DNA of 64,000 nt, taken from the NCBI RefSeq assembly GCF_900105925.1, contig NZ_LT629791.1, positions 4,620,001 through 4,684,000 on the forward strand, given 5' to 3'. The notes below the pieces were generated by a model. It ran no database searches, was not told the origin of the DNA, and saw nothing but the letters and a program-made list of their open reading frames with translations. The position numbers and the translations under genes were made by a program. Source of the DNA: Jiangella alkaliphila. Its GTDB lineage: Bacteria; Actinomycetota; Actinomycetes; Jiangellales; Jiangellaceae. Positions within the stretch are counted from its first letter, which is position 1. The number at the start of each line of letters is the position of its first letter. This document shows positions 1-64,000 of the stretch, piece after piece.

Positions 1-630
1 GGTCCCCGGCCGGCTCGTGGTCCGCCGTATCCCCGATCTCAACCCCCGCAACAGCGAAGGCCAGGACACGTTGTTCGATTCCTGGCGCTTCCACGCCTTC
101 TTCACCACCACCGACACCACCGAGATGGACACCGTCGCCGCGGACCAGACCCACCGGGCCCACGCGGTCATCGAGAACGTCCACGCCGACCTCAAGGCCT
201 CCGCGCTGGCCCACCTGCCCTCCGGGGTGTTCAACGCCAACGCGGCCTGGCTCGTCTGCGCGGTCATGGCGTTCAACCTCACCCGCGCCGCCGCGACCCT
301 GACCAAGACCCCCACTCTGACCAGGGCGACCACCGCGACGATCCGCCGCAAACTCATCACCGTCCCCGCCCGGATCGCCACCTCCGCCCGGCGTCTGACC
401 CTGCACCTGCCGACCAACTGGCCCTGGCAGACCGCGTGGTCCACGCTCTACAACGCCCTCTTCCCCCGGCCCGCCACGACACACACCTGACCACCAGCCC
501 CCGCCGGCACGAGAAGGAACCCCAGTGGAAAGCCGGGCAGACCGGCAACTCACTCACACCCAACGTGATCACAACCACCTCGCCTGAAACCAGACGACGT
601 CACCAAGCTGGTCGGTGGATCGAGGCTTAG
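1..630 (+). mobile_element. 3' end of an IS1380-family insertion sequence
   Basis: The window opens inside an insertion sequence. It holds the C-terminal part of an IS1380-type transposase, then about 140 bp without a gene. The probable right terminus is near 612-630, where GGTGGATCGAGGCTTAGG looks like the IS1380 ends I know from actinomycetes. The left end lies outside the window, so neither the paired inverted repeat nor the target duplication can be checked. From 631 to 772 there is no gene. A weak dyad (CAAGTCC near 650, GGACTTG near 694) may terminate the gene ending at 773. Confidence 0.7.
2..490 (+). CDS. IS1380-family transposase, C-terminal part (5' truncated by window edge)
   Basis: This is the C-terminal 162 residues of a DDE transposase. 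The frame is open to the window edge, so the start is missing because of the cut and not because of decay. Visible family features are a VRRIPDLNP segment, the WRFHAF strand, ADQTHRAHAVIENVHADLK (a probable region of the last catalytic acidic residue), LPSGVFNANAAWL, and the usual basic end with LPTNWPW. These match the C-terminus of IS1380 transposases common in actinomycetes. No frameshift is seen in the visible part, so the element may be intact upstream. Confidence 0.85.
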   Translation, partial: VPGRLVVRRIPDLNPRNSEGQDTLFDSWRFHAFFTTTDTTEMDTVAADQTHRAHAVIENVHADLKASALAHLPSGVFNANAAWLVCAVMAFNLTRAAATLTKTPTLTRATTATIRRKLITVPARIATSARRLTLHLPTNWPWQTAWSTLYNALFPRPATTHT

Positions 631-772
631 GCCGCGTGCGCGCGGGTCAAGTCCAAGCCCCCGGCCACAGCGAGCGCCGACCGCAGAGGCGCGGACTTGA
701 GGCGCGAGTGCGCGGCTAAGAGAATGGGCAGCAGGGGGACGCCCAACTCGGCAAACCCCCGCCGAACTGGCG

Positions 773-1882
773 TCACTCGGCCGGCATCACCCGCACCTCG
801 GCCGCGTCGACGTCGCCCACCGGCAGCGCGAACTCCAGCAGCTCCCGCCCCTCCGCCTCGACGTCCGCGACCTCCGAGGCCGACAGGGGCCGGTACGGCG
901 TGACCGTCAGCACGGCGTCCTCGAGCCGCCACCAGCCGGCCACCTCGCCGTCGACCAGCAAGGCGTGCGGCACGACGCCGTTGCGGCGGTTCATGCGCTT
1001 GCGGTTGACGTCGTCGATGACGCGGGTGCGGTCGGCGTGGGAGCGCAGCACGTTGTCGAAGTCGGGCAGGAAGCGGACCGGCGCCGGAACGTCGGCGTCA
1101 GGGCGGGGCGCGTCGGGGAGGTCGAACAGCTCGCGGCCGGTCTCGTCGCGGAACACCCGCAGCGACGGGCGCAGCTCGTCGACGACGGCGCGCAGCCGGG
1201 TCAGGCCGCACCACGTCTGTAGGTCGGCGACCGACGCCGGGCCGAAGGCGCCCAGATAGCGCCGCACGAACATGTCCGGCGACGGCGCCGCCAGCGGCCG
1301 GTCGAGCCAGCGCTCGACCGTGGTCAGCCGGGTCTGCCCGCTCTGCCCCCACACGGCCCGCGGCGGTACCTGGACCAGCACCAGCAGGGCCCGCGCCACG
1401 TGCGCCAGGTGCGCGGCGCCCACGGACGGCCACGACGGCGCGAGCAGCGCGCCCAGCTCGGCCATGGTGCGCGGCTCGGCGTCGACCAGCTCGCGCGCGG
1501 CCGCGGCCACCGCCTCGACGTCGACGCCCGCGAGCGGCTTGGCGTGCTCGGCGTTGGTGCGAAGGTCGGCGACGTAGAGCGGCTGCACCCACGGCCGCAG
1601 GGTCAACGCGTCGGGCACGGACAGAAGATGGATGGTGCCGCGCTGGGCCGCGATGCGCACCACCGTGCGGTCGAGCAGCAGCCGGGCCAGCAGCTCGGGC
1701 CGGAACCCGCGCAGCCGCGACCACAGCTGGTAGTACGGCGAGAACGGCTGCTGCGCCTGCAGGCCGCCCAGGTGCTCGACGGTGGCGAGCACGGAGCGGT
1801 CGGCACGATCGGCGCGGTCGAGCAGCAGCTGCCGGGCCAGGGTGGCGCGGTTCAGCTGGCGGCGGGTCAGCACGTCGGACAT
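773..1882 (-). CDS. winged-helix DNA-binding domain protein (DUF1006/HTH_42 family)
   Basis: Protein of 369 aa starting MSDVLTRRQLNRATLARQ. It has the pattern of the actinobacterial winged-helix family once called DUF1006: an N-terminal LGGLQAQ segment, then VRIAAQRGTIHLL near residues 90-105, an AYLG-like segment (RRYLGAFGPAS), and a C-terminal RFLPDFDNVL plus VDGEVAGWWR. Family members include DNA glycosylases of the AlkX/AlkZ type and uncharacterised proteins, so DNA binding or lesion processing is likely but not proven. The open frame continues far upstream, but the ATG at 1882 is the family's normal start. It is divergent from the amidohydrolase with 60 bp between the starts. Confidence 0.8.
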   Translation of the reverse strand: MSDVLTRRQLNRATLARQLLLDRADRADRSVLATVEHLGGLQAQQPFSPYYQLWSRLRGFRPELLARLLLDRTVVRIAAQRGTIHLLSVPDALTLRPWVQPLYVADLRTNAEHAKPLAGVDVEAVAAAARELVDAEPRTMAELGALLAPSWPSVGAAHLAHVARALLVLVQVPPRAVWGQSGQTRLTTVERWLDRPLAAPSPDMFVRRYLGAFGPASVADLQTWCGLTRLRAVVDELRPSLRVFRDETGRELFDLPDAPRPDADVPAPVRFLPDFDNVLRSHADRTRVIDDVNRKRMNRRNGVVPHALLVDGEVAGWWRLEDAVLTVTPYRPLSASEVADVEAEGRELLEFALPVGDVDAAEVRVMPAE

Positions 1883-1942
1883 GGCCCTAGCCTCTCGCGA
1901 CCCACCGACAACGTCGCACCGGTCGAAGTGCAGAATCGCCGG

Positions 1943-3532
1943 GTGACGACGACGCTCTACCGCAACGGACGCATCCACAGCCCCGCCGACCCGTTCGCGA
2001 CCGCGATGCTGGTGGTCGACGACACGGTCGCCTGGGTGGGCCCCGAGGGCGCCGCGAGAACCCATCTGGACGCGGCCGACGAGGTCGTCGACCTGGAGGA
2101 CGCGCTGGTCGCGCCCGCGTTCGTCGACGCGCACGTGCACCTGACGGAGACCGGGCTGGCCCGCGACGGCCTCGACCTGGCGGGGACGGCGAGCCGGGCG
2201 GCGGTGCTGGACCTGGTGGCGAAGCGGGCGAAGGAGCGCCCCGGCGAGGCGATCCTCGGCTTCGGCTGGGAGGAGGACGGCTGGCCCGACGGCGGCGCGC
2301 CGACCCCGGACGAGCTGGACCGCGCCGCCGGCCACACCGCCGTCTACCTGGCCCGGCGCGACGTCCACACCGCCGCGGTGTCCGGCACGCTGCTGGCCGC
2401 CGACCGCTCCATCGCCCGCGCCGACGGCTACGACGACGGCCTGGTCCGCCGCGACGCCCACCACCGGGCCCGCCAGGCGGCCCGGTCCGCCGTCCCGGCG
2501 AGGAGGATGGCCGAGCTGCGCGAGGAGGCGCTGCGGCATGCCGCGTCGCTGGGCATCGGCGCGGTGCACGAGATCGGCGCGCCGCAGATCAGCGACTCCG
2601 CCGACTTCACCGCGGTCCTCGCGCTCGGCGCCGACCCGGAGCTGCCGGACGTCATCGGTTACTGGGGCGCTCGCGGCGCCGCGCAGGCCCAGGCCCTGGG
2701 TGCGGCTGGCGCGGCCGGCGACCTCAACGTCGACGGCTCGATCGGCTCGCGCAGCGCCCGGCTGTCCTCGCCGTACACCGACGCGCCGGACGAGCGCGGC
2801 CGGCTCTACCTCGACGCCGGCGCCGCCGCCGAGCACGTCGTCGCCTGCACCCGGGCCGGCATCCAGGCCGGCTTCCACTGCATCGGCGACGAGGCGGTCC
2901 GGGTCGCCGTCGAGGCCGTCGCGGCCGCCGCCGAGGTCTGCGGGCTGGCCGCCGTCGTCGGGTCGCGGCACCGGCTGGAGCACGTCGAGATGATCGACGA
3001 TCTCCTGATCGCGTCGATGGCCCGGCTCGGCGTCGCGGCCAGCGTGCAGCCGGCCTTCGACGCGCTGTGGGGCGGCCCGGACGGCCTGTACGTCGAGCGG
3101 CTGGGCCCGGACCGCGGCATCGCGCTGAACCCGTTCGCCGCCATGGCCCGGGCCGGCGTGCTGCTCGCCTTCGGGTCCGACTCGCCGGTGACGCCGCTGG
3201 CCGGGTGGGAGACGGTGCGCGCGGCGTCGCAGCACCGGACGGCGGCCCAGCGGATCAGCGCGCGGGCGGCGTTCTCGGCGGCGACGCGGGGCGGCTGGCG
3301 GGCCGCGCGGGTCGAGGACGCCGGCGTGCTGGCGCCCGGCATGCGCGCGTCGTTCGCCGTGTGGGAGGTGCCGTACGAGCTGGTCGTCCAGGCGCCGGAC
3401 GCGCGGGTCGCGGCCTGGTCGACCGACCCGCGGGCGGGCGTGCCGGGGCTGCCGGACCTGTCGCCGGACGTGCCGCTGCCGCCCTGCCTGCGGACGGTCG
3501 CGCGCGGCCGGACGGTGTACGCGGCCGGGTGA
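1943..3532 (+). CDS. amidohydrolase family 3 protein (YtcJ-like)
   Basis: Metal-dependent hydrolase of 529 aa in the amidohydrolase superfamily, YtcJ-like branch. The GTG at 1943 starts a short beta-sandwich strand (VTTTLYRNGRIHSP). It is followed by FVDAHVHL with metal ligands H64 and H66, a central FHCIGDEAV histidine strand, RHRLEHVEM, and the C-terminal catalytic FGSDSPVTP. A hexamer CAGAAT lies about 6 nt before the GTG, so a leaderless transcript is possible. The substrate is unknown; family members act on amides, lactams or similar compounds. Its stop lies 88 bp before coxM, on the same strand, but a promoter sits in that gap. Confidence 0.85.
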   Translation: MTTTLYRNGRIHSPADPFATAMLVVDDTVAWVGPEGAARTHLDAADEVVDLEDALVAPAFVDAHVHLTETGLARDGLDLAGTASRAAVLDLVAKRAKERPGEAILGFGWEEDGWPDGGAPTPDELDRAAGHTAVYLARRDVHTAAVSGTLLAADRSIARADGYDDGLVRRDAHHRARQAARSAVPARRMAELREEALRHAASLGIGAVHEIGAPQISDSADFTAVLALGADPELPDVIGYWGARGAAQAQALGAAGAAGDLNVDGSIGSRSARLSSPYTDAPDERGRLYLDAGAAAEHVVACTRAGIQAGFHCIGDEAVRVAVEAVAAAAEVCGLAAVVGSRHRLEHVEMIDDLLIASMARLGVAASVQPAFDALWGGPDGLYVERLGPDRGIALNPFAAMARAGVLLAFGSDSPVTPLAGWETVRAASQHRTAAQRISARAAFSAATRGGWRAARVEDAGVLAPGMRASFAVWEVPYELVVQAPDARVAAWSTDPRAGVPGLPDLSPDVPLPPCLRTVARGRTVYAAG

Positions 3533-3556
3533 GTTAAGCGATCGATTAGGTCGCCG

Positions 3557-3596
3557 TTGACAACCGTGGCCCCCGGGCGTGTGCTGATCACAGCAC
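3557..3596 (+). promoter_or_regulatory. predicted cox operon promoter with an overlapping inverted repeat
   Basis: A consensus -35 TTGACA at 3557-3562 is followed after 17 nt by a weak -10 (TGTGCT, 3580-3585). An inverted repeat, GTGCTG-ATCA-CAGCAC (3581-3596), covers the -10 and the probable start point, the place for a repressor or pause site. The coxM ribosome binding site AAGGGGGG follows at about 3606. The regulator is unknown; the LysR gene at the far end of the operon is one candidate. Confidence 0.5.
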
Positions 3597-3620
3597 GCAC
3601 ACGACAAGGGGGGTCTGAGC

Positions 3621-4502
3621 ATGCAGGTACCCGCGCCGTTCGAGTACGAGCGAGCCACCAGCGTCGACCACGCGATCGGCCTGCTGGAGCGTCTGGGCAG
3701 CAGCGCCCGGCTGGTGGCGGGCGGGCACAGCCTGCTGCCGATGATGAAGCTGCGGCTGGCCAATTTCGAATACCTCATCGACATCAACGGCCTGCGTGAC
3801 GAGCTCGGCTACCTCCGGATCGGCTCCGGCGAGATCCGGATCGGCGCGCTGACGCGGCACGGCGAGCTGCTCGAGTCCGACGAGCTGGCGGCGGCGTTCC
3901 CGATCTTCCGCGACGCCGAGCGGGTCATCGCCGACCCGGTCGTGCGCAACTGGGGGACGCTCGGCGGGTCGCTGTGCCAGGCCGACCCGTCGGAGGACCT
4001 GTCGGCGGTCTGCACGACGCTCGACGCGCGCTGCGTCATCCGTGGCCCGCGCGGCGAGCGGATCGTGCCGATGACGGAGTTCCACCACGGGCCGTACGAG
4101 ACCGCCGTCGGCGACGGCGAGATCCTCACCGAGATCCGGTTCCCGGTCCGCCCGCGCGGCGGCAGCGCGTTCGAGAAGGTCGAGCGGCGGGCCGGCGACT
4201 GGGCGGTCGTGTCCGCCGGGGCCGCCGTCTGGCTGGACGAGAACGGGCGCATCACCGACGCGCGGGTCGGCCTGGCCGCCGTCGGGCCCAACACGACGGC
4301 GCTGCCCGCGGTCGCCGCCGCGCTGCGCGGCCGCGAGCCGTCCGAGCGGCTGTACGAAGCGGCGGCCAGCATCGCCGCCCGTGGCTGCCGTCCGGACACC
4401 GACATGCGCGGCAGCGTCGAGTACAAGCGGCACCTCGCCGGCGAGCTGACGAAGCGGGCGCTGCGCCGGTCGGTCGAGCGCGCGCTGGAGAGGAGGAGTT
4501 GA
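3621..4502 (+). CDS. coxM: aerobic carbon monoxide dehydrogenase, medium (FAD) subunit
   Basis: FAD-binding subunit, 293 aa, that passes electrons from the iron-sulfur subunit towards the respiratory chain. The two flavin-contact motifs of the CoxM/XdhB fold are present: AGGHSLLPMMKLRLA near residue 33 and TLGGSLCQADPSED near residue 114. The length matches CoxM (about 290). The ATG follows a strong purine-rich ribosome binding site. It is the first gene of the operon; the medium-small-large order is the order of form I CO dehydrogenases, while form II operons run small-large-medium. Confidence 0.93.
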   Translation: MQVPAPFEYERATSVDHAIGLLERLGSSARLVAGGHSLLPMMKLRLANFEYLIDINGLRDELGYLRIGSGEIRIGALTRHGELLESDELAAAFPIFRDAERVIADPVVRNWGTLGGSLCQADPSEDLSAVCTTLDARCVIRGPRGERIVPMTEFHHGPYETAVGDGEILTEIRFPVRPRGGSAFEKVERRAGDWAVVSAGAAVWLDENGRITDARVGLAAVGPNTTALPAVAAALRGREPSERLYEAAASIAARGCRPDTDMRGSVEYKRHLAGELTKRALRRSVERALERRS

Positions 4503-4503
4503 C

Positions 4504-4977
4504 ATGCAGGTCTCGTTGACGGTGAACGGCGAGGAGGTCGTCCGCGAGATCGAGGCGCGGCTGCTGCTGGTGCACTTCCTGCGCGACGTGCTCGGGCTGA
4601 CGGGCACGCACTGGGGCTGCGACACCAGCAACTGCGGCACCTGCGTCGTCTGGCTGGACGGCCGGCCGGTGAAGTCGTGCACCGTGCTGACGGCGATGGC
4701 CGGCGGCCACGAGGTCCGCACCGTCGAGGACCTGGCCCGCAACGGCGAGCTCGACCCCGTCCAGCGCGGCTTCATCGAGTGCCACGGCCTGCAGTGCGGC
4801 TTCTGCACCCCCGGCATGATGATGACGGCACGCGCCCTGCTCGACGCGAACCCGGACCCGACGCCGGACGAGATCCGCACCGCCATCAGCGGGCAGATCT
4901 GCCGCTGCACCGGCTACGCCACCATCGTCCGCTCGGTCCGCTGGGCCGCCGCGTACGAGGCCGGAGGTGCACCGTGA
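4504..4977 (+). CDS. coxS: aerobic carbon monoxide dehydrogenase, small (2Fe-2S) subunit
   Basis: Protein of 157 aa with two [2Fe-2S] domains. The N-terminal plant-ferredoxin-type cluster uses the cysteines in GCDTSNCGTC and the following KSC. The C-terminal helical domain carries CGFC and CRC (GQICRCTGY). The start ATG is one base after the coxM stop and its ribosome binding site (GGAGG) lies inside the end of coxM, so translation is probably coupled. It shuttles electrons between the molybdenum-copper site of CoxL and the FAD of CoxM. Confidence 0.95.
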   Translation: MQVSLTVNGEEVVREIEARLLLVHFLRDVLGLTGTHWGCDTSNCGTCVVWLDGRPVKSCTVLTAMAGGHEVRTVEDLARNGELDPVQRGFIECHGLQCGFCTPGMMMTARALLDANPDPTPDEIRTAISGQICRCTGYATIVRSVRWAAAYEAGGAP

Positions 4978-7364
4978 CCACCGTCGGCCGCAAGCCGGCC
5001 GGTTTCGAGGACAACGACCAGCACCCGGTCGGCCACGGCCGCATGCTGCGCAAGGAGGACCCGCGGTTCGTCCGCGGCCGCGGACGCTACGTCGACGACG
5101 TCCAGCTGCCGGGCATGCTGCACCTGGCCATCCTGAGGGCGCCGGTCGCACACGCGAAGCTGGTCAGCATCGACACCACCGCGGCCGAGGCGCACCCGAA
5201 GGTGAAGGCCGTCGTCACCGGCGCGACGCTGGAGACGCTGAGCCTGGCCTGGATGCCGACGCTGTCCAACGACGTCCAGGCCGTCCTGGTCACGGACAAG
5301 GTGCGGTTCCAGGGACAGGAGGTCGCGTTCGTCGTCGCCGAGGACCGCTACGCCGCCCGCGACGCGCTGGAGCTGATCGACGTCGAGTACGACGTCCTCG
5401 ATCCGGTCGTCGACGTCCGCCGCGCCCTCGCGAAGGGCGCCCCGGTCATCCGCGACGACCTCGACGGCAAGACCGACAACCACTGCTTCGACTGGGAGAC
5501 CGGCGACGCCGCGGCGACGGAGGCGGTGTTCGCGAAGGCCGACGTCGTCGTCAGCCAGGACATCGTGTACCCGCGGGTGCACCCGGCGCCGATGGAGACC
5601 TGCGGCGCGGTGGCCGACTTCGACCCGGTCGAGGGCCGCCTGACGCTGTGGTCGACGACTCAGGCGCCGCACGCGCACCGGACGCTGTACGCGCTCGTGG
5701 CCGGGCTGCCGGAGCACAAGATCCGGGTCATCGCGCCGGACATCGGCGGCGGGTTCGGCAACAAGGTCCCGATCTACCCCGGCTACGTGTGCGCGGTCGT
5801 CGGCTCGATCGTCACCGGCAAGCCGGTCAAGTGGATGGAGGACCGGTCGGAGAACCTGGTCAGCACCGGGTTCGCCCGCGACTACGTCATGCGCGGCGAG
5901 ATCGCGGCCACGCGCGACGGGCGCATCCTCGGCCTGCGCACCCACGTGCTGGCCGACCACGGCGCGTTCAACGGCACCGCCGCGCCGGTGAAATACCCGG
6001 CCGGGTTCTTCGGCGTGTTCACCGGCAGCTACGACCTCGAGGCCGCCTACTGCCACATGACCGCCGTCTACACGAACAAGGCGCCCGGCGGCGTCGCGTA
6101 CGCCTGCTCGTTCCGCATCACCGAGGCCGTCTACCTGGTCGAGCGGATCGTCGACTGCCTCGCCGCCGAGCTGGCGATGGACCCGGTCGAGCTGCGGCTG
6201 AAGAACTTCATCCGGCCCGAGCAGTTCCCGTACACGACGAAGACCGGCTGGGTGTACGACTCCGGCGACTACGAGCCGACCATGCGCAAGGCGATGGAGC
6301 TGGCCGGCTACGAGGACCTGCGCCGCGAGCAGGCGGAGAAGCGAGCTCGCGGCGAGCTGATGGGCATCGGCGTCTCGTTCTTCACCGAGGCCGTCGGCGC
6401 CGGGCCGCGCAAGCACATGGACATCCTCGGCCTGGGCATGGCCGACGGCTGCGAGCTGCGGGTGCACCCGACGGGGAAGGCGGTGGTCCGGCTCTCGGTG
6501 CAGTCGCAGGGGCAGGGGCACGAGACGACGTTCGCGCAGATCGTCGGCGAGGAGCTGGGCATTCCGCCGGCCGACGTCGACGTCGTCCACGGCGACACCG
6601 ACAACACACCGTTCGGCCTGGGCACGTACGGCAGCCGCTCCACGCCGGTCTCGGGCGCCGCGGCCGCGCTGGTGGCCCGGAAGGTCCGCGACAAGGCCCG
6701 CATCGTCGCGTCGGGCATGCTCGAGGTGTCCGCCGACGACCTCGTCTGGGAGAAGGGCTCCTTCCACGTCGCCGGCGACCCCAGCGCGGCCGTGACGATC
6801 CAGGACATCGCCATGCGGGCGCACGGCGGCGGCGACCTTCCCGACGGGTACGAGGGCGCGCTGGAGGCGCAGATCACCTACAACCCGCCGAACCTCACCT
6901 ACCCGCACGGCGCCTACATCTGCGTCGTCGACGTCGACCCGGGGACCGCGCAGGTGAAGGTGCGCCGGTTCGTCGCCGTCGACGACTGCGGCACCCGGAT
7001 CAACCCGATGATCATCGAGGGGCAGATCCACGGCGGGCTCACCGACGGCGTCGGCATGGCGCTGATGGAGATCATCGCGTTCGACGAGGACGGCAACTGC
7101 CTCGGCGGGTCGCTGATGGACTACCTGCTCCCGACCGCGATGGAGGTGCCCGACTGGGAGACCGGCTTCACCGTGACGCCGTCGCCGCACCACCCGATCG
7201 GCGCGAAGGGCGTGGGGGAGTCGGCGACGGTCGGCTCGCCGCCGGCCATCGTCAACGCCGTCGTCGACGCGCTCGCGCCGTTCGGTGTCCGGCACGCCGA
7301 CATGCCGCTGACGCCGTCGCGGGTGTGGGACGCCATGCGCGGCCAGGCGCGGCCGCCGATCTGA
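4974..7364 (+). CDS. coxL: aerobic carbon monoxide dehydrogenase, large (Mo/Cu) subunit, form I
   Basis: Catalytic subunit, 796 aa, oxidising CO to CO2 at a molybdenum-copper site. The active-site loop reads VAYACSFRITE, which fits the form I signature AYxCSFR. Cys378 corresponds to the copper-binding cysteine (Cys388 of Oligotropha CoxL); form II enzymes have AYRGAGR instead. The C-terminal GVGESATVGSPPA carries the catalytic glutamate, E749. A GGGFGNK loop for molybdopterin binding is also present. The GTG start overlaps the coxS stop by 4 nt. Motif and gene order together make a genuine CO dehydrogenase more likely than a general xanthine-oxidase relative. Confidence 0.95.
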   Translation: MTTVGRKPAGFEDNDQHPVGHGRMLRKEDPRFVRGRGRYVDDVQLPGMLHLAILRAPVAHAKLVSIDTTAAEAHPKVKAVVTGATLETLSLAWMPTLSNDVQAVLVTDKVRFQGQEVAFVVAEDRYAARDALELIDVEYDVLDPVVDVRRALAKGAPVIRDDLDGKTDNHCFDWETGDAAATEAVFAKADVVVSQDIVYPRVHPAPMETCGAVADFDPVEGRLTLWSTTQAPHAHRTLYALVAGLPEHKIRVIAPDIGGGFGNKVPIYPGYVCAVVGSIVTGKPVKWMEDRSENLVSTGFARDYVMRGEIAATRDGRILGLRTHVLADHGAFNGTAAPVKYPAGFFGVFTGSYDLEAAYCHMTAVYTNKAPGGVAYACSFRITEAVYLVERIVDCLAAELAMDPVELRLKNFIRPEQFPYTTKTGWVYDSGDYEPTMRKAMELAGYEDLRREQAEKRARGELMGIGVSFFTEAVGAGPRKHMDILGLGMADGCELRVHPTGKAVVRLSVQSQGQGHETTFAQIVGEELGIPPADVDVVHGDTDNTPFGLGTYGSRSTPVSGAAAALVARKVRDKARIVASGMLEVSADDLVWEKGSFHVAGDPSAAVTIQDIAMRAHGGGDLPDGYEGALEAQITYNPPNLTYPHGAYICVVDVDPGTAQVKVRRFVAVDDCGTRINPMIIEGQIHGGLTDGVGMALMEIIAFDEDGNCLGGSLMDYLLPTAMEVPDWETGFTVTPSPHHPIGAKGVGESATVGSPPAIVNAVVDALAPFGVRHADMPLTPSRVWDAMRGQARPPI

Positions 7365-7376
7365 GCCGGGGCAGCC

Positions 7377-8267
7377 GTGACACACACGATCGAGGACCGG
7401 GCCGGCGAGCTGCTCGCCGGCCGGGTCCCGTTCGTCCGCGCCACCGTGGTGCGGGCCCAGGTGCCGGCGTCGGCGCGGGCCGGCGACGACGCGATCATCC
7501 TGGCCGACGGCACCATCGAGGGGTTCGTCGGCGGCCAGTGCACCGAGAGCTCGGTGCGGGCGGCCGCGCTGGGCGCCATGCGCGACGGCGAGAGCGTGCT
7601 GCTGCGGGTGCTGCCGGAGGACGCGGGGCCGTTCCCGGACACGCCCGGCGCCCGCGTCGTCGTCAACCCGTGTCTGTCCGGGGGAGCCATGGAGATCTTC
7701 CTGCAGCCGCGGCTGCCGCGGCCGCTGGTGCACGTCGTGGGCCACTCGCCGATCGCGGCGGCGCTGGCCGAACTGGGCGAGCCGCTGGGGTTCGAGGTGG
7801 TCCGGGCCGGCACCGGGACACAGCCGCCGGCGACGCCGTCCGCGCTGGTCATCGCCACCCACGGCGGCGACGAACCGGCCGTCATCAGGGCCGCGCTGGA
7901 CGCCGGCGTCGGGTGGATCGGGCTGGTCGCGAGCCCGCGGCGAGGTGCCGGCGTGCTGGCGGAGCTGACGCTGACCGAGGCCGAGCGCGCCCGCGTCAGC
8001 ACGCCGGCCGGGCTGGACATCGGCGCGCGGACGGCGGCTGAGATCGCGCTGTCGATCCTCGCCGAGATCGTCCAGGAGGTGCGGGCCGGGCGGCTGGCCG
8101 TCCCGGACCGCGAGCCGGCGCGGGCCCCGCGGCTGGCCGTCGACCCGGTCTGCGGCATGACCGTCGCCGTCGGGCCGGACACCCCGCACCTGGTCCTCGA
8201 CGGCGCCGACGTGTGGTTCTGCGGGCCGGGCTGCCGCGACCGGTACGCGACGACGGCGGGGAGGTAG
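7377..8267 (+). CDS. XdhC/CoxF-like maturation protein with a C-terminal YHS domain
   Basis: Protein of 296 aa in two parts. Residues 1-230 are an XdhC-type protein: an N-terminal XdhC/CoxI domain with DGTIEGFVGGQCTESSV, and a Rossmann half with VHVVGHSPIAAAL and WIGLVASPRR. XdhC proteins bind or deliver sulfurated molybdenum cofactor. Residues 255-296 form a YHS domain (DPVCGM with C259, then FCGPGC with C282 and C286), a small metal-binding module known from copper-handling proteins. In Oligotropha the XdhC-like CoxF has been proposed to act in copper insertion into the Mo-S-Cu site; the fused YHS domain here would suit that role. The GTG start is 12 nt after coxL. Confidence 0.85.
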   Translation: MTHTIEDRAGELLAGRVPFVRATVVRAQVPASARAGDDAIILADGTIEGFVGGQCTESSVRAAALGAMRDGESVLLRVLPEDAGPFPDTPGARVVVNPCLSGGAMEIFLQPRLPRPLVHVVGHSPIAAALAELGEPLGFEVVRAGTGTQPPATPSALVIATHGGDEPAVIRAALDAGVGWIGLVASPRRGAGVLAELTLTEAERARVSTPAGLDIGARTAAEIALSILAEIVQEVRAGRLAVPDREPARAPRLAVDPVCGMTVAVGPDTPHLVLDGADVWFCGPGCRDRYATTAGR

Positions 8268-8270
8268 CGC

Positions 8271-9131
8271 TTGTTCGCCGACCCCGACGAGGTGCGCCGC
8301 CGGCTGGACCGCGTCGACTACCTGGTCGACGAGGGCACCGCCACCGCGATGTACTTTGCCGCCGAGCTCGGCCAGCCGCTGCTGCTGGAGGGCGAGCCCG
8401 GGGTCGGCAAGACGGCCGCCGCGAAGGCTCTGGCGCGGGTGCTGGGCGCCCGGCTGTTGCGGCTGCAGTGCTACGAGGGGCTGACCGCGGGCGAGGCGCT
8501 CTACGAGTGGAACTACCAGCGCCAGCTGCTGGCGATCAGACTGGCCGAGGCGCGGCACGAGCGGCTCACCGACGCCGACCTGTTCACCGAGGAGTTCCTG
8601 CTGGAGCGGCCGATCCTCGCCGCCGTCCGGGCGAACGGGCCGATCCCGCCGGTGCTGCTGATCGACGAGATCGACCGCGCCGACGACGAGTTCGAGGCGC
8701 TGCTGCTGGAGTTCCTCGGCGAGGCCTCGGTGACCATCCCCGAGCTGGGTACCTACACCGCCGCGCGCCCGCCCGTCGTGGTCCTGACGTCGAACCGCAG
8801 CCGCGAGCTGCACGACGCCCTGCGCCGCCGCTGCCTGTACCACTGGATCGACTTCCCGGAGCCGGAGCGGGCCGCGGAGATCCTGCGGCGGACGGTGCCG
8901 GCGGCGAGCGAGCCGCTGATCGGCTCCACCAGCCGGTTCATCGGCCGGGTCCGCGCCCTCGACCTGGACAAGGCACCCGGGATGGCCGAGACCATCGACT
9001 GGGTGGCCGCGTTGTCGTCGATCGGCGCGACGGACCTCGTCCGGGCCGATGCGGTCCGTACGCTGTCGGCCATCGCGAAGACCCCGGACGACCGCGGCGC
9101 CATCGCGGCGGCGTTCGAGGAGCTGGCGTGA
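8271..9131 (+). CDS. coxD: MoxR-type AAA+ ATPase, CO dehydrogenase maturation factor CoxD
   Basis: AAA+ ATPase of 286 aa. Walker A is GEPGVGKT (residues 41-48), Walker B VLLIDEID near residue 127, and sensor 1 is VVVLTSNRSRE. In Oligotropha, CoxD is needed to sulfurate the molybdenum and build the Mo-S-Cu cluster. MoxR ATPases usually work with a VWA partner, here CoxE. The start is a TTG at 8271; the ribosome binding site GGGGAGG overlaps the stop region of the XdhC-YHS gene three bases upstream. Confidence 0.92.
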   Translation: MFADPDEVRRRLDRVDYLVDEGTATAMYFAAELGQPLLLEGEPGVGKTAAAKALARVLGARLLRLQCYEGLTAGEALYEWNYQRQLLAIRLAEARHERLTDADLFTEEFLLERPILAAVRANGPIPPVLLIDEIDRADDEFEALLLEFLGEASVTIPELGTYTAARPPVVVLTSNRSRELHDALRRRCLYHWIDFPEPERAAEILRRTVPAASEPLIGSTSRFIGRVRALDLDKAPGMAETIDWVAALSSIGATDLVRADAVRTLSAIAKTPDDRGAIAAAFEELA

Positions 9132-9151
9132 ACCCGTGACAGGGAGGATCC

Positions 9152-9811
9152 ATGCAGATCGACAACGAGTTCACCGTGGGCGTGCCCGTCGACCGCGCCT
9201 GGGAGGTGCTCACCGACCTCGAGGGCATCGCGCCGTGCATGCCGGGCGCGCAGCTCACCGGCCGTGACGGCGAGGTCTACCAAGGCCGGGTGCGGGTCCG
9301 GGTCGGGCCGGTCGTGTCCGAGTACGCCGGCACCGCCACGTTCGTCGAGAAGGACGACGCCGCCCACCGCGCCGTCATCAGCGCCTCCGGCCGCGACTCT
9401 CGCGGCGCGGGCAACGCATCGGCCCAGATCGTCGCCCAGCTCCGGCCCGACGGCGACCGGACCGTCGTCACCGTCGACACCGACCTGCGGATCAGCGGGA
9501 AGATCGCCCAGCTCGGCCGCGGCATGATCAAGGAGGTGTCGACGAAGCTGCTCGGTCAGTTCGTCGAGTGCCTGGAGGGCAAGCTGGGCGGCGCCGCGGC
9601 GGCGGCCGAGCCCGAGCCCGTCGTCGCGCCCGCAGCCGCGCCTGAGCCCGAGCCGGCCGCCGCGGCTGCGGCGCCCGTCCCGCCCGCCGTCGAACCCGAG
9701 CCGCTGGACATCATGGGCGTGGCCGGCGGATCGATCGCGCGGCGGATCGTCCCGCTGGTGGTCACCCTGATCGTGCTGGTCGGCGTGACGATGTACCTGG
9801 TCACCCGCTGA
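9152..9811 (+). CDS. coxG: CO dehydrogenase accessory protein CoxG, membrane-anchored SRPBCC protein
   Basis: Protein of 219 aa. Residues 1-145 are a CoxG/SRPBCC hydrophobic-pocket fold (FTVGVPVDRAWEVLTDLEGIAPCMPGA at the N-terminus is typical). Residues 148-190 are an Ala/Glu/Pro linker. Residues 195-217 form one transmembrane helix (IVPLVVTLIVLVGVTMYLV) with a short basic tail. CoxG is thought to hold CO dehydrogenase at the inner face of the membrane, and the tail anchor suits this. A GGGAGG ribosome binding site precedes the ATG. Confidence 0.92.
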   Translation: MQIDNEFTVGVPVDRAWEVLTDLEGIAPCMPGAQLTGRDGEVYQGRVRVRVGPVVSEYAGTATFVEKDDAAHRAVISASGRDSRGAGNASAQIVAQLRPDGDRTVVTVDTDLRISGKIAQLGRGMIKEVSTKLLGQFVECLEGKLGGAAAAAEPEPVVAPAAAPEPEPAAAAAAPVPPAVEPEPLDIMGVAGGSIARRIVPLVVTLIVLVGVTMYLVTR

Positions 9812-9814
9812 CCC

Positions 9815-11005
9815 ATGACGCTGCTGCGTGGTGCGGACCGGGCGGCGTTCGCGACGGCGTTCGGCGTCAGGCTGCGCGAGCACGGGGTCGCGGCCGGGCA
9901 GACCGCCGTCGAGGACTTCGTGCGGGCACTGGCCGTCTGTGCGCCGGACACGCGGTCGCGGCTCTACTGGACCGCCCGCACGACGCTGGTGCGCCGCCAC
10001 GGCGAGCTGGCGCCGTTCGACGCGGTGTTCCGGGCGGTGTTCGACGACGCCGAGCTGGACCTGGGGGAGCGCGGCCAGGACGGCGACCGCCTCCCGCCGG
10101 CGGACGGCGACGTGCACCGGCCGGGCGGCGCCGCGGCACCCGGCGGGGGCGTGGGCGGGCACCGCGGGCTGCCCTGGGCGACGCTGCCGCGGCTGACCGT
10201 CGCCGCCGACGGCGAGCCGGGCGCCGTCGCCGTCCCGCAGCGGCTGCCGAGCGCCCTGGCCGGGCTGCCGGACGCGCCGTTCGCCGCGCTCGACGCCGCG
10301 GAGATGGCCCTGCTCGGAGCCTGGCTGCGGGCCGCCCTGCCGAACTGGCCGACGCGGCGGACCCGGCGCCAGGTGGCCGACCCCGCCGGGCACCGGGTCG
10401 CCGTCCGGCCCACCATCGCGCGGGCCAGGCGGACCGGCTGGGAGGCCATCACCCTGGTCCGCACCCGGCCGGCCCGGCGGCCGCGGCGGGTCGTGCTGCT
10501 CTGCGACGTCAGCCGGTCCATGCAGCCGCAGGCGACGGCGTACCTGCACCTCATGCGGGCCCTGGCGACCGGCGCCGATGCGGAGGCGTTCGCGTTCGCG
10601 ACCCGGCTGACCCGCCTGACCAGCGTGCTCGCGCACCGGTCGCCCGAGGAGGCGGTCGCCCGCGCGACGGCGCAGGTCACCGACCGGTTCGGCGGCACCC
10701 GCATCGCCGCCAGCCTGCGCGCGCTGCTGGCGTCGCACCACGCCGACAGCACCCGCGGCGCCGTCGTCGTCATCGCCTCCGACGGCTGGGACGCCGACCC
10801 GCCCGCGGAGCTGGCGGCGGCGCTGGCCCGGCTGCGGCGACGTGCGCACCGGGTGGTCTGGCTGAACCCGCGGGCCGGCGCGCCTGACTACGTCCCGTCG
10901 GTCGCGAGCATGGCCGCCGCCCTCCCGTACTGCGATGACCTCCTGCCGGCCGCGACGTTCCGCTCGCTGGCCGACGCGATCGCCGCCATCGCCCGCCACC
11001 GCTGA
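9815..11005 (+). CDS. coxE: VWA-domain CO dehydrogenase maturation protein CoxE
   Basis: Protein of 396 aa with a C-terminal von Willebrand A-like domain (CoxE family). The metal-ion-dependent adhesion motif is DVSRSM, with D231, S233 and S235. An N-terminal helical region and an acidic, glycine-rich linker near residues 85-115 come first. CoxE is the expected partner of the MoxR ATPase CoxD in assembling the active site. The start is 4 nt after the coxG stop, so the two are probably co-translated. It is the last gene before the long hairpin at 11050. Confidence 0.92.
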   Translation: MTLLRGADRAAFATAFGVRLREHGVAAGQTAVEDFVRALAVCAPDTRSRLYWTARTTLVRRHGELAPFDAVFRAVFDDAELDLGERGQDGDRLPPADGDVHRPGGAAAPGGGVGGHRGLPWATLPRLTVAADGEPGAVAVPQRLPSALAGLPDAPFAALDAAEMALLGAWLRAALPNWPTRRTRRQVADPAGHRVAVRPTIARARRTGWEAITLVRTRPARRPRRVVLLCDVSRSMQPQATAYLHLMRALATGADAEAFAFATRLTRLTSVLAHRSPEEAVARATAQVTDRFGGTRIAASLRALLASHHADSTRGAVVVIASDGWDADPPAELAAALARLRRRAHRVVWLNPRAGAPDYVPSVASMAAALPYCDDLLPAATFRSLADAIAAIARHR

Positions 11006-11049
11006 CCGTCGGGCGCGGCGTCGCTGGTGGGAGACGGGTTCCGGCGCCT

Positions 11050-11110
11050 TTTGCAATGAGCACCTATACGCACCACCGGGGTGGCGGTGCGTATAGGTGC
11101 TCATTGCAAA
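11050..11110. terminator. bidirectional terminator hairpin between coxE and the LysR gene
   Basis: A perfect 25-bp inverted repeat with an 11-nt loop lies between two convergent genes. The arms begin TTTGCAATGAGC and end GCTCATTGCAAA. The T run and A run at the outer edges give a U-tail in both directions, so it can end both the cox transcript and the LysR transcript. Confidence 0.85.
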
Positions 11111-11142
11111 GCGGCGAGCGTGCCGACCCACCGCACCGCGAC

Positions 11143-12102
11143 CTAGCTCCAGAGTGTCACGTGGATGGACGGGCGGAAGCGGCCGACGTGGACGCCGGAG
11201 CCCTTGAGCATCGCCTGGGTGGCCCGCGGCGTCGTGACGAAGCGGACCAGCTCGGCCGCGGGCGTGGCGGGGCCGTCGTCGGCCAGGGTGAGGGCGGTCC
11301 AGACGCCGTCGCCGCGCAGGGACGGGCCGTTGAGGCGGACCAGGCGGCCGGTGCCGACGTCGCGGCCGACGGCGTACGAGACCGCCAGCGCGACGCCGTG
11401 GCCGCGCTGCGCCTCCTCCAGCGCGGCCGCGTGGCTCTGGAAGATCTGCTGCCGCTGCTCGGCCACGCCCAGCCGCCGCAGCAGCCCCGGGACCGGGCCG
11501 GTGTCGGCCGCCGCCGACGGGCCGAGCAGCCAGACCTCGTCGCGCAGCTGGGCCGCGCTGGGCGACGACACCGCGGCCAGCGGGTGCTGCGGCCCGACGA
11601 CGACGATCAGCTGGTACTGCAGGAACCGGGTGCAGCGCAGGGTGTCGTCGACGGTGCTGGGCTGCGGGCCGATCGCGACGTCGACGGCGCGGGTGTGCAG
11701 CAGCGAGCCGAACGCGCCCGGGTGGTGCACGCTGAGCTCGACGTTGAGGTCGTCGGCGCGCCCGGCGAACAGCTCGATCAGCCCGGGCGCGGCGTACTCG
11801 GCGAACAGGCTGGACGCGGCGATGCGCAGCAGCCGGCGGCCGTTGCCGGCCTGGCTGACCTCGAGGATCGTCCGGTTCTGCAGGCCCACCAGCTCGGCCG
11901 CCCGGCTGGCCAGCCGCAGGCCGCCGGGCGAGAACGCCAGGCCCGACGCGGTGCGGTGGAACAGCTGGTCGCCCAGCTCGCGGCGCAGCTTGCCGATGTG
12001 CAGCGACACGGCCGCCTCGGTGATGGACAGCTCGCCGGCAGCCTGCTTGACCGAGCCCAGCCGGACGACCGCGAGGTAGGCCCGCAGCTGCGTCGGCGTC
12101 AC
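11143..12102 (-). CDS. LysR-family transcriptional regulator
   Basis: Regulator of 319 aa. Residues 1-60 form the LysR winged helix-turn-helix (TPTQLRAYLAVVRLGSVKQ, then AAGELSITEAAVSLHIGKL and the wing LGDQLFHRT). The rest is a periplasmic-binding-protein-like effector domain. The GTG at 12102 gives the standard LysR N-terminus; the longer open frame would add about 65 unlikely residues. It faces the cox operon tail to tail. Mycobacteria use a LysR protein (CutR) for CO dehydrogenase, so it may control cox, but here it is convergent rather than divergent, so the link is only suggestive. Confidence 0.85.
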   Translation of the reverse strand: MTPTQLRAYLAVVRLGSVKQAAGELSITEAAVSLHIGKLRRELGDQLFHRTASGLAFSPGGLRLASRAAELVGLQNRTILEVSQAGNGRRLLRIAASSLFAEYAAPGLIELFAGRADDLNVELSVHHPGAFGSLLHTRAVDVAIGPQPSTVDDTLRCTRFLQYQLIVVVGPQHPLAAVSSPSAAQLRDEVWLLGPSAAADTGPVPGLLRRLGVAEQRQQIFQSHAAALEEAQRGHGVALAVSYAVGRDVGTGRLVRLNGPSLRGDGVWTALTLADDGPATPAAELVRFVTTPRATQAMLKGSGVHVGRFRPSIHVTLWS

Positions 12103-12734
12103 CCGCTCACCGTATCGCCCGGACGGCTCCTCGCGGCGGTTGCTGATCATGCGTGTGGTATGTCCGTCTCGGCGATCGCGACACGCCGGGCGGAGACAAC
12201 CTTTCTCGATCGACTTCTCCGTATCCAGTCGCCCGTGACCAGCGGCGCAGGGGCGTTTGCGCAGGTCGACCGGCGGCTTGACACCCCGCCGATGCATCCA
12301 GCAAAGTCACGAGGGTCCACCAGCGGACGAAACCGTTCGGGCCGGCGGTCCGGACGGGCGTTGCGAGGAGGGTCGAGGGGCGGTTCCTGTGTCTCACAGG
12401 GGCCGGGCATCCTTCGTGAGCCAGGCCCTCGCTCGCATGACCCGTCTGTACGTCGCCCGCAGCGGCACGGGGTGAGACGAGGTCGGGCCCGGCCCGCCCA
12501 GTAGACAACGGTCCGCGCGCCGCATCCAGCGGCGTCCGCGGCCCGGTCCGAAGGGCGGGGCCGGGCTGCGTCCTTCGTCACAGACGCTGGACCAGCACGG
12601 CAGCACCCCGGGCACTCAGTGCCCGGGGTGCACGTTGTACCGTCACGCGATCGGCAGCACACTTGACGGGGGCCGGTCAACCACCCGAACGGGCCCCACC
12701 GCCAGCCGCTGGACGTCGGACGGAGCAGGACAAC
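12103..12734. other. 632-bp intergenic region with a strong hairpin
   Basis: No convincing gene is seen between the LysR start and lnt. Short open frames on both strands have no ribosome binding site and no recognisable sequence. There is a perfect 13-bp hairpin with a 3-nt loop at 12603-12631 (left arm GCACCCCGGGCAC), typical of a terminator. No gene in the visible sequence needs it, so a small RNA ending there is possible. CCTGTG-TCT-CACAGG near 12385-12400 is a smaller dyad. TTGACG near 12663 may be the lnt -35. Confidence 0.5.
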
Positions 12735-14276
12735 GTGACCCACCTGTGGCGCTACGCCGGAGCCGCGCTCCTCGGTGTCTCGCTGATCGCCGCGTTCCCG
12801 CCCTACGACCTCTGGTTCGTCGCCGTCCTCGTGCCCGGCGCGTTCGCGCTTCTGGTGCGCGACCAGCCGCTGAAGCGCTCGGCGCTGCTGGGCTTCCTGT
12901 TCGGCGCCGGCTTCTTCCTGCCGCTGCTCGACTGGACCGGCATGGAGGTCGGGCCGATCCCGTGGCTCATCCTGGCCCTGTTCGAGGCGCTGTTCTTCAT
13001 CCCGCTGGCGCTCGGCCTGACGCTGGTCATGCGGCTGCCCGGCTGGCCGGTCTGGACCGCCGCGGTGTGGGTCGCCGACGAAGCCGTCCGCGGCCGCCTC
13101 CCGTACGGCGGGTTCACCTGGGGCAAGCTGGCGTTCTCGCAGGCCGACAGCCCGATGCTGGGGCTGGCCTCGTGGGCGGGCTCGCCGGGGCTGTCGTTCG
13201 CGGTCGCGCTGTCCAGCGGGCTGCTCGCCTGGGTCGTCGTCGAGCGCCGGCTCTGGGTGCGGGCCGCGGCCGCCGCGGGCGCCGTCGCCATCGTCGTCGC
13301 GCCGCTGCTCATCCAGCCCCTGCAGCCCGACGGCGTCACCGTCACCGTCGCGATCGTGCAGGGCAACGTGCCGGCCGAGGGGCTGGCCTACAACGACGAG
13401 AAACGCGCCATCACCCGCAACCACGTCGAGGCGACCGAACGGCTGGCCGCCGACGTCGAGGCGGGCGAGGCCGAGCGGCCCGACATCGTGCTGTGGCCGG
13501 AGAACTCCTCCGACATCAGCCCGTACCACGACGCCGACACCTTCCGGGCCATCGACGGCGCCGTCCAGGCCATCGGGGTGCCGACGTTGATCAGCGCGAT
13601 CGTCCCGACCGACGACGGCGAGAACGTCCGCAACACGTCGATCCTGTGGGACCCCGACACCGGGCCGGGCGCCACCTACGTCAAGCGGCACCCGATGCCG
13701 TTCGGCGAGTACATCCCGATGCGCTCCATCGCCGAGCGCATCACCGACGCCGTCAACCAGCAGCCGCGCGACCACCTGCCCGGTGACACCGTCGGCATCT
13801 TCCAGGTCGGCGACACCACCATCGGCAACGTCATCTGCTTCGAGGTCGCCTTCGACGGCATCGTCCGCGACGCCGTCCTCGACGGCGGCCAGTTCCTCTC
13901 CGTCCAGACCAACAACGCCACGTTCGGGCGCACCGAGATGACCGAGCAGCAGCTGGCGCAGTCGCGGGTGCGGGCGTTCGAGCACGGCCGGACGGTGCTG
14001 GTGTCGGCGCTGGCCGGCGTCAGCGCCGTCGTCGCACCGGACGGGACGGTCTTGGACCGCGCCGAGCTGTTCACCCAGGACGTCATCGTCACCGAGGTCC
14101 CGCTGGCCGACGACCTCACCCTGGCCACCCGCATCGGCGCCTGGCCCGAGTGGATCGTCACCGCGCTCGGCCTCGGCGCCGTCGCGATCGTCGTCGTCAA
14201 CGCCCGCCGCAACAGGCGCGCCGGCGCTCCCGCCGCCGACGAGCCGCGGCCGTCCGTGGAGGCAGGTGTGCCATGA
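12735..14276 (+). CDS. lnt: apolipoprotein N-acyltransferase
   Basis: Integral membrane enzyme, 513 aa, that adds the third acyl chain to lipoproteins. The first 200 residues hold several hydrophobic helices (from YAGAALLGVSLIAAF on). The nitrilase-like domain carries the Glu-Lys-Cys triad: E256 in WPENSSD, K317 in VKRHPMPFGE and C368 in NVICFEVAF. One last helix lies near residue 480. The GTG start has GGAGCAGG 6 nt upstream. The next gene overlaps by 4 nt and encodes polyprenol-phosphate mannose synthase; these two activities are fused in mycobacterial Ppm1. Confidence 0.93.
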   Translation: MTHLWRYAGAALLGVSLIAAFPPYDLWFVAVLVPGAFALLVRDQPLKRSALLGFLFGAGFFLPLLDWTGMEVGPIPWLILALFEALFFIPLALGLTLVMRLPGWPVWTAAVWVADEAVRGRLPYGGFTWGKLAFSQADSPMLGLASWAGSPGLSFAVALSSGLLAWVVVERRLWVRAAAAAGAVAIVVAPLLIQPLQPDGVTVTVAIVQGNVPAEGLAYNDEKRAITRNHVEATERLAADVEAGEAERPDIVLWPENSSDISPYHDADTFRAIDGAVQAIGVPTLISAIVPTDDGENVRNTSILWDPDTGPGATYVKRHPMPFGEYIPMRSIAERITDAVNQQPRDHLPGDTVGIFQVGDTTIGNVICFEVAFDGIVRDAVLDGGQFLSVQTNNATFGRTEMTEQQLAQSRVRAFEHGRTVLVSALAGVSAVVAPDGTVLDRAELFTQDVIVTEVPLADDLTLATRIGAWPEWIVTALGLGAVAIVVVNARRNRRAGAPAADEPRPSVEAGVP

Positions 14277-15016
14277 CATCGGTCCTCGTGGTCATCCCCA
14301 CCTACAACGAGGCGCTGACCATCGGCAAGGCGGTCGACCGCACGCGCACGTCGGTGCCTGACGCGCACATCCTGGTGGTCGACGACGCCTCGCCCGACGG
14401 CACCGGCGCCCTCGCCGACGAGCTGGCCGAGCTCGACGACCACGTGCACGTGCTGCACCGCGGCGGCAAGCAGGGCCTCGGCGCGGCCTACGTCGCCGGC
14501 TTCGGGTGGGGGCTGGCCCGCGACTACGACGTCATCGTCGAGATGGACGCCGACGGCTCGCACCAGCCCGAGGAGCTGCCCCGGCTGCTGCACGCCGCCG
14601 AGAACGCCGACCTCGTCATCGGGTCGCGCTACGTGCCCGGCGGGCGGACGGTGAACTGGCCGTACAAGCGGCAGGCGATCTCGCGCATCGGCAACACCTA
14701 CACCCGGGTCGCGCTCGGCACGGCGCTGCGCGACGCCACCGGCGGATTCCGGGCGTTCCGGGCCGCCGCCCTGCGCGAACTGGACATCGAGAGCGTGGCG
14801 TCGCAAGGTTATTGCTTCCAGGTCGACCTTGCGTGGCGGGCGGTCCGGGGCGGGCTCCGGGTCATCGAGGTCCCGATCACGTTCGTCGAACGGGAGCAGG
14901 GAGAGTCGAAGATGGACGGCAAGATCGTGCGCGAGGCGCTGTGGCGGGTCACCCGATGGGGTGTCGAGCACCGCGCCCGGCAGCTGCGCGGCCTCGTCGG
15001 AGGGAGCCGGCGGTGA
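14273..15016 (+). CDS. polyprenol-phosphate mannosyltransferase (GT2 family)
   Basis: Glycosyltransferase of 247 aa that makes polyprenol-phosphate-mannose for lipoglycans and protein O-mannosylation. Seen are the N-terminal VVIPTYNEALTIGKAV, the nucleotide-binding VVDDASPDGTG, the metal-binding EMDADGSHQPEE, and the family's ATGGFRAFR and YCFQVDLAWR segments. There is no transmembrane helix, as in the catalytic half of mycobacterial Ppm1; the adjacent Lnt may be its membrane platform. The ATG overlaps the lnt stop (ATGA). Confidence 0.92.
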   Translation: MTSVLVVIPTYNEALTIGKAVDRTRTSVPDAHILVVDDASPDGTGALADELAELDDHVHVLHRGGKQGLGAAYVAGFGWGLARDYDVIVEMDADGSHQPEELPRLLHAAENADLVIGSRYVPGGRTVNWPYKRQAISRIGNTYTRVALGTALRDATGGFRAFRAAALRELDIESVASQGYCFQVDLAWRAVRGGLRVIEVPITFVEREQGESKMDGKIVREALWRVTRWGVEHRARQLRGLVGGSRR

Positions 15017-15525
15017 GACGCTTCGGCCCGTTCGCCCTCGGCGTGATCGAGCTGATCGCGCTGGTCATGGTGGCCAACTGGGTCGGGCTCGGCTGGGCGC
15101 TGCTGCTCCTGCTGGGCACCAGCGTGCTGGGCATCGCCCTGCTGCGCATCGAAGGGCTGCGCGCGTGGCAGGAGCTGCGCTCGGCGGCCGCCGACGGCCG
15201 GTTCCCGCAGGACGAGCCCGAGTCGGTGCCGGCGTCATCGGCGCGCATGGCCGACACCGGGGCGCGCATCCTCGCCGGCGTCCTGCTGACCTTCCCCGGT
15301 TTCCTCACCGACCTCATCGGCCTGGTGCTGCTGATCCCGCCGATCCGGCGTGGCGTCGGCCGGCGCATGGCAGCGTCGGCGTTCCGTACGTTCCCCGGCC
15401 GCCGTACCCCGGGTGCCGCCGGGCCGGGCCGGTCCGGCGCGGGCGGCACGGGCGGCGTCCAGCACGGCGTCGTCATCGAGGGCGAGGTCGTCGACACCGA
15501 CCCGCCCCGCGACGGGAAGAAATAG
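15013..15525 (+). CDS. fxsA: FxsA family membrane protein
   Basis: Small membrane protein of 170 aa. Two or three hydrophobic helices are visible (FALGVIELIALVMVANWVG, ALLLLLGTSVLGIALL, and LTFPGFLTDLIGLVLLIPP), with the FxsA hallmark LLTFPGFLTDLIGL. The C-terminal 50 residues are Gly/Arg-rich and probably cytoplasmic. In E. coli FxsA affects phage exclusion; its function in actinomycetes is unknown. The GTG start overlaps the preceding stop by 4 nt, making it the third gene of the lnt operon. Confidence 0.88.
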   Translation: MRRFGPFALGVIELIALVMVANWVGLGWALLLLLGTSVLGIALLRIEGLRAWQELRSAAADGRFPQDEPESVPASSARMADTGARILAGVLLTFPGFLTDLIGLVLLIPPIRRGVGRRMAASAFRTFPGRRTPGAAGPGRSGAGGTGGVQHGVVIEGEVVDTDPPRDGKK

Positions 15526-15547
15526 CCGGACGCGTCTGGACACAGAA

Positions 15548-15586
15548 CCGCGCCTGCCCCCGGGTGGCTCCCGGGGGCAGGCGCGG
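15548..15586. terminator. terminator hairpin between fxsA and rbpA
   Basis: A perfect 17-bp inverted repeat (left arm CCGCGCCTGCCCCCGGG, loop TGGCT) lies between convergent genes and can stop transcription from both sides. There is no strong T run. Confidence 0.85.
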
Positions 15587-15609
15587 GTTCAGCGGACGAG
15601 GAGGACGTA

Positions 15610-15999
15610 TCAGGCGGTCTTCTTGCGGCGTCCGCCGCGGTCGGCGAGGTGCGCCGCGCCGGGGATGAGGCCGGAGCGGAGCAGTTCGAGCCGCTCGTCG
15701 AGCAGCGCCTCGAGGTCCTCGATGGAGCGGCGCTCCAGGAGCATGTCCCAGTGGGTGCGGGCCGGCTTCGACGGCGCCTCCTCGGGACGGTCGGTGGCGA
15801 CGCGCAGCGACTCGGATCCGCAGCGGGGGCAGTCCCAGAGGGCGGGCACCTCGGCCTCGGTCGAGAACGTCATCTCGAAGCGATGGCCGGCGGTGCAGCT
15901 GTAAGCAACCGTCTGGCGCTCGGCGAACTCGACGCCGCGCTCGTCCTCGTAGCTCGTCGCCCCGAGGCGGGAGCCGCGCAGGGTGGAACGCTCGGACAT
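15610..15999 (-). CDS. rbpA: RNA polymerase-binding protein RbpA
   Basis: Actinobacteria-specific transcription factor of 129 aa that binds RNA polymerase and group 1/2 sigma factors and stabilises the open complex. Typical features are the N-terminal GSRLGATSYEDERG tail, the zinc-binding core (YSCTAGHRFEMTF and WDCPRCG; family members vary in zinc ligands), the basic linker with SKPARTHWDMLLERR, and the C-terminal sigma-interaction helices EDLEALLDERLELLR. A predicted SigR/SigH-type promoter lies about 100 bp upstream. Confidence 0.97.
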   Translation of the reverse strand: MSERSTLRGSRLGATSYEDERGVEFAERQTVAYSCTAGHRFEMTFSTEAEVPALWDCPRCGSESLRVATDRPEEAPSKPARTHWDMLLERRSIEDLEALLDERLELLRSGLIPGAAHLADRGGRRKKTA

Positions 16000-16101
16000 G
16001 TGTGAAACCCTTCCGGGGCAGTGGTGACCCCTGGGACGAGACGTCGGTTCTTCTACCTCGCCGTCGTGGTCACATCGAAGCGATCACAACGACATGATGA
16101 C

Positions 16102-16127
16102 AACGGACGGCCGGAGAGTAATGTTCC
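16102..16127 (-). promoter_or_regulatory. predicted SigR/SigH-type promoter of rbpA
   Basis: Read on the minus strand, GGAAC (16127-16123) is followed by exactly 18 nt and GTT (16104-16102). This is the spacing used by the thiol-stress sigma factor SigR (SigH in mycobacteria), which is known to drive rbpA in Streptomyces. A second GGGAAC lies 7 nt further upstream. The leader would be about 90 nt. Confidence 0.5.
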
Positions 16128-16168
16128 GCGTTCCCTGTGATAATGCAATCTGGGCGACGTGATGTTCC

Positions 16169-17566
16169 TCACCGGTAACGTGCGACCGACCTCGGGACCT
16201 GGTTCCCGGCGGCGACGATGCCGGCTTGAAGATCCACCTTCGACAGCACGATCAGCCCGGCGATGAAGAACGTCACCAGCACCAGCACGGACCACCGATA
16301 CGAGTCCGTCAACTGGAACGCCAGGCCGAACGCCAGTGTTCCGAACCAGCTCGTGCCGCGTTCGGCGGCCTGGTAGAGGCTGAAGTACTCGGCCTCCTTG
16401 CCCTTGGGGACGAGCAGGCTGAACAGCGACCGCGACAGCGCCTGGCTGCCGCCGAGCACGAACCCGATGGCCACGGCCAGGATCAGGAACGGCACGACCT
16501 GCTCGACCGGCAGGAAGAACGCCGCGCCGACGACCACCGTCCACAGCACCAGGCTGGACATGACGATGTTCTTCGCGCCGTAGCGGTCGGCCAGCCGGCC
16601 CAGCGCCAGCGCGCCGCCGAACGCGACGAACTGGACGATGAGGATCGCGACGATCAGGACGTCCTCGCCGAGCCCCAGTTCCCGGTTCCCGTAGATCGAC
16701 GACGCCGAGATGACCGTCTGGACGCCGTCGTTGTAGAGCATGTACGCGATGAGGAACAGCAGCGTCTGCGGGTAGCCGCGGGCGTGGCGCAGCGTCTCGC
16801 GCAGCTGGCCGGCGGCCTGCCGCGCGGTGCTGCCGCCGACCCGGACGACGCCGGTGGGCGGCCGGTCGCGGATGCCGCGGAACGGGATGATCGTCCACGC
16901 CGCCCACCACAGCCCGGCCGACAACAGGCTGATGCGGACGGTGTCGGACCGGCTCAGGCCGAACGGCTCCAGCGTCACCAGGGCGAGGTTCAGCGCCAGC
17001 AGCAGGCCGCCGCCGAGGTACCCGAACGCCCAGCCGCGCGAGGAGACGCGGTCGCGGTCGTCCTCGTGCGCGATCTGCACCAGGATCGCGTCGTACACCA
17101 CCATCGACGAGCCGAGACAGATCGCCGCGACGACCAGCAGACCGGCCCCGAGCTGCCAGTTCGCCCCGGCGACGAAGAACATCGCGGCGGCCGCCGCGGA
17201 CCCGGTCCACGCGAACCCGGCCATCAGGTGCCGCTTCTTCGACGTCCGGTCCGCGATGGCGCCGACGATCGGCAGCAGCAGCGCGGACAGGATCGTCGCG
17301 AACGTCACGGTGTAGGCGGCGACCGACCCGGCGGCGATCGGGACGCCGAGCACGGACAGGTCGCCGTGGCACGGGTCGTCGGTCGTCCCGGCCTCGCCGC
17401 ACGCGGCCGTCTCGGCGACCGCCGTCAGGTACGGACCGAACAGGACGGTGGCCGTCGTGGTGACGAAGGCCGAGTTCGCCCAGTCGTAGAAGTACCATGC
17501 TCGGTGCTCCCTGGCCCGCGCGACGGGATCGGCCAGCGGGCCCGACGGGGCGAGGACGTTCGTCAC
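16169..17566 (-). CDS. MFS transporter, Atg22/UMF1-like
   Basis: Membrane transporter of 465 aa with 12 predicted helices. The N-terminus REHRAWYFYDWANSAFVTT is the hallmark of the Atg22-like/UMF1 branch of the major facilitator superfamily, thought to export amino acids or related small molecules. Other visible features are a PIVGAIADRTSKKRHLM loop and FGGALALGRLADRYGAKN. The start is GTG. It stands alone, with its 3' end facing the rbpA promoter region and its 5' end divergent from def. Confidence 0.87.
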   Translation of the reverse strand: MTNVLAPSGPLADPVARAREHRAWYFYDWANSAFVTTTATVLFGPYLTAVAETAACGEAGTTDDPCHGDLSVLGVPIAAGSVAAYTVTFATILSALLLPIVGAIADRTSKKRHLMAGFAWTGSAAAAAMFFVAGANWQLGAGLLVVAAICLGSSMVVYDAILVQIAHEDDRDRVSSRGWAFGYLGGGLLLALNLALVTLEPFGLSRSDTVRISLLSAGLWWAAWTIIPFRGIRDRPPTGVVRVGGSTARQAAGQLRETLRHARGYPQTLLFLIAYMLYNDGVQTVISASSIYGNRELGLGEDVLIVAILIVQFVAFGGALALGRLADRYGAKNIVMSSLVLWTVVVGAAFFLPVEQVVPFLILAVAIGFVLGGSQALSRSLFSLLVPKGKEAEYFSLYQAAERGTSWFGTLAFGLAFQLTDSYRWSVLVLVTFFIAGLIVLSKVDLQAGIVAAGNQVPRSVARYR

Positions 17567-17650
17567 GCGCGGACGGTACCGGGTGCGGAGCGGTCGTGGC
17601 CAGGCGACACGATGTCCCTGCAGTGAACGAGTGATGAGGAGACGACGACG

Positions 17651-18148
17651 GTGACGGTGCGGGAGATCCGCCTCTACGGCGACCCGGTGTTGCGGACGGT
17701 GACGGACCCGGTGACGGAGTTCGGCGAGGCGAGCCGTGCGCTGGCCAAGGACCTACTCGACACCTTGGACCTGCCGGGGCGGGCCGGCGTGGCGGCGCCG
17801 CAGATCGGGGTGCCGCTGCGGGCGTTCTCGTACGACCTCGAGGGCCAGCGCGGCGTCGTGTTCAACCCCGTCCTCACCGGGACCGAGGGGGAGCAGAGCG
17901 GCGAGGAGGGCTGCCTGTCGGTGCCGGGCCTCTGGTTCCCGACGCCGCGCGCGGCCTGGGCCGCCGTCGAGGGGTTCGACGCCGACGGCGAGCCGATGCG
18001 CGTCGAGGGTGAGGGCGAGCTGGCCCGCTGCCTGCAGCACGAGACCGACCACCTCGACGGCATCGTCTACATCCACCGCCTCGAGCCGTCCACCCGCCGC
18101 GGCGCGATGCGCGAGATCCGCCGCAGCGCCTGGTTCGCCTCGGCCTGA
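17651..18148 (+). CDS. def: peptide deformylase
   Basis: Metallo-enzyme of 165 aa that removes the formyl group from new proteins. All three motifs are present: GRAGVAAPQIG (motif 1), EEGCLSVPG with the metal cysteine, and QHETDHLDG with the two metal histidines and the catalytic glutamate. The GTG start fits the family N-terminus (VREIRLYGDPVLR). The following PH/SHOCT gene starts 4 nt after its stop and is probably co-transcribed. Confidence 0.96.
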   Translation: MTVREIRLYGDPVLRTVTDPVTEFGEASRALAKDLLDTLDLPGRAGVAAPQIGVPLRAFSYDLEGQRGVVFNPVLTGTEGEQSGEEGCLSVPGLWFPTPRAAWAAVEGFDADGEPMRVEGEGELARCLQHETDHLDGIVYIHRLEPSTRRGAMREIRRSAWFASA

Positions 18149-18152
18149 GCAC

Positions 18153-18671
18153 ATGACCGGCGACGACGAGGACCTGCGGCCCGACATCGGGGCGGCCAAG
18201 CGTCGCATGCGCCTGACGTCCGGCGGCGAGCGCGAGCTGGTGCGGCTGGAGTGGGTGCTCCACGACGGCGAGACCGTCGAGCGCATGGCCACCGGCATGT
18301 ACGGCCGCGGCGTCGGCCTGCTCGCGCTGACCGACCGGCGGCTGGTGTTCCTGCATCGCGGCCGGCTGTCGCAGACCACCGAGGACTTCCCGATCGACCG
18401 CATCACGACGGTCCAGTGGCATACCGGGGTGCTGAGCGGCACCATCACGGTCCACGCCACCGGCAAACGGGCCGAGATCACCAACGTGCACAAGGACGAC
18501 GGCCGCGCGCTGACCGACCGGCTGCGCGAGCGGATCGCCCTACCGGCCCCGGCGCCGGGCGGCGACGGCGTGATCGAGCAGATCCGCCGCCTCGGCGAGC
18601 TGCGCGACGCCGGGATCGTCACCGAGGAGGAGTTCGCCGCCAAGAAGGCCGAGCTGCTGCGCCGCCTCTGA
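18153..18671 (+). CDS. PH-like domain protein with C-terminal SHOCT motif
   Basis: Cytoplasmic protein of 172 aa. Residues 35-125 look like a bacterial PH-like domain (GLLALTDRRLVFLHRG, then FPIDRITTVQWHTGVLSGTITVH). The last 32 residues are a SHOCT helix (IEQIRRLGELRDAGIVTEEEF, then AAKKAELL), a short oligomerisation or partner-binding element. The function is unknown. Its stop directly abuts the stop of the convergent phosphodiesterase, with no intergenic base. Confidence 0.85.
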   Translation: MTGDDEDLRPDIGAAKRRMRLTSGGERELVRLEWVLHDGETVERMATGMYGRGVGLLALTDRRLVFLHRGRLSQTTEDFPIDRITTVQWHTGVLSGTITVHATGKRAEITNVHKDDGRALTDRLRERIALPAPAPGGDGVIEQIRRLGELRDAGIVTEEEFAAKKAELLRRL

Positions 18672-19457
18672 TCAGCCCGCCGGGTGCCACTGGCCGCGCG
18701 ACCGCAGGACGTCGCGGAGCAGGTCGGCGCGGTCGGTGATGAGGCCGTCGACGCCGAGGTCGAGCAGGCGGCGCAGCTCCGCCGGCTCGTTGACGGTCCA
18801 GACGTGCACGGGCTTGCCGGCGGCGTGCGCGGCCGCGACACTCGCGGGCGTCACGACGGCCCGGCCGCGGAACGTCGCCGGCACCTGCAGGCAGTCGACG
18901 CCGCGCAGGACGGAGCCGGCGAAGCGGCGCAGGCCCGGCGTCGACGCGGCCGCGACGAACGCCGCGATCAGCGTCTGCCCGGCCGACGTCGCGACGGGGG
19001 CGGCGACGCGGCGCAGGACGGCGCGGCGCCGGGCGTCGGAGAAGGAGGCGATGCAGACGCGGTCGTGCGCGCGGGTGCGGTCCAGGACCCGGGCCAGCGG
19101 CGCGGCCGCGCCGGCCGACTTCACGTCGATGTTCACCCGCAGCCGTGGCCAGCTGCCCAGCACGTCCTCCAGCGCCGGCACCGGCTCGACGCCGCCGATC
19201 AGCGCCTTCGACACCTCGGACCAGGGCAGCCCGGCGACGGCGCCGGTGCGGTCGGTGACGCGGTCCAGCGTCGCGTCGTGCAGGGCGACGACGACTCCGT
19301 CGGACGTCGCGTGCACGTCGGTCTCGACGTAGTCGTAGCCCAGTTCCACGGCCGCCGCGAAGGCCGCCATGCTGTTCTCGAGGCCGTCGAGGGAGAATCC
19401 ACGGTGGGCCAGCGCGAGCGGGCCGGGACGGTCGAGATACGGATGGATGCCGGCCAC
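18672..19457 (-). CDS. glycerophosphodiester phosphodiesterase
   Basis: TIM-barrel enzyme of 261 aa hydrolysing glycerophosphodiesters to glycerol-3-phosphate and an alcohol. Catalytic elements are LAHRGFSLDGLENSMAAF (first His, Arg and Glu), ETDVHATSDGVVVALHDATLDR (metal ligands and second His), and the C-terminal HVWTVNEPAELRRLLDLGVDG. There is no signal peptide, so it acts in the cytoplasm. The start is GTG. It is convergent with the def operon and divergent from the GNAT gene (27 bp apart). Confidence 0.93.
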   Translation of the reverse strand: MAGIHPYLDRPGPLALAHRGFSLDGLENSMAAFAAAVELGYDYVETDVHATSDGVVVALHDATLDRVTDRTGAVAGLPWSEVSKALIGGVEPVPALEDVLGSWPRLRVNIDVKSAGAAAPLARVLDRTRAHDRVCIASFSDARRRAVLRRVAAPVATSAGQTLIAAFVAAASTPGLRRFAGSVLRGVDCLQVPATFRGRAVVTPASVAAAHAAGKPVHVWTVNEPAELRRLLDLGVDGLITDRADLLRDVLRSRGQWHPAG

Positions 19458-19484
19458 GGGGTCAGGCTAACCGCCGGGGGAGAG

Positions 19485-20186
19485 ATGATGAGCGACGACG
19501 GCCTGCGCGAGCTGCTGGTCCGCTGGCAGGCGGGCTGGGCGACGGCGCGCGACTACCGATCCGGCGTCGACGGCGAGGTCGTCACCGTCGACATCGGGCT
19601 GCCTGACCGCATGACCGAGACGATCGTGCTGTCCACCGACCCGGAGCTGTACGAGCTGGTGGCCGAGCGGGTGGCCGAGCCGGGCCACTGGCTGACGGCG
19701 CCGACGGCGGACCGGGCGCGGACGGAGGTCGCGGCGGCCGGCGCCGGGTTCACGCCGGTGCCGCCCGAGTGGCTGATGTCGCGTCCGCTGGACGACCACC
19801 CACGGCACGAGCCGCCGGACGGCTACGAGACCTGGCTCAGCGGCCGCGAGCCGATGATCGTCGCCGAGGTCGTCACCACCGGCGGCCCCGACGCGCGGAC
19901 GCTGGCCGCGAAGGGCCACCTGGCGCTCAGCGGCGAGGGCGCCGACGCCGTCGCCGACCGCATCTTCACCGTCCCCGAGCACCGGCGGCGCGGGCTCGGC
20001 TCGGTCGTCATGGGGGCGCTGACGACGGCCGCCCGCGAGCGCGGCGCGCGCCACGGGCTGCTGGTCGCGTCGCAGGACGGCCGCCGGCTGTACGAGCGGC
20101 TCGGCTGGCGGGTCGAGGCGCAGATGGCGACGGCGCGCTGGACCGGCAACGGGGCGCCCGCGGCGCCGGCCGGCGCGGTTGCGTGA
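19485..20186 (+). CDS. GNAT family N-acetyltransferase
   Basis: Protein of 233 aa. The acetyl-CoA-binding loop is seen near residues 165-185 (RIFTVPEHRRRGLGSVVMGAL), followed by ARERGARHGLLVASQDGRRLYERLGW, the classic C-terminal GNAT strand and helix. The N-terminal 110 residues lack a familiar motif. Two in-frame ATGs (19485, 19488) follow a GGGGGAGAG ribosome binding site; the first is used here. The substrate cannot be told. Confidence 0.88.
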   Translation: MMSDDGLRELLVRWQAGWATARDYRSGVDGEVVTVDIGLPDRMTETIVLSTDPELYELVAERVAEPGHWLTAPTADRARTEVAAAGAGFTPVPPEWLMSRPLDDHPRHEPPDGYETWLSGREPMIVAEVVTTGGPDARTLAAKGHLALSGEGADAVADRIFTVPEHRRRGLGSVVMGALTTAARERGARHGLLVASQDGRRLYERLGWRVEAQMATARWTGNGAPAAPAGAVA

Positions 20187-20247
20187 TGCCGACCGTGAGG
20201 TCCCGAGCGGCAGCGAGCCCCGCAAGGGAAATGCGATTAGAGTGATG

Positions 20248-20342
20248 CCCGTCGCGACTGGCGCAGCGGCCCGGGTGACCGGGCAGGGTGGAACCGACCA
20301 CCGGGGAGCGGACGGCCGTGGCACCGCGCGCCTGGGTGCCCG
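20248..20342 (+). ncRNA. ZTP riboswitch (pfl motif) upstream of glyA
   Basis: The leader between the GNAT gene and glyA carries the conserved parts of the pfl/ZTP aptamer in order: GTCGCGACTGGCG at 20251-20263, the hairpin GGTGGAACCGACCACC at 20287-20302 followed by GGGGAGC, and the 3' element GCGCGCCTGGGTGCCCGGG near 20327-20345. These RNAs sense ZTP/ZMP, which builds up when 10-formyl-tetrahydrofolate is short, and commonly control one-carbon genes such as glyA. No clear terminator follows the aptamer, so control is probably at translation. Confidence 0.85.
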
Positions 20343-20379
20343 GGAGACACCGACACATCGAGGGGATGTGGCTCTCGCC

Positions 20380-21657
20380 ATGACCACGAACGACCGCGCC
20401 GCCCTGCAGTCCGCCGACCCCGAGGTCGCCGCGCTGATCACGGCCGAGGAGGAGCGGCAGCGGCAGACGCTGAAGCTGATCCCGTCCGAGAACTACGTGT
20501 CCCAGGCGGTGCTCGAGGCCACGGGCACCGTGCTGACGAACAAGTACTCCGAGGGCTACCCCGGGCGCCGCTACTACGAGGGCCAGCAGGTCATCGACCA
20601 GCTCGAGACGCTCGCCGTCGAGCGGGCCAAGGCGCTGTTCGGCGCCGACCACGCCAACGTCCAGCCGTACTCCGGCTCGCCGGCCAACCTCGCCGTCTAC
20701 CTCGCCACCGCGCAGGCCGGCGACACCGTCATGGGCATGTCGCTGCCGATGGGCGGGCACCTGACGCACGGCTGGAAGGTCTCCGCGACCGGCACCTGGT
20801 TCCGCGCGGTGCAGTACGACGTCCGCCGCGACACCGGCCGCATCGACCTCGACCAGGTCCGCGAGATCGCGCTGGCCGAGCGGCCGAAGGTGATCTTCTG
20901 CGGCGGCACCGCCATCCCGCGCACCATCGACTTCGCCGGGTTCGCGGCCATCGCGCAGGAGGCCGGCGCCGTCCTGGCCGCCGACATCGCGCACATCGCC
21001 GGCCTGGTCGTCGGCGGGGCGCACCCGACACCCGTCGGCCACGCCGACATCGTCACCACGACGACGCACAAGACGCTGCGCGGCCCGCGCGGGGCGATGA
21101 TCCTCACCACCGAGGAGTACGCCAAGCCGATCGACAAGGCGGTCTTCCCCGGCCTGCAGGGCGGCCCGCACAACCACACGACGGCCGGCATCGCGGTCGC
21201 GCTCGGCGAGGCGGCGGAGCCCGCGTTCAAGGACTACGCGCACCAGATCGTCGCGAACGCCCAGACGCTGGCCGACGAGCTGCTGGGCCGCGGCTTCGAC
21301 CTCGTCTCCGGCGGCACCGACAACCACCTGATCCTCATCGACCTCACCTCGAAGGGCGTCGCCGGCAAGCCGGCCGCCAAGGCGCTCGACCTGGCCGGGC
21401 TGGAGACGAACTACAACACCGTCCCGTTCGACCCGCGCAAGCCGTTCGACCCGTCCGGCCTGCGCCTGGGCACCCCGGCCCTGACCAGCCGCGGCATGGG
21501 CGAGGCGGAGATGCGCGAGGTCGGCCGCTGGCTCGACGAGGTCGTCACCGCCGCCGCCGGGTCCGACGAGGACGCGCTGGCCGCGGTGGTGGCCCGGGTG
21601 CGCGGCGAGGTCACCGAGCTCACCGGCCGGTTCCCGACGCCCGGACTGGACGGCTGA
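20380..21657 (+). CDS. glyA: serine hydroxymethyltransferase
   Basis: PLP enzyme of 425 aa that converts serine and tetrahydrofolate to glycine and 5,10-methylene-tetrahydrofolate. Seen are LIPSENYVSQAVLEATG, TNKYSEGYPGRRYYEG, ADIAHIAGLVVGG and the PLP-lysine motif TTTTHKTLRGPRG with K231. The length matches the family. The ATG at 20380 gives the normal N-terminus; an in-frame GTG at 20368 is an alternative. Its last 38 bp overlap the 3' end of the convergent winged-helix gene. Confidence 0.95.
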   Translation: MTTNDRAALQSADPEVAALITAEEERQRQTLKLIPSENYVSQAVLEATGTVLTNKYSEGYPGRRYYEGQQVIDQLETLAVERAKALFGADHANVQPYSGSPANLAVYLATAQAGDTVMGMSLPMGGHLTHGWKVSATGTWFRAVQYDVRRDTGRIDLDQVREIALAERPKVIFCGGTAIPRTIDFAGFAAIAQEAGAVLAADIAHIAGLVVGGAHPTPVGHADIVTTTTHKTLRGPRGAMILTTEEYAKPIDKAVFPGLQGGPHNHTTAGIAVALGEAAEPAFKDYAHQIVANAQTLADELLGRGFDLVSGGTDNHLILIDLTSKGVAGKPAAKALDLAGLETNYNTVPFDPRKPFDPSGLRLGTPALTSRGMGEAEMREVGRWLDEVVTAAAGSDEDALAAVVARVRGEVTELTGRFPTPGLDG

Positions 21658-22231
21658 GGGCGTCGGGGTCGGCGGGCCGGACCAGCTTGAGGTCCGGCCC
21701 GGCGTCGAGGCGGAAGCCGACGCCGCGGGTGGAGCGGATCGTCACCGACGCACCGGCCACCCGCAGCTTGGCCCGCAGCCGCTTGATGACCGACTGCACG
21801 GCGGCCGGGCCGGCGAAGTAGGAGCCGCCCCAGGCGCGTTCGTGCAGCTGGTGGTACGTCCACACCTGCCCGGGACGGCCGGCCAGGCAGCCGAGCACCT
21901 TGAACTCGTACGGCGTCAGCGGCAGCCCGCGCCCGTGCCAGGTGGCCTCGTGCCGGGAGAAGTCCAGCGCCAGGCCACCGACCCGGACGACGTCCTCGGC
22001 CGGCGGCGTGGCGGCGGTTCCCGCTGCGGGCCCCGGTCCGGCCACCGCGCCGGTCGCGGCTCCGGCATCGGCGCCGGCCAGGCGGCGCAGGAACCGTCCG
22101 GCCGCGCCGGCGTCGGGCGCGAGCACGAGGATGCCGGTGCCGTCGAACCGGCCGGCCAGCCGGGCCCGCTCGGCGGGGGAGCTGGTGATGCAGACGACCA
22201 CCGGTGCGGCCTCATGCGCCATGATCGCCAC
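21620..22231 (-). CDS. orphan OmpR/PhoB-type winged-helix transcriptional regulator
   Basis: Protein of 203 aa. The C-terminal half (about residues 85-178) is a Trans_reg_C winged helix: LALDFSRHEATWHGRGLPLTP, then YEFKVLGCLAGRPGQVWTYHQL, AAVQSVIKRLRAKL and the wing IRSTRGVGFRL. The N-terminal half begins like a receiver domain (VVVCITSSPAERARLAGRF) but is short and shows no phospho-acceptor aspartate pattern, so it is probably not a normal response regulator. No kinase is nearby. The start may be GTG 22231 or ATG 22222, both inside the end of the TrmB-like gene. Confidence 0.8.
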   Translation of the reverse strand: MAIMAHEAAPVVVCITSSPAERARLAGRFDGTGILVLAPDAGAAGRFLRRLAGADAGAATGAVAGPGPAAGTAATPPAEDVVRVGGLALDFSRHEATWHGRGLPLTPYEFKVLGCLAGRPGQVWTYHQLHERAWGGSYFAGPAAVQSVIKRLRAKLRVAGASVTIRSTRGVGFRLDAGPDLKLVRPADPDALSRPVRASGTGR

Positions 22232-23063
22232 CCACCGTCGCGCGGGCCGGGTGGACCGGCGCCGACGCCGCCCACAGCGTGTCGAACAGCAGGCCGAGCG
22301 CCCCGGCCAGCTCGCGGCTGCGCACGATCAGCGCGACCACGCCGCCGACCCCGGGCGCGACCAGCGGCATCAGCACGGTGTGGCCGTCGAACACCGCCCA
22401 TTTCATCGGCAGGTCGTCGTGGAACACCCGCGCGTCCTCGCCGGCCGCGACCCAGACGCCGATGTTCTCGACGACGGTGGGGTGGGCCATCAGCGCGTGG
22501 TCGTAGACGGCGCGCACCCGGACGCCGCGGGCCAGCGCGTCGAGCTCGGGCTGGTTGCTGCCGCCGACCTGGATCGGCCGGCGCACGATGATGTCGATGG
22601 CCCGCTCGGACGCGGCGTGCAACCGGTCGAAGCGGTCGCCGACGAGCTTGGGTGTGCGCAGGATCTCGACCAGCTCGCCGTCGCCGCCGGCACTGGTCTC
22701 GAACCGCCGCATGAGGTCGGGCAGCGCCGTCTGGACACTGCGCTCGCGCTCGCGCAGCTCCTCGCGGCCGCGCTCCAGCAGCCCGGCGAACGCGACGTCG
22801 GGCGCCGACGGCTGGAACCGGCTGCTGTACCCGGCGCCGGCGTCGATCAGGCCCTTGTCGACCAGCGACCGCAGGATCAGGTAGACGCTGCTGCGCGACG
22901 TGCCGGTGAGGTCGGCGATGGCGCCAGCGGCCAGTGGTGAGCGCTCCAGCAGGCACACGTAGACGCGCGCCTCGGTCTTGGTGAGGCCCAGCCCTTCGAG
23001 CAACGACTCGGTCTGCACGCGCGCCTCCGGTGGGGGCTCCGGCCTGCGGGATGTGCGCTTCAT
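22212..23063 (-). CDS. TrmB-family transcriptional regulator
   Basis: Protein of 283 aa. Residues 17-85 form a TrmB-type winged helix (LLEGLGLTKTEARVYVCLL, then GAIADLTGTSRSSVYLILRSL). A coiled segment (LLERGREELRERERSV) and a C-terminal sensor domain with a phospholipase-D-like fold pattern follow. TrmB regulators often bind sugars or other small ligands. The stop codon lies inside the next gene's start region (20 bp overlap), so the two regulators are almost certainly one operon. Confidence 0.85.
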   Translation of the reverse strand: MKRTSRRPEPPPEARVQTESLLEGLGLTKTEARVYVCLLERSPLAAGAIADLTGTSRSSVYLILRSLVDKGLIDAGAGYSSRFQPSAPDVAFAGLLERGREELRERERSVQTALPDLMRRFETSAGGDGELVEILRTPKLVGDRFDRLHAASERAIDIIVRRPIQVGGSNQPELDALARGVRVRAVYDHALMAHPTVVENIGVWVAAGEDARVFHDDLPMKWAVFDGHTVLMPLVAPGVGGVVALIVRSRELAGALGLLFDTLWAASAPVHPARATVGGDHGA

Positions 23064-23193
23064 CGTGACCCCGGGAAGCCCGCCGCGTCAAACACGTCGT
23101 ACAAGCTGTGGACGACATCCTCCAATTGCCTGTGAACTGCCCGGATGCCGACCCGGAAGCGCCCGGTTCCCGGGCGTGCCCGAGCGGGAGCGG

Positions 23194-23245
23194 CGATGGT
23201 TGAGGAATAGGTGTCCCCCTGGCGACCCGGATCCCTCAACCATCG
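23194..23245. terminator. hairpin between the sugar kinase and the TrmB-like regulator
   Basis: A 12-bp inverted repeat (CGATGGTTGAGG at 23194-23205, CCTCAACCATCG at 23234-23245) sits 15 nt past the stop of the kinase gene and so probably terminates that transcript. The loop of 28 nt is longer than usual, so a regulatory site is also possible. Confidence 0.55.
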
Positions 23246-23259
23246 AGGCCGGAGTGGGA

Positions 23260-24240
23260 TCACTGAGGGAACAGCGCCGCGTGCAGCCGGGCGGCGCCGC
23301 CGGGGTCGAGCGAGCGGGCCGCCAGCCAGGCCGCGCCGGCGGCGCCGTCCAGGGCCGCACCGACGACGGCGTCCGGCCAGCGCTCGGCGAGGCCGCCGCG
23401 GACGAGCGCGGCCAGCGGCGTGTCGCCGGTCAGCAGTGACCCGGCCAGCACGATCGGGGTCGCGTCGCCGGGGGAGCGGACGACGTCCGCGGCGGCGAGC
23501 AGGTGGCCGGCGGCGGCGGTGAGGATCCGGTCCGCCTCCGGGTCGGCGCCGGCCTCGGCCGTCACCAGCGGGGCCAGCTCCGACAGCGCCACCGGCGGCC
23601 GGCTGTGCACCGCCAGCACGAGCTCGTTGCCGGCGGCGCGCGACGGCTCGGCCACGGCGTGCCCGGTCAGCGCCCGCACGACGGCGCGTCCGAGCGGCCC
23701 CGGCGCCTCGCCGCCGTCCAGCGCGGCCAGCGTCGCCCGGACCGCCTCGCGTCCGATCCAGAAGCCCGACCCGAGGTCGCCCAGCAGCCAGCCGTGCCCG
23801 TCGACGATCCGGACGAGGGAGCGGTCGGCGAACCGGGCGGTGATCGCGCCGGTGCCTGACAGCGAGAGCGTCCCGTCCGGCTCCGGCGTCCCCGCCACGA
23901 ACGCGCCCACCGCGTCGGCGACGACCCGGTAACCGCAGGTCAGGCCGGCCGCACGCCACAGCTCAGCGAACCGCTCGGCGACCTCGGGACGGGTGAGGTT
24001 GTGGTCGCCGGCGGTCGCGATGACGGCCGCGCCGACCCGTGCCGGGTCGACCGGCGCCAGCGCCGCGGACACCGCCGCCTTCACCGCGTCGAGCGCCTTG
24101 GCCAGCGCGTGCGACGTGACGTTGGCGCCGTCGGCCCGGCCCGTGCCGAGCCGCCGCCCGGCGCCGTCGATGACGACCGCGCGCGTGGATGTGCCGCCGA
24201 TGTCAAGGCCGAGCGCGAGCAGCGCCTCTGTCGTCCCCAC
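23260..24240 (-). CDS. BadF/BadG-type ATPase, probable N-acetylglucosamine kinase
   Basis: ASKHA-fold kinase of 326 aa. Seen are the phosphate-1 loop LGLDIGGTSTRAVVIDG, VIATAGD, DAVGAFVAGT, the phosphate-2 LSGTGAIT, GHGWLLGDLGSGFWIGREAV (a signature of the BadF/N-acetylglucosamine kinase group) and the adenosine motif PIVLAGSLLTGD. The probable substrate is an amino sugar, as its neighbours are an RpiR regulator, a SIS protein and an Ngc-like transporter. GTG at 24240 is preferred over GTG 24267 because GGAGAGG lies 8 nt before it. Confidence 0.87.
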   Translation of the reverse strand: MGTTEALLALGLDIGGTSTRAVVIDGAGRRLGTGRADGANVTSHALAKALDAVKAAVSAALAPVDPARVGAAVIATAGDHNLTRPEVAERFAELWRAAGLTCGYRVVADAVGAFVAGTPEPDGTLSLSGTGAITARFADRSLVRIVDGHGWLLGDLGSGFWIGREAVRATLAALDGGEAPGPLGRAVVRALTGHAVAEPSRAAGNELVLAVHSRPPVALSELAPLVTAEAGADPEADRILTAAAGHLLAAADVVRSPGDATPIVLAGSLLTGDTPLAALVRGGLAERWPDAVVGAALDGAAGAAWLAARSLDPGGAARLHAALFPQ

Positions 24241-24312
24241 CGATGCATCCTCTCCGCCCGGTCTCACCCAGGCTGCGGGTCGGTCACGCTTCCGAAAACT
24301 CTCGTCAAACTC

Positions 24313-24340
24313 TTGACATCCGGGCGAAGGTAGAAAGAAT
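24313..24340 (+). promoter_or_regulatory. predicted promoter of the RpiR-SIS operon
   Basis: A perfect -35 TTGACA (24313-24318) is followed after 16 nt by AAGAAT (24335-24340). The sequence around the -10 (GAAAGAATTC) is a short dyad, like the GAA/TTC-rich operators of RpiR regulators. It lies in the 160-bp divergent gap between the kinase and RpiR genes. Confidence 0.5.
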
Positions 24341-24399
24341 TCTCACCACTACGCCCTTGAGGGGCGCAGGCGAAACTGACTACCACGCCGGGAGGTGGA

Positions 24400-25353
24400 G
24401 TGGCGGAAGGGACACTACCGACCTCGGACGTGCCCGAGGCCGGGTTGCCATCCGGCTCCGTGCTCATGCGGATCCGGGCCGCGCTGCCGGACCTGCCTGC
24501 CGCGTTGCAGCGGGTGGGCGAGCAGGTGCTGTCCGCGCCCGCAGTCGTCGCCCGCGCGACGATCCTCGAGACGGCCGAGCGCAGCGGCACCTCGGCGGCG
24601 ACCGTGACCCGGTTCTGCCGCGCGCTGGGCCTGCCCGGCTACGCCGACCTGCGCCTGGCGATGGCCGAGGAGACCGGCCGGTCGTCCGCCGTCGCCGGCT
24701 GGGAGATCGACATCGGCCGCGAGATCCTGCCGACCGACTCGCTGCAGGAGATGCTCGACCTCATCACCACGGCCGACCTGCGGGCCATCCAGGAGACCGC
24801 CGCGCAGCTGGATCTCGCCGAGGTCGAGAAGTCCGCCGACGCCATCGCCATCGCCGGCCGCGTCGAGGTCTACGGCATCGGCGGCAGCGCCCTGGTCGCC
24901 GGTGAGATGCAGCTGTGCCTGCACCGCATCGGCATCCCGACGTGGTCCTGGAGCGACGTGCACAGCGGTCTCACCAGCGCCGCCCTGCTCGGGCCGAACG
25001 ACGTCGCGATCGCCGTCTCGCACTCCGGCGCCACCTACGAGACGGTCGAGATGCTGTCCGCCGCCGGCAGCCGCGGCGCCACGACCGTCGCGCTCACCAG
25101 CTACCGCAACTCCGCGCTCGCCGAGGTCGCCGACATCGTCCTCACGACCGCCATCCACGAGACGACGTTCCGGCCCGACGCCCTCGCGGCCCGGCACCCG
25201 CAGCTGATCGTGCTCGACCTCATCTACGTGGCCGTCGCGCAGCGGCGGTACGAGACCACCGGTGTCGCCCTGAACCTGACCGCCCAGGCGGTCAGCGCGC
25301 ACCGTGCGGTCAGCCCCGAGACGGCGAGAGCACTGAAGAAGGAGCAGCGGTGA
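24400..25353 (+). CDS. MurR/RpiR-family transcriptional regulator
   Basis: Regulator of 317 aa. Residues 20-105 form the RpiR helix-turn-helix (LQRVGEQVLSAPAVVARATI, then LETAERSGTSAATVTRFCRAL and GLPGYADLRLAMA). Residues 140-275 form a SIS sugar-phosphate-binding domain (VEVYGIGGSALVAGEMQLCL, DVAIAVSHSGATYETVEML). It probably senses an amino-sugar phosphate and controls the surrounding gene set. The GTG start follows GGGAGG by 4 nt. Its stop overlaps the start of the SIS gene. Confidence 0.92.
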   Translation: MAEGTLPTSDVPEAGLPSGSVLMRIRAALPDLPAALQRVGEQVLSAPAVVARATILETAERSGTSAATVTRFCRALGLPGYADLRLAMAEETGRSSAVAGWEIDIGREILPTDSLQEMLDLITTADLRAIQETAAQLDLAEVEKSADAIAIAGRVEVYGIGGSALVAGEMQLCLHRIGIPTWSWSDVHSGLTSAALLGPNDVAIAVSHSGATYETVEMLSAAGSRGATTVALTSYRNSALAEVADIVLTTAIHETTFRPDALAARHPQLIVLDLIYVAVAQRRYETTGVALNLTAQAVSAHRAVSPETARALKKEQR

Positions 25354-26105
25354 ACGACGTCAGCGCGCCCGCCTACCTGGCCCGGCTGAACGAGATCGTC
25401 GACAACGTCACGACGACCCAGCTCGACGGCGTGCACCGCGCGGCGGACCTCGTCGCCAGGTCCGTCCGCGACGGCGGTGTCGTGCAGGCGTTCGGCACCG
25501 GGCACTCGCAGGCGACGGCGATGGAGATCGCCGGGCGGGCCGGCGGGCTCATCCCCACCAACCGGATCGCCCTGTCCGACCTGGTCATGTACGGCGGCGA
25601 GGCGCCAGAGACGATCCTCGACCCGCGCACCGAACGCGACCCGGCGCTGGCCCAGCGGCTCTACGACCTCGCGCCGATCGAGGCCAGCGACGTGTTCGTC
25701 ATCGCGTCGAACTCCGGCATCAACGGCAGCATCGTCGGGATGGCGGAGGTGGCCCGCAAGAACGGGCACTCCGTCATCGCGATCACGTCCGTGCAGCACA
25801 GCGAGCAGGTCGAGTCCCGGCACCCGTCGGGACGCAAGCTGACCGACTTCGCCGACGTCGTCCTCGACAACGGCGGGCCGTTCGGCGACGCCGTCCTGCC
25901 ACTGCCCGGAGGCGGCGCCGTCTGCGCCGTCTCGTCCATCACCGCGGCACTGCTCGCGCAGTTGCTCACGGCGGAAGTGGTCCGCCGGCTCCTCGAGGCC
26001 GGCGACACCCCGCCCGTCTATCTCTCCGCCAACGTCCCCGGCGGGGACGTCCACAACGACGGCCTGCTGCAGCGCTATGCGGGCCGCATCAGGCGTGGCG
26101 GCTGA
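25350..26105 (+). CDS. SIS-domain sugar-phosphate protein
   Basis: Protein of 251 aa made of one SIS domain: VVQAFGTGHSQATAMEIAGRAGG, DVFVIASNSGINGSIVGMAEVARK, and GHSVIAITSVQHSE. It belongs to the UPF0309/YeeO-independent SIS group that is found next to amino-sugar uptake genes and is probably an isomerase or deaminase-like enzyme for a phosphorylated amino sugar. The GTG start overlaps the RpiR stop by 4 nt (GTGA), so the two are translationally coupled. Confidence 0.85.
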   Translation: MNDVSAPAYLARLNEIVDNVTTTQLDGVHRAADLVARSVRDGGVVQAFGTGHSQATAMEIAGRAGGLIPTNRIALSDLVMYGGEAPETILDPRTERDPALAQRLYDLAPIEASDVFVIASNSGINGSIVGMAEVARKNGHSVIAITSVQHSEQVESRHPSGRKLTDFADVVLDNGGPFGDAVLPLPGGGAVCAVSSITAALLAQLLTAEVVRRLLEAGDTPPVYLSANVPGGDVHNDGLLQRYAGRIRRGG

Positions 26106-26139
26106 GGGAACGCCGGACCCCTACACATCCAGTCCAGGA

Positions 26140-26243
26140 GGGTTATGCAAATACCGAGGACGATGGGGGGCCGAAGGTCTCCCTGAGTCCTTCGGTCCAG
26201 GGCGTAAGCCGACCGGAGAGCGTTCGTGCTCTTTGCATAACCC
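26140..26243 (+). ncRNA. candidate structured RNA, copy A (5' leader of the solute-binding protein gene)
   Basis: This 104-nt element starts 34 nt after the SIS gene stop. It is closed by a perfect 12-bp stem (GGGTTATGCAAA with TTTGCATAACCC). Inside are a hairpin with GGGGCC-GAAGG and CCTTC-GGTCC, and a 3' hairpin GAGC-GTTCGT-GCTC. Copy B at 42806-42908 shares the internal sequence (AATACCG, CCGRAGGTC, TCGGTCCAG, a late GGAGRGCG) at nearly equal spacing, while its outer stem has another sequence that also pairs fully. The strand is inferred from the flanking genes, which all run in the + direction. I do not recognise a known Rfam family. Confidence 0.6.
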
Positions 26244-26276
26244 GACTTCTGATTAGGCTCAAGGAGAGGTTTCACG

Positions 26277-27755
26277 ATGTCCAGCAGCATCGAACGCACC
26301 CCTGCGGCGGCCGGTACGGACCGCCGGACCTTCCTGCAACGCGTCGCGGTCACCGGCGTGGCCCTCGGGCCCGGCGGCGCCTTCCTCGCGTCCTGCGCGA
26401 CGGGCGGCGGTGACGACGACTCCGACGACGAGGCGTCCGAGGCGCCGTCCGGCGACGTCTCCGACGACAACCCGCTCGGCATCCCCACGGACCAGCCGGT
26501 CGAGGTCTACATCTTCGACGGCGGCTTCGGCGACGAGTACGCCACCGAGCTGCACCAGCCGATCTTCCACGAGAAGTGGCCGGACATCGAGATCGACCAC
26601 CACGCCGCCGTCGACATCGGCGCGGAGCTGCAGGCCCGGTTCGTCGCGGGCGACCCGCCGGACTTCATCAACAACTCCGGCGACGGGCAGATGGACCCCG
26701 CCCAGCTGGTCAGCGACGGCCTGCTCGCCGACCTGTCGCCGCTGTTCGACGCGCCCAGCTGGGACGACCCGAGCGTGACGGTGCGCGACAGCCTGCAGCC
26801 CGGCACCATCGAGTCCGGCACCTTCAACGGGACGCCGTACATCCTCAACTACGCCTTCACCGTCTTCGGCCTCTGGTTCAACCAGACCCTGATGGACGAG
26901 AACGGCTGGCCGGTGCCCACGACGTGGCAGGAGATGATGGACGTCTGTGCCGACATCGCCGCCACCGGCATCGCGCCGTGGGTCTACCAGGGCGTGACGG
27001 CGCCGCGGTACATGAACTGGCCGCTGCTCTCGATGGCCACCAAGCTGGCGGGCCCGGAGATCCTGGTGGCCATCGACAACCTCGAGCCCGGCGCCTGGGG
27101 GCACGAGGCGATCATGGAGTCGGCCGCCGCGATCCGTCAGCTGGCCGAGAACAGCTACTTCCTGCCCGGCGTCGAGGGCATGGAGTTCCGCGACGCGCAG
27201 GGCCTGTGGGCGCGCGGCCAGGCGGTGTTCTGCCCGTCCGGCTCGTGGCTGGAGAACGAGGAGACCGACGCGATCGCCGAGAACCCGACGTTCCAGATGG
27301 CGATGATGCCCGACCCGCTGCTGTCGCCCGACTCCGTCATGCCGCTGGAGACCGTGCGGGCCACGGCCGGCGAGCCGTACGTCGTCCCAGCCGACGCGAA
27401 CAACCCGCTCGGCGGCATGGAGTACATGCGCGCCATGCTGTCGATGGAGGGCGCCCGCGGCTTCACCGAGCGGGTCACCAGCCTGACGTCCGTCGCCGGG
27501 TCGTCCGACGGCGTGCAGATCCAGGCGCCCGGGCTGGCGTCGGCGCAGGCCGCCCTGCAGGCCGCCGGCGACAACGTCATCAACTGGTTCTACCCGAGCT
27601 GGTACTCCACCATGGAGAACCCCGGCATCGACCAGGCGACCGGCGCCCTGCTGCGCGCGGAGCTCACGGTCGACGAGTGGGTGGCGCAGTGCGAGGCGGC
27701 GGCGACGGAGATCCGCGACGACGACTCCATCGTCAAGCAGACCCGCGAGGGCTAG
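26277..27755 (+). CDS. sugar ABC transporter substrate-binding lipoprotein (NgcE-like)
   Basis: Exported lipoprotein of 492 aa. The signal peptide has a twin-arginine motif (DRRTFLQRVA, about residues 16-25) and a lipobox FLASC, so it is probably exported folded by Tat and then lipidated. A disordered acidic spacer (about residues 42-65) precedes a family 1 extracellular solute-binding fold (NQTLMDENGWPVPTTWQEM, FCPSGSWLENE, WFYPSWYSTMENPG). These features and the neighbouring genes resemble NgcE of Streptomyces, which binds N-acetylglucosamine and chitobiose. The ribosome binding site is AAGGAGAGG. Confidence 0.87.
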   Translation: MSSSIERTPAAAGTDRRTFLQRVAVTGVALGPGGAFLASCATGGGDDDSDDEASEAPSGDVSDDNPLGIPTDQPVEVYIFDGGFGDEYATELHQPIFHEKWPDIEIDHHAAVDIGAELQARFVAGDPPDFINNSGDGQMDPAQLVSDGLLADLSPLFDAPSWDDPSVTVRDSLQPGTIESGTFNGTPYILNYAFTVFGLWFNQTLMDENGWPVPTTWQEMMDVCADIAATGIAPWVYQGVTAPRYMNWPLLSMATKLAGPEILVAIDNLEPGAWGHEAIMESAAAIRQLAENSYFLPGVEGMEFRDAQGLWARGQAVFCPSGSWLENEETDAIAENPTFQMAMMPDPLLSPDSVMPLETVRATAGEPYVVPADANNPLGGMEYMRAMLSMEGARGFTERVTSLTSVAGSSDGVQIQAPGLASAQAALQAAGDNVINWFYPSWYSTMENPGIDQATGALLRAELTVDEWVAQCEAAATEIRDDDSIVKQTREG

Positions 27756-27766
27756 GGAGAGCCCAC

Positions 27767-28696
27767 GTGAACATGCGGCACGGCAAGTATCCCTTCATCC
27801 TGGCCTTCCTGCTGCCGCCGGTCGGGATCTACGCGATCTACATGCTGTCGCCGTATGTGCAGGCCATCTACATCTCGATGACCGACTGGAGCGGCCTCAC
27901 GGCCGCCCAGACGTTCATCGGGTTCGACAACTACGTGGAGATGTGGAACGACGACCAGCTCCGGACCGCGTTGCGCAACAACCTGATCCTGGTGCTGGTC
28001 GTGCCCATCCTCACGCTGCTGCTCGGGCTGTTCTTCGCGTCGATGCTCAACGTCGGCGGCCGCGGTCGCGGGGGAGCGGTGACCGGCGTCCGCGGCTCGT
28101 CGGTGTACAAGATCGTGTACTTCTTCCCGCTCGTGGTGTCGGCGCCTATCATCGGCATCGTCTTCAGCTACGTGTTCGCGCCGGAGAACGCCGGCGGCAT
28201 CCTCAACCGGCTGTTCGGCGCGGTCGGGCTGGACTCGTTCCAGCGGCTGTGGCTGGCCGAGCCGAACTACCTCATCTGGATCGTCGTCGTGGTCATGACG
28301 TGGTCGTTCGTCGGCTTCTACGTCGTGCTGTTCTCCGCGGCGATGCAGTCCATCCCGCGCGACATCTACGAGGCGGCGCTGCTCGACGGGTCCAGCCGGT
28401 TGACGACGTTCCGCAAGGTCACCGTCCCGCTGGTGTGGGACACCGTGCAGGTCGGCTGGGTCTACATGGCGATCCAGGCGATGGATGCGTTCGTGACGGT
28501 GCACATCATGCTGGGCATCAACGGCGGAGTGCAGGGCGCCGGCGACGTGCTCGGCACCGCGATGTACCGCGAGGCGTTCGCCGAGTCCGACTTCGGCTAT
28601 GCCGCGGCGATCGGCGTACTGATGCTCGTGCTGACGTTGACGGTCGCGATCGCGTTCATGCGCGGCCTCCGGCGCGAAAGGGTGGAGCTGGCATGA
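27767..28696 (+). CDS. carbohydrate ABC transporter permease (NgcF-like)
   Basis: Inner-membrane permease of 309 aa with six predicted helices (first: FILAFLLPPVGIYAIYML). The ATPase-coupling EAA loop is EAALLDGSSRLTTFRKVTVP. GTG at 27767 starts just after the binding-protein gene; a ribosome binding site (GGGAGAG) overlaps that gene's stop. The second permease overlaps by 4 nt. No ATP-binding subunit is encoded nearby; in Streptomyces such transporters share the ATPase MsiK. Confidence 0.92.
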   Translation: MNMRHGKYPFILAFLLPPVGIYAIYMLSPYVQAIYISMTDWSGLTAAQTFIGFDNYVEMWNDDQLRTALRNNLILVLVVPILTLLLGLFFASMLNVGGRGRGGAVTGVRGSSVYKIVYFFPLVVSAPIIGIVFSYVFAPENAGGILNRLFGAVGLDSFQRLWLAEPNYLIWIVVVVMTWSFVGFYVVLFSAAMQSIPRDIYEAALLDGSSRLTTFRKVTVPLVWDTVQVGWVYMAIQAMDAFVTVHIMLGINGGVQGAGDVLGTAMYREAFAESDFGYAAAIGVLMLVLTLTVAIAFMRGLRRERVELA

Positions 28697-29634
28697 CGAC
28701 GACACAGGCCCCGCCCAAGCTGCCGCCCCGGCCGCCCAGGTCGCGCCGCGGCCGGCGCGACCGGGTGCCCGGCGTCGGCGCGGGCGCGACGGCGATCGGC
28801 CTGCTCAACGGCGGGTTCCTGCTGCTGTGGGGCCTCATCACGACGCTGCCGCTGCTGTGGGCGATCCTGTCCTCGTTCAAGACCAACGGCGAGTTCCGGG
28901 TCGACCCGCTCGGCCTGCCGTCGGGCGTCCAGTGGGACAACTTCTCCCGCGCGTGGTCGGCGGCCAACATCGGCCAGTACTTCCTCAACAGCGTCATCGT
29001 CGTGTCCATCTCCCTGACGCTGACCATGCTGTTCGGCGCGATGGGCGCCTACGTCCTGGCCCGGTACGAGTTCCCCGGCAACCGGTTCATCTACTACCTG
29101 TTCGTGGGCGGGTTGATCCTGCCGGTGTTCCTGGCGCTGGTGCCGATGTTCTTCGTGGTGCGCAATCTCGGGTCGCTGCCGGTGATCGGGCAGTTCCTGG
29201 GGCTGAACAGCTACCTGAGCCTGGCGCTGGTGTACGTCGCGTTCTCGATGCCGTTCACCGTGTTCTTCCTGACGGCGTTCTTCCGCACGCTGCCGATGTC
29301 CGTCGCCGAGGCCGGCATCATGGACGGCTGCTCGCACTTCTCGCTGTTCTTCAAGGTGATGCTGCCGATGGCCCGACCCGGCATGATCAGCCTGGCGCTG
29401 TTCAACTTCCTGGGCCACTGGAACCAGTACGTCCTGCCGCTGGTGATCATGCAGGACGACGACAAGCGGGTGCTCGCTCAGGGCTTGGGCACGCTGGCGT
29501 CGAATACGGGGTTCCGGGCCGACTGGACGGCGTTGTTCGCGGGGTTGGTGATCGCGCTGCTGCCGGTGTTGATCGTGTACATCATCTTCCAGAAGCAGGT
29601 GCAGGCGGGGTTGACCGCGGGCGTGCTCAAGTAG
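28693..29634 (+). CDS. carbohydrate ABC transporter permease (NgcG-like)
   Basis: Permease of 313 aa with six predicted helices, after a basic, proline-rich N-terminal tail of about 30 residues (PPKLPPRPPRSRRGRRDR). The EAA loop reads EAGIMDGCSHFSLFFKVMLP. The family C-terminus VYIIFQKQVQAGLTAGVLK is intact. ATG overlaps the stop of the first permease. It is the last gene of the operon; a hairpin follows 11 nt after its stop. Confidence 0.93.
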   Translation: MTTTQAPPKLPPRPPRSRRGRRDRVPGVGAGATAIGLLNGGFLLLWGLITTLPLLWAILSSFKTNGEFRVDPLGLPSGVQWDNFSRAWSAANIGQYFLNSVIVVSISLTLTMLFGAMGAYVLARYEFPGNRFIYYLFVGGLILPVFLALVPMFFVVRNLGSLPVIGQFLGLNSYLSLALVYVAFSMPFTVFFLTAFFRTLPMSVAEAGIMDGCSHFSLFFKVMLPMARPGMISLALFNFLGHWNQYVLPLVIMQDDDKRVLAQGLGTLASNTGFRADWTALFAGLVIALLPVLIVYIIFQKQVQAGLTAGVLK

Positions 29635-29644
29635 GCCCGTTCCT

Positions 29645-29693
29645 TGATCATGTTCCCTGGCGGTCGCTGAGACGCCGCCAGGGGACATGATCA
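29645..29693. terminator. terminator hairpin after the sugar transporter operon
   Basis: An 18-bp inverted repeat with one mismatch (TGATCATGTTCCCTGGCG with CGCCAGGGGACATGATCA) lies between the permease gene and the convergent HxlR remnant. Confidence 0.8.
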
Positions 29694-29700
29694 TGCCGGG

Positions 29701-29882
29701 TCAGGCGGGGACGGCGGCGTCGTCGTAGACCTGGCGGCAGCGGCTGATCGCGAACCGGTGCTTCTCCGCCCACGATGTGAGCTGCATGAGCGTGTCGAGC
29801 AGCTCGCGGGCCATGTCGGTGAGCTCGTACTCGACCTTCGGCGGCACCGTCGGGTAGACCGTGCGCACCAGCAGGCCGTCGC
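29701..29882 (-). pseudogene. HxlR-family regulator remnant (C-terminal half only)
   Basis: The last ~60 residues of an HxlR-type regulator are intact: DGLLVRTVYPTVPPKVEYELT, then MARELLDTLMQLTSWAEKH and a normal stop. The DNA-recognition half, normally about 60 residues, is missing. Upstream of DGLL the frame turns abruptly into sequence that, on the other strand, is the N-terminal part of an MFS protein. The simplest reading is one deletion that removed both 5' ends and the shared promoter of a divergent HxlR/MFS pair. It is probably not expressed as a working regulator. Confidence 0.75.
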
Positions 29883-29885
29883 CAT

Positions 29886-30843
29886 CGCCGCGCCGAGGAC
29901 GGGGCCGGGCGCCGCCGCGCTCGGGCTGCTCGCGCTGGCGCACTTCATCGTCTCCGTCGACTTCAACATCGTGTACATCGCGCTGCCCGAGATCGGCCGC
30001 GAGGTCGGGTTCACCGCGCAGTCGCTGCAGTGGGTCGTGAGCGCCTATGCGCTCGGCTTCGGCGGGTTCCTGCTGCTGGGCGGGCGGCTGGTCGACCGGC
30101 TCGGCGCGCGGCGGATCTTCGTCGCCGGCGCGGCGTGGTTCGGCGCGGCGTCCGTGGTGGGGCTGGCGGCGACGGCGCCCGGCCTGCTGGTCGCGGCGCG
30201 GGCGCTGCAGGGCGTCGGCGCGGCACTACTGTTCCCGGCGACGCTGGCGCTGGTCAACACCCGGTTCACCGCCGGAGCGGAGCGGACCCGCGCGCTGTCG
30301 ATCTGGGGCGTCGCCGGTGCGTCCGGGGCGCTCGCCGGCTACGGCGCGCTCGCCGCCGGCCTGGGCTTTCTGCCACAGAGTGCCCTGGCGATGGCCGGCT
30401 CGTGGCTGCTGCTCCCGGTGCTGCTGCGCCGGTGGGGGATCCGCGCGACGCTGGCAGGCGGCACGGCCGGCGTCGCCGTGGCGATCGTCGCCGTAGTGGC
30501 GGCGATGTCCGGCGACGGCTCGTACTGGGCGCTGCTGCCGGGGCTGGCGCTGTTCGGCCTGTTCGCGGGGACGGCGTACCCGGCGGTGTTCGCGGCGGTC
30601 GGGTCCGAGGTCGACGCGGGGGAGCAGGGCGTGGCGTCGGCGGTCGGCTCGACGGCGCAGCAGGTGGGCGGTGCGATGGGGCTGGCCGTCCTCGTCGCGG
30701 TGGCGAACGCGGGCCAGGGGAGCGGTGCCACCGCTGACGCCGTCACCGACGGGTTGCAGCGGGCCGGGCTGGCCGCCGCGGCGGTGACGCTGCTGGCCGC
30801 GCTGCTCGCGCTGGGCATCAGGGCGCGTTCGCCGTCGGCATAG
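29886..30843 (+). pseudogene. MFS drug transporter remnant (5' end and internal helices lost)
   Basis: The frame encodes about 319 residues of a DHA2-type transporter (LALAHFIVSVDFNIVYIALP, GRLVDRLGARRIFVAG, RALQGVGAALLFPATLALVN). There is no start codon or ribosome binding site in frame near the first helix; the frame runs back into the antisense of the HxlR remnant. A second in-frame loss is likely near 30337: ASGALAG joins directly to YGALAAGLGFLPQ, skipping about 100-150 residues (roughly helices 6-9). The remainder to the stop is undamaged, so the decay looks recent. Confidence 0.75.
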
Positions 30844-30853
30844 TCGCGCCACC

Positions 30854-30884
30854 TTGACCTCAAGCAATGTTGAGGTCCGAGACT
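30854..30884 (+). promoter_or_regulatory. MerR/SoxR-type promoter of the MFS-ABC operon
   Basis: The -35 TTGACC (30854-30859) and a -10 GAGACT (30879-30884) are 19 bp apart, the over-long spacer typical of MerR-controlled promoters. Between them is the dyad CCTCAAG-CAAT-GTTGAGG, very close to the SoxR box CCTCAAGTTAACTTGAGG. The start codon lies 7 nt after the -10, so the transcript is probably leaderless. No MerR-family gene is in this window. Confidence 0.75.
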
Positions 30885-30890
30885 CGTCCC

Positions 30891-32498
30891 ATGACGACCG
30901 AATCACGCACCGAGACCGACCACGGGCCGCCCCTCGCGGGCGCCAAGGAGTGGACCGCCCTCGCCGTGCTCAGCCTACCGGCGATGCTCGTGATCATGGA
31001 CCTGACGGTCCTGCACCTGGCCGTGCCGGAGCTGAGCGCCGAGCTGACCCCGTCCGCGTCACAACTGCTCTGGATCACCGACATCTACGGATTCCTCATC
31101 GCCGGCTTCCTCATCACGATGGGCTCGCTCGGCGACCGGATCGGACGGCGCAAGCTGCTGCTGATCGGCGCGGCGGCGTTCGGCCTGTCGTCCGTCCTGT
31201 CCGCCTACGCGACCAGCGCGGAGATGCTGATCGCCGCCCGGGCGCTGATGGGGATCGCCGGCGCGACGCTGATGCCGTCGACGCTGTCGCTGATCCGCAA
31301 CATGTTCCACGACGACAAGCAACGCACCAAGGCGATCGCGCTCTGGATGATGAGCTTCATGGTCGGCGGCTCCATCGGGCCGCTGGTCGGCGGGGCGCTG
31401 CTGGAGGCGTTCTGGTGGGGCTCGGTGTTCCTCGTCGGCGTGCCGGTCATGGTGCTGCTGCTGATCGCCGGGCCGGTCCTGCTGCCGGAGTACCGCGACC
31501 CGGGCGCCGGCCGGCTGGACCTGCTCAGCGCCTTCCTGCTGCTTGCCTCCGTCCTGCCGGTGATCTACGGCATCAAGAAGCTCGCCGAGGACGGCTTCGG
31601 CTGGCTGCTCGCCGGCGCGATCGCCGTCGGGCTGGCGTTCGCCGTCCTGTTCGTCCGGCGGCAGCGGGCGCTGGACGACCCGCTGATCGACATCGAGCTG
31701 TTCCGGAACCGGGCGTTCGGCGCGACGCTCGGCGTCCTGACGGCCGCGACGTTCGCGATGATGGGGCTGAACCTGTTCGTCATGCAGTACCTGCAGCTCG
31801 TGCACGGGTTGTCGCCGTTCCGGGCCGGGCTTTGGGTGCTGCCGATGACCGGCGCGATGATGGTCGGCATGATGTTCGCGCCGCTACTGGCGGGCCGGTT
31901 CCGGCCGGGGCACGTCATCGCCGGCGGGTTGCTGGTGTCGGCCGCCGGCATCGGCATGATGACGCTGGTCGGCGGCTCGTCCGGGTTCGGCGTGCTGATC
32001 GCGGGCACCTGCGTCATGGCAGTCGGGTTCACCGCGCCGGCGGCGCTGGGCACCGACCTCGTCATCAGCGCGGCGCCGCCGGAGAAGGCGGGCGCGGCGT
32101 CGGCGGCGTCGGAGACGAGCAGCGAGTTCGGCGGCGCCCTCGGCCTGGCCATCCTCGGCAGTGTCGGTACCGCCGTCTACCGTTCGGGTATGAGCGACTC
32201 CCTGCCCTCCGAGCTACCCGGCGGCGCGGCCGACGTGGCCGGCGACACCCTGGCCGGCGCGACGGCCGTCGCGGCCACGCTGCCCGACGGGGTCGGCGGC
32301 CCGCTGCTCGACGCCGCACAGGCCGCGTTCACCGACGGACTGCAGGCCGTGGCCGTGGTGGCCGCCGTCATCGCGCTGGCCGGGGCCGCCCTGGCCGCGG
32401 TGCTGCTGCGTCATGTCGGCGCTGCCGGTACGGGCACGTCGCCCGGCGCCGAGCCGGCCGCCGTCGTCGTCCGACCCGAGGAGGCACCGGCCCGATGA
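30891..32498 (+). CDS. MFS transporter, DHA2 drug exporter family
   Basis: Proton-driven exporter of 535 aa with 14 predicted helices. Motif C-like and antiporter features are present: the N-terminal AMLVIMDLTVLHLAVPEL, the loop GSLGDRIGRRKLL, LMGIAGATLMPSTLSLIRNMF, and a second MFS half from about residue 260. ATG 30891 is chosen because the MerR-type promoter ends 7 nt before it; the upstream ATG 30867 lies inside the operator. The downstream ABC exporter starts within its stop codon, so the two exporters form one operon. Confidence 0.9.
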   Translation: MTTESRTETDHGPPLAGAKEWTALAVLSLPAMLVIMDLTVLHLAVPELSAELTPSASQLLWITDIYGFLIAGFLITMGSLGDRIGRRKLLLIGAAAFGLSSVLSAYATSAEMLIAARALMGIAGATLMPSTLSLIRNMFHDDKQRTKAIALWMMSFMVGGSIGPLVGGALLEAFWWGSVFLVGVPVMVLLLIAGPVLLPEYRDPGAGRLDLLSAFLLLASVLPVIYGIKKLAEDGFGWLLAGAIAVGLAFAVLFVRRQRALDDPLIDIELFRNRAFGATLGVLTAATFAMMGLNLFVMQYLQLVHGLSPFRAGLWVLPMTGAMMVGMMFAPLLAGRFRPGHVIAGGLLVSAAGIGMMTLVGGSSGFGVLIAGTCVMAVGFTAPAALGTDLVISAAPPEKAGAASAASETSSEFGGALGLAILGSVGTAVYRSGMSDSLPSELPGGAADVAGDTLAGATAVAATLPDGVGGPLLDAAQAAFTDGLQAVAVVAAVIALAGAALAAVLLRHVGAAGTGTSPGAEPAAVVVRPEEAPAR

Positions 32499-34378
32499 GC
32501 ATGGAAGTCACCGCGTGGAACGCCCTGTACAACGCCATGCACACGCAGGAGGACACCCGTCCGTTCTCGCGCGCGACGCTGCGCCGCATCTTCGGGTTCG
32601 CCCGGCCGCACCGGCGCTATCTGGTCGCGTTCGTGCTGCTCAGCGTCGTGACGGCGGTCCTCGCGGTGGCTACGCCGGTGCTGGCCGGTCGGGTCGTCGA
32701 CGCCATCATGGAAGGCGGCCCGCAGGGCACGATCATCGGGCTGGCCGTGGTCATCGCCGTCATCGCGGTGGCCGAGGCCGGCGTCGGCCTGGTGCAGCGC
32801 TGGCTCTCGGCCAGCATCGGCGAAGGGCTCATCGTCGACCTGCGGCAGGCCGTCTTCGACCACGTGCAGAAGATGCCGATCGCGTTCTTCACCCGCACCC
32901 GCACCGGCGCGCTGGTCAGCCGGCTCAACAACGACGTCATCGGCGCCCAGCGGGCGTTCAGCGACCTGTTGTCCGGCGTGGTCAGCAACATCGTCATGCT
33001 GGTGCTCGCGCTCGTGGTCATGCTCGGCATCTCGTGGCAGATCACGCTGCTGGCGCTGGTCCTGCTGCCGGTGTTCGTGTTGCCGGCGCGGCGCATGGGC
33101 GGCAAGCTGGCCCGGCTCGAACGCGAGGCGGCCAACCACAACGCCGTCATGAGCACCCAGATGACGGAGCGGTTCTCCGCACCTGGCGCCACGCTGGTCA
33201 AGCTGTTCAGCCGGCCTGAGCGCGAGTCCGCCGAGTTCGGCGTCCGCGCCCGCCGGGTGCGCGACATCGGGCTGCGTACCGCCATGGTCCAGTGGCTGTT
33301 CGTCACGGCGCTCACGCTGGTCGGCGCGCTGGCGCTGGCGCTGGTCTACGGGCTCGGCGGGTTCTACGCGCTGCGCGACCAGCTCGACGCCGGCGACGTC
33401 GTGTCCATGGCGCTGCTGCTCACCCGGCTGTACGCGCCGCTGACGGCGCTGGCCAGCGCCCGGGTCGAGGTCATGAGCGCGCTGGTCAGCTTCGCCCGGG
33501 TGTTCGAGGTGCTCGACCTCAAGCCGCTCATCCAGGAGAAGCCGGACGCGCGGGCGGTGCCCGACGGCCCGGTGGCGGTCGAGTTCGACGACGTCCACTT
33601 CAGCTACCCGGCGGCCGACAAGGTGTCGCTGGCGTCGCTCGAGGAGGTCGCCATGCTCGACACCCGCGGCGGCGACGAGGTGCTGCACGGCGTCTCGTTC
33701 ACCGCAGCGCCGGGCGAGATGGTCGCGCTGGTCGGGTCGTCCGGCGCCGGCAAGTCGACCATCGCCCAGCTGCTGCCGCGCCTTTACGACGTCGACTCCG
33801 GCGCGGTCCGGCTCGGCGGCGTCGACGTCCGCGACCTGACCATGGCGTCCGTGCGGGCCACGCTGGGCATGGTCACGCAGGACGGCCATCTGTTCCACGA
33901 GTCGCTGCGCGACAACCTGCTGATCGCCCGGCCCGAAGCCACCGACGACGAGCTGTGGAACGTGCTGCGGCAGGCCCGGCTCGACGAGCTGGTGGCGGCG
34001 CTGCCCGACGGCCTCGGCACGGTCGTGGGGGAGCGCGGGTACCGGCTGTCCGGCGGCGAACGGCAGCGGCTGACCATCGCGCGGCTGCTGCTGGCCCGGC
34101 CGCGTGTCGTGATCCTCGACGAGGCCACGGCGCACCTCGACTCCACCTCGGAGGCGGCCGTGCAGGAGGCGCTCGGCGCGGCGCTCGAGGGCCGCACGGC
34201 GGTCGTCATCGCGCACCGGCTGTCGACCATCCGGGCGGCCGACCAGATCCTCGTCATCGAGGCCGGCCGCGTCATCGAGCGGGGCACGCATCCGGAGCTG
34301 CTGGCAGCCGGTGGTCGTTACGCGGAGCTGTACCGCACCCAGTTCGACCAGCCCGCCGCCGCGCCGGCAGGTGCTTGA
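32495..34378 (+). CDS. ABC exporter, fused membrane and ATP-binding domains
   Basis: Half-transporter of 627 aa that must act as a dimer. The N-terminal domain (about residues 45-340) has six helices. The nucleotide-binding domain has Walker A GSSGAGKST, a Q-loop in MVTQDGHLFHESLRDN, signature LSGGERQR, Walker B RVVILDEAT, and H-loop VVIAHRLSTI. The EEVAMLDTRGGDEVLHGVSF insertion before Walker A is a little longer than usual. ATG overlaps the MFS stop (ATGA). The operon context suggests export of toxic or redox-active compounds, an inference from the SoxR-like operator. Confidence 0.9.
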   Translation: MSMEVTAWNALYNAMHTQEDTRPFSRATLRRIFGFARPHRRYLVAFVLLSVVTAVLAVATPVLAGRVVDAIMEGGPQGTIIGLAVVIAVIAVAEAGVGLVQRWLSASIGEGLIVDLRQAVFDHVQKMPIAFFTRTRTGALVSRLNNDVIGAQRAFSDLLSGVVSNIVMLVLALVVMLGISWQITLLALVLLPVFVLPARRMGGKLARLEREAANHNAVMSTQMTERFSAPGATLVKLFSRPERESAEFGVRARRVRDIGLRTAMVQWLFVTALTLVGALALALVYGLGGFYALRDQLDAGDVVSMALLLTRLYAPLTALASARVEVMSALVSFARVFEVLDLKPLIQEKPDARAVPDGPVAVEFDDVHFSYPAADKVSLASLEEVAMLDTRGGDEVLHGVSFTAAPGEMVALVGSSGAGKSTIAQLLPRLYDVDSGAVRLGGVDVRDLTMASVRATLGMVTQDGHLFHESLRDNLLIARPEATDDELWNVLRQARLDELVAALPDGLGTVVGERGYRLSGGERQRLTIARLLLARPRVVILDEATAHLDSTSEAAVQEALGAALEGRTAVVIAHRLSTIRAADQILVIEAGRVIERGTHPELLAAGGRYAELYRTQFDQPAAAPAGA

Positions 34379-34385
34379 AAGAGAA

Positions 34386-34431
34386 ATCATCCAAGAAACG
34401 GGGGGTCGGGACGCCCCACTTCTTGGATGAT
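34386..34431. terminator. terminator hairpin after the MFS-ABC operon
   Basis: A 12-bp inverted repeat (ATCATCCAAGAA with TTCTTGGATGAT) with an inner GGGG/CCCC stem lies between the convergent ABC and SRPBCC genes. Confidence 0.8.
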
Positions 34432-34441
34432 CATGCCAAGG

Positions 34442-35242
34442 TCAGCCGCGGAGCTCGCGGGCGAGCGCGTCCACCCGCTCGCGCCAGCCGGCGGCGACGG
34501 CGTCGGCGTCCAGGTCGCCACCGGGCGCCGGCGCGGACTCGGTGACCACCAGCCGGGCGCCGTGGCCGGTGCCCTGGCCGAGCTCCCACCGGACCCGTCC
34601 GCCACCCGGCGCCGAGTACTCCAGCGCCTTGGCCTCGGCCCGCTCCAGCACGTCGTCGGCCGGTGCGGCGGCAAGGCGCTCGATGACCGGCCACGCCACC
34701 TCGGCCGGTGCGGTCAGCTGCCGCTCGAACCGGACCCGCCAGCCGTCGGGGCCGGTCGTGACGGTGCCGGCGTCGAGGCCGAACCGCGCGACGAACGCGT
34801 CGTGCTGGGCGGCCGAGGGCGACCCGGCGTAGATCGGCACACCGGAGAGCAGCTGGTCCAGGCCGGCGAAGCACTGCACCCAGCCGGAGGCGAAGCTGGC
34901 GGCGCCGTAGCGGTCGTCGAACTCGTGGGTGAACTCGAGCCGGCAGCCGTCGCCGTCGTCGTGCAGGACGAAGCGCAGCACCTCGCCGGACCAGGTGAAG
35001 GCGAGGACGCGGCCGGGTTCGGCGTCGACGACCCGCCCGTCGACCACCGGGCCGTCGCCCTCGCCCCAATCAAAGGTGACGTCGGCGCCGGCGACGGGCT
35101 CGAACTCGGCCCGGGCGGGGAACCACTGGACCAGCCGGTCCGGCTCGGTCAGCGCCTGCCAGACCTGGGCGCGCGGGTGCCGGAAGCGGCGCTCCATGCG
35201 CAGGACCGTGCGGTCGCCGTCGGTGTGCAGGCTCTCGGTCAT
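34442..35242 (-). CDS. SRPBCC (AHSA1-like) protein
   Basis: Protein of 266 aa. Residues 10-150 are an activator-of-Hsp90-ATPase-like SRPBCC domain (RMERRFRHPRAQVWQALTEP, RLVQWFPARAEFEP, LAFTWSGEVLRFVLHDDGDG). The remaining 115 residues look like a second, weaker domain of the same kind (WRVRFERQLTAPAEVAWPVI). No catalytic function can be assigned; such proteins bind hydrophobic ligands. It is the third gene of an ArsR-SRPBCC-SRPBCC operon, with a 4-nt overlap with the gene before it. Confidence 0.85.
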   Translation of the reverse strand: MTESLHTDGDRTVLRMERRFRHPRAQVWQALTEPDRLVQWFPARAEFEPVAGADVTFDWGEGDGPVVDGRVVDAEPGRVLAFTWSGEVLRFVLHDDGDGCRLEFTHEFDDRYGAASFASGWVQCFAGLDQLLSGVPIYAGSPSAAQHDAFVARFGLDAGTVTTGPDGWRVRFERQLTAPAEVAWPVIERLAAAPADDVLERAEAKALEYSAPGGGRVRWELGQGTGHGARLVVTESAPAPGGDLDADAVAAGWRERVDALARELRG

Positions 35243-35742
35243 GATGACTCCTCGTACTGTTTTTGCAGGTCAGCGGCGCGCTGCCAGGTGTCCCAGTGGA
35301 CCGCGCGGTCGTCGAGCACGGCGTCGAGCAGCTCCAGCCCGGCGTGCCAGCCGCCCGCCACGGCCGGCCCGGCGCCGGCGTCGTCGATGGTGTTGCGGAA
35401 GACGAGCAGGCAGCCGTCGCCGTCGGGCGTCAGCTCCCAGCGCAGCGTCTCGGTGCCCCACGTGTACTCGAGCAGGCGGGGCGGGTCGGCGGCGACGACG
35501 CGGCCGGCGACAGGGTCGGGCGGCACGCCGAAGCGTTCCAGTTGATCGGGCGTGGGATGGAACCACACGGTCGCGCCGGGCGTGAGGTCGAGCTCGACGA
35601 CGGCGGGGAAGCGCCAGCCGCGCAGCTCGGCGGGATCGGTGAGCGCGCGCCACACCTTGGCCGGACGGTGCGCGAACCGGCGCTCGAACCGGATCTCGAC
35701 CCGGCCGCCGGCGAGGCGCCGTACCGTGCCCGGCGCCGTCAC
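35239..35742 (-). CDS. SRPBCC (AHSA1-like) protein
   Basis: Protein of 167 aa made of one AHSA1-type SRPBCC domain (IRFERRFAHRPAKVWRALTDP, AELRGWRFPAVVELDL, LLEYTWGTETLRWELTPDGDG). It is clearly related to the following 266-aa protein, suggesting an old duplication. GTG at 35742 overlaps the ArsR stop by 4 nt. ArsR-SRPBCC operons are common in actinomycetes, but their physiological role is largely unknown. Confidence 0.87.
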   Translation of the reverse strand: MTAPGTVRRLAGGRVEIRFERRFAHRPAKVWRALTDPAELRGWRFPAVVELDLTPGATVWFHPTPDQLERFGVPPDPVAGRVVAADPPRLLEYTWGTETLRWELTPDGDGCLLVFRNTIDDAGAGPAVAGGWHAGLELLDAVLDDRAVHWDTWQRAADLQKQYEESS

Positions 35743-36053
35743 TCGTCGTCCATGGCGTCGAGGTGGCGCTCGAGGGCGTCGAAGCGGTCGGCCCACATCC
35801 ACCGGTACGGCGTCAGCCAGGCGTCGATCTCGGCGAGCGGCTCGGCCCGCAGCTCGTACCAGCGCCGCTGCGCCTCGGGCCGGACGGTGACCAGCCCGGC
35901 CTCGCGCAGCACCCGCAGATGCTTCGACGTGCCGGGCTGGGAGAGGCCGATGGCCTCGGTGAGCTCGCCGACCAGCCGGGGGCGCACGCGGAGCAGGTCC
36001 AGGATGCGCCGCCGGGCAGGGTCGGCGAGGACGCCGAACGGTTCAGACGACAT
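35739..36053 (-). CDS. ArsR-family transcriptional regulator
   Basis: Winged-helix repressor of 104 aa: FGVLADPARRRILDLLRVRP, VGELTEAIGLSQPGTSKHLRV, LREAGLVTVRPEAQRRWYEL. It has no cysteine pair for metal sensing and belongs to the SRPBCC-associated ArsR group. ATG at 36053 is preferred over GTG 36071, because a promoter -10 lies 7 nt before the ATG and overlaps the upstream region. First gene of the ArsR-SRPBCC-SRPBCC operon, and probably autoregulated. Confidence 0.9.
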   Translation of the reverse strand: MSSEPFGVLADPARRRILDLLRVRPRLVGELTEAIGLSQPGTSKHLRVLREAGLVTVRPEAQRRWYELRAEPLAEIDAWLTPYRWMWADRFDALERHLDAMDDE

Positions 36054-36060
36054 GCCCCCA

Positions 36061-36089
36061 AGATTAGCCACTCAGCTATATAACCACAA
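36061..36089 (-). promoter_or_regulatory. predicted leaderless promoter of the ArsR operon
   Basis: On the minus strand TTGTGG (36089-36084), a 17-bp spacer and TAATCT (36066-36061) form a good SigA-type promoter. The ArsR ATG begins 7 nt after the -10. The spacer (TTATATAGCTGAGTGGC) is unusually A/T-rich for this genome and is the likely operator. Confidence 0.6.
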
Positions 36090-36106
36090 GGGCATGTACG
36101 GATCGG

Positions 36107-36580
36107 CTAGCGGAACTGCCCGCGGACGGCGCCCGCGGGGAAGGGGGTGTTGTGGACGTTGACGTAGTAGTTCCGGCGGTCGGCGACGATCGCCGCCAGC
36201 TCGCTCTGCGAGAGCGTCATCGCCGTGTTCTGCGCGTCCGGGACGGCCCTGATGCAGTCGCTGGTCGCGGGGGTCGGGAGCCTGAGGTGGACGACGATCG
36301 GGCCGGCCACGTCGGGCGGCCCGACATGGATGTGCGCCATGGTCGGCGCGTCGATGCGAGTGGCGAGCATCGCGTAGCAGAGCGTGTCGCCCTTGATGAA
36401 GCCCGCGAACGCCCCGCGGCCGTCGGCGTCACCCGGGCCGGGCACCTCGGCGGCGCCGGACAGGGTGGTGACGAGCGGGGTGACGCGGGGGCCGCTGGAC
36501 GAGGCGGGCGCGGCGCCCGCGACGAGCGCGGTGGCGGCGACCAGGACGAGAATCGCCGAGCGGGTCAGCCAGTTGCGCAT
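36107..36580 (-). CDS. secreted CHRD-domain protein
   Basis: Exported protein of 157 aa. The signal peptide is residues 1-30 (MRNWLTRSAILVLVAATALV, with AGA-APA cleavage region). The rest is one CHRD (chordin-like) domain: TTLSGAAEVPGPGDADGRGAF, AHIHVGPPDVAGPIVVHLRL, YYVNVHNTPFPAGAVRGQF. The role of bacterial CHRD domains is unknown. ATG 36580 has AAGGAG 5 nt upstream. No operon partners. Confidence 0.9.
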   Translation of the reverse strand: MRNWLTRSAILVLVAATALVAGAAPASSSGPRVTPLVTTLSGAAEVPGPGDADGRGAFAGFIKGDTLCYAMLATRIDAPTMAHIHVGPPDVAGPIVVHLRLPTPATSDCIRAVPDAQNTAMTLSQSELAAIVADRRNYYVNVHNTPFPAGAVRGQFR

Positions 36581-36941
36581 GATGCTCCTTCCGACAGGGG
36601 AAGACGGGCCGGCCCGGCTGGGTCGCCCCTCCTGATACGGAGGAGATCGCCGCACGGATTCCGTCGGACGAAACCTGACGCCGCCCCGGCATCATCCGTT
36701 CGGTCAGCCCACGCCACCCCGAACGGACGAAATTTGCGCCTCAGAGGCGTCACAGCCCTTTCGACCTGGGGAAATGCGGCGTGGCGCGGCTCGCTCGCGT
36801 TGCGGCCCCGGCATAGTCGGGAGATCATCGATCAGGCAGGGTTTTCCTCTTCCGGCCGGTATTGGCCGGGGAGTCTTGGGCGAGCTCAGGTACCCACAAA
36901 TCGTTGCCACGGGACGGGCAACGAGGATCAGGAGGATCACG
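36581..36941. other. 361-bp intergenic region
   Basis: This gap separates the CHRD gene (minus) from a small ORF (plus). It is less GC-rich near 36825-36850 (GCAGGGTTTTCCTCTTCC). A 6-bp hairpin CCGGCC-GGTATT-GGCCGG lies at 36852-36869. It may hold divergent promoters, but no clean -35/-10 pair could be chosen. I see no further gene. Confidence 0.4.
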
Positions 36942-37112
36942 ATGTTGCGCCGGGACACGGAGTACGTGTTGACCTGGAACGCACAGAACCACAGCTGGCT
37001 GGTGCGGCCGATCGAACGCGATGGCAACCAGATCGTGCAGATCGGCGGCGGTACCCAGATGGGCGATCCCGCCTGGGCTGTGAGCTCGTTCGGCGCCGGC
37101 TGGGACGACTAG
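36942..37112 (+). CDS. small protein of 56 aa, function unknown
   Basis: Short frame starting MLRRDTEYVLTWNAQNHS, with an ideal ribosome binding site (AGGAGG, 6 nt before ATG) and a strong terminator-like hairpin 64 nt after the stop. The peptide has no signal sequence, cysteine or membrane helix. It has four tryptophans, a central basic half, then a Gly/Thr/Gln stretch (QIGGGTQMGDPAW) and an acidic end (GAGWDD). The layout (charged first half, Gly/Ser-rich second half) would also suit a modified-peptide precursor, but no modifying enzyme is adjacent. I do not recognise the family. Confidence 0.6.
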   Translation: MLRRDTEYVLTWNAQNHSWLVRPIERDGNQIVQIGGGTQMGDPAWAVSSFGAGWDD

Positions 37113-37175
37113 CCGCGCCTCCCGCCACTCGTCGCGATCCTCCGTCCGGTCGACAACCCGGCACCACACACGACG

Positions 37176-37220
37176 CGGTGCCGGCTGCCCTACGCCATGA
37201 GCGTGGGGCAGCCGGCACCG
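37176..37220. terminator. terminator hairpin between the small ORF and the sigma-partner gene
   Basis: A perfect 15-bp inverted repeat (CGGTGCCGGCTGCCC with GGGCAGCCGGCACCG) lies between convergent genes; the loop adds about four more pairs. Confidence 0.85.
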
Positions 37221-37261
37221 TGGCTGTTCTCAGGGCCTTTCGCGGCCCCGGGTGACGCGGA

Positions 37262-38236
37262 CTACTCGTCCTGCGTCGGCTGGTCCTGCGTCTCGGTCGT
37301 GCTCTCGCCCGACGCGATCTCGCCCTCCGGCGGCACGACCCCGCCGAGGTCGAACTCGTCGTCCAGTTCCTTGGGCAGCACCTGCAGGTGCTCGTCGGTG
37401 ACGAACGCCATCGCCTGCTCCAGCGTGACGTCGACCTCGGACACCGGCGTAAGGCTGTTGTTGCCGAACAGGTCGTACACGGCGACGCCCACCATCGAGC
37501 CGTCGGCACGCTCGTAGCTCACCGCGAACAACAGGTTCATCTCCGGGCTCGCCGGCGCCACCAGGACGGTCTCGCCGCCGGGAAGAGTCTCCTCGGTGCA
37601 GTTCTCCGGCAGGTCGCAGCCGAAGTCGACGGTGAAGCTCTCGACGGCGTACTCGTCGGCGTCGACGTATCCGGGGCCGGTGACCGCGACGCGCACCAGG
37701 CCCTCGCCGTCCTCGCCCTCGTTCGTCCAGCCCAGCTTGGTGCCGACGTCGGGAACGCCGCCGGAGGCGCCGCCGGTGAAACCGGTGATCTCGTCCTGCA
37801 GGTGCTCGTGCGCCGGGTCGAAGTGCTCGACGGCGGTGTCCAGCAGCAGCTGCCGGGTCTCCCAGAACGCCTCGTCGCCGGCGGACGGCCCGTCGTCGAC
37901 CTCCGTGGTCGGGCCGTCCGATGGGGTGTTCGTGACCTCCGGCGTCGCTGTGATCGTGGCGTCGCTCGTCGGCTCGGCCGGGGCGTCCGCGGTGGTGCCA
38001 CCGCCGCCCACCGGCAGGTTCTCGGCGACGGTCGGACCGCCGCCGGGCAGCGCCAGCGCGGCGCCGACGGCCAGCGCCGTCACCCCCACGATCCCGCCGC
38101 TCAGGGTGGCGGCGCGGCGGCGGCGCAGGTGCCGCCGTCCGCGCGCGAGGTCGCCCGCCGCGGTGGAGGTCATCGGCGGCTCATCGGCGAACCCCAACCC
38201 GCGGAACCGCTCGCGCAGCTGCTCGTCCTCTTTCAT
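37262..38236 (-). CDS. membrane protein partner of the SigE-family sigma factor (anti-sigma-like)
   Basis: Protein of 324 aa. The first ~50 residues are cytoplasmic and highly charged (MKEDEQLRERFRGLGFADEP), then one transmembrane helix (about residues 52-73, GGIVGVTALAVGAALALPGGG), a Thr/Pro-rich spacer and a ~200-residue outer domain ending in an acidic tail. There is no zinc-binding anti-sigma motif. The start overlaps the sigma-factor stop by 4 nt, the usual arrangement for a sigma factor and its membrane regulator. The outer domain is not recognised. Confidence 0.7.
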   Translation of the reverse strand: MKEDEQLRERFRGLGFADEPPMTSTAAGDLARGRRHLRRRRAATLSGGIVGVTALAVGAALALPGGGPTVAENLPVGGGGTTADAPAEPTSDATITATPEVTNTPSDGPTTEVDDGPSAGDEAFWETRQLLLDTAVEHFDPAHEHLQDEITGFTGGASGGVPDVGTKLGWTNEGEDGEGLVRVAVTGPGYVDADEYAVESFTVDFGCDLPENCTEETLPGGETVLVAPASPEMNLLFAVSYERADGSMVGVAVYDLFGNNSLTPVSEVDVTLEQAMAFVTDEHLQVLPKELDDEFDLGGVVPPEGEIASGESTTETQDQPTQDE

Positions 38237-38754
38237 CTCGATCGCCTCTCTGTCGTCGTCACGTCGTCGGTCGACAAGGAGGCGCGCAGGCCGGCCATCG
38301 CCCGCGCGGTCTGGCTCTTCACCGTGCCCGTGGTGCAGCCGAGGTCGTCGGCGGTCTCCTCCACGGACAGCCCGCACCAGTAGCGCAGCACCACGGTGGC
38401 GCGTTGCCGCTGAGGCAGGGCCTTGAGCGCCGTGACGAGGGCGTCGCTGTCCTCCAGCGAGAGCGACTCGGGCGCGGCGGCGTCGATGCCGTCGAGGCCG
38501 ATCCGCTCGCGGCGCCACGGCCGCCGCTCCTCGTCCAGGTGCGCCCGCACGATGATCCGGCGGACGTACGCGTCCTCCGCGCCGTCGGTGTGGATCCGGG
38601 GCCAGGCCGCATACAGCTTGATCAACGCGGTCTGCACCAGGTCCTCGGCGGCGTGCCAGTCACCGCACACGAGATAGGCGACGCGACGCAGGTAGCTCCG
38701 CCGGGCATCGACGTAGGTCACGAACTCGTCAGCTCGCGCTTGCCGTCCACTCAC
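38233..38754 (-). CDS. SigE-family RNA polymerase sigma factor (ECF-type)
   Basis: Group 4 sigma factor of 173 aa. Region 2 is FVTYVDARRSYLRRVAYLVCG, then DWHAAEDLVQTALIKLYAAW. Region 4 is LKALPQRQRATVVLRYWCGLS, then EETADDLGCTTGTVKSQTARA. This is the actinobacterial SigE-family subgroup that is usually followed by a membrane protein gene, as here. The start is GTG 38754. Its target promoters are unknown. Confidence 0.92.
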   Translation of the reverse strand: MSGRQARADEFVTYVDARRSYLRRVAYLVCGDWHAAEDLVQTALIKLYAAWPRIHTDGAEDAYVRRIIVRAHLDEERRPWRRERIGLDGIDAAAPESLSLEDSDALVTALKALPQRQRATVVLRYWCGLSVEETADDLGCTTGTVKSQTARAMAGLRASLSTDDVTTTERRSR

Positions 38755-38990
38755 TCGGTTGCTCCCGTCGGGCTGCCCGCTGTGCCCGGGCCGCCTCTCG
38801 TGTGCCGTTCATCCTGTCACCCCCTAGACGGAGCCCGCGGGCCTCAGGTTGTCGTCGTCGAGCGAGGAACCCGACAACGAACCGGGGGGCTATCCCCACC
38901 CCGGGCCGGTACCTGGCACCAGTGCCCCTGCGACCAGGCACGACCAGCATGGTGAGCGACCTGTTGATCACCTGCCCGGAGGGCCGCACG

Positions 38991-41186
38991 GTGTCTCACA
39001 CCAGCTCCCGCTACTCCCGTCCACCCGTGACCGTACGCATCGCGCGCTGGAGCGCGACCCACCCCGGCCGCGCCATCGGCGGCTGGTTCGCGTTCGTCGT
39101 CCTGTGCCTGGCCGCGATGAGCGTCGCCGGCATCCAGCAGGCCAGCCAGCTCGACCTCGGCATCGGCGAGTCCGGCCGGGCCGACCGCATGCTCGACGAG
39201 GGCGGCCTCGAGTCGCCGATCACCGAGAACGTCCTCATCACCCCGGCCGGTGCCGACGCCGAGGCCGCGGCGGCCGACGTCGCCGAGCGGATGGCCGCGC
39301 TGCCCGAGGTCGAGGCGGTCGGCGACGCCGTCACCTCGCCCGACAACGCCTCCGTCACCGTGCCGATCACCATGACCGGCGACGAGGAACAGGCCGAGGA
39401 GGACGTCCAGGCGCTGCTCGACGTCACCGCCGGCGTCCAGGAGCAGTATCCGGACCTGCTGGTCGAGCAGGCCGGTGAGGCGTCGGTGATGAAGGGCTTC
39501 TTCGCCCTGCTCGAGGAGGACCTCGGGACCATCGCGATCCTCAGCCTGCCGATCACGTTGATCGTGCTGCTGGTCGCGTTCGGCGCGATCCTGGCCGCCG
39601 GCGTACCGGTGCTGCTCGCGCTGTCGTCGGTCGCCTCCGCGATCGGGCTCTACGCGGTGGCGTCGTACGCGGTGCCCGACGGCGGCACCGTCACCCACCT
39701 GGTGCTGCTCATCGGCATGGCGGTCGGCGTCGACTATTCGCTGTTCTACCTGCGCCGCGAGCGCGAGGAACGGGCGAAGGGACGCGGCACGCTGGAGGCC
39801 GTGGAGATCGCGGCCGCGACGTCCGGTCACTCGGTCGTCGTCTCCGGGCTGGCCGTCGCGGTGTCGATGGCCGGGCTCTACCTGGCCGCGGACGTCAACT
39901 TCGCCTCGATGGCCACCGGCGCGATCCTCGTCGTCGCGATCGCCGTCATCGGGTCGCTGACGGTGCTGCCGGCGCTGCTGGCGAAGCTCGGCCACCGGAT
40001 CGACCGCCCGCGTGTCCCCGTGCTGTGGCGGCTGACGAACCAGCAGCGGCCGCCGCGGTTCTGGCCGGCCGTCCTGCGCCCGGCGCTGCGCCGGCCCGCC
40101 GTCACGCTGGTCGTCTCGGTGCTGGCGCTGCTCGCGCTGGCCGCGCCCGCCCTGAACCTTAAGCTGACCGACCCCGGCGAGGAGTCGTTCCCGCGCAGCC
40201 TGCCGGTGATGCAGAGCTACGACCGGCTGGTCGAGGCGTTCCCGAGCACCGGCGCCTCGCACACTGTCGTGGTCGAGGGGAGTGCGGCCGACGCCGACGC
40301 CGTCCGGTCGTCGCTGGAGGAGCTGGCCGGCCGCACCGACGCAGACGAGAACTTCGCGCACGACCAGGAGCCGGTGATCGCGCAGTCCGAGGACGGCCGG
40401 TTCAGCTCGCTGACGGTCGGCGTGCCGTTCGGCCCGGACACCGACGAGGCGAAGCACTCGCTCGACGTGCTGCGCGGCGAGCTGATCCCGGCGACGGTGG
40501 GCGGGCTGTCCGGCGCGTCGGCGGCGGTGACCGGCGACGTCGCGGGCGGCGTCGACTACAACGACAACCTGTCCTCGAAGCTGCCGTGGATCATCGCGTT
40601 CGTGCTGGTCCTGGCGTTCGTGATGATGACGGTGACGTTCCGCTCGGTCGTCGTCGGCCTCACCACCGTGTTCGTCAACCTGCTGTCGACGGTGGCCGCG
40701 TTCGGCGTGCTGGCGCTGGTGTTCCAATACTCGTGGGCCGAAGGGTTGCTGGACTTCACCTCGAACGGCTCGGTGGTGGTCTGGATCCCGCTGTTCCTGT
40801 TCGTGATCCTGTTCGGCCTGTCGATGGACTACCACGTGTTCGTCGTCAGCCGGATCCGCGAGGCCGCCGACCGCGGGCTGCCGATCCGGGCCGCCGTCCG
40901 TGAGGGCATCACCAGCTCGGCCGGCACCGTCACCAGCGCGGCGCTCGTCATGGTCGCGGTGTTCGGGCTGTTCGCGGCCATGCGGGTGATCGAGATGAAG
41001 CAGATGGGCGTCGGGCTGGCCGTCGCGGTGCTGATCGACGCGGTGGTGATCCGCGCGGTCGTCCTGCCGTCGCTGATGGCGCTGCTCGGCAACGCGAACT
41101 GGTGGGCGCCGCGGTGGATGCGCCGCACGCCGCCGGTCAGTGCGGCCGGGCCGGCGGAGTCGTCCGAGCTGACCCGCGTCGGCTGA
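38991..41186 (+). CDS. MMPL family RND transporter
   Basis: Inner-membrane exporter of 731 aa with two repeats of about six helices, each after a large outer loop (residues about 45-185 and 380-530). Typical MMPL features are GMAVGVDYSLFYLRREREER and FGLSMDYHVFVVSRIREA, with the proton-relay Asp-Tyr pairs. GTG 38991 is chosen because GGAGGG lies 8 nt upstream; ATG 38949 is also in frame. Members export lipids or drugs. No regulator or lipid gene adjoins it to suggest a substrate. Confidence 0.9.
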   Translation: MSHTSSRYSRPPVTVRIARWSATHPGRAIGGWFAFVVLCLAAMSVAGIQQASQLDLGIGESGRADRMLDEGGLESPITENVLITPAGADAEAAAADVAERMAALPEVEAVGDAVTSPDNASVTVPITMTGDEEQAEEDVQALLDVTAGVQEQYPDLLVEQAGEASVMKGFFALLEEDLGTIAILSLPITLIVLLVAFGAILAAGVPVLLALSSVASAIGLYAVASYAVPDGGTVTHLVLLIGMAVGVDYSLFYLRREREERAKGRGTLEAVEIAAATSGHSVVVSGLAVAVSMAGLYLAADVNFASMATGAILVVAIAVIGSLTVLPALLAKLGHRIDRPRVPVLWRLTNQQRPPRFWPAVLRPALRRPAVTLVVSVLALLALAAPALNLKLTDPGEESFPRSLPVMQSYDRLVEAFPSTGASHTVVVEGSAADADAVRSSLEELAGRTDADENFAHDQEPVIAQSEDGRFSSLTVGVPFGPDTDEAKHSLDVLRGELIPATVGGLSGASAAVTGDVAGGVDYNDNLSSKLPWIIAFVLVLAFVMMTVTFRSVVVGLTTVFVNLLSTVAAFGVLALVFQYSWAEGLLDFTSNGSVVVWIPLFLFVILFGLSMDYHVFVVSRIREAADRGLPIRAAVREGITSSAGTVTSAALVMVAVFGLFAAMRVIEMKQMGVGLAVAVLIDAVVIRAVVLPSLMALLGNANWWAPRWMRRTPPVSAAGPAESSELTRVG

Positions 41187-41248
41187 TGCTCTGGCTCGCT
41201 GCGGTCCCGGGTGGCACCGGCGGGGGTGTTCCGGTGAGGATGGCCGGC

Positions 41249-42805
41249 ATGGCTGACGACCATTCCTCCCTGCGGGCCCGGTACGACGCCGTCGTGGTGG
41301 GCGGTGGGCACAACGGGCTCACCGCCGCCGCCTACCTCGCCCGGGCCGGCCGCAGCGTGCTGGTGCTGGAACGCCTCGACCACGTCGGGGGAGCGGCCGT
41401 CTCGGAGCGGCCGTTCCCCGGCGTCGACGCCCGGCTGTCGCGGTACTCGTACCTCGTGTCGCTGCTGCCGCGGCAGATCGTCGACGAGCTGGCGCTGCCG
41501 ATCACGCTGCGGCGGCGCCGGTACTCGTCGTACACGCCGGTCGGCGAGGGCGGCCTGCTGGTCGACACCGGCTCGCGCGAGGCGACGCGTGCGTCGTTCG
41601 CGGCGCTGGGCGCGGCGGCCGACCACGACGCGTGGGAACGGTTCTACGCGCTGACCGGCGAGGTCGCCCGACGGGTGGCGCCGACGCTGACGTCGCCGCT
41701 GCTCTCGCGCGACGAGTTCCGCTCGCTGGTGGGGGCGGAGGCGTGGCCGGCGCTGTTCGAGCAGCCGATCGGTTCGCTGGTGCGCGAGACGTTCGCCGAC
41801 GACACCGTCCGCGGTGTCGTCGCCACCGACGCGCTGATCGGCACGTTCGCCGCCGCCGACGAGCCGTCGCTGCGGCAGAACCGGTGCTTCCTGTACCACG
41901 TCATCGGCAACGGGACCGGCGACTGGGACGTCCCGGTCGGCGGCATGGGCGCGGTCAGTGGCGCACTGCGCGACGCTGCGGTGGCGGCCGGCGCCGTCAT
42001 CGTCACCGGGTCGACGGTGACCGCGGTCGACCCGGCGACCGGCGAGGTGTCGTTCGTGTCCCGCGACGGCGTCACGCGCGGCGTCGGGGCCGGGCACGTG
42101 CTGGCCGGCTGCGCGCTGTCCACGCTGGCCGGCCTGCTCGGCGCGGCGCCGGGGGAGCGGCCCGAGGGCGCCCAGCTGAAGCTCAACCTGCTGCTGAAGC
42201 GGCTGCCGCGGCTGCGCTCCGACGTCGACTCCGCGGCCGCGTTCAGCGGGACGTTCCACGTCAACGAGTCGCTCACCCAGCTGGAGGCCGCGTACGCGCA
42301 GGCGGCGGGCGGGTCGGTACCGGACCTCCCGCCGTGCGAGATCTACTGCCACTCGCTCACCGACCCGTCGATCCTCGGGCCGTCGCTGCGCGAGTCGGGC
42401 GCGCACACGATCACGCTGTTCGGGCTGCACCTGCCGGCCCGGCTGTTCCGGGCGGACAACGACGCGACGCGGGAGGCCGCGGTGAAGGCGACGCTGGCCT
42501 CGCTGAACTCGGTGCTGGCCGAGCCGATCGAGGACTGCCTCGCCGTCGACGCCGACGGCCGGCCGTGCCTCGACGCGCGCACGCCTGTCGACCTCGAGGC
42601 GACCGTCGGCCTGCCCGGCGGGCACATCTTCCACCGGGACCTGTCCTGGCCGTTCGCCGAGACGCCCGACGACGTGGGCCGGTGGGGCGTCGAGACGGAG
42701 CATCCGCGGGTGCTGTTGTGCGGCGCCGGTGCCCGGCGTGGCGGCGGCGTCAGCGGCATCCCCGGCCGAGCGGCCGCGATGGCCGTCCTCGAGGCGACCC
42801 GATGA
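41249..42805 (+). CDS. FAD-dependent oxidoreductase, phytoene-desaturase/PYROXD2-like
   Basis: Flavoprotein of 518 aa. The N-terminal Rossmann motif is YDAVVVGGGHNGLTAAAYLARAG, then VLERLDHVGGAAVSE. The C-terminal FAD motif is VLLCGAGARRGGGVSGIPGRAA. It belongs to the phytoene-desaturase-like family that includes human PYROXD2, not to true carotenoid operons: no crt genes are nearby. Possible starts are GTG 41234, ATG 41240 and ATG 41249; the last gives the usual short lead and keeps GGTGAGG at 9 nt. The candidate RNA copy B begins right after the stop. Confidence 0.87.
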   Translation: MADDHSSLRARYDAVVVGGGHNGLTAAAYLARAGRSVLVLERLDHVGGAAVSERPFPGVDARLSRYSYLVSLLPRQIVDELALPITLRRRRYSSYTPVGEGGLLVDTGSREATRASFAALGAAADHDAWERFYALTGEVARRVAPTLTSPLLSRDEFRSLVGAEAWPALFEQPIGSLVRETFADDTVRGVVATDALIGTFAAADEPSLRQNRCFLYHVIGNGTGDWDVPVGGMGAVSGALRDAAVAAGAVIVTGSTVTAVDPATGEVSFVSRDGVTRGVGAGHVLAGCALSTLAGLLGAAPGERPEGAQLKLNLLLKRLPRLRSDVDSAAAFSGTFHVNESLTQLEAAYAQAAGGSVPDLPPCEIYCHSLTDPSILGPSLRESGAHTITLFGLHLPARLFRADNDATREAAVKATLASLNSVLAEPIEDCLAVDADGRPCLDARTPVDLEATVGLPGGHIFHRDLSWPFAETPDDVGRWGVETEHPRVLLCGAGARRGGGVSGIPGRAAAMAVLEATR

Positions 42806-42908
42806 GGACCGGGCAATACCGGCGGGACATCGGGGGCCGGAGGTCCTCGTGGCTCGTCGGTCCAGACCCGCACCTGACAGGAGGGCGCGCGACGCCGTTG
42901 CCCGGTCC
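42806..42908 (+). ncRNA. candidate structured RNA, copy B (5' leader of the TPR gene)
   Basis: This 103-nt element begins directly after the oxidoreductase stop and ends 18 nt before the TPR gene start. The outer stem pairs GGACCGGGCAA with TTGCCCGGTCC (11 bp, plus a U-G pair inside). Inner parts are GGGCC pairing with GGTCC and a 3' hairpin GGCG-CGCGA-CGCC. Internal sequence matches copy A (26140-26243): AATACCG, CCGGAGGTC, TCGGTCCAG, GACNGGAGGGCG. The closing stem and the 3' hairpin differ in sequence but keep pairing, which points to selection on an RNA structure. Confidence 0.6.
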
Positions 42909-42926
42909 GAATCTCGAGGTGTCATC

Positions 42927-43667
42927 GTGACCCGCGCCGGTCCTGCGCTGCCGGTGGGCGCGGCGCCCGTACTGGACGCCGCCTTCGTGACCGGTGACTT
43001 CGATGCCGCCGACGCGGCGCTGGCCGCGGACCTGGCGACGGCGCGGGCGGCGGGCGACCGGGCGGGCGAGGCGGCGGCGCTGCACTGGCAGGCGATGGCG
43101 CTGCACTACCGCGCGATCGACGGCGGCGCCGCGGGCCTGGCCGAGCTGCCGCCGTCGGCCATCGAGGCCGAGGCGGCGCTGTTCGCGCAGGCTCTGGAGC
43201 TGCGCCGGGCGATCGGCGACCGCGCCGGTGTCGCCGAGTCGCTGTTCGGCACCGGGCTGGTACACCAGGTGCTGCGCGGCGACTGGGACGCCGCGATGCC
43301 GTACTTCCGCGAGGCGCTGGCCGAGGCCGACGCCCATGGCGACCTCTACACGCGGTCCGAGGCGTACCGGCACGTCGGCTTCTTCCACCTGGTCGTGACC
43401 GAGGACGCCGCGGCCGCCGTCGAGCACCTGCGGCGGTCGCTGGACCTGCGGGCGGAGCTGGGCGACCCGCGGCTGCTGGCGAGCGCGTCGCTGTCGCTCG
43501 GCCAGGCGCTGCTCGTCGCCGGCCGTCGGGAGGAGGGGCTGGCCGCCCTGCGCGACGCCGTCGACCGCGCGGCGGCGGCCGGGCTGCGGGCCTCGTGGGC
43601 CGACGGCGCGGCCGACTGGCTGCGCCGCGCCGAGGCCGGGGAGACCCCGTCGTTCACTCGTAGATAG
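42927..43667 (+). CDS. tetratricopeptide-repeat protein
   Basis: Cytoplasmic, alanine-rich protein of 246 aa that is nearly all helical repeat: FVTGDFDAADAALAADLATA, AALFAQALELRRAIGDRAGV, DWDAAMPYFREALAEADAHG, AAAVEHLRRSLDLRAELGDP and REEGLAALRDAVDRAAAAGL give about five TPR-like units. It has no other domain. It probably binds a partner protein; no partner is evident. GTG 42927 has GAGGTG 5 nt upstream. It is directly downstream of candidate RNA copy B. Confidence 0.82.
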   Translation: MTRAGPALPVGAAPVLDAAFVTGDFDAADAALAADLATARAAGDRAGEAAALHWQAMALHYRAIDGGAAGLAELPPSAIEAEAALFAQALELRRAIGDRAGVAESLFGTGLVHQVLRGDWDAAMPYFREALAEADAHGDLYTRSEAYRHVGFFHLVVTEDAAAAVEHLRRSLDLRAELGDPRLLASASLSLGQALLVAGRREEGLAALRDAVDRAAAAGLRASWADGAADWLRRAEAGETPSFTRR

Positions 43668-43800
43668 GCCTGATGTATGGCCGCTGACAATCTCTAGTAC
43701 GTATGGCGGCGGCCAAAGGATTGACCTGATTCCGGATCAATCCCTCCGCACCGCGGTGGCGTATTCGCTGATAACAACACCACTGCGGAAGGGAAGGGAT

Positions 43801-44292
43801 ATGTCCAGGCCCTTGATTGTGTCTGCGCTCGCGCTCACGCTCGTTCTTGCAGCGTGTGGCGGTGACGACGACGCGAGTACGACGTCCGGGGACGGCGGCG
43901 GACCGTCCGTCGAGATCCTCGAACCGGCCGACGGCGCCGAGCTCGGCGTGCCGTTCACGTTCGTCGTGGAATCCAGTGAGGAACTCGGCACCACGGAGAG
44001 CGGGAATCACCACGTCCACCTCTATTTCGACGGCGACGACAGCTCCTATGAGGTGATCGAATCCGGTAACGGCGAGGAACACGAGATCACCGCCGACTCC
44101 GCCGCGCTCGACGGGCTGGAGCCCGGCGAGCACACGATGAACGTCTCGCTGCGCAACGCCGACCACTCCGCGGCCGGCGCCGAGGCGGAGATCACGGTGA
44201 CCGTGGGGGAGGGCGGCTCGTCCGGCTCCTCCGACGACGGTGATGACGGCGAGGAGGACGACGAGGAGGCGCCGCCGGACTATGACTACTGA
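43801..44292 (+). CDS. lipoprotein with a DUF4399-like His-containing domain
   Basis: Lipoprotein of 163 aa. The signal peptide ends in a lipobox LVLAACGG (Cys about residue 18). The mature part is one beta-sandwich: VEILEPADGAELGVPFTFVV, ESGNHHVHLYFDGD, LEPGEHTMNVSLRNADHS. The paired histidines and late EH/DH resemble DUF4399, whose members may bind metal. A Ser/Gly and then Asp/Glu-rich tail follows. It overlaps the cytochrome b gene by 11 bp. Upstream are two dyads (GGATTGA/TCAATCC near 43727-43752; CCGCGGTGG/CCACTGCGG near 43750-43790), possible regulator sites. Confidence 0.78.
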   Translation: MSRPLIVSALALTLVLAACGGDDDASTTSGDGGGPSVEILEPADGAELGVPFTFVVESSEELGTTESGNHHVHLYFDGDDSSYEVIESGNGEEHEITADSAALDGLEPGEHTMNVSLRNADHSAAGAEAEITVTVGEGGSSGSSDDGDDGEEDDEEAPPDYDY

Positions 44293-44956
44293 GCCGCGCC
44301 GCACCGTCGAGCGCAACAACGCCCGGACCCGCTGGCTGCACGCCGCCGTCTACACGACCGTGCTGGTGCTGCTGCTGACCGGCTGGTGGCTGACGCTCGG
44401 CCAGGAGGGCCGCCCGAGCCCGCTGTCGTCGCTGACCGGATGGTCCGACGCGGAACTGCACACGGCGATCGGCTGGGTGTTCGCCGGGATCGCACTGCTC
44501 GGCATGGTCGTGGGGTGGCGGGCGGCGCGGACGCTGCTGACCGACTCGGTGCGGTTCCGGCGCAGCGACCTGCACTGGCTGGTCCGCTGGCCGCGGGCGG
44601 TCGTGACCGGGCGGTTCGCCCGGCACGAGGGGCACTTCGACCCGGGCCAGCGGGTGGCCAACCTGGTGCTCGTCGTGCTGCTGCTCTCCCTGGTGGTGAC
44701 CGGGATCGGGCTGTGGACGGTGTCCGGAGGGCCGGTGTTCGTCTGGTTCAACCGCCTGCACCGGTGGGCGACCTACCTGGTCACGCCGGTGATCGCCGGC
44801 CACATCCTGATCGCGTCCGGCGTCCTGCCCGGCTACCGCGGCGTGTGGCGCGCGATGCACCTGGGCGGGCGGCTGCGCCGTCGCGACGCTGCCCGGGTCT
44901 GGCCGGCCTGGCTGGAGCGGAAGGACGACGACGCGCGGCGCCCACCTGAGCGCTGA
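44282..44956 (+). CDS. membrane-bound cytochrome b/b6 domain protein
   Basis: Membrane protein of 224 aa with four predicted helices, like the cytochrome b subunit of formate dehydrogenase or Ni/Fe-hydrogenase. Candidate heme-ligand histidines are in RTRWLHAAVYT, AELHTAIGWVF, NRLHRWATYL and VIAGHILIA. It lacks a partner oxidoreductase; its only operon partner is the DUF4399-like lipoprotein, with which it overlaps by 11 bp. It probably moves electrons between quinones and an outer acceptor; the lipoprotein may help on the outer face. This is an inference. Confidence 0.83.
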   Translation: MTTEPRRTVERNNARTRWLHAAVYTTVLVLLLTGWWLTLGQEGRPSPLSSLTGWSDAELHTAIGWVFAGIALLGMVVGWRAARTLLTDSVRFRRSDLHWLVRWPRAVVTGRFARHEGHFDPGQRVANLVLVVLLLSLVVTGIGLWTVSGGPVFVWFNRLHRWATYLVTPVIAGHILIASGVLPGYRGVWRAMHLGGRLRRRDAARVWPAWLERKDDDARRPPER

Positions 44957-44961
44957 CGGCG

Positions 44962-45753
44962 TCAGGGCGCCGTGAGCGGCTCGGCCGCGTAGGCGTCATG
45001 CAGCAGGGCGACGAAGTCCGGCGCGGCTGGCACCTGGACGTCGCCGATGCGGTGCACCGCGACGCCGGGCGTCCACGAGTTCATCACCACGGCGCCGGCG
45101 AGCGCCGGGAGGTCGCTGGGCCGGACCTCGGCGTCGCGCTGCGGCACCCCGCGGGCGGCCAACTGCCGCCGCAGGATGCCCATGGTGATGCCGCCGAGCA
45201 CGTCGGCGACCGGCCAGACCACCGCCGTCCCGTCCCAGAAGGCGAGGTTCCAGATCGACGCCTCAGTGAGCCGGCCGTGCCGGTCCACGAACGCGGCGTC
45301 ATCGAAGCCGGTGGCGGTCGCGCGGCGCAGCGCGTGGGTCTTGGCGACCTCGCCGGTGTGCTTCACGGCTGCCAGGTAACGTTCGTACTCGACGACGGCG
45401 AGCGCCAGCGGACCGGCCGGTGCGGTCGCCGGCGGGCTCGTGCGCACGAGCAGGTCGAGGTCGCCGCCGTCGGCCGGCCTGAACTCCGCGCCCGACGCGT
45501 ACACCGTCGCCGTCAGCGACACGTCCGCCGGACCGGCCGCAAGCGCCGTCCGCAGGTGGGTGCGGACCTCGTCGTCGGGCAGGGCGCGGCCGAACAGCTC
45601 CAGGGAGGCGACGCGGAGCCGGTCGAGGTGCAGGTCGAGGCCGCGGATGCGCCGGTCGCGGGCCTGTGCGGCGGTGAAGTGGGCATAGCCGGCGAAGGCC
45701 AGCGGCGCGAGGTCGTCGGCCGTCGCGGTGCGGCCGTTGCGGTGCACGATCAT
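44962..45753 (-). CDS. class IV aminotransferase family protein
   Basis: PLP-fold type IV protein of 263 aa, related to branched-chain aminotransferase and aminodeoxychorismate lyase. Seen are RGLDLHLDRLRVASLELFG, a likely PLP lysine in TGEVAKTHALRRAT, then GFDDAAFVDRHGRLTEASIWN and the phosphate-binding ILRRQLA region. The usual EGxxxN pattern is changed to TEASIWN, as in several actinobacterial homologues. The substrate is unknown. It is convergent with the cytochrome b gene (5 bp apart). Confidence 0.86.
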   Translation of the reverse strand: MIVHRNGRTATADDLAPLAFAGYAHFTAAQARDRRIRGLDLHLDRLRVASLELFGRALPDDEVRTHLRTALAAGPADVSLTATVYASGAEFRPADGGDLDLLVRTSPPATAPAGPLALAVVEYERYLAAVKHTGEVAKTHALRRATATGFDDAAFVDRHGRLTEASIWNLAFWDGTAVVWPVADVLGGITMGILRRQLAARGVPQRDAEVRPSDLPALAGAVVMNSWTPGVAVHRIGDVQVPAAPDFVALLHDAYAAEPLTAP

Positions 45754-45827
45754 GTACTGACCGTAAGGGTTGACACCGGTGTGAAGGTCAAGCCCGCGGC
45801 CGGTCGCGTCGTCTAGGCTGCCGGATC

Positions 45828-46475
45828 ATGCGCTGGTGGAACCGCGAGTCGTCCCGGCAGTTGCTGCCGATGCCCGCCGTGCTGTTGTGCCTGCTGGTGC
45901 CGGGCGATGCGATCGTGCAGCTCCTCGCCGCCTGGGACATCTACGCCATCGGCTACCTGACGCTGACCTGGCTGGCCGTGCGCCGCCGCGAGCTGTCGGC
46001 CCTGCGCGAGGTGGTCCGCGACGCGCACCCCGAGCGGCAGCCGTTCCTGCGCCTGCTGACGTCGTCGCCGGACGAGCTCGCCCAGGGCGCCGCCGCCTTC
46101 GCCATGATCGCGACGGTCATCGCAATGCCGCAGGCGCGGACGCTCGGCACGTCACCGGGCCTGGTGCTCACCATCTGCATCGTGGCGGTCGCCAGCTCGT
46201 GGGTCACCCTGCACACCGGCTTCGTCATCGCGTACCTGAGCACATACCTGGAGCGGGGCGGGCTCGAGTTCCCGGGCGACGACGAGCTCGGGCTGACCGA
46301 CTTCGCCTACTTCGCGTTGGCGGTCGGCACCACGTTCGGCACCACCGACGTCACCGTCACGAGCCGCGTGATGCGGCGCCGGGTGCTCATCCACGGAGTG
46401 CTGGCGTTCTTCTTCAACACCCTCATCCTCGCCGTGGCCGTCACGATCGTGACGACCTATATCGCGAGCTCCTGA
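45828..46475 (+). CDS. DUF1345 membrane protein
   Basis: Membrane protein of 215 aa with five or six predicted helices. The DUF1345 pattern is seen in the C-terminal half: WVTLHTGFVIAYLSTYLERG and DFAYFALAVGTTFGTTDVTV, then RRRVLIHGVLAFFFNTLILA. The function is unknown. Its last 19 bp overlap the 3' end of the convergent MpaB-like gene. Confidence 0.88.
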   Translation: MRWWNRESSRQLLPMPAVLLCLLVPGDAIVQLLAAWDIYAIGYLTLTWLAVRRRELSALREVVRDAHPERQPFLRLLTSSPDELAQGAAAFAMIATVIAMPQARTLGTSPGLVLTICIVAVASSWVTLHTGFVIAYLSTYLERGGLEFPGDDELGLTDFAYFALAVGTTFGTTDVTVTSRVMRRRVLIHGVLAFFFNTLILAVAVTIVTTYIASS

Positions 46476-47287
46476 CCGGCGCGGACGGCGTCAGCCCGCC
46501 GCATCGCCTCGCGGTAGATCGGGCCCTCGCGGATCGGCAGCGCGTTGATCACCCCGCGCAGCCCCAGGATGGTGAGCGAGGCCGCGACGTCGGTCGTCGG
46601 GAGGCCGGGCAGCCGGTACAGGCGTCGCGCCCAGCGGGGGAGCAGCGCCATCGCCGTCGTCGCCAGGCCCAGCCAGGCCGGCCGGCCGATGGCGAGGACC
46701 TTCGTCGGCATTGGCGGGACGGTGAGGAAGCGGGCGACGTCGCGGGCCTCGCGGGTGAGCCTGAGCTCGGGCCGGATGGTGCGGTAGAACTCCTCGACGG
46801 CGGCCGCACCGGCAGGGACGGTGTCCGGGTCGAGGCCGACCAGGGCGGCGGCGCGGGTCTGCTCGGTGTAGTAGCGGTCGATATCGTCGTCGGTGAGGCC
46901 GATGCGGGCCCGTCGCGCGGTCGACACGAACGACTCGACCTCGGTGACGTGGATCCAGCGCAGCAGCTGCGGGTCGTCGACGCGGAACTCCTCGCCGGTG
47001 ACGGTGTCGTGCGCGCGCAGGCGGTCGTGGATGCGGCGGACTCGGCGGCCGGCCCGCTCGGCCTGCTCCGTGGTGCCGTAGACGACGGTGCCGACGTACT
47101 CGGCGGTGCGCATGAGCCGCGGCCAGCAGTCGCGCCGGATGTCGGAGTTCTGCACGACCCCGGCGACGGCGCGCGGGTGCAGCGCCTGCAGGTAGAGGGC
47201 GCGGATGCCGGCCAGCCAGAGCACCGGCTCGCGGTGCACGCGCCAGCTCACGCTGTCCGGGCCGAACAGGCCGAGGTCGTCAGCCAT
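46457..47287 (-). CDS. oxygenase MpaB/DUF2236 family protein
   Basis: Protein of 276 aa of the DUF2236 (latex-clearing protein/MpaB-like) family, heme-containing oxygenases in the known cases. Family parts are SVSWRVHREPVLWLAGIRAL, LQALHPRAVAGVVQNSD, LLRWIHVTEVESFV and the C-terminal GLRGVINALP. A likely heme His is in LHPRAVAG or in WIHVTE. The substrate is unknown. It follows the methyltransferase gene with an 8-bp overlap. Confidence 0.87.
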   Translation of the reverse strand: MADDLGLFGPDSVSWRVHREPVLWLAGIRALYLQALHPRAVAGVVQNSDIRRDCWPRLMRTAEYVGTVVYGTTEQAERAGRRVRRIHDRLRAHDTVTGEEFRVDDPQLLRWIHVTEVESFVSTARRARIGLTDDDIDRYYTEQTRAAALVGLDPDTVPAGAAAVEEFYRTIRPELRLTREARDVARFLTVPPMPTKVLAIGRPAWLGLATTAMALLPRWARRLYRLPGLPTTDVAASLTILGLRGVINALPIREGPIYREAMRRADAVRAGQELAI

Positions 47288-47918
47288 GGCGGAACTCCGC
47301 CCGCCACCACCGCTGCTCCAGCCGCTCGACGGCGACCGGGTTCAGCCCGTCCTGCGCGAAGGCCTGGATCTCCGCCCGGGTGAGCGGCCACGGCGGTCCG
47401 TCCTCGGGCGCGGTGTCTGCCACGACCGCGATGACCAGCAGCGTCCCGCCGGGCGCGACGAACCCGGCCACCGAGGCCGTCGCCGGCGGGTGGAACGGCG
47501 GCGGCATCGACTGCACCGTCATGACCTCGACGACCAGGTCGAACGCGTGCCGCCACTGCGGCGGCGGGTCCAGCAGGTCGGCCGTGCGGTAGTCGACGGC
47601 CGAGCCGGGGAAGCGTGCCTCGACCGCGGCGACGGCGCTGGGGGAGATGTCGAACGCGGTGGTGGCCATGCCACGGGCGGCGAGGAACTCGGCGTCGAAC
47701 CCGGGACCGAACCCGGCCACCAGGGCCTTGCCGCCGAGCTCACGGCCGTCGGCCCAGTCGACCAACAGCGGATGCGGTGCGCCCCGGTCCCACGGCACCA
47801 CGGCGGCGCCCTCGGCCGCGGCGGCGTAGAGGCGCTCGAACCAGCCGGTCGGGTCGTCGGCCGCGAGCGACACGGCCGCCAGCCGCCGCGCCGCCTCGTC
47901 GGGGTCCTCGGTGCTCAT
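47280..47918 (-). CDS. class I SAM-dependent methyltransferase (TPMT-like)
   Basis: Cytosolic protein of 212 aa with a Rossmann methyltransferase fold: motif I KALVAGFGPGFDAEFLAARG, motif II TTAFDISPSAVAAVEARFPG, then DYRTADLLDPP and the strand VAPGGTLLVIAVV. The WFERLYAAAAEG and VVPWDRG segments suggest the thiopurine-methyltransferase-like group. The substrate is unknown. It is the first gene of a two-gene operon with the MpaB-like protein. Confidence 0.87.
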   Translation of the reverse strand: MSTEDPDEAARRLAAVSLAADDPTGWFERLYAAAAEGAAVVPWDRGAPHPLLVDWADGRELGGKALVAGFGPGFDAEFLAARGMATTAFDISPSAVAAVEARFPGSAVDYRTADLLDPPPQWRHAFDLVVEVMTVQSMPPPFHPPATASVAGFVAPGGTLLVIAVVADTAPEDGPPWPLTRAEIQAFAQDGLNPVAVERLEQRWWRAEFRHG

Positions 47919-47978
47919 CGCCTCAGCCTAGGTCGCGGTCCGGCTGCGCGGATCCCTCGCTGGGGTGAGCCGGGGCGG

Positions 47979-48500
47979 CTACGGGTGCCGGCCGGTCGCG
48001 ACGGCGTGGCAGACGAGGTCGAGCAGCCGGGCCTGCTGGTCCGGCGACGCGGACGTCAGGGCGACACCGCGGACGAGCGCCAGCAGGTCGGCCGCCGTCA
48101 CGTCGGTCCGGACCTCGCCGGCTCGCTGCGCCGCCGTGAGCAGCCCGGCCACCGCCGCGCGCACCGACGCGTACCAGTCGCCGTCGGCGTCGGCGGCGAG
48201 CGCCAGTTCGCGGGTGTGCGCCAACTGCGTCGCCAGCGCCCGCAACCACGCGTGCAGCGCGTCGGCCGGCGCCTCCTGCTCGCGCAGCAGCTCCGCGTAG
48301 TCCCACAGCGCCGTCAGCTCGTCGACGTAGACGGCGGCCAGCAGCGCGCGGCGGGTGGGGAAGTGGCGGTACAGCGTGGCGTTGCCCACCCCGGCGCGCC
48401 GGGCGATGTCGTCGAGCGGTGCGTCCGGGCCGGCCTCGGCGAACACCTTCGCCGCCGCCGTCACCAGCGCCTCCCGGTTGCGCCGTCCGTCCGCCCGCAT
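47979..48500 (-). CDS. TetR-family transcriptional regulator
   Basis: Repressor of 173 aa. The helix-turn-helix is at residues 8-55 (NREALVTAAAKVFAEAGPDA, PLDDIARRAGVGNATLYRHF). The C-terminal ligand domain is of the TetR_C_33-like type (DLLALVRGVALTSASPDQQA). ATG 48500 is preferred, as the longer frame (ATG 48557) begins inside a 41-bp palindrome and would add an atypical tail. Two further operator-like sites lie upstream. Targets may be itself or the amidase/methyltransferase neighbours. Confidence 0.9.
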   Translation of the reverse strand: MRADGRRNREALVTAAAKVFAEAGPDAPLDDIARRAGVGNATLYRHFPTRRALLAAVYVDELTALWDYAELLREQEAPADALHAWLRALATQLAHTRELALAADADGDWYASVRAAVAGLLTAAQRAGEVRTDVTAADLLALVRGVALTSASPDQQARLLDLVCHAVATGRHP

Positions 48501-48516
48501 GTCCGCCCGCCCGTCG

Positions 48517-48557
48517 ATGTGGGGAGTTCCCCGGATCTTCCGGAGAACTCCCCACAT
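48517..48557. promoter_or_regulatory. 41-bp palindromic operator upstream of the TetR gene
   Basis: The arms ATGTGGGGAGTTC (48517-48529) and GAACTCCCCACAT (48545-48557) are a perfect 13-bp inverted repeat, extended by inner CCGG/CCGG after one mismatch. It lies 17 bp before the chosen TetR start. Autoregulation by TetR is likely; as RNA it would also be a strong hairpin in the leader. Confidence 0.65.
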
Positions 48558-48587
48558 ATGCTCTCAGACGCGGCTGAGCCTAGCGCG

Positions 48588-48624
48588 TGTCATCGATGAC
48601 ATGCTGCGGTTGTCATTGATGACA
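48588..48624. promoter_or_regulatory. two tandem 14-bp palindromes, TGTCATYGATGACA
   Basis: TGTCATCGATGACA (48588-48601) and TGTCATTGATGACA (48611-48624) differ by one central base and have centres 23 bp apart, about two helical turns. They lie upstream of the TetR gene, right after the amidase stop. This is the look of paired operators for a dimeric regulator. Confidence 0.65.
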
Positions 48625-51177
48625 TCAGCCGTCGTTCTGCGGGTTCTCTGCACCCGGGCCGATGGGGCCGAAACCGCGCAGGCCGGCGGCGGACGGGGAC
48701 CTCCCCGGAACCAGCGGGGCGATCTGCGGCACCGCGTGCGGCCGGGCCCCCGGCCGGTACTCCAGCGGCGGCGCGTCGCCGGGCACCTGCTGGCCGTTCG
48801 TCTGCTGCTCCAGCGCGTAGCCCATCCCGAGGATTGCCGCGTCGTCCCACGCCCGGCCGACCAGCTGCATCGAGATCGAGTAGCCGTGCGGGCTGGTGCC
48901 CACCGGCACGACCACCGTCGGCAGGCCGACGTTCGAGGTCAGGACTCCGGTGCCGCGGTCGGCGGTGAGCTGGTTGCCGGACGCGTCGTTGTTGTACATG
49001 TCGCTGATGAAGCCTGGGTAGACGACGGCGTCGACGTCGGCCGCGTCCATCCAGCCGGCGATCGTCTCCTTGTACTGCGCCCGGTACGCCAGCCAGGCGT
49101 CGACCTGCTCCGGCGTCATCCGCGGGGTGTCGCGCAGCGCCCGCTGGTTGTAGGGGAGCACCAGCGGGGAGGACAGCAGCGCGTCGCCGTCCGGGTACGG
49201 GAAGTCGTCGTGCAGCTCGATGTAGCGGGCCCAGCCCTCCTCGCTGCGGCTCCCGGCCGGGGACTGCCCGCCGGAGGGCGGCGCACCCAGCTCGACCATC
49301 GTCGCGCCGGCCGCTTCCAGGTCGGCGAAGTGCGCCAGGACGGCCGCGCCGGTGCCGTCGTCGGCGTAGGAGGAGACGAACGACGACGGCAGGTAGCCGA
49401 TCCGCAGGCCCGCCAGGGCACCGGCGTCCAGGTGCGCCGTCCAGTCGGCCGGCCGGTGGGCGTCCGCCTCGGCCGTCAGCGGGTCCAGCGGGTCCGTCCC
49501 GGTGGTCGCGTTGAGCAGGTGGGCGAGGTCGGTGACGGTGCGGGCGATCGGGCCGCCGTAGTCCTGCGCCCAGCTCAGCGGCATGATGCCGCGCAGGCTG
49601 GCCATGCCGTCGGTGCCGCGGAACGTCGTCATGCTGTTCCCGGTCGACGGCGCGTAGAGCGACACGCCGGTCTGGCTGCCCAGGGCGCCGGCCGCCATGC
49701 TCGCCGAGACGGCGACCGCGGACCCGCCGCTGGAGCCAAACGACGTCTTCGACGGGTAGAGCGCGTTCCAGACCTGGCCCCAGCCGCTCTCGCTGTAGCC
49801 GCCGGAGTTGGCGAACTCGCTCAGGTTGGCCTTGCCGATGATGACGGCGCCGGCGTCGCGCAGCCGTTCGACCTGGTAGGCGTCGGTCTCCGGCTGCCAG
49901 CCCTCGAGTGCCAGGGTGCCGCCGGTGGTCGGCATGTCCTTGGTGTCGTAGAGGTCCTTGATCGCGATCGGGACGCCCAGCAGCTCGCCGGTCTCGCCGC
50001 GGGCCCGGGCCCGGTCGGCGGCGCGGGCCTGCGCCATGGCGTCGTCGGCGACGTCGATGAAGGCGTGGGAGCCGAGCGGACCGCCGTCGTAGACCGCGAT
50101 CCGGTCCAGGTAGGCGCGGGTGATCTCGGCCGACGTCGTCACCCCGGCGTCGAGGTCGCGCAGCAGCTGGTCGATGGAGGCGTTGACGACGTCGTACGAC
50201 GAGGTCGTGTAGGCCGCGGCCTGCGGGCCGGGCGACGGTGTCGCGAGCACCGGGGTCGACGGGCAGCGCGCGACGCCGAGCAGCGACCGGTCCCAGTTCC
50301 GTAGCGTGCAGCGCTCCAGGGTGGTCAGCCCGGCGAGGTCCGGCTTCGCGGCCAGCCCGGTGAGCTGCTCGGCGGCGGCGTCCCGTGCTCCGGCGCCGGT
50401 CGCGCCGACCGTCACGAACCGGGCCAGCGACAGCGTCTCGCGCGGCCGCACGGTGAACGTGCTGACGTAGCCCTGGAAGTTCGCCTCGTGCCCGGCGGTC
50501 GCCATCGGCGTCTCGAACGGGTCGCGTTGCTGGTTGCCGGTGCGGTCCAACGGCACGGCGGCGCCCGGCGTGCCGAGCACGACGCCGACCGGCCGCTGCG
50601 CCGGGTTCGGGGTGGCGGCCAGCGTCCACGCGTCCTGCCCGTCGACGACGGCGTCGCCGCTGGACGTCGCGCGGATGGCGCCCTGGTTCTGTGCGGCGCC
50701 GTAGCCCAGTGAGCCGCCGAACGACACCTCGACGGTCACCGGCGCGCGGCCGGTGTTGGTGAACGTGTCGAAGAACCGCGCCCAGGCGTCCGGGCCGTCC
50801 ACCGTCACGTCGCGGGCGATGCGGACGTCGCCCAGCTGCACCGACCGGGTCGACTCGAACGTGTCGACGCCATCGAACGTGAGACCGAAGCCGCGCATCA
50901 TCTCCCCGTTGAGCCGCGGTTCGGCGGCGCCGGCCGGCCCGGTCACGCGGACGAAGATGTTGCCGAACCCCTCGACCGGCGCGTTGCTCACCGCGCGGAT
51001 GCTGCCGGTGTCCAGCCCCGGCGGCGCGGCGTCATGCACCTGCCACGTCGCGCCGTTGCCGGCCGGAACACTGGTGACGGCGCCCGTGGGCGCCGCCGGC
51101 AGCAGAACGGCCGCGGCCAGCGCGACGGCGGCGAGCCCGCCCGCCGTCACCCGGACCCTCGACATGCTGTGCGGCAT
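48625..51177 (-). CDS. secreted amidase with a large N-terminal beta-rich domain
   Basis: Exported protein of 850 aa. The signal peptide is residues 1-42 (MSRVRVTAGGLAAVALAAAV, ending near PTGA). Residues 43-315 are a beta-rich region of unknown type (VDGPDAWARFFDTFTNTGRA, FTVRPRETLSLARFVTVG). Residues 340-820 are an amidase-signature domain with the Lys-Ser-Ser triad: GVPIAIKDLYDTKD, and SFGSSGGSAVAVSASMAAGAL. The final 40 residues are Pro-rich. Amidase-signature enzymes hydrolyse amides; the substrate is unknown. ATG 51177 has AGAGGG upstream. Confidence 0.87.
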   Translation of the reverse strand: MPHSMSRVRVTAGGLAAVALAAAVLLPAAPTGAVTSVPAGNGATWQVHDAAPPGLDTGSIRAVSNAPVEGFGNIFVRVTGPAGAAEPRLNGEMMRGFGLTFDGVDTFESTRSVQLGDVRIARDVTVDGPDAWARFFDTFTNTGRAPVTVEVSFGGSLGYGAAQNQGAIRATSSGDAVVDGQDAWTLAATPNPAQRPVGVVLGTPGAAVPLDRTGNQQRDPFETPMATAGHEANFQGYVSTFTVRPRETLSLARFVTVGATGAGARDAAAEQLTGLAAKPDLAGLTTLERCTLRNWDRSLLGVARCPSTPVLATPSPGPQAAAYTTSSYDVVNASIDQLLRDLDAGVTTSAEITRAYLDRIAVYDGGPLGSHAFIDVADDAMAQARAADRARARGETGELLGVPIAIKDLYDTKDMPTTGGTLALEGWQPETDAYQVERLRDAGAVIIGKANLSEFANSGGYSESGWGQVWNALYPSKTSFGSSGGSAVAVSASMAAGALGSQTGVSLYAPSTGNSMTTFRGTDGMASLRGIMPLSWAQDYGGPIARTVTDLAHLLNATTGTDPLDPLTAEADAHRPADWTAHLDAGALAGLRIGYLPSSFVSSYADDGTGAAVLAHFADLEAAGATMVELGAPPSGGQSPAGSRSEEGWARYIELHDDFPYPDGDALLSSPLVLPYNQRALRDTPRMTPEQVDAWLAYRAQYKETIAGWMDAADVDAVVYPGFISDMYNNDASGNQLTADRGTGVLTSNVGLPTVVVPVGTSPHGYSISMQLVGRAWDDAAILGMGYALEQQTNGQQVPGDAPPLEYRPGARPHAVPQIAPLVPGRSPSAAGLRGFGPIGPGAENPQNDG

Positions 51178-51273
51178 GTGGTCCCTCTCTGATGGATAGA
51201 AGATCACCTGTGTCGGCGGTGAAACCCCACCAGTCGGGCATTGCGGACCGGTTTCCGGCCGGTCGCGGCGGTG

Positions 51274-51978
51274 TTAGGAGGACCCGGACGCCACGGTGAA
51301 GTCGACCTTCAACGCGTACCGCTCGGCGATGTAGCGGCTGACGGTGTGTTCCAGGGGCGCGCCGTGCTGGTCGACGATGGTCCGCGTCTCGACCAGCATC
51401 GGCGTACCCGGGTCGACGCCCAGAACGGCGGCGTCGGAACCGGCGGTGCCCGCGGACAGCACGGACGAGCCGAGTGTCGGCCGCAGCCCCAGCCGGCGGA
51501 GCGCCTGATGCAGCGAGCCGGACTCCAGGTCGGCGTCGAGCAGCCGTTCCAGTGACGCCGGGAACGCCGCCCGCTCGATCGCGATGGGCACGTCGTCGGC
51601 CAGCCGCACGCGCGTGATGCCGACGACGACCGCGCCTGCGGCCGCCACCTCGTCGCCGGTCGCCGGGCGGAGGCCGGCCTCGAGCAGCCGCGATCGCGGC
51701 GTGCGCCCGGCGGCGACCATCTGGTCGTGGAAGCTGAGCAGCGTGCCGACCGGCCGGACCGCAGCGGCCGCCCGCACGAACGTCCCGCGGCCGGGGACCC
51801 GTTCCAGCCGCCCGTCGCGCTGCAGCCCGGCCAGCGCCTGGCGCACCGTCATCCGGGCGACGCCGAACTCGCGGGCGAGCTCCTGCTCGGACGGGAACGG
51901 GTCGCCGTCGGCGGCGGCTTCCGCACGGGCGCGCAGGCGCTTCTCGATGCGTTCGTACAGCGGTTGCGGAGCGGGCAC
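51274..51978 (-). CDS. GntR/HutC-family transcriptional regulator
   Basis: Protein of 234 aa. Residues 1-70 are a GntR winged helix (PFPSEQELAREFGVARMTVRQ, then ALAGLQRDGRLERVPGRGTFV). Residues 85-230 are a UTRA ligand domain (LLSFHDQMVAAGRTPRSRLL, VETRTIVDQHGAPLEHTVSRY). HutC-type regulators commonly sense phosphorylated sugars or amino-sugar derivatives. GTG start. It is divergent from deoC, with a dyad of the HutC type between them. Confidence 0.92.
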   Translation of the reverse strand: MPAPQPLYERIEKRLRARAEAAADGDPFPSEQELAREFGVARMTVRQALAGLQRDGRLERVPGRGTFVRAAAAVRPVGTLLSFHDQMVAAGRTPRSRLLEAGLRPATGDEVAAAGAVVVGITRVRLADDVPIAIERAAFPASLERLLDADLESGSLHQALRRLGLRPTLGSSVLSAGTAGSDAAVLGVDPGTPMLVETRTIVDQHGAPLEHTVSRYIAERYALKVDFTVASGSS

Positions 51979-51985
51979 ATCATCA

Positions 51986-52002
51986 GTCTAGGCTGTCTAG
52001 AC
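51986..52002. promoter_or_regulatory. HutC/DasR-type operator between the GntR gene and deoC
   Basis: The sequence GTCTAG-GCTGTCTAGAC holds the perfect palindrome GTCTAGAC (51995-52002), the core of DasR/NagR-type sites (TGGTCTAGACCA), plus an extra GTCTAG half-site. It lies 23 bp before the deoC start and 17 bp before the GntR start, so the GntR protein probably represses both. Confidence 0.65.
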
Positions 52003-52024
52003 CGTTATTACCGAAGGAGCGCCC

Positions 52025-52756
52025 GTGTCCGTCACCGAGATCGAGGCCCCGCCCTACGCCGGCCCGCTGCCGTCCGTCGGCACGGTCGCGAAGCTGATCG
52101 ACCACTCGCTGCTCCGGCCCGAGCTGACCAGGGACGACGTCCTTGCCGGGCTGGCGACGGCGGGGGAGTACGACACCGCGTCGGTGTGCGTGCGGCCGGC
52201 CGACGTCGCGCTGGCGGCCGCTGAGCTGCGGGGGAGCGGGGTCGTCGTCGGCACCGTCGTCGGCTTCCCGCACGGCAGTACGACCACTGCCGCGAAGGCG
52301 TCCGAGACGGCCGAGCTGGTGGCACACGGCGCGGGGGAGATCGACATGGTGATCGACATCGGGCGGCTGCGCGAGGGCGACGTCGCGTACGTCGAGGACC
52401 AGATCGCCGCCGTGGTCGCGGCCGCCGGCGGCCGGCCGGTGAAGGTCATCCTCGAGAACGTCTTTCTCACCGATGAACTGAAGATCACCGGTTGCCAGGC
52501 GGCGGAGCGGGCCGGCGCGGCGTACGTCAAGACCAGCACGGGGTTCGCCGCCGGCGGCGCCACCGCCGCGGACATCGCCCTCATGCGGCGCAGCGTGTCG
52601 CCGTCCGTCGGCGTGAAGGCGGCCGGCGGCGTGCGCACGCTCGACGCGCTGCTGGCGCTGCGCGACCTCGGCGCCACCCGGTTCGGCGCGACGACGACCG
52701 CGGCCATGCTCGACGACCTCCGGCGGCGGCTGACCGGCACCGCTGACGCGGGGTGA
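52025..52756 (+). CDS. deoC: deoxyribose-phosphate aldolase
   Basis: TIM-barrel aldolase of 243 aa that splits 2-deoxyribose-5-phosphate to glyceraldehyde-3-phosphate and acetaldehyde. The Schiff-base lysine is K169 in AYVKTSTGF; the second lysine is in VGVKAAGGVR; the catalytic Asp lies in AGEIDMVIDIG. The N-terminus IDHSLLRPELT is typical (often DHTLLKP). GTG start after GAAGGAG. It is controlled, by position, by the divergent GntR protein. Confidence 0.95.
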   Translation: MSVTEIEAPPYAGPLPSVGTVAKLIDHSLLRPELTRDDVLAGLATAGEYDTASVCVRPADVALAAAELRGSGVVVGTVVGFPHGSTTTAAKASETAELVAHGAGEIDMVIDIGRLREGDVAYVEDQIAAVVAAAGGRPVKVILENVFLTDELKITGCQAAERAGAAYVKTSTGFAAGGATAADIALMRRSVSPSVGVKAAGGVRTLDALLALRDLGATRFGATTTAAMLDDLRRRLTGTADAG

Positions 52757-52757
52757 C

Positions 52758-52802
52758 CGGTCAGGAATCGAGAAGCGCCGCCGAGCCGGGCGCGCCTAGC
52801 GT
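52758..52802 (+). promoter_or_regulatory. shared promoter element, copy 1 (VOC gene 1)
   Basis: CGGTCAGGAATCGAGAAGCG (52758-52777), 19 nt, then TAGCGT (52797-52802). The same 20-mer, the same 19-nt gap and the same TAGCGTGA occur before the second VOC gene at 55637-55681. TAGCGT fits a -10 (TANNNT) and lies 7 nt before ATG 52810, as in leaderless genes. The 20-mer covers where a -35 or activator would bind. Confidence 0.65.
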
Positions 52803-52809
52803 GACCGGC

Positions 52810-53220
52810 ATGGACCTCTCGATTCAGGCGAGCTTCCTGCCGCACGACGACCCGGAGACGGCGGTCGTCTTCTACCGCGACATCCTCGGCTTCGAGGTCC
52901 GCAACGACGTCGGCTACGAGGGCATGCGATGGATCACCGTCGGCCCCGTCGGCCAGCCTGGCACGTCGATCGTTCTCGAGCCACCGGCGGCCGACCCGGG
53001 CGTGACCGAACACGAGCGCCGTACCATCTCCGAGATGATGGCGAAGGGCAGCTATGCGGGAATCCTCCTGTCGACCCCCGACCTCGACGGCGTCTTCGGC
53101 CGCCTGGAGGCCAGTGGGGCGGAGATCGTCCAGGAACCCATGCAGCAGCAGTGGGGCGGCCGCGACTGCGCGGTCCGCGACCCCGCCGGGAACCTCATCC
53201 GCATCAGCGAACTGCGCTGA
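52810..53220 (+). CDS. VOC (glyoxalase-like) protein 1
   Basis: Protein of 136 aa with the vicinal-oxygen-chelate fold: SFLPHDDPETAVVFYRDILG, FEVRNDVGYEGMRWITVGP, and a C-terminal GGRDCAVRDPAGNLIRISE. Metal-ligand positions are not certain. ATG 52810 is chosen because a promoter -10 ends 7 nt before it; GTG 52753, overlapping the deoC stop, would give a 155-aa form. Proteins of this type include resistance enzymes and sensors of thiol-reactive compounds. It shares its promoter element with the VOC gene at 55716. Confidence 0.85.
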   Translation: MDLSIQASFLPHDDPETAVVFYRDILGFEVRNDVGYEGMRWITVGPVGQPGTSIVLEPPAADPGVTEHERRTISEMMAKGSYAGILLSTPDLDGVFGRLEASGAEIVQEPMQQQWGGRDCAVRDPAGNLIRISELR

Positions 53221-53253
53221 GCACGCCGGCCCACGTACACAGATGGAGACACC

Positions 53254-55617
53254 ATGACCGACGCGTCCACGCCGCACGCCGCCGACAGCCACGACCTCAT
53301 CCGGGTGCAGGGCGCGCGCGAGAACAACCTGCGCGACGTCAGCATCGAGATCCCGAAGCGCCGGCTGACGGTGTTCACCGGCGTGTCCGGCTCGGGCAAG
53401 AGCTCGCTGGTGTTCGAGACGATCGCGGCCGAGTCGCAGCGGATGATCAACGAGACGTACAGCGCCTTCCTGCAGGGCTTCATGCCGACGCTGTCCCGGC
53501 CCGACGTCGACCTGCTGGAGGGCCTGACGACGGCGATCATCGTCGACCAGGAGCGGCTGGGCGCGAACCCGCGCTCGACCGTCGGCACCGTCACCGACGC
53601 CAACGCCATGCTGCGCATCCTGTTCAGCCGGCTGGGGGAGCCGCAGATCGGGCCGCCGCCGGCGTTCTCGTTCAACGTCCCCGCCCGCAAGGCCAGCGGC
53701 GTCATGACATCGGCCACCGGGGAGAAGACCATCGTGCGCGACGCGATCTACCACGGTGGCATGTGCGCGCGGTGCGAGGGCCGCGGCAGCGTCTCCGACA
53801 TCGACCTCACCCAGCTCTACGACGACACCAAGTCGCTCAGCGAGGGGCCGTTCACGATCCCCGGCTACAACGCCGACGGCTGGAACGTCCGCATCTTCGC
53901 CGCCTCGGGGTTCTTCGACCCGGACAAGCCGATCAACCAGTACAGCGCGAAGGAGCTCGACGACCTTCTGCACAAGAAGGCGACGAAGATCAAGTTCGAG
54001 AACATGAACCTCACCTACGAGGGGCTAATCCCGCGGATCCAGAAGTCGTTCCTGTCCAAGGACGTCGACTCGCTGCAGCCGCACCTGCGCGCGTTCGTCG
54101 AGCGCGTCGCGACGTTCACCGCCTGTCCCGAGTGCGGCGGCACCCGGCTCAACGCGCCGGCGCTGTCCGCGCGGGTCAAGGGCATCAACATCGCCGAGGC
54201 GTGCGCGATGCAGATCACCGACCTCGCCGAGTGGATCCGCGGCCTCGACGAGCCGTCGGTGGCGCCGCTGCTGACGGCGCTGGGCGCCAACCTCGACTCG
54301 TTCGTCGAGCTTGGGCTCGGCTACCTCAGCCTCGTGCGGCCGTCCGGCACGCTGTCCGGCGGCGAGGCGCAGCGGATCAAGATGCTGCGCCACCTCGGGT
54401 CGTCGCTGACCGACGTCACGTACGTGTTCGACGAGCCCACCATCGGGCTGCACCCGCACGACATCCAGCGGATGAACGACCTGCTGCTGCGGCTGCGCGA
54501 CAAGGGCAACACGGTGCTCGTCGTCGAGCACAAGCCCGAGACGATCGTCGTCGCCGACCACGTCGTCGACCTCGGCCCCGGCGCGGGCTCCGGCGGTGGG
54601 GAAGTGGTCTTCGAGGGCACGGTCGACGACCTGCGCGGCACCGACACTGTCACCGGCCGGCACCTGGACGACCGCGCCGTGGTGAAGCCGTCCGTGCGTA
54701 CGCCGTCGGGCACCATGGAGGTCCGCGGCGCGTCGGCGCACAACCTGCAGGACGTCGACGTCGACATCCCGCTCGGCGTGCTGGTGGTCGTCACCGGCGT
54801 CGCGGGCTCGGGCAAGAGCTCGCTGATCCACGGCTCGGTGTCCAAGCGCGAGGGCGTCGTCGCCATCGACCAGAGCGCGATCAGGGGTTCCCGGCGCAGC
54901 AACCCGGCCACGTACTCCGGTCTGCTCGAGCCGATCCGCAAGGCGTTCGCCAAGGCCAACGGCGTCAAGCCGGCGCTGTTCAGCGCGAACTCCGAGGGCG
55001 CCTGCCCGGAGTGCAACGGCGCCGGCGTCATCTACACCGAGCTCGGTTTCATGGAGACGGTCTCGACGCCGTGCGAGGAGTGCGGCGGAAAGCGGTTCCA
55101 GGCTGCGGTGCTGGAGTACACGCTGGGCGGCCTGAACATCGCCGAGGTGCTGGACCTGCCGGTGGCCGAGGCGCACGCCTTCTTCGCCGACGGCGAGGGC
55201 AAGGTGCCCGCGGCGGCCGCGATCCTGTCCCGCCTCGAGGACGTCGGCCTCGGTTATGTCAACCTGGGCCAGCCGCTGACCACCCTGTCCGGGGGAGAAC
55301 GGCAGCGGCTCAAGCTGGCCAACCAGATGGGCGAGAAGGGCGACGTCTACGTCCTCGACGAGCCCACCAGCGGCCTGCACCTCGCCGACGTCGAGCAGCT
55401 GCTCGGGCTGCTGGACCGGCTGGTCGACTCGGGCAAGTCGGTGATCGTCATCGAGCACCACCAGGCGGTCATGGCGCACGGCGACTGGATCATCGACCTC
55501 GGCCCGGGCGCCGGCCACGACGGCGGTCAGATCGTCTTCGAGGGCACGCCGGCCGATCTCGTCGCGGCGCGGTCCACGCTGACCGGTGAGCACCTGGCCG
55601 ACTACGTGGGCGCCTGA
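53254..55617 (+). CDS. UvrA-like ABC protein (short UvrA paralogue)
   Basis: Soluble protein of 787 aa with two ABC ATPase modules in UvrA arrangement. Walker A motifs are GVSGSGKSS (about residue 44) and GVAGSGKSS (about 520); signatures are LSGGEAQR and LSGGERQR; Walker B motifs are YVFDEPT and YVLDEPT. Zinc-type pairs are CARCEGRG, CPECGGTR, CPECNGAG and CEECGGKR. At 787 aa it is about 160 residues shorter than housekeeping UvrA; the gap falls where the UvrB-binding domain should be. Such UvrA2/DrrC-like proteins give resistance to DNA-binding drugs in producers. It is flanked by two VOC genes. Confidence 0.9.
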   Translation: MTDASTPHAADSHDLIRVQGARENNLRDVSIEIPKRRLTVFTGVSGSGKSSLVFETIAAESQRMINETYSAFLQGFMPTLSRPDVDLLEGLTTAIIVDQERLGANPRSTVGTVTDANAMLRILFSRLGEPQIGPPPAFSFNVPARKASGVMTSATGEKTIVRDAIYHGGMCARCEGRGSVSDIDLTQLYDDTKSLSEGPFTIPGYNADGWNVRIFAASGFFDPDKPINQYSAKELDDLLHKKATKIKFENMNLTYEGLIPRIQKSFLSKDVDSLQPHLRAFVERVATFTACPECGGTRLNAPALSARVKGINIAEACAMQITDLAEWIRGLDEPSVAPLLTALGANLDSFVELGLGYLSLVRPSGTLSGGEAQRIKMLRHLGSSLTDVTYVFDEPTIGLHPHDIQRMNDLLLRLRDKGNTVLVVEHKPETIVVADHVVDLGPGAGSGGGEVVFEGTVDDLRGTDTVTGRHLDDRAVVKPSVRTPSGTMEVRGASAHNLQDVDVDIPLGVLVVVTGVAGSGKSSLIHGSVSKREGVVAIDQSAIRGSRRSNPATYSGLLEPIRKAFAKANGVKPALFSANSEGACPECNGAGVIYTELGFMETVSTPCEECGGKRFQAAVLEYTLGGLNIAEVLDLPVAEAHAFFADGEGKVPAAAAILSRLEDVGLGYVNLGQPLTTLSGGERQRLKLANQMGEKGDVYVLDEPTSGLHLADVEQLLGLLDRLVDSGKSVIVIEHHQAVMAHGDWIIDLGPGAGHDGGQIVFEGTPADLVAARSTLTGEHLADYVGA

Positions 55618-55636
55618 CGCCGGATCGGTCAGGGAT

Positions 55637-55681
55637 CGGTCAGGAATCGAGAAGCGGGCCCGTCTCCGGTCGCCGTAGCGT
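55637..55681 (+). promoter_or_regulatory. shared promoter element, copy 2 (VOC gene 2)
   Basis: The same 20-mer as at 52758, then 19 nt and TAGCGT (55676-55681). A partial extra copy (GATCGGTCAGG) precedes it. Here the VOC start lies 34 nt downstream with its own ribosome binding site (AAGGAG). Confidence 0.65.
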
Positions 55682-55715
55682 GATGGTGTAGCCACGAACC
55701 ACGAAGGAGAACATC

Positions 55716-56102
55716 ATGTCGCTGCAGGTCAGCGTGGTCATGCTGGGGGTCCAGGACTTCGACCGCGCCAAGAAGTTCTATGTGGAAGGCATGGGCGCGA
55801 CGCTCGACCAGGACCACCCGGGCTTCGCCCGGCTGGCGCTCGGTGACGGGTCGGCGCTGGCGCTGTACCACTGGGCGGCCGTCGCCAAGGACGCCGGTGT
55901 GCCCGCCGACGGGTCCGGCTTCCGCGGCTTCTCGCTGCACTACATCGCCGACACCCGCGAAGAGGTCGACACCGTCTTCCAGGCCGCCGAGGCCGCCGGC
56001 GCGACCATCCTCAAGCCGGCGACGCCCGCCGAATGGGGCGGCTACTCCGGCACGTTCAGCGATCCGGACGGCTACCTGTGGAAGGTCGCGACCAACGCCT
56101 GA
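55716..56102 (+). CDS. VOC (glyoxalase-like) protein 2
   Basis: Protein of 128 aa with a single VOC fold (VSVVMLGVQDFDRAKKFYVEG, FARLALGDGSALALYHW, GGYSGTFSDPDGYLWKVATN). The C-terminal DPDGYLWKVA is typical of bleomycin-resistance/glyoxalase relatives. The protein differs clearly from VOC protein 1, although both genes share the promoter element. A hairpin at 56124 follows its stop. Possible substrate: a small electrophile or drug; not proven. Confidence 0.87.
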   Translation: MSLQVSVVMLGVQDFDRAKKFYVEGMGATLDQDHPGFARLALGDGSALALYHWAAVAKDAGVPADGSGFRGFSLHYIADTREEVDTVFQAAEAAGATILKPATPAEWGGYSGTFSDPDGYLWKVATNA

Positions 56103-56123
56103 GCCGACGCGCTTGCTGATGCG

Positions 56124-56159
56124 GCATCGCCTCCTTACCATGAGGTAAGGAGGCGATGC
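56124..56159. promoter_or_regulatory. perfect 16-bp hairpin covering the antitoxin ribosome binding site
   Basis: GCATCGCCTCCTTACC (56124-56139), loop ATGA, and its exact complement (56144-56159). The right arm contains AAGGAGG, which is the ribosome binding site of the AbrB-type gene starting at 56163 or 56178. It may terminate the VOC transcript, block antitoxin translation when folded, and serve as the AbrB operator. Confidence 0.7.
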
Positions 56160-56162
56160 TGC

Positions 56163-56405
56163 GTGACGTCTGCGACCATGACGACCAAGGGGCAGATCAC
56201 GATTCCGAAGCAGATCCGGAAGGAGCTGGGACTGGTGCCAGGTGCGCGCGTGACGTTCACCCGCAACGAGGACGGCGACTACGTCCTCAGTCGGCGGGCT
56301 CGTAGCGTCACGGAGCTCAAGGGGCGGCTGCGGTACACCGGTGAGCCGAAGACGTTGGACGAGATGGACGCCGGCATCGCACGGGGCGCCACCGAGTCGC
56401 CATGA
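56163..56405 (+). CDS. AbrB/MazE-family antitoxin
   Basis: Protein of 80 aa. Residues 6-50 are a swapped-hairpin AbrB domain (MTTKGQITIPKQIRKELGLV, PGARVTFTRNEDGDYVLS). The C-terminal 30 residues (LKGRLRYTGEPKTLDEMDAG) are the likely toxin-binding tail. GTG 56163 or the internal ATG 56178 can be the start; GGAGG lies 9 nt before the first. Its stop overlaps the PIN toxin start (ATGA), the usual antitoxin-toxin order. Confidence 0.9.
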   Translation: MTSATMTTKGQITIPKQIRKELGLVPGARVTFTRNEDGDYVLSRRARSVTELKGRLRYTGEPKTLDEMDAGIARGATESP

Positions 56406-56797
56406 TGATCGGCGTCGACACCAACGTCCTGGTGCGCTACCTGACGCAGGACGACCCGGCTCAGGCGCCGATCGCCACCAAGGCGCTCGAGAGCCTGACC
56501 GTCCGGCGGCCCGGCTATCTGGGTGTCGTGACCCTGGTCGAGACCTCTTGGGTGCTGAGACACACCTACGGTTTCGACGCTCAGGACGTCACGAGCGCCC
56601 TGAGCGACCTCGTGAACGCCGACGAGTTCGTCGTCGAGAATCCGGCGGTGGTCGACCGGGCGCTGAAGGCAGCGTCCGGAGGCGCCGACTTCGCAGATGC
56701 CGTCATCGCCGAGACCGCACGCCAGGCGGGCTGTGAGCACACCGTGACGTTCGACCGACGGGCGGCGAAGGCCGTGGATATGCGGCTCCTAACGTAA
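56402..56797 (+). CDS. PIN-domain ribonuclease toxin (VapC-like)
   Basis: Toxin of 131 aa. PIN acidic residues are visible: D6 in GVDTNVLVRYL, Glu in TLVETSWVLR (about residue 47), Asp in GGADFADAVIAE (about 96-99), and Asp in TFDRRAAK (about 117). It probably cleaves RNA when free of the AbrB-type partner. The start overlaps the antitoxin stop. All catalytic positions look intact, so the pair is probably active. Confidence 0.92.
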   Translation: MMIGVDTNVLVRYLTQDDPAQAPIATKALESLTVRRPGYLGVVTLVETSWVLRHTYGFDAQDVTSALSDLVNADEFVVENPAVVDRALKAASGGADFADAVIAETARQAGCEHTVTFDRRAAKAVDMRLLT

Positions 56798-56887
56798 CGC
56801 CGATAATGCACATTATGTCAAGTAGTTGAGAGGCGAAGGCCGGAAGGGGTTGCGCCGGGCACTCCCCTCCGCGGATCGATCGGCCGA

Positions 56888-57406
56888 CTAGCATCCAGGT
56901 CCTGTGCAGATCGTCACCTTCATGCGCGACTCCAGTCGGTAGGTCCGGCCGCCCTCGGTGTACGTGATCTCCACACCGTCGATCCTTGACGTACCAAGTC
57001 GGCCGGGCCGCAAACCGACGACCAGGTCATGGCCGCCGCCGGCCGGGATGACCGCCCCCACCGCATCGACCCGCTGCCGCCAGGTGGGCGCATGGTTGGC
57101 CCAGTGTTCGTCGTCCGTCTCTGGCGGATACGGACCACCGATGAAGAATCGCCCCGGCACCACATGCGCCGCCTCCAGCGTGAGCCCGTCGGAGTTCAGC
57201 AGCCCCACGTGAGTGATCGTGACGGCCCGAGCTCCGTCGTTCGGCAGCATGTAACTGATGGTCACCGGGCCGCCGTCCCGAGATCGCTGGCCGACCTCGC
57301 CGGCAAGCCCGGCCAGCGGACCGTCCTCGACGACGCCGGCGGCGCAGAACGCCGCCACCGCCACGACGGCCGTCAGAACGATCGTTCGAGCCCACCTGAT
57401 CGGCAC
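56888..57406 (-). CDS. small exported or membrane-anchored protein, unknown
   Basis: Protein of 172 aa. Residues 8-26 are a hydrophobic segment (TIVLTAVVAVAAFCAAGVV), a signal peptide or anchor. The rest is beta-rich and outside the cell (VTISYMLPNDGARAVTITHV, GGGHDLVVGLRPGR, ITYTEGGRTYRLESRMKV), with a C-terminal pair of cysteines in CTGPGC. The fold resembles immunoglobulin-like domains found in actinobacterial membrane proteins, but I do not recognise the family. GTG start with GGGGGAGG 5 nt upstream. Confidence 0.75.
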   Translation of the reverse strand: MPIRWARTIVLTAVVAVAAFCAAGVVEDGPLAGLAGEVGQRSRDGGPVTISYMLPNDGARAVTITHVGLLNSDGLTLEAAHVVPGRFFIGGPYPPETDDEHWANHAPTWRQRVDAVGAVIPAGGGHDLVVGLRPGRLGTSRIDGVEITYTEGGRTYRLESRMKVTICTGPGC

Positions 57407-57460
57407 CGCTGCCTCCCCCGGATGTCACGTCAGCCTAGCGGCGCGCTGCATTGCGGGGAA

Positions 57461-57796
57461 CTACTCGAACGGGATCGCCTCGATGCGGCCCATGTTCTGC
57501 TCGCCCCAGTCCCCCAGCGGCGCCAGCGCGTCGTTGAGTGACCGGCCGAACTCGGTGAGCGAGTACTCGACCTTCGGCGGGACCTGCTGGAACACCTCGC
57601 GGTGCAGCAGCCCGGCCGTCTGCATCTCGCGCAGCTGCAGGATCAGCATGCGCTCGCTGATGGTGCCGACCGTCCGGCGCAGTTCGCCGAAGCGCAGCGG
57701 GCCGTCCTGGAGGGCGAACAGGATGAGGCCCTTCCACTTGCCGCCCATGACGGCGACTGCGGCGTCGAGTCCGCAGGTGAACGTCCGCCCGGCCAT
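57461..57796 (-). CDS. HxlR-family transcriptional regulator
   Basis: Winged-helix regulator of 111 aa: FTCGLDAAVAVMGGKWKGLI, then LQDGPLRFGELRRTVGTISE, MLILQLREMQTAGLLHREVF, and the wing PPKVEYSLTEFGRSL. One N-terminal cysteine (TCGLD) is at the place used by redox-sensing HxlR/YodB proteins. ATG 57796 has AAGGAGG 4 nt upstream. It is divergent from the imine-reductase-like gene and probably represses both. Confidence 0.92.
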   Translation of the reverse strand: MAGRTFTCGLDAAVAVMGGKWKGLILFALQDGPLRFGELRRTVGTISERMLILQLREMQTAGLLHREVFQQVPPKVEYSLTEFGRSLNDALAPLGDWGEQNMGRIEAIPFE

Positions 57797-57823
57797 CTGA
57801 CCTCCTTGCATACAAGGCTGTGG

Positions 57824-57846
57824 GTACCGAACAGAATTGTAGGTAC
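57824..57846. promoter_or_regulatory. candidate HxlR operator
   Basis: The 87-bp divergent gap contains GTACC-N13-GGTAC (57824-57846), with TGTGG outside each arm, and a smaller dyad CTTG-CATA-CAAG (57805-57816) next to the HxlR start. A -35/-10 pair for the oxidoreductase may be TTGTGG/CAGCAT (57847-57876). Confidence 0.45.
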
Positions 57847-57883
57847 TTGTGGATCCGTGGGTGCAACCCGCAGCATCGTGGGC

Positions 57884-58762
57884 ATGACACACCACGAACC
57901 CGCCGCGGTCACCGTCCTCGGTCTCGGCTCGATGGGCGCCGCGCTGGCCGGCGCGTTCCTCGCCGCCGGGCACCCGACGACGGTGTGGAACCGCACGCCG
58001 GAGAAGGCCGCGCCGCTGGTCGCCGCCGGCGCCCAGCACGCACGCACCGTCGACGCCGCCGTGGCGGCGAGCCCGCTCGTCGTCGCGTGCCTGACGGGGT
58101 ACGACGACACCCGCCGGATCCTCGAGCCCGCGACGGCGACGCTGGCCGGCCACACGCTGGTCACGCTCAACAGCGGCACGCCCGCCGACGCCAGCGAGCT
58201 CGCCGAATGGGCGGCAAGCAACGGCGTCCGCTTCCTCGACGGCGCGGTCAAGGACGTGCCGGAGGCGGTCGGCGGGCCCGGCACGCTGCTCTACTACGCC
58301 GGCGACGCGGAGGTCTTCGCCGAGCACGCGCCGACGCTGCGGGCACTCGGCGGCGACACCGTCCTGCTGGGCGGCGAGCCTGACCTCGCCAAGTTCTACG
58401 AGTCCGCGGTCGGCGCCACGCTGCTGCCCGCGCTGGTCGGCTTCTTCGCCGGCGCCGCCGCGGCCCGCACCCGCGGGATCGCCGCCGCCGACCTGGTCCC
58501 CTACGCCGTCCGCTGGCTGCAGATGATCGGTGAGATCGTGCCCGTCTTCGCCGCCGAGATCGACGCCCGCGACTACAGCGCCGGTGCGTCGTCGGTGAAC
58601 CTGTTCGTGGCCGGGGCCGACGTGGACCTCGAGTTCGCCCGCGAGGCGAAGGTCGACGACGCGTGGCTGCGACCGCTGCACGACCTGGTGCGCAAGGCCG
58701 CGGCCGCCGGTCACGGAGAGGACAGCATCGCCGCGCTCACCGAGGTGCTCCGGACCGCGTAG
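57884..58762 (+). CDS. NADP-dependent imine reductase-like oxidoreductase
   Basis: Protein of 292 aa of the beta-hydroxyacid-dehydrogenase superfamily. The dinucleotide loop is VTVLGLGSMGAALAGAFLAA, followed by VWNRTPEKA, whose Arg suits NADPH. The middle segment GGEPDLAKFYESAVGATLLP is like that of bacterial imine reductases, and the helical C-terminal half would form the dimer active site. It could reduce a cyclic imine; its natural substrate is unknown. ATG 57884 is used. The divergent HxlR gene suggests induction by a reactive compound. Confidence 0.85.
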   Translation: MTHHEPAAVTVLGLGSMGAALAGAFLAAGHPTTVWNRTPEKAAPLVAAGAQHARTVDAAVAASPLVVACLTGYDDTRRILEPATATLAGHTLVTLNSGTPADASELAEWAASNGVRFLDGAVKDVPEAVGGPGTLLYYAGDAEVFAEHAPTLRALGGDTVLLGGEPDLAKFYESAVGATLLPALVGFFAGAAAARTRGIAAADLVPYAVRWLQMIGEIVPVFAAEIDARDYSAGASSVNLFVAGADVDLEFAREAKVDDAWLRPLHDLVRKAAAAGHGEDSIAALTEVLRTA

Positions 58763-58776
58763 GCGCGTAGGCCCGC

Positions 58777-59295
58777 TCAGCCGAGCAGGTGCGCGACGGC
58801 GTCGTCGGTGCGGCCGGCGCCGTAGACGCGCAGCAGCTCGGCGATCTCCGGGTGGTCGGGCGCGACGCGGTCGGCGGCGGCGAGGTAGTCAGGCGCCGAC
58901 GCGACGCGGCGGAACAGGCTCTGGATCTGCTCGGCGGTCTCGCGCGTCGACGCGCGCCGGGTGGTCGCGCCGGTGAGCAACTCCCCCGGCCCGCCGGCCG
59001 CCTCGATCCGCGTGATGGCCTCGGCGACGGTCAGCCGCCCGGCCGCGACGGCATCGGTCGCCTCGACCATGACCCGCAGCCGCTCGACCGCCGACGGGTT
59101 GCCGAGCTTGATCCGCTGCCCGCTCACCAGCTGCGACAGCATGGGCGCGGAGATGCCGAGCAGCGCCGCCACCCTCCCCTGCGTCAGGCCCAGCGTCGCC
59201 CGGCAACGATCGACGACGGCGCCCAGCGGCTCGCCGTAGATCTCGCGCTGCGCCGCGCGACTGGCGTCGACGTCGGCCACGTGCCCTCCCACCAT
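58777..59295 (-). CDS. XRE-like helix-turn-helix regulator
   Basis: Protein of 172 aa. The helix-turn-helix is at about residues 25-70 (VVDRCRATLGLTQGRVAALL, GISAPMLSQLVSGQRIKLGN). The C-terminal 95 residues are helical and Ala-rich, with no known domain. ATG 59295 is chosen; the longer frame begins at 59331. It is divergent from the VWA gene pair (95 bp), and a TTTGCA/TGCAAA dyad lies between them, so it probably controls them. Confidence 0.83.
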   Translation of the reverse strand: MVGGHVADVDASRAAQREIYGEPLGAVVDRCRATLGLTQGRVAALLGISAPMLSQLVSGQRIKLGNPSAVERLRVMVEATDAVAAGRLTVAEAITRIEAAGGPGELLTGATTRRASTRETAEQIQSLFRRVASAPDYLAAADRVAPDHPEIAELLRVYGAGRTDDAVAHLLG

Positions 59296-59359
59296 TTGCA
59301 CCCGTAAAGCTGGAACCATGTTGACACGCACGCGTTCTTCGGTCCAGACTCGACCTGAG

Positions 59360-59373
59360 TTTGCAACTGCAAA
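59360..59373. promoter_or_regulatory. candidate XRE operator, TTTGCA-AC-TGCAAA
   Basis: A perfect 6-bp dyad with a 2-bp centre lies 18 bp before the first VWA gene start. A related half-site TTTGCA is at 59294-59299, over the start codon of the XRE gene. Typical of an autoregulated XRE repressor covering a divergent promoter. Confidence 0.5.
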
Positions 59374-59390
59374 TCGGCTCGGGAGTGAGT

Positions 59391-61304
59391 ATGGGACGTC
59401 TTGCCGCCGCCCTCGCGGCCGCCGCTGCGGTCGTCGCCGCGATCACCGTCGTCGCGCCCGTCCAGGCCGCCGCGGAGTCGGTCGATCCGGGCAGCCGGAT
59501 GATGTTGGTGCTGGACTCGTCCGGGTCGATGGCCGAGGCGACGCCGTCTGGCGGGACCCGCATCGATGCAGCCAAGGACGCGTTGCGCGAGGTCATCGGC
59601 GGGCTGCCGGAGGACCAGGAGGTCGGCCTGCGGGTCTATGGCGCGGAGGTGTTCTCGCAGAACGACCCCGGCGCGTGCACCGACTCGCAGTTGATCGTCG
59701 AGCCCGGCACCGGCAACCGCGACCAGCTCACGTCGGCGTTGGACGGGTACGAGCCCTACGGCGAGACCCCGATCGGGTACGCGTTGCAGGAGGCCGGCAA
59801 GGACCTCGGCACCGAAGGACCGCGCACCATCGTGCTCGTCTCCGACGGCGAGCCCACCTGCGCACCCGACCCGTGCACGGTCGCCACCGAACTGGCCGGC
59901 GACGGCGTCGACGTGCGCATCGACGTCGTCGGCCTCGACGTCGACCAGACCGCCCGGGACAAGCTGCGCTGCATCGCCGAGAACGGCCACGGCACCTACT
60001 ACGACGCCGAGGACGCCGACGACCTCGTCCGCTCCCTCGACGTCTCCACCACCCGCGCCTCCCGCCCGTTCGACCTCACCGGCACCCCCGTCCAAGGCAC
60101 CGCCACACCCGACGACGCGCCCACCATCACCACCGGCCAGTACCTCGACACGATGCCTCTCAACGACGGCCTCTGGTACCGGGTCGAACGGACGCCTCCG
60201 AACAGCACCATCCACGTCGGCGTCGCCCACCAGTCCGACGACATCGGGAACTCCGGCTCCTGGGCATGGATCAGGCTCTACGTGAACCCCGATGAAGCCG
60301 AGTGCGCGAGCGCCAGCACGTTCCCGCTCGGCAACCTCGGCTACACCGCGGCCAATACCTGGAGCCCGGACCCGGAGGGTGAGTGCAACACCGCCGACGT
60401 CATCTACGTCCACGTCGACGACTCCGGCCCGCAGCCGTTCACCGGGGAGCCGGTCGAGATCGCCGTCTACGAGGAACCGCCGCTGGCCGACCCCTCCGGC
60501 CGTGACCTGGTGGCCGCTCCCGAGCAGCCCGCCTGGACGCCCCTGGACGTCGAGGACCCGGTCGCCGACGTCGTGCCCGGAACGTCGATCTCCAACTCCC
60601 CGGTGGTGTCCGACGGCACCTACGCCTTCGACATCAACGCAGGTGAGACGCAGGTGGTCGCGATCCCGCTCGACTGGGGCCAGAACGTCCAGGTGCAGCT
60701 CGACGGCATCGTGCCCGACGAGACGAGCCTGGGCGTCGGACCCACCATCCAGATCTCCGGGCCTGTGCGCGAGGCGGGCTCGGTCGACTTCTACGGCAGC
60801 GCACCCGATGACTGGACCGACCTGTTGTGGGGCACGATCGCGGGCGGATCGCCCTTCCGCGTTGGGGCCCAGTCGCTCACCCTCGGCTACCTGAACCGGA
60901 CCGAGATCAGCAATGACGCGAGCATCCCCGGCTTGCGGTACGTCCAGGTGTCCTACCCCGACGCCGGCGACCCGATGGAGTACACCCTGACGCTGAAGAC
61001 CAACGGCACGGCCGGCGAAGGCGCTCCCGAGTACGCCGACGTCGACGGGCTCACTCCCCCGGGCGCCGACTCGGCGCTGGTGGACGGGTCCGGCGGCGGC
61101 TCCGCAGAGGACGAGCCCAGCGACGACGCCACGCCGGGCGACGAGGAGACCGAGGACCAGGCGCTCACCGGCGACGGTTCGGGCGGTGACGCCTCCGGCC
61201 TGCCGTGGATGCCGATCGGGCTCGGCGCCGCCGGGCTACTGGCGCTGGGTGGCGCGGGCTGGCTGGCCCGCCGCAACCGGGCGACCTCAGATGGGAGCGA
61301 GTGA
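59391..61304 (+). CDS. surface-anchored VWA-domain protein 1
   Basis: Exported protein of 637 aa. The signal peptide is residues 1-28. Residues 35-210 are a von Willebrand A domain with an intact metal site (D42-S-S-G-S46-M) and cysteines at CTDSQ, TCAPDPC and LRCIAE. Residues 220-545 form a beta-rich region of unknown type. A Gly/Asp/Glu-rich spacer and a C-terminal membrane helix (PIGLGAAGLLALGGAGWLA) with a basic end anchor it. GGGAG lies 5 nt before ATG. It is the first of two tandem paralogues; 668 bp of the VWA part are about 96% identical to the second. Confidence 0.88.
   Translation: MGRLAAALAAAAAVVAAITVVAPVQAAAESVDPGSRMMLVLDSSGSMAEATPSGGTRIDAAKDALREVIGGLPEDQEVGLRVYGAEVFSQNDPGACTDSQLIVEPGTGNRDQLTSALDGYEPYGETPIGYALQEAGKDLGTEGPRTIVLVSDGEPTCAPDPCTVATELAGDGVDVRIDVVGLDVDQTARDKLRCIAENGHGTYYDAEDADDLVRSLDVSTTRASRPFDLTGTPVQGTATPDDAPTITTGQYLDTMPLNDGLWYRVERTPPNSTIHVGVAHQSDDIGNSGSWAWIRLYVNPDEAECASASTFPLGNLGYTAANTWSPDPEGECNTADVIYVHVDDSGPQPFTGEPVEIAVYEEPPLADPSGRDLVAAPEQPAWTPLDVEDPVADVVPGTSISNSPVVSDGTYAFDINAGETQVVAIPLDWGQNVQVQLDGIVPDETSLGVGPTIQISGPVREAGSVDFYGSAPDDWTDLLWGTIAGGSPFRVGAQSLTLGYLNRTEISNDASIPGLRYVQVSYPDAGDPMEYTLTLKTNGTAGEGAPEYADVDGLTPPGADSALVDGSGGGSAEDEPSDDATPGDEETEDQALTGDGSGGDASGLPWMPIGLGAAGLLALGGAGWLARRNRATSDGSE
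59484..60151 (+). repeat. 668-bp near-identical block, copy 1 (inside VWA gene 1)
   Basis: This segment matches 61391-62058 without any gap. By eye I count about 27 differences, mostly silent and mostly in the first half; 59790-60060 is almost identical. The flanking parts of the two genes are far less similar. This points to recent gene conversion or a partial recent duplication between tandem paralogues. Confidence 0.85.
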
Positions 61305-63232
61305 TGATCCGCCTTGCCACCGCAGTAGCGACCGCCGCAGCGGTCGTCGCCGTCACTGTGTTGCCGTCGGAGGCCGCGGAGGAGTCGCTTGATCCGGGTA
61401 GCCGGATGATGTTGGTGCTGGACTCGTCCGGGTCGATGGCCGAGGCGACGCCGTCCGGCGGGACCCGGATCGACGCGGCCAAGGACGCGTTGCGCGAGGT
61501 GATCGGAGGGTTGCCGGAGGACCAGGAGGTCGGCCTGCGGGTCTACGGGGCGGAGGTGTTCTCGCAGAACGACCCCGGTGCGTGCACCGACTCGCAGTTG
61601 ATCGTCGAGCCCGGCACCGGCAACCGCGACCAGCTCACCTCCGCCCTCGACGGGTACGAGCCCTACGGCGAGACCCCGATCGGCAATGCGCTGCAGGAGG
61701 CCGGCAAGGACCTCGGCACCGAAGGACCGCGCACCATCGTGCTCGTCTCCGACGGCGAGCCCACCTGCGAGCCCGACCCGTGCACGGTCGCCACCGAACT
61801 GGCCGGCGCCGGCGTCGACGTGCGCATCGACGTCGTCGGCCTCGACGTCGACCAGACCGCCCGGGACAAGCTGCGCTGCATCGCCGAGAACGGCCACGGC
61901 ACCTACTACGACGCCGAGGACGCCGACGACCTCGTCCGCTCCCTCGACGTCTCCACCACCCGCGCGTCGCGCCCGTTCGACCTCACCGGCACCCTCGTCC
62001 AGGGCACCGCCACACCCGACGACGCGCCCACCATCACCACCGGCCAGTACCTCGACACCTTCCCGGCGGAGGGCGGGCTCTGGTACCGGGTCGAACGGAC
62101 GGCTCCGAACAGCACCATCCACGTCGGCGTCACCCACCGGAGCATCGCCTTCGGCAGCATGGGCGACTGGGTCAGCGTGAGCACCCATCACCCTGGCGAC
62201 GATCCCGGCTCATTGGGCCTGTGCAGCGAGGGCTCGTCGTTCCCGTTGGGCACGCTCGGCTACACGTCGGCGACGAGCTGGGTCGAGAACGCGGACAACC
62301 CCTGCAACACCGCCGACGTCCTCTACGTCGAGGTCGCGCCGCTGAAGGGCGACCTGTCCGCCGAGCCGGTCGAGATCGTCGTCTACGAGGAGCCGCCGCT
62401 GGCCGACCCGTCCGGCGGCGACCTCTTCCCCCGGCCCCAGGAGCCGGCCTGGACTCCGATCGAGCCGGGCGAAGCCGTGACCGACGTGGTGCCAGGCACG
62501 TCCCTCTCCAACGCGCCGGTGGTGTCCGACGGCACCTACGCCTTCGACATCAACCTGGGCGAGACGCAGGTGGTCGCGATTCCGCTCGACTGGGGCCAGA
62601 ACCTGCAGGCGCAGTTCGACAGCGCGCTGCCGACCGGCGAGGGCCTGGCCACCCACGGACCCACGGTCCAGATCTCCGGCCCGGTCCGGGACTACGCCAT
62701 GGTGGACTTCCTCGCCAGAGAGCCCGAGAACTGGACGGGCGGAGTGTGGGGCGCGTTCCCCGAAGGCACGACGTCCTACGCCATCGGCGCCCAGTCCCAG
62801 ACCGTCGGCTACCTCAACCGCAACGGCGGCGCCGGTGCGAGCATCCCCGGACTGCGCTACGTCCAGGTCTCCTTCGACACGTCGGGCGACCCGTTGCCGT
62901 ACACCCTGACCCTCAAGACCAACGGCACGGCCGGCGAAGGCGCACCGGAGTACGCCGACGTCGACGGCCTCCCTCCCCCGTCGGCGGACTCGGCGCTGAT
63001 CGACGGGTCCGGCGGCGGCTCCGGCGACTCGGGTGACCAGCCGAGCGGGGACGCCACGCCGGGCGACGAGCCGAGCTCCGGTGACGAGGCGACCCAGAAC
63101 CAGGCCCTGACCAGCGAGGACGACGGGTCCGGCCTGCCGTGGTTGCCGGTCGGGCTGGGCGCCGCCGGGCTGCTGGCGCTGGGTGGAGCGGGCTGGCTGG
63201 TGCGCCGGAACCGGGCTACGCCAACGCCGTGA
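61304..63232 (+). CDS. surface-anchored VWA-domain protein 2
   Basis: Exported protein of 642 aa, paralogue of the preceding gene. It has its own signal peptide (residues 1-25), a VWA domain with the DSSGSM site, a beta-rich region that differs from protein 1, a longer Ser/Gly/Asp/Glu spacer, and the same C-terminal anchor type (PVGLGAAGLLALGGAGWLVRR). ATG overlaps the last base of the first gene's stop; GGGAG is 6 nt upstream. Its last 17 bp overlap the 3' end of the convergent kinase gene. Confidence 0.88.
   Translation: MIRLATAVATAAAVVAVTVLPSEAAEESLDPGSRMMLVLDSSGSMAEATPSGGTRIDAAKDALREVIGGLPEDQEVGLRVYGAEVFSQNDPGACTDSQLIVEPGTGNRDQLTSALDGYEPYGETPIGNALQEAGKDLGTEGPRTIVLVSDGEPTCEPDPCTVATELAGAGVDVRIDVVGLDVDQTARDKLRCIAENGHGTYYDAEDADDLVRSLDVSTTRASRPFDLTGTLVQGTATPDDAPTITTGQYLDTFPAEGGLWYRVERTAPNSTIHVGVTHRSIAFGSMGDWVSVSTHHPGDDPGSLGLCSEGSSFPLGTLGYTSATSWVENADNPCNTADVLYVEVAPLKGDLSAEPVEIVVYEEPPLADPSGGDLFPRPQEPAWTPIEPGEAVTDVVPGTSLSNAPVVSDGTYAFDINLGETQVVAIPLDWGQNLQAQFDSALPTGEGLATHGPTVQISGPVRDYAMVDFLAREPENWTGGVWGAFPEGTTSYAIGAQSQTVGYLNRNGGAGASIPGLRYVQVSFDTSGDPLPYTLTLKTNGTAGEGAPEYADVDGLPPPSADSALIDGSGGGSGDSGDQPSGDATPGDEPSSGDEATQNQALTSEDDGSGLPWLPVGLGAAGLLALGGAGWLVRRNRATPTP
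61391..62058 (+). repeat. 668-bp near-identical block, copy 2 (inside VWA gene 2)
   Basis: Partner of the block at 59484-60151, offset 1907 bp. It starts at the DPGSRMM segment and ends at TGQYLDT. Beyond this point the two proteins differ (for example DTMPLNDG and DTFPAEGG). Confidence 0.85.
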
Positions 63233-64000
63233 CCACGGCCGCGACCAGCAGGCCGACCCCGACCACGGCGAGCGCCACCGCCGGCCACGGCACCCGACGG
63301 GCCGAGCCGCGCGCCGTGGCCGGTGGCGGGGACGCGGACGTGGGCGTCTTCGTGGCCTGCTGGAGCTCTGCCATCGGAAGCGAGGGCAGAGCACCATCGC
63401 GCGATGGAGGTCTGCCCTCGGATCCGATGGCAGAGCTCGACGGGGGCGAGACGCCGGTGGTCGGTGAGACGTCAGGGGTGGGCGAGGTGCTCGGGTCCGG
63501 GAGCGTCGGGTCCGGCGCCGGTGTGGTGGGGGCGTCGGACGTCTGAGCGGGGGCCGCGGCGGGCGGGGCCGGGACGGCAGTCGGGGCGGCGGGCGCAGTA
63601 GGGGGCGCGGTGGGGACCGGTCCGCCGGGACCCCAGCCGGCCGGCCAGGGCGGCAGCTGGTCGAAGACCTCGACCGGCTCGGCGTCCGGCCCGGGCGGCG
63701 AGACCGGCACGGCCGTCAGCGCCGCCCGCGCCTCCGCCGCGGTCGGGAACCGGGCGTCCGGGTCGGCCGCCACCAGGCGCCCGATCACGCCGGCCAGCGG
63801 CCCGGCAGGCACCGCCGCCGACGCCGCGTCGCCCGGACGCCGGCCGGTGAGCAGCTCGATCAGCACGACCCCGGCGGCGTAGAGGTCCTGGCGCGGGTCG
63901 GGGTCGGCGCCGCGGCGGGCCTCCGGGGACGAGTAGCCGGGCGTGTGCACGACCTCGGTCGTCCGGGTCAGCCGCGGCTCGTCGATGCCGGCGGCGATGC
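63216..64000 (-). CDS. Ser/Thr protein kinase, C-terminal part (5' end outside window)
   Basis: The frame is open to the window edge, so only the C-terminal ~261 residues are seen. They start in the activation segment (TRTTEVVHTPGYSSPEA, replacing the usual GTPxYMAPE) and continue with DPRQDLYAAGVVLIELLTGR and the end of the kinase fold (DPDARFPTAAEARAALTAV). A long Pro/Ala/Thr linker follows, then a single transmembrane helix (PWPAVALAVVGVGLLVAAVV) at the very end. There is no outer PASTA domain. A 76-bp palindrome is embedded in the linker. It may signal together with the VWA proteins, but this is only from position. Confidence 0.88.
   Translation of the reverse strand, partial: IAAGIDEPRLTRTTEVVHTPGYSSPEARRGADPDPRQDLYAAGVVLIELLTGRRPGDAASAAVPAGPLAGVIGRLVAADPDARFPTAAEARAALTAVPVSPPGPDAEPVEVFDQLPPWPAGWGPGGPVPTAPPTAPAAPTAVPAPPAAAPAQTSDAPTTPAPDPTLPDPSTSPTPDVSPTTGVSPPSSSAIGSEGRPPSRDGALPSLPMAELQQATKTPTSASPPPATARGSARRVPWPAVALAVVGVGLLVAAVVTALA
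63363..63438. repeat. 76-bp nested palindrome inside the kinase linker
   Basis: Three nested perfect dyads share one centre region: GAGCTCTGCCATCGGA with TCCGATGGCAGAGCTC (16 bp), CGAGGGCAGA with TCTGCCCTCG (10 bp), and CCATCGC-GCGATGG (7 bp). About 66 of 76 bases can pair. On the coding strand it is read as SAIGSEGRPPSRDG and LPSLPMAEL, unlike the Pro/Thr-rich linker around it. It looks like an inserted repeat element that kept the frame. Confidence 0.75.

Follow-up and report, generated by a model that had tools for sequence, protein, structure and literature searches.

A C-terminal YHS-type domain on CoxF as a candidate copper-loading module for form I CO dehydrogenase

The gene at positions 7377-8267 of the window (the whole stretch of 64,000 nucleotides of Jiangella alkaliphila DNA analysed here) encodes an XdhC protein with a C-terminal YHS-type domain and lies in an operon for a Mo/Cu CO dehydrogenase (CODH). 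The evidence leans slightly towards this protein being CoxF, a factor for the insertion of copper into form I CODH, with the YHS domain serving as its copper-loading module. Mo/Cu CODH is the enzyme with which aerobic bacteria take up CO, atmospheric CO included; for the delivery of copper to its Mo-S-Cu centre, a requirement for coxE and coxF has so far been established in a single species. On CoxF, the 45-residue domain supplies a conserved candidate site for metal, made up of three cysteines and one aspartate, with tail-less relatives as natural controls. Since the tail is present on CoxF of many CO-oxidising bacteria, the copper-delivery step becomes directly testable. The gene, its domains and its neighbours are as follows.

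3621..4502, + strand: coxM, FAD subunit of CODH
4504..4977, + strand: coxS, [2Fe-2S] subunit
4974..7364, + strand: coxL, form I (AYACSFR) Mo/Cu subunit; the chosen start at 4974 overlaps the coxS stop
7377..8267, + strand: XdhC protein of the CoxF type, 296 aa, GTG start, ending in a YHS-type domain
7413..7607, + strand: XdhC_CoxI domain, residues 13-77, containing C55 (Pfam E 4.6e-15)
7671..7685, + strand: CoxF signature C99-x-S101-x-G103, aligned with the published putative copper motif MCPSHGTM of Oligotropha carboxidovorans CoxF
7731..8069, + strand: XdhC_C Rossmann domain, residues 119-231 (Pfam E 8.5e-21)
8130..8264, + strand: YHS/TRASH-type domain, residues 252-296, candidate ligands D256, C259, C282 and C286
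8271..9131, + strand: coxD, MoxR-type AAA+ ATPase
9152..9811, + strand: coxG
9815..11005, + strand: coxE, VWA_CoxE protein
11143..12297, - strand: LysR-type regulator adjoining the operon, its role inferred

The gene order coxM-coxS-coxL-[XdhC-YHS gene]-coxD-coxG-coxE is operon-like, the XdhC-YHS gene beginning 12 bases from the coxL stop and ending 3 bases before coxD. The coxL product scored 1407 bits against TIGR02416 (cut-off 991) and carries the active-site motif AYACSFR, both of which mark a form I Mo/Cu CODH; together with coxD, coxG and coxE downstream, this bears out the assignment of the operon in the original prediction. The XdhC/CoxF-like region described there was likewise recovered, as both XdhC domains exceeded their Pfam cut-offs (XdhC_CoxI 55.7 bits, cut-off 24.3; XdhC_C 75.2 bits, cut-off 29.7) and the protein groups with CoxF of O. 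carboxidovorans. It contains five cysteines, C55 and C99 in the CoxF core and C259, C282 and C286 in the tail. Elsewhere the same genome encodes another large subunit (G000:C1:3276120-3278420; 672 bits, below the TIGR02416 cut-off) and a second, tail-less XdhC (G000:C1:4278625-4278870).

The identity of the core was analyzed in a tree of XdhC cores, which took in 118 of 241 XdhC rows. The window protein fell on the same side as O. carboxidovorans CoxF, with 24 paralogs opposite (SH-aLRT 99, from a quick method without bootstrap); three tail-less rows, L222_4539, L295 and L296, branched basally within the CoxF side. Both C55 and C99 were present in all 150 YHS-bearing CoxF and in 29/29 tail-less ones, the latter including L088, L089 and L105, whose genes run off contig ends; in paralogs, each was found at the aligned position in 7 of 59. 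The pattern CxSxG occurred in 178 of 179 CoxF as against 0/59 paralogs. At this position Pelzmann et al. described the putative copper motif M107CPSHGTM of O. carboxidovorans CoxF (PMC4240915). Its methionines are not conserved among the CoxF proteins aligned, and the motif, searched as MCPSxG[TSA]M, was detected in none of the 150 YHS-bearing and in 10 of the 29 tail-less proteins. The proposed phytase motif RHGxR was found in 0/150 and 2/29, respectively. Thus, neither of the motifs proposed from O. carboxidovorans, for copper or for phytase, is conserved among the CoxF proteins compared here.

The tail holds D256-x2-C259-x22-C282-x3-C286, which fits the YHS/TRASH ligand pattern, D or C-x2-C-x(about 22)-C-x3-C. 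Alone it scored 14.8 bits (E 0.028) against PF04945, under the gathering score of 30.3; the Pfam scan of the whole window protein returned no PF04945 match, and a PF04945 profile search of the window's own genome gave 0 matches. The tails of relatives align with that of the window protein, and PF04945 was matched at E <= 0.01 in 13 of the 16 proteins aligned full length (best 7.9e-16), the window protein being among the 16 and outside the 13. Residues D256, C259, M261, C282 and C286 were invariant in all 24 sequences of alignment A1. On sequence comparison, homology to its relatives makes the tail a divergent YHS-type domain, although its own score would not place it in PF04945. The original prediction had spoken of a clear YHS domain with C259, C282 and C286: the cysteine positions stand and the domain is real by way of its relatives, but with 14.8 bits against 30.3 it is not clear on its own.

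Structure prediction with AlphaFold2 gave a mean pLDDT of 93.7 for the tail modelled alone. In the whole protein the block means were 89, 87, 95, 93 and 82 from residue 251 onward, and the linker (residues 241-250) had a mean of 54. When the tail model was compared with the PDB using Foldseek, the top 46 rows were chains of ribosomes or pre-60S particles, with TM scores up to 0.72 and a best E of 0.15 for what is a very short chain. Among these rows, 8hku_L24E, 1ffk_R and 9nri_BV are L24e, as identified by a search of solved structures with the tail profile, which itself matched phenol hydroxylase (E 1e-5) and L24e (E 0.013) best. Phenol hydroxylase holds zinc in its YHS-like domain. A fold search with the whole-protein model matched only XdhC and Rossmann domains. 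TRASH/YHS domains have been compared to the L24e fold, in which the metal site consists of four Cys (PMC4626032).

Across relatives, the ligand motif was kept in 150 of 151 distinct XdhC-YHS genes, the first ligand being Asp in 147 and Asn in 3 and the spacing x22 in 137. For 64 of these genes, which came from a contig scan keyed on the YHS pattern, the motif is there by construction; among those found independently of the scan key it was present in 86 of 87. The sole motif-less gene (L033, 9947-11008, on a plasmid of Deinococcus sp. AJ005) has a degenerate YHS tail without the first Cys and lies beside a form I coxL, and its relative in Meiothermus (L221) shows the full ligand motif. Motif-less, decayed tails might escape YHS detection and hence be scored as absent. 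The 163 YHS-bearing ORFs correspond to about 150 distinct genes owing to duplicates such as L015/L096 (one place also taken as a wider region), L014/L172 and L016/L180 (the last two apparently the same contigs, present in both collections). A chance motif was ruled out by its retention in all but one of the relatives, and an assembly or frame artefact by the identical fusion across many genomes.

Two CoxF proteins, L057 (G387) 1306-2790 (-) and L202 8956-10149 (+), contain two tandem YHS domains, each with a full ligand set. CC motifs were observed in the linkers of three other XdhC-YHS proteins (L034 9950-11086, SCCGGG; L225 8947-10011, SCCGS and SCCAG; L228 7581-8636, NCCGGG), whose hosts are a haloarchaeon and two Gammaproteobacteria; it is possible that these motifs supply further Cu(I) ligands.

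To relate the fusion to the enzyme, its occurrence was scored in 296 Actinomycetota genomes. The fusion was called in 45 genomes, in 42 by a nearly full-length profile match into the tail and in three (G390, G073 and the fragment G498) by inspection of the ORF; TIGR02416 was over its cut-off in 42, and no full-length match scored between 1057 and 785 bits. Fusion and form I coxL occurred together in 39 genomes, the fusion only in 6, coxL only in 3 and neither in 248 (Fisher p 1e-38, kinship uncorrected); because the fusion apparently has a single origin, these counts are not independent events. In five of the six fusion-only genomes (G307, G413, G443, G410, G390) part of a form I coxL lies at the end of a contig, the sixth genome being G498. 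Among the coxL-only genomes, G082 is truly tail-less and G311 and G469 are cut at contig ends. Where fusion genes had no large subunit in their locus, form I coxL over the cut-off was found elsewhere in the genome (G054, G394, G334) or only as fragments (G247); in G534 it lies 3.4 kb from the fusion gene.

A contig scan blind to neighbours was carried out with the key DPVC[GD]M[TS]V. It returned at least 595 stretches, and the best 80 of 198 relatives were taken as a sample. These 80 loci comprised 69 XdhC-YHS genes and 11 other YHS proteins; of the latter, nine were scanned and five proved to be heavy-metal P-type ATPases. Within this best 80 of 198, 60 of the 69 XdhC-YHS loci had form I coxL, whole or in part, one had only a form II gene and eight had none. 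The genomes of these other nine loci and of L222 contained form I coxL over the cut-off in 8/10 cases and only fragments in 2/10. That single form II case (L205) was rejected as a form II fusion, its genome (G570) having form I coxL over the cut-off.

As controls, 40 XdhC loci were picked by hand from weak XdhC profile matches in Actinomycetota genomes, 14 beside large subunits other than form I (AYRGAGR, AFRGAGR, AMRGFGA or others) and 26 with no large subunit in view. A YHS tail was found in 0/40. The profile used detects YHS domains in unrelated proteins at 45-67 bits, so this zero does not reflect blindness to generic YHS. On the basis of these 40 loci, a fusion on XdhC of non-copper enzymes was rejected, and among all loci read the tail was confined to XdhC proteins on the CoxF side of the tree. 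Among the matches listed, no weak XdhC row extends beyond profile position 260, the CoxF fragment G498 excepted. The original prediction had proposed that the fusions should track form I and not form II coxL, and had named equal frequency beside non-copper enzymes as a case against it; the genome counts agree with the former, and no fusion was seen at any of the 14 non-form-I control loci.

A second XdhC is often encoded near form I operons (e.g. L074 3906-5060, L075 9840-11093, L085 7723-8931, L102 12917-14257), and those read all lack a YHS tail. Form I coxL itself varies, with SYRCSFR in L040, L041, L225, L281 and L288-L292 (several Pseudomonadota) and AYRCSFM in Caballeronia L035, variants that a strict AYxCSFR search misses.

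The roughly 150 distinct XdhC-YHS genes derive from Actinomycetota and from records of some ten other phyla. Judged by record titles, which include many metagenome-assembled genomes whose placements may err, YHS-bearing CoxF occurs in Actinomycetota, Thermomicrobium roseum, other Chloroflexi, Meiothermus, Deinococcus (degenerate), Myxococcaceae, Gemmatimonadota, Acidobacteria, Verrucomicrobiota, Rokuibacteriota, Gammaproteobacteria and on plasmids of Paraburkholderia and Caballeronia, as well as in the archaeal records of Natronorubrum and a Thermoplasmata MAG. Twelve of 19 plasmid matches were read, and alignment A4 used 38 of the 80 contig-scan loci. Among 349 Pseudomonadota genomes, 21 had a CoxF-like match at E <= 1e-30; form I coxL was in view in 17, of which 2 had the tail and 15 did not (G908 was left out of the loci read). 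CoxF on alphaproteobacterial plasmids was tail-less in all six cases read, and tail-less CoxF beside form I coxL was also found in G082, G149, G055, G258 and Nonomuraea L039. Its absence from most Pseudomonadota form I loci and from some Actinomycetota indicates that the tail is not essential; it is probably useful rather than indispensable.

The tree contains 8 changes between tail presence and absence, 3 of them from contig-end rows (L088, L089, L105) that were scored as tail-less. With the tree rooted on paralogs, a single early gain, close to the CoxF base, followed by a few losses, the largest in the clade with alphaproteobacterial CoxF, would explain this pattern. The XdhC-YHS fusion is probably one ancient event that has been retained, and an XdhC core with a YHS tail is probably the ancestral form of CoxF.

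The link of CoxF to copper comes from O. carboxidovorans, where coxE and coxF mutants produced CODH without any copper, in which Mo was complete and sulfane sulfur stoichiometric (PMC4240915). Treatment of mutant CODH with Cu(I) alone gave 14 % (coxF) or 35 % (coxE) of the fully reconstituted activity, and each mutant also lacked the other's protein (PMC4240915). Since the coxF mutant is also without CoxE, copper is tied to the CoxE/CoxF pair and not to CoxF alone. The complete Mo content of CODH from the coxF mutant (PMC4240915) further means that CoxF is not needed for Mo insertion, so that the original suggestion that the fusion would place both metals in one maturation protein is not supported. 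The only CoxF tested genetically is this O. carboxidovorans homologue, which is tail-less.

A copper function of the tail is suggested by analogy. The adenylyl cyclase of Mycobacterium phlei is specifically switched on by Cu2+ with Mg2+, and its author infers copper binding by D178/C181/C204/C208 of a YHS domain (PMC4626032). The first ligand of the CoxF tail is Asp as in this copper-responsive cyclase, not Cys as in L24e, which favours copper but is no proof. By this analogy the YHS tail would bind Cu(I). In the mechanism that we propose, the YHS site D256/C259/C282/C286 would capture cytosolic Cu(I), and the copper would then move to the CoxF core near C55 and C99 (CxSxG). CoxF, together with CoxD (Mo sulfuration) and CoxE, would finally deliver Cu(I) to the sulfurated Mo site of folded apo-CODH at the Cys of AYxCSFR. 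The simplest account of an Asp and three Cys specific to CoxF may be that they load the copper, the universal C55/C99 core acting as the transfer site. More tentatively, the ancestral CoxF might have been a two-site copper relay, in which the tail loads Cu(I) and the C55/C99 pair inserts it into sulfurated apo-CODH. The O. carboxidovorans lineage would then have lost the tail, so that the loading part was missed, and the phytase/MCPSHGTM model would be inapplicable to most CO oxidisers; we hold this wider proposal to be plausible, if somewhat doubtful.

The main rival to copper loading, and a live alternative, is that the tail is a structural zinc site, as in L24e or the YHS-like domain of phenol hydroxylase, which stabilises CoxF or a partner contact and leaves copper to the core C55 and C99 alone. 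The best matches of the tail profile and the L24e-type ribosomal chains at the top of the fold search are in line with it, as are the form I CODH of 15 of 17 Pseudomonadota loci accompanied by tail-less CoxF and the core Cys universal in the CoxF proteins read. It fits less well with the Asp that is the first ligand in 147 of the 150 motif-bearing tails, and with the missing tail at all 40 control XdhC loci, where a stabiliser should be equally useful; on the whole we regard a zinc site as unlikely.

An appreciably less likely alternative is that the tail is a copper sensor, copper switching on CoxF or its complex with CoxD/CoxE while the sensing ion itself is not handed over. The YHS domain of the M. 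phlei cyclase is a probable copper switch (PMC4626032), and the tail sits behind the poorly predicted linker, both of which would suit a sensor; yet the CoxF step itself uses copper, which makes a separate sensor unneeded, and the tandem YHS copies in two CoxF proteins would suit carrying over sensing. Least probable of all is that a YHS domain fused once to an early CoxF was inherited with the operon without any role in copper insertion. The tree, with its 8 label changes, is compatible with one origin, but the ligand motif is fixed while the linker and surrounding residues vary widely, and records from many phyla still show the domain despite its being losable.

CoxF, YHS domains and the separate links of each to copper are already known. 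No paper found in the open-licence literature describes the XdhC-YHS fusion, its confinement to form I CODH or the lack of it in the model species, and domain databases may list the architecture. The portions available of PMC6794299 and PMC6776052 mention neither coxF nor XdhC, and that of PMC6776052 does not mention YHS.

Compared with known systems, the window protein is closest to CoxF of Oligotropha (Afipia) carboxidovorans OM5, with which it shares the XdhC core, the side of the tree, the form I coxMSL/coxD/coxE/coxG partners and the CxSxG Cys. The OM5 protein differs in that it has 280 aa and no YHS tail, and in its RHGxR and MCPSxG[TSA]M motifs, neither of which occurs in the 150 YHS-bearing CoxF. 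The YHS domain of the M. phlei adenylyl cyclase resembles the tail in being a C-terminal module with D-x2-C-x22-C-x3-C, but it is fused to a Cu2+-activated cyclase, whereas the tail is fused to a maturation protein for a metal cluster (PMC4626032). The motif DPVCGM...FC-x3-C of CoxF tails is also found in the YHS domains of heavy-metal P-type ATPases, but there the domain lies close to the N-terminus of a transporter, whereas CoxF, a maturation protein, carries it at the C-terminus. Finally, XdhC proteins of other molybdenum hydroxylases and CoxI-like paralogs share the two-domain XdhC core with the window protein, but lack both the YHS domain at the 40 control loci and CxSxG in all 59 paralogs.
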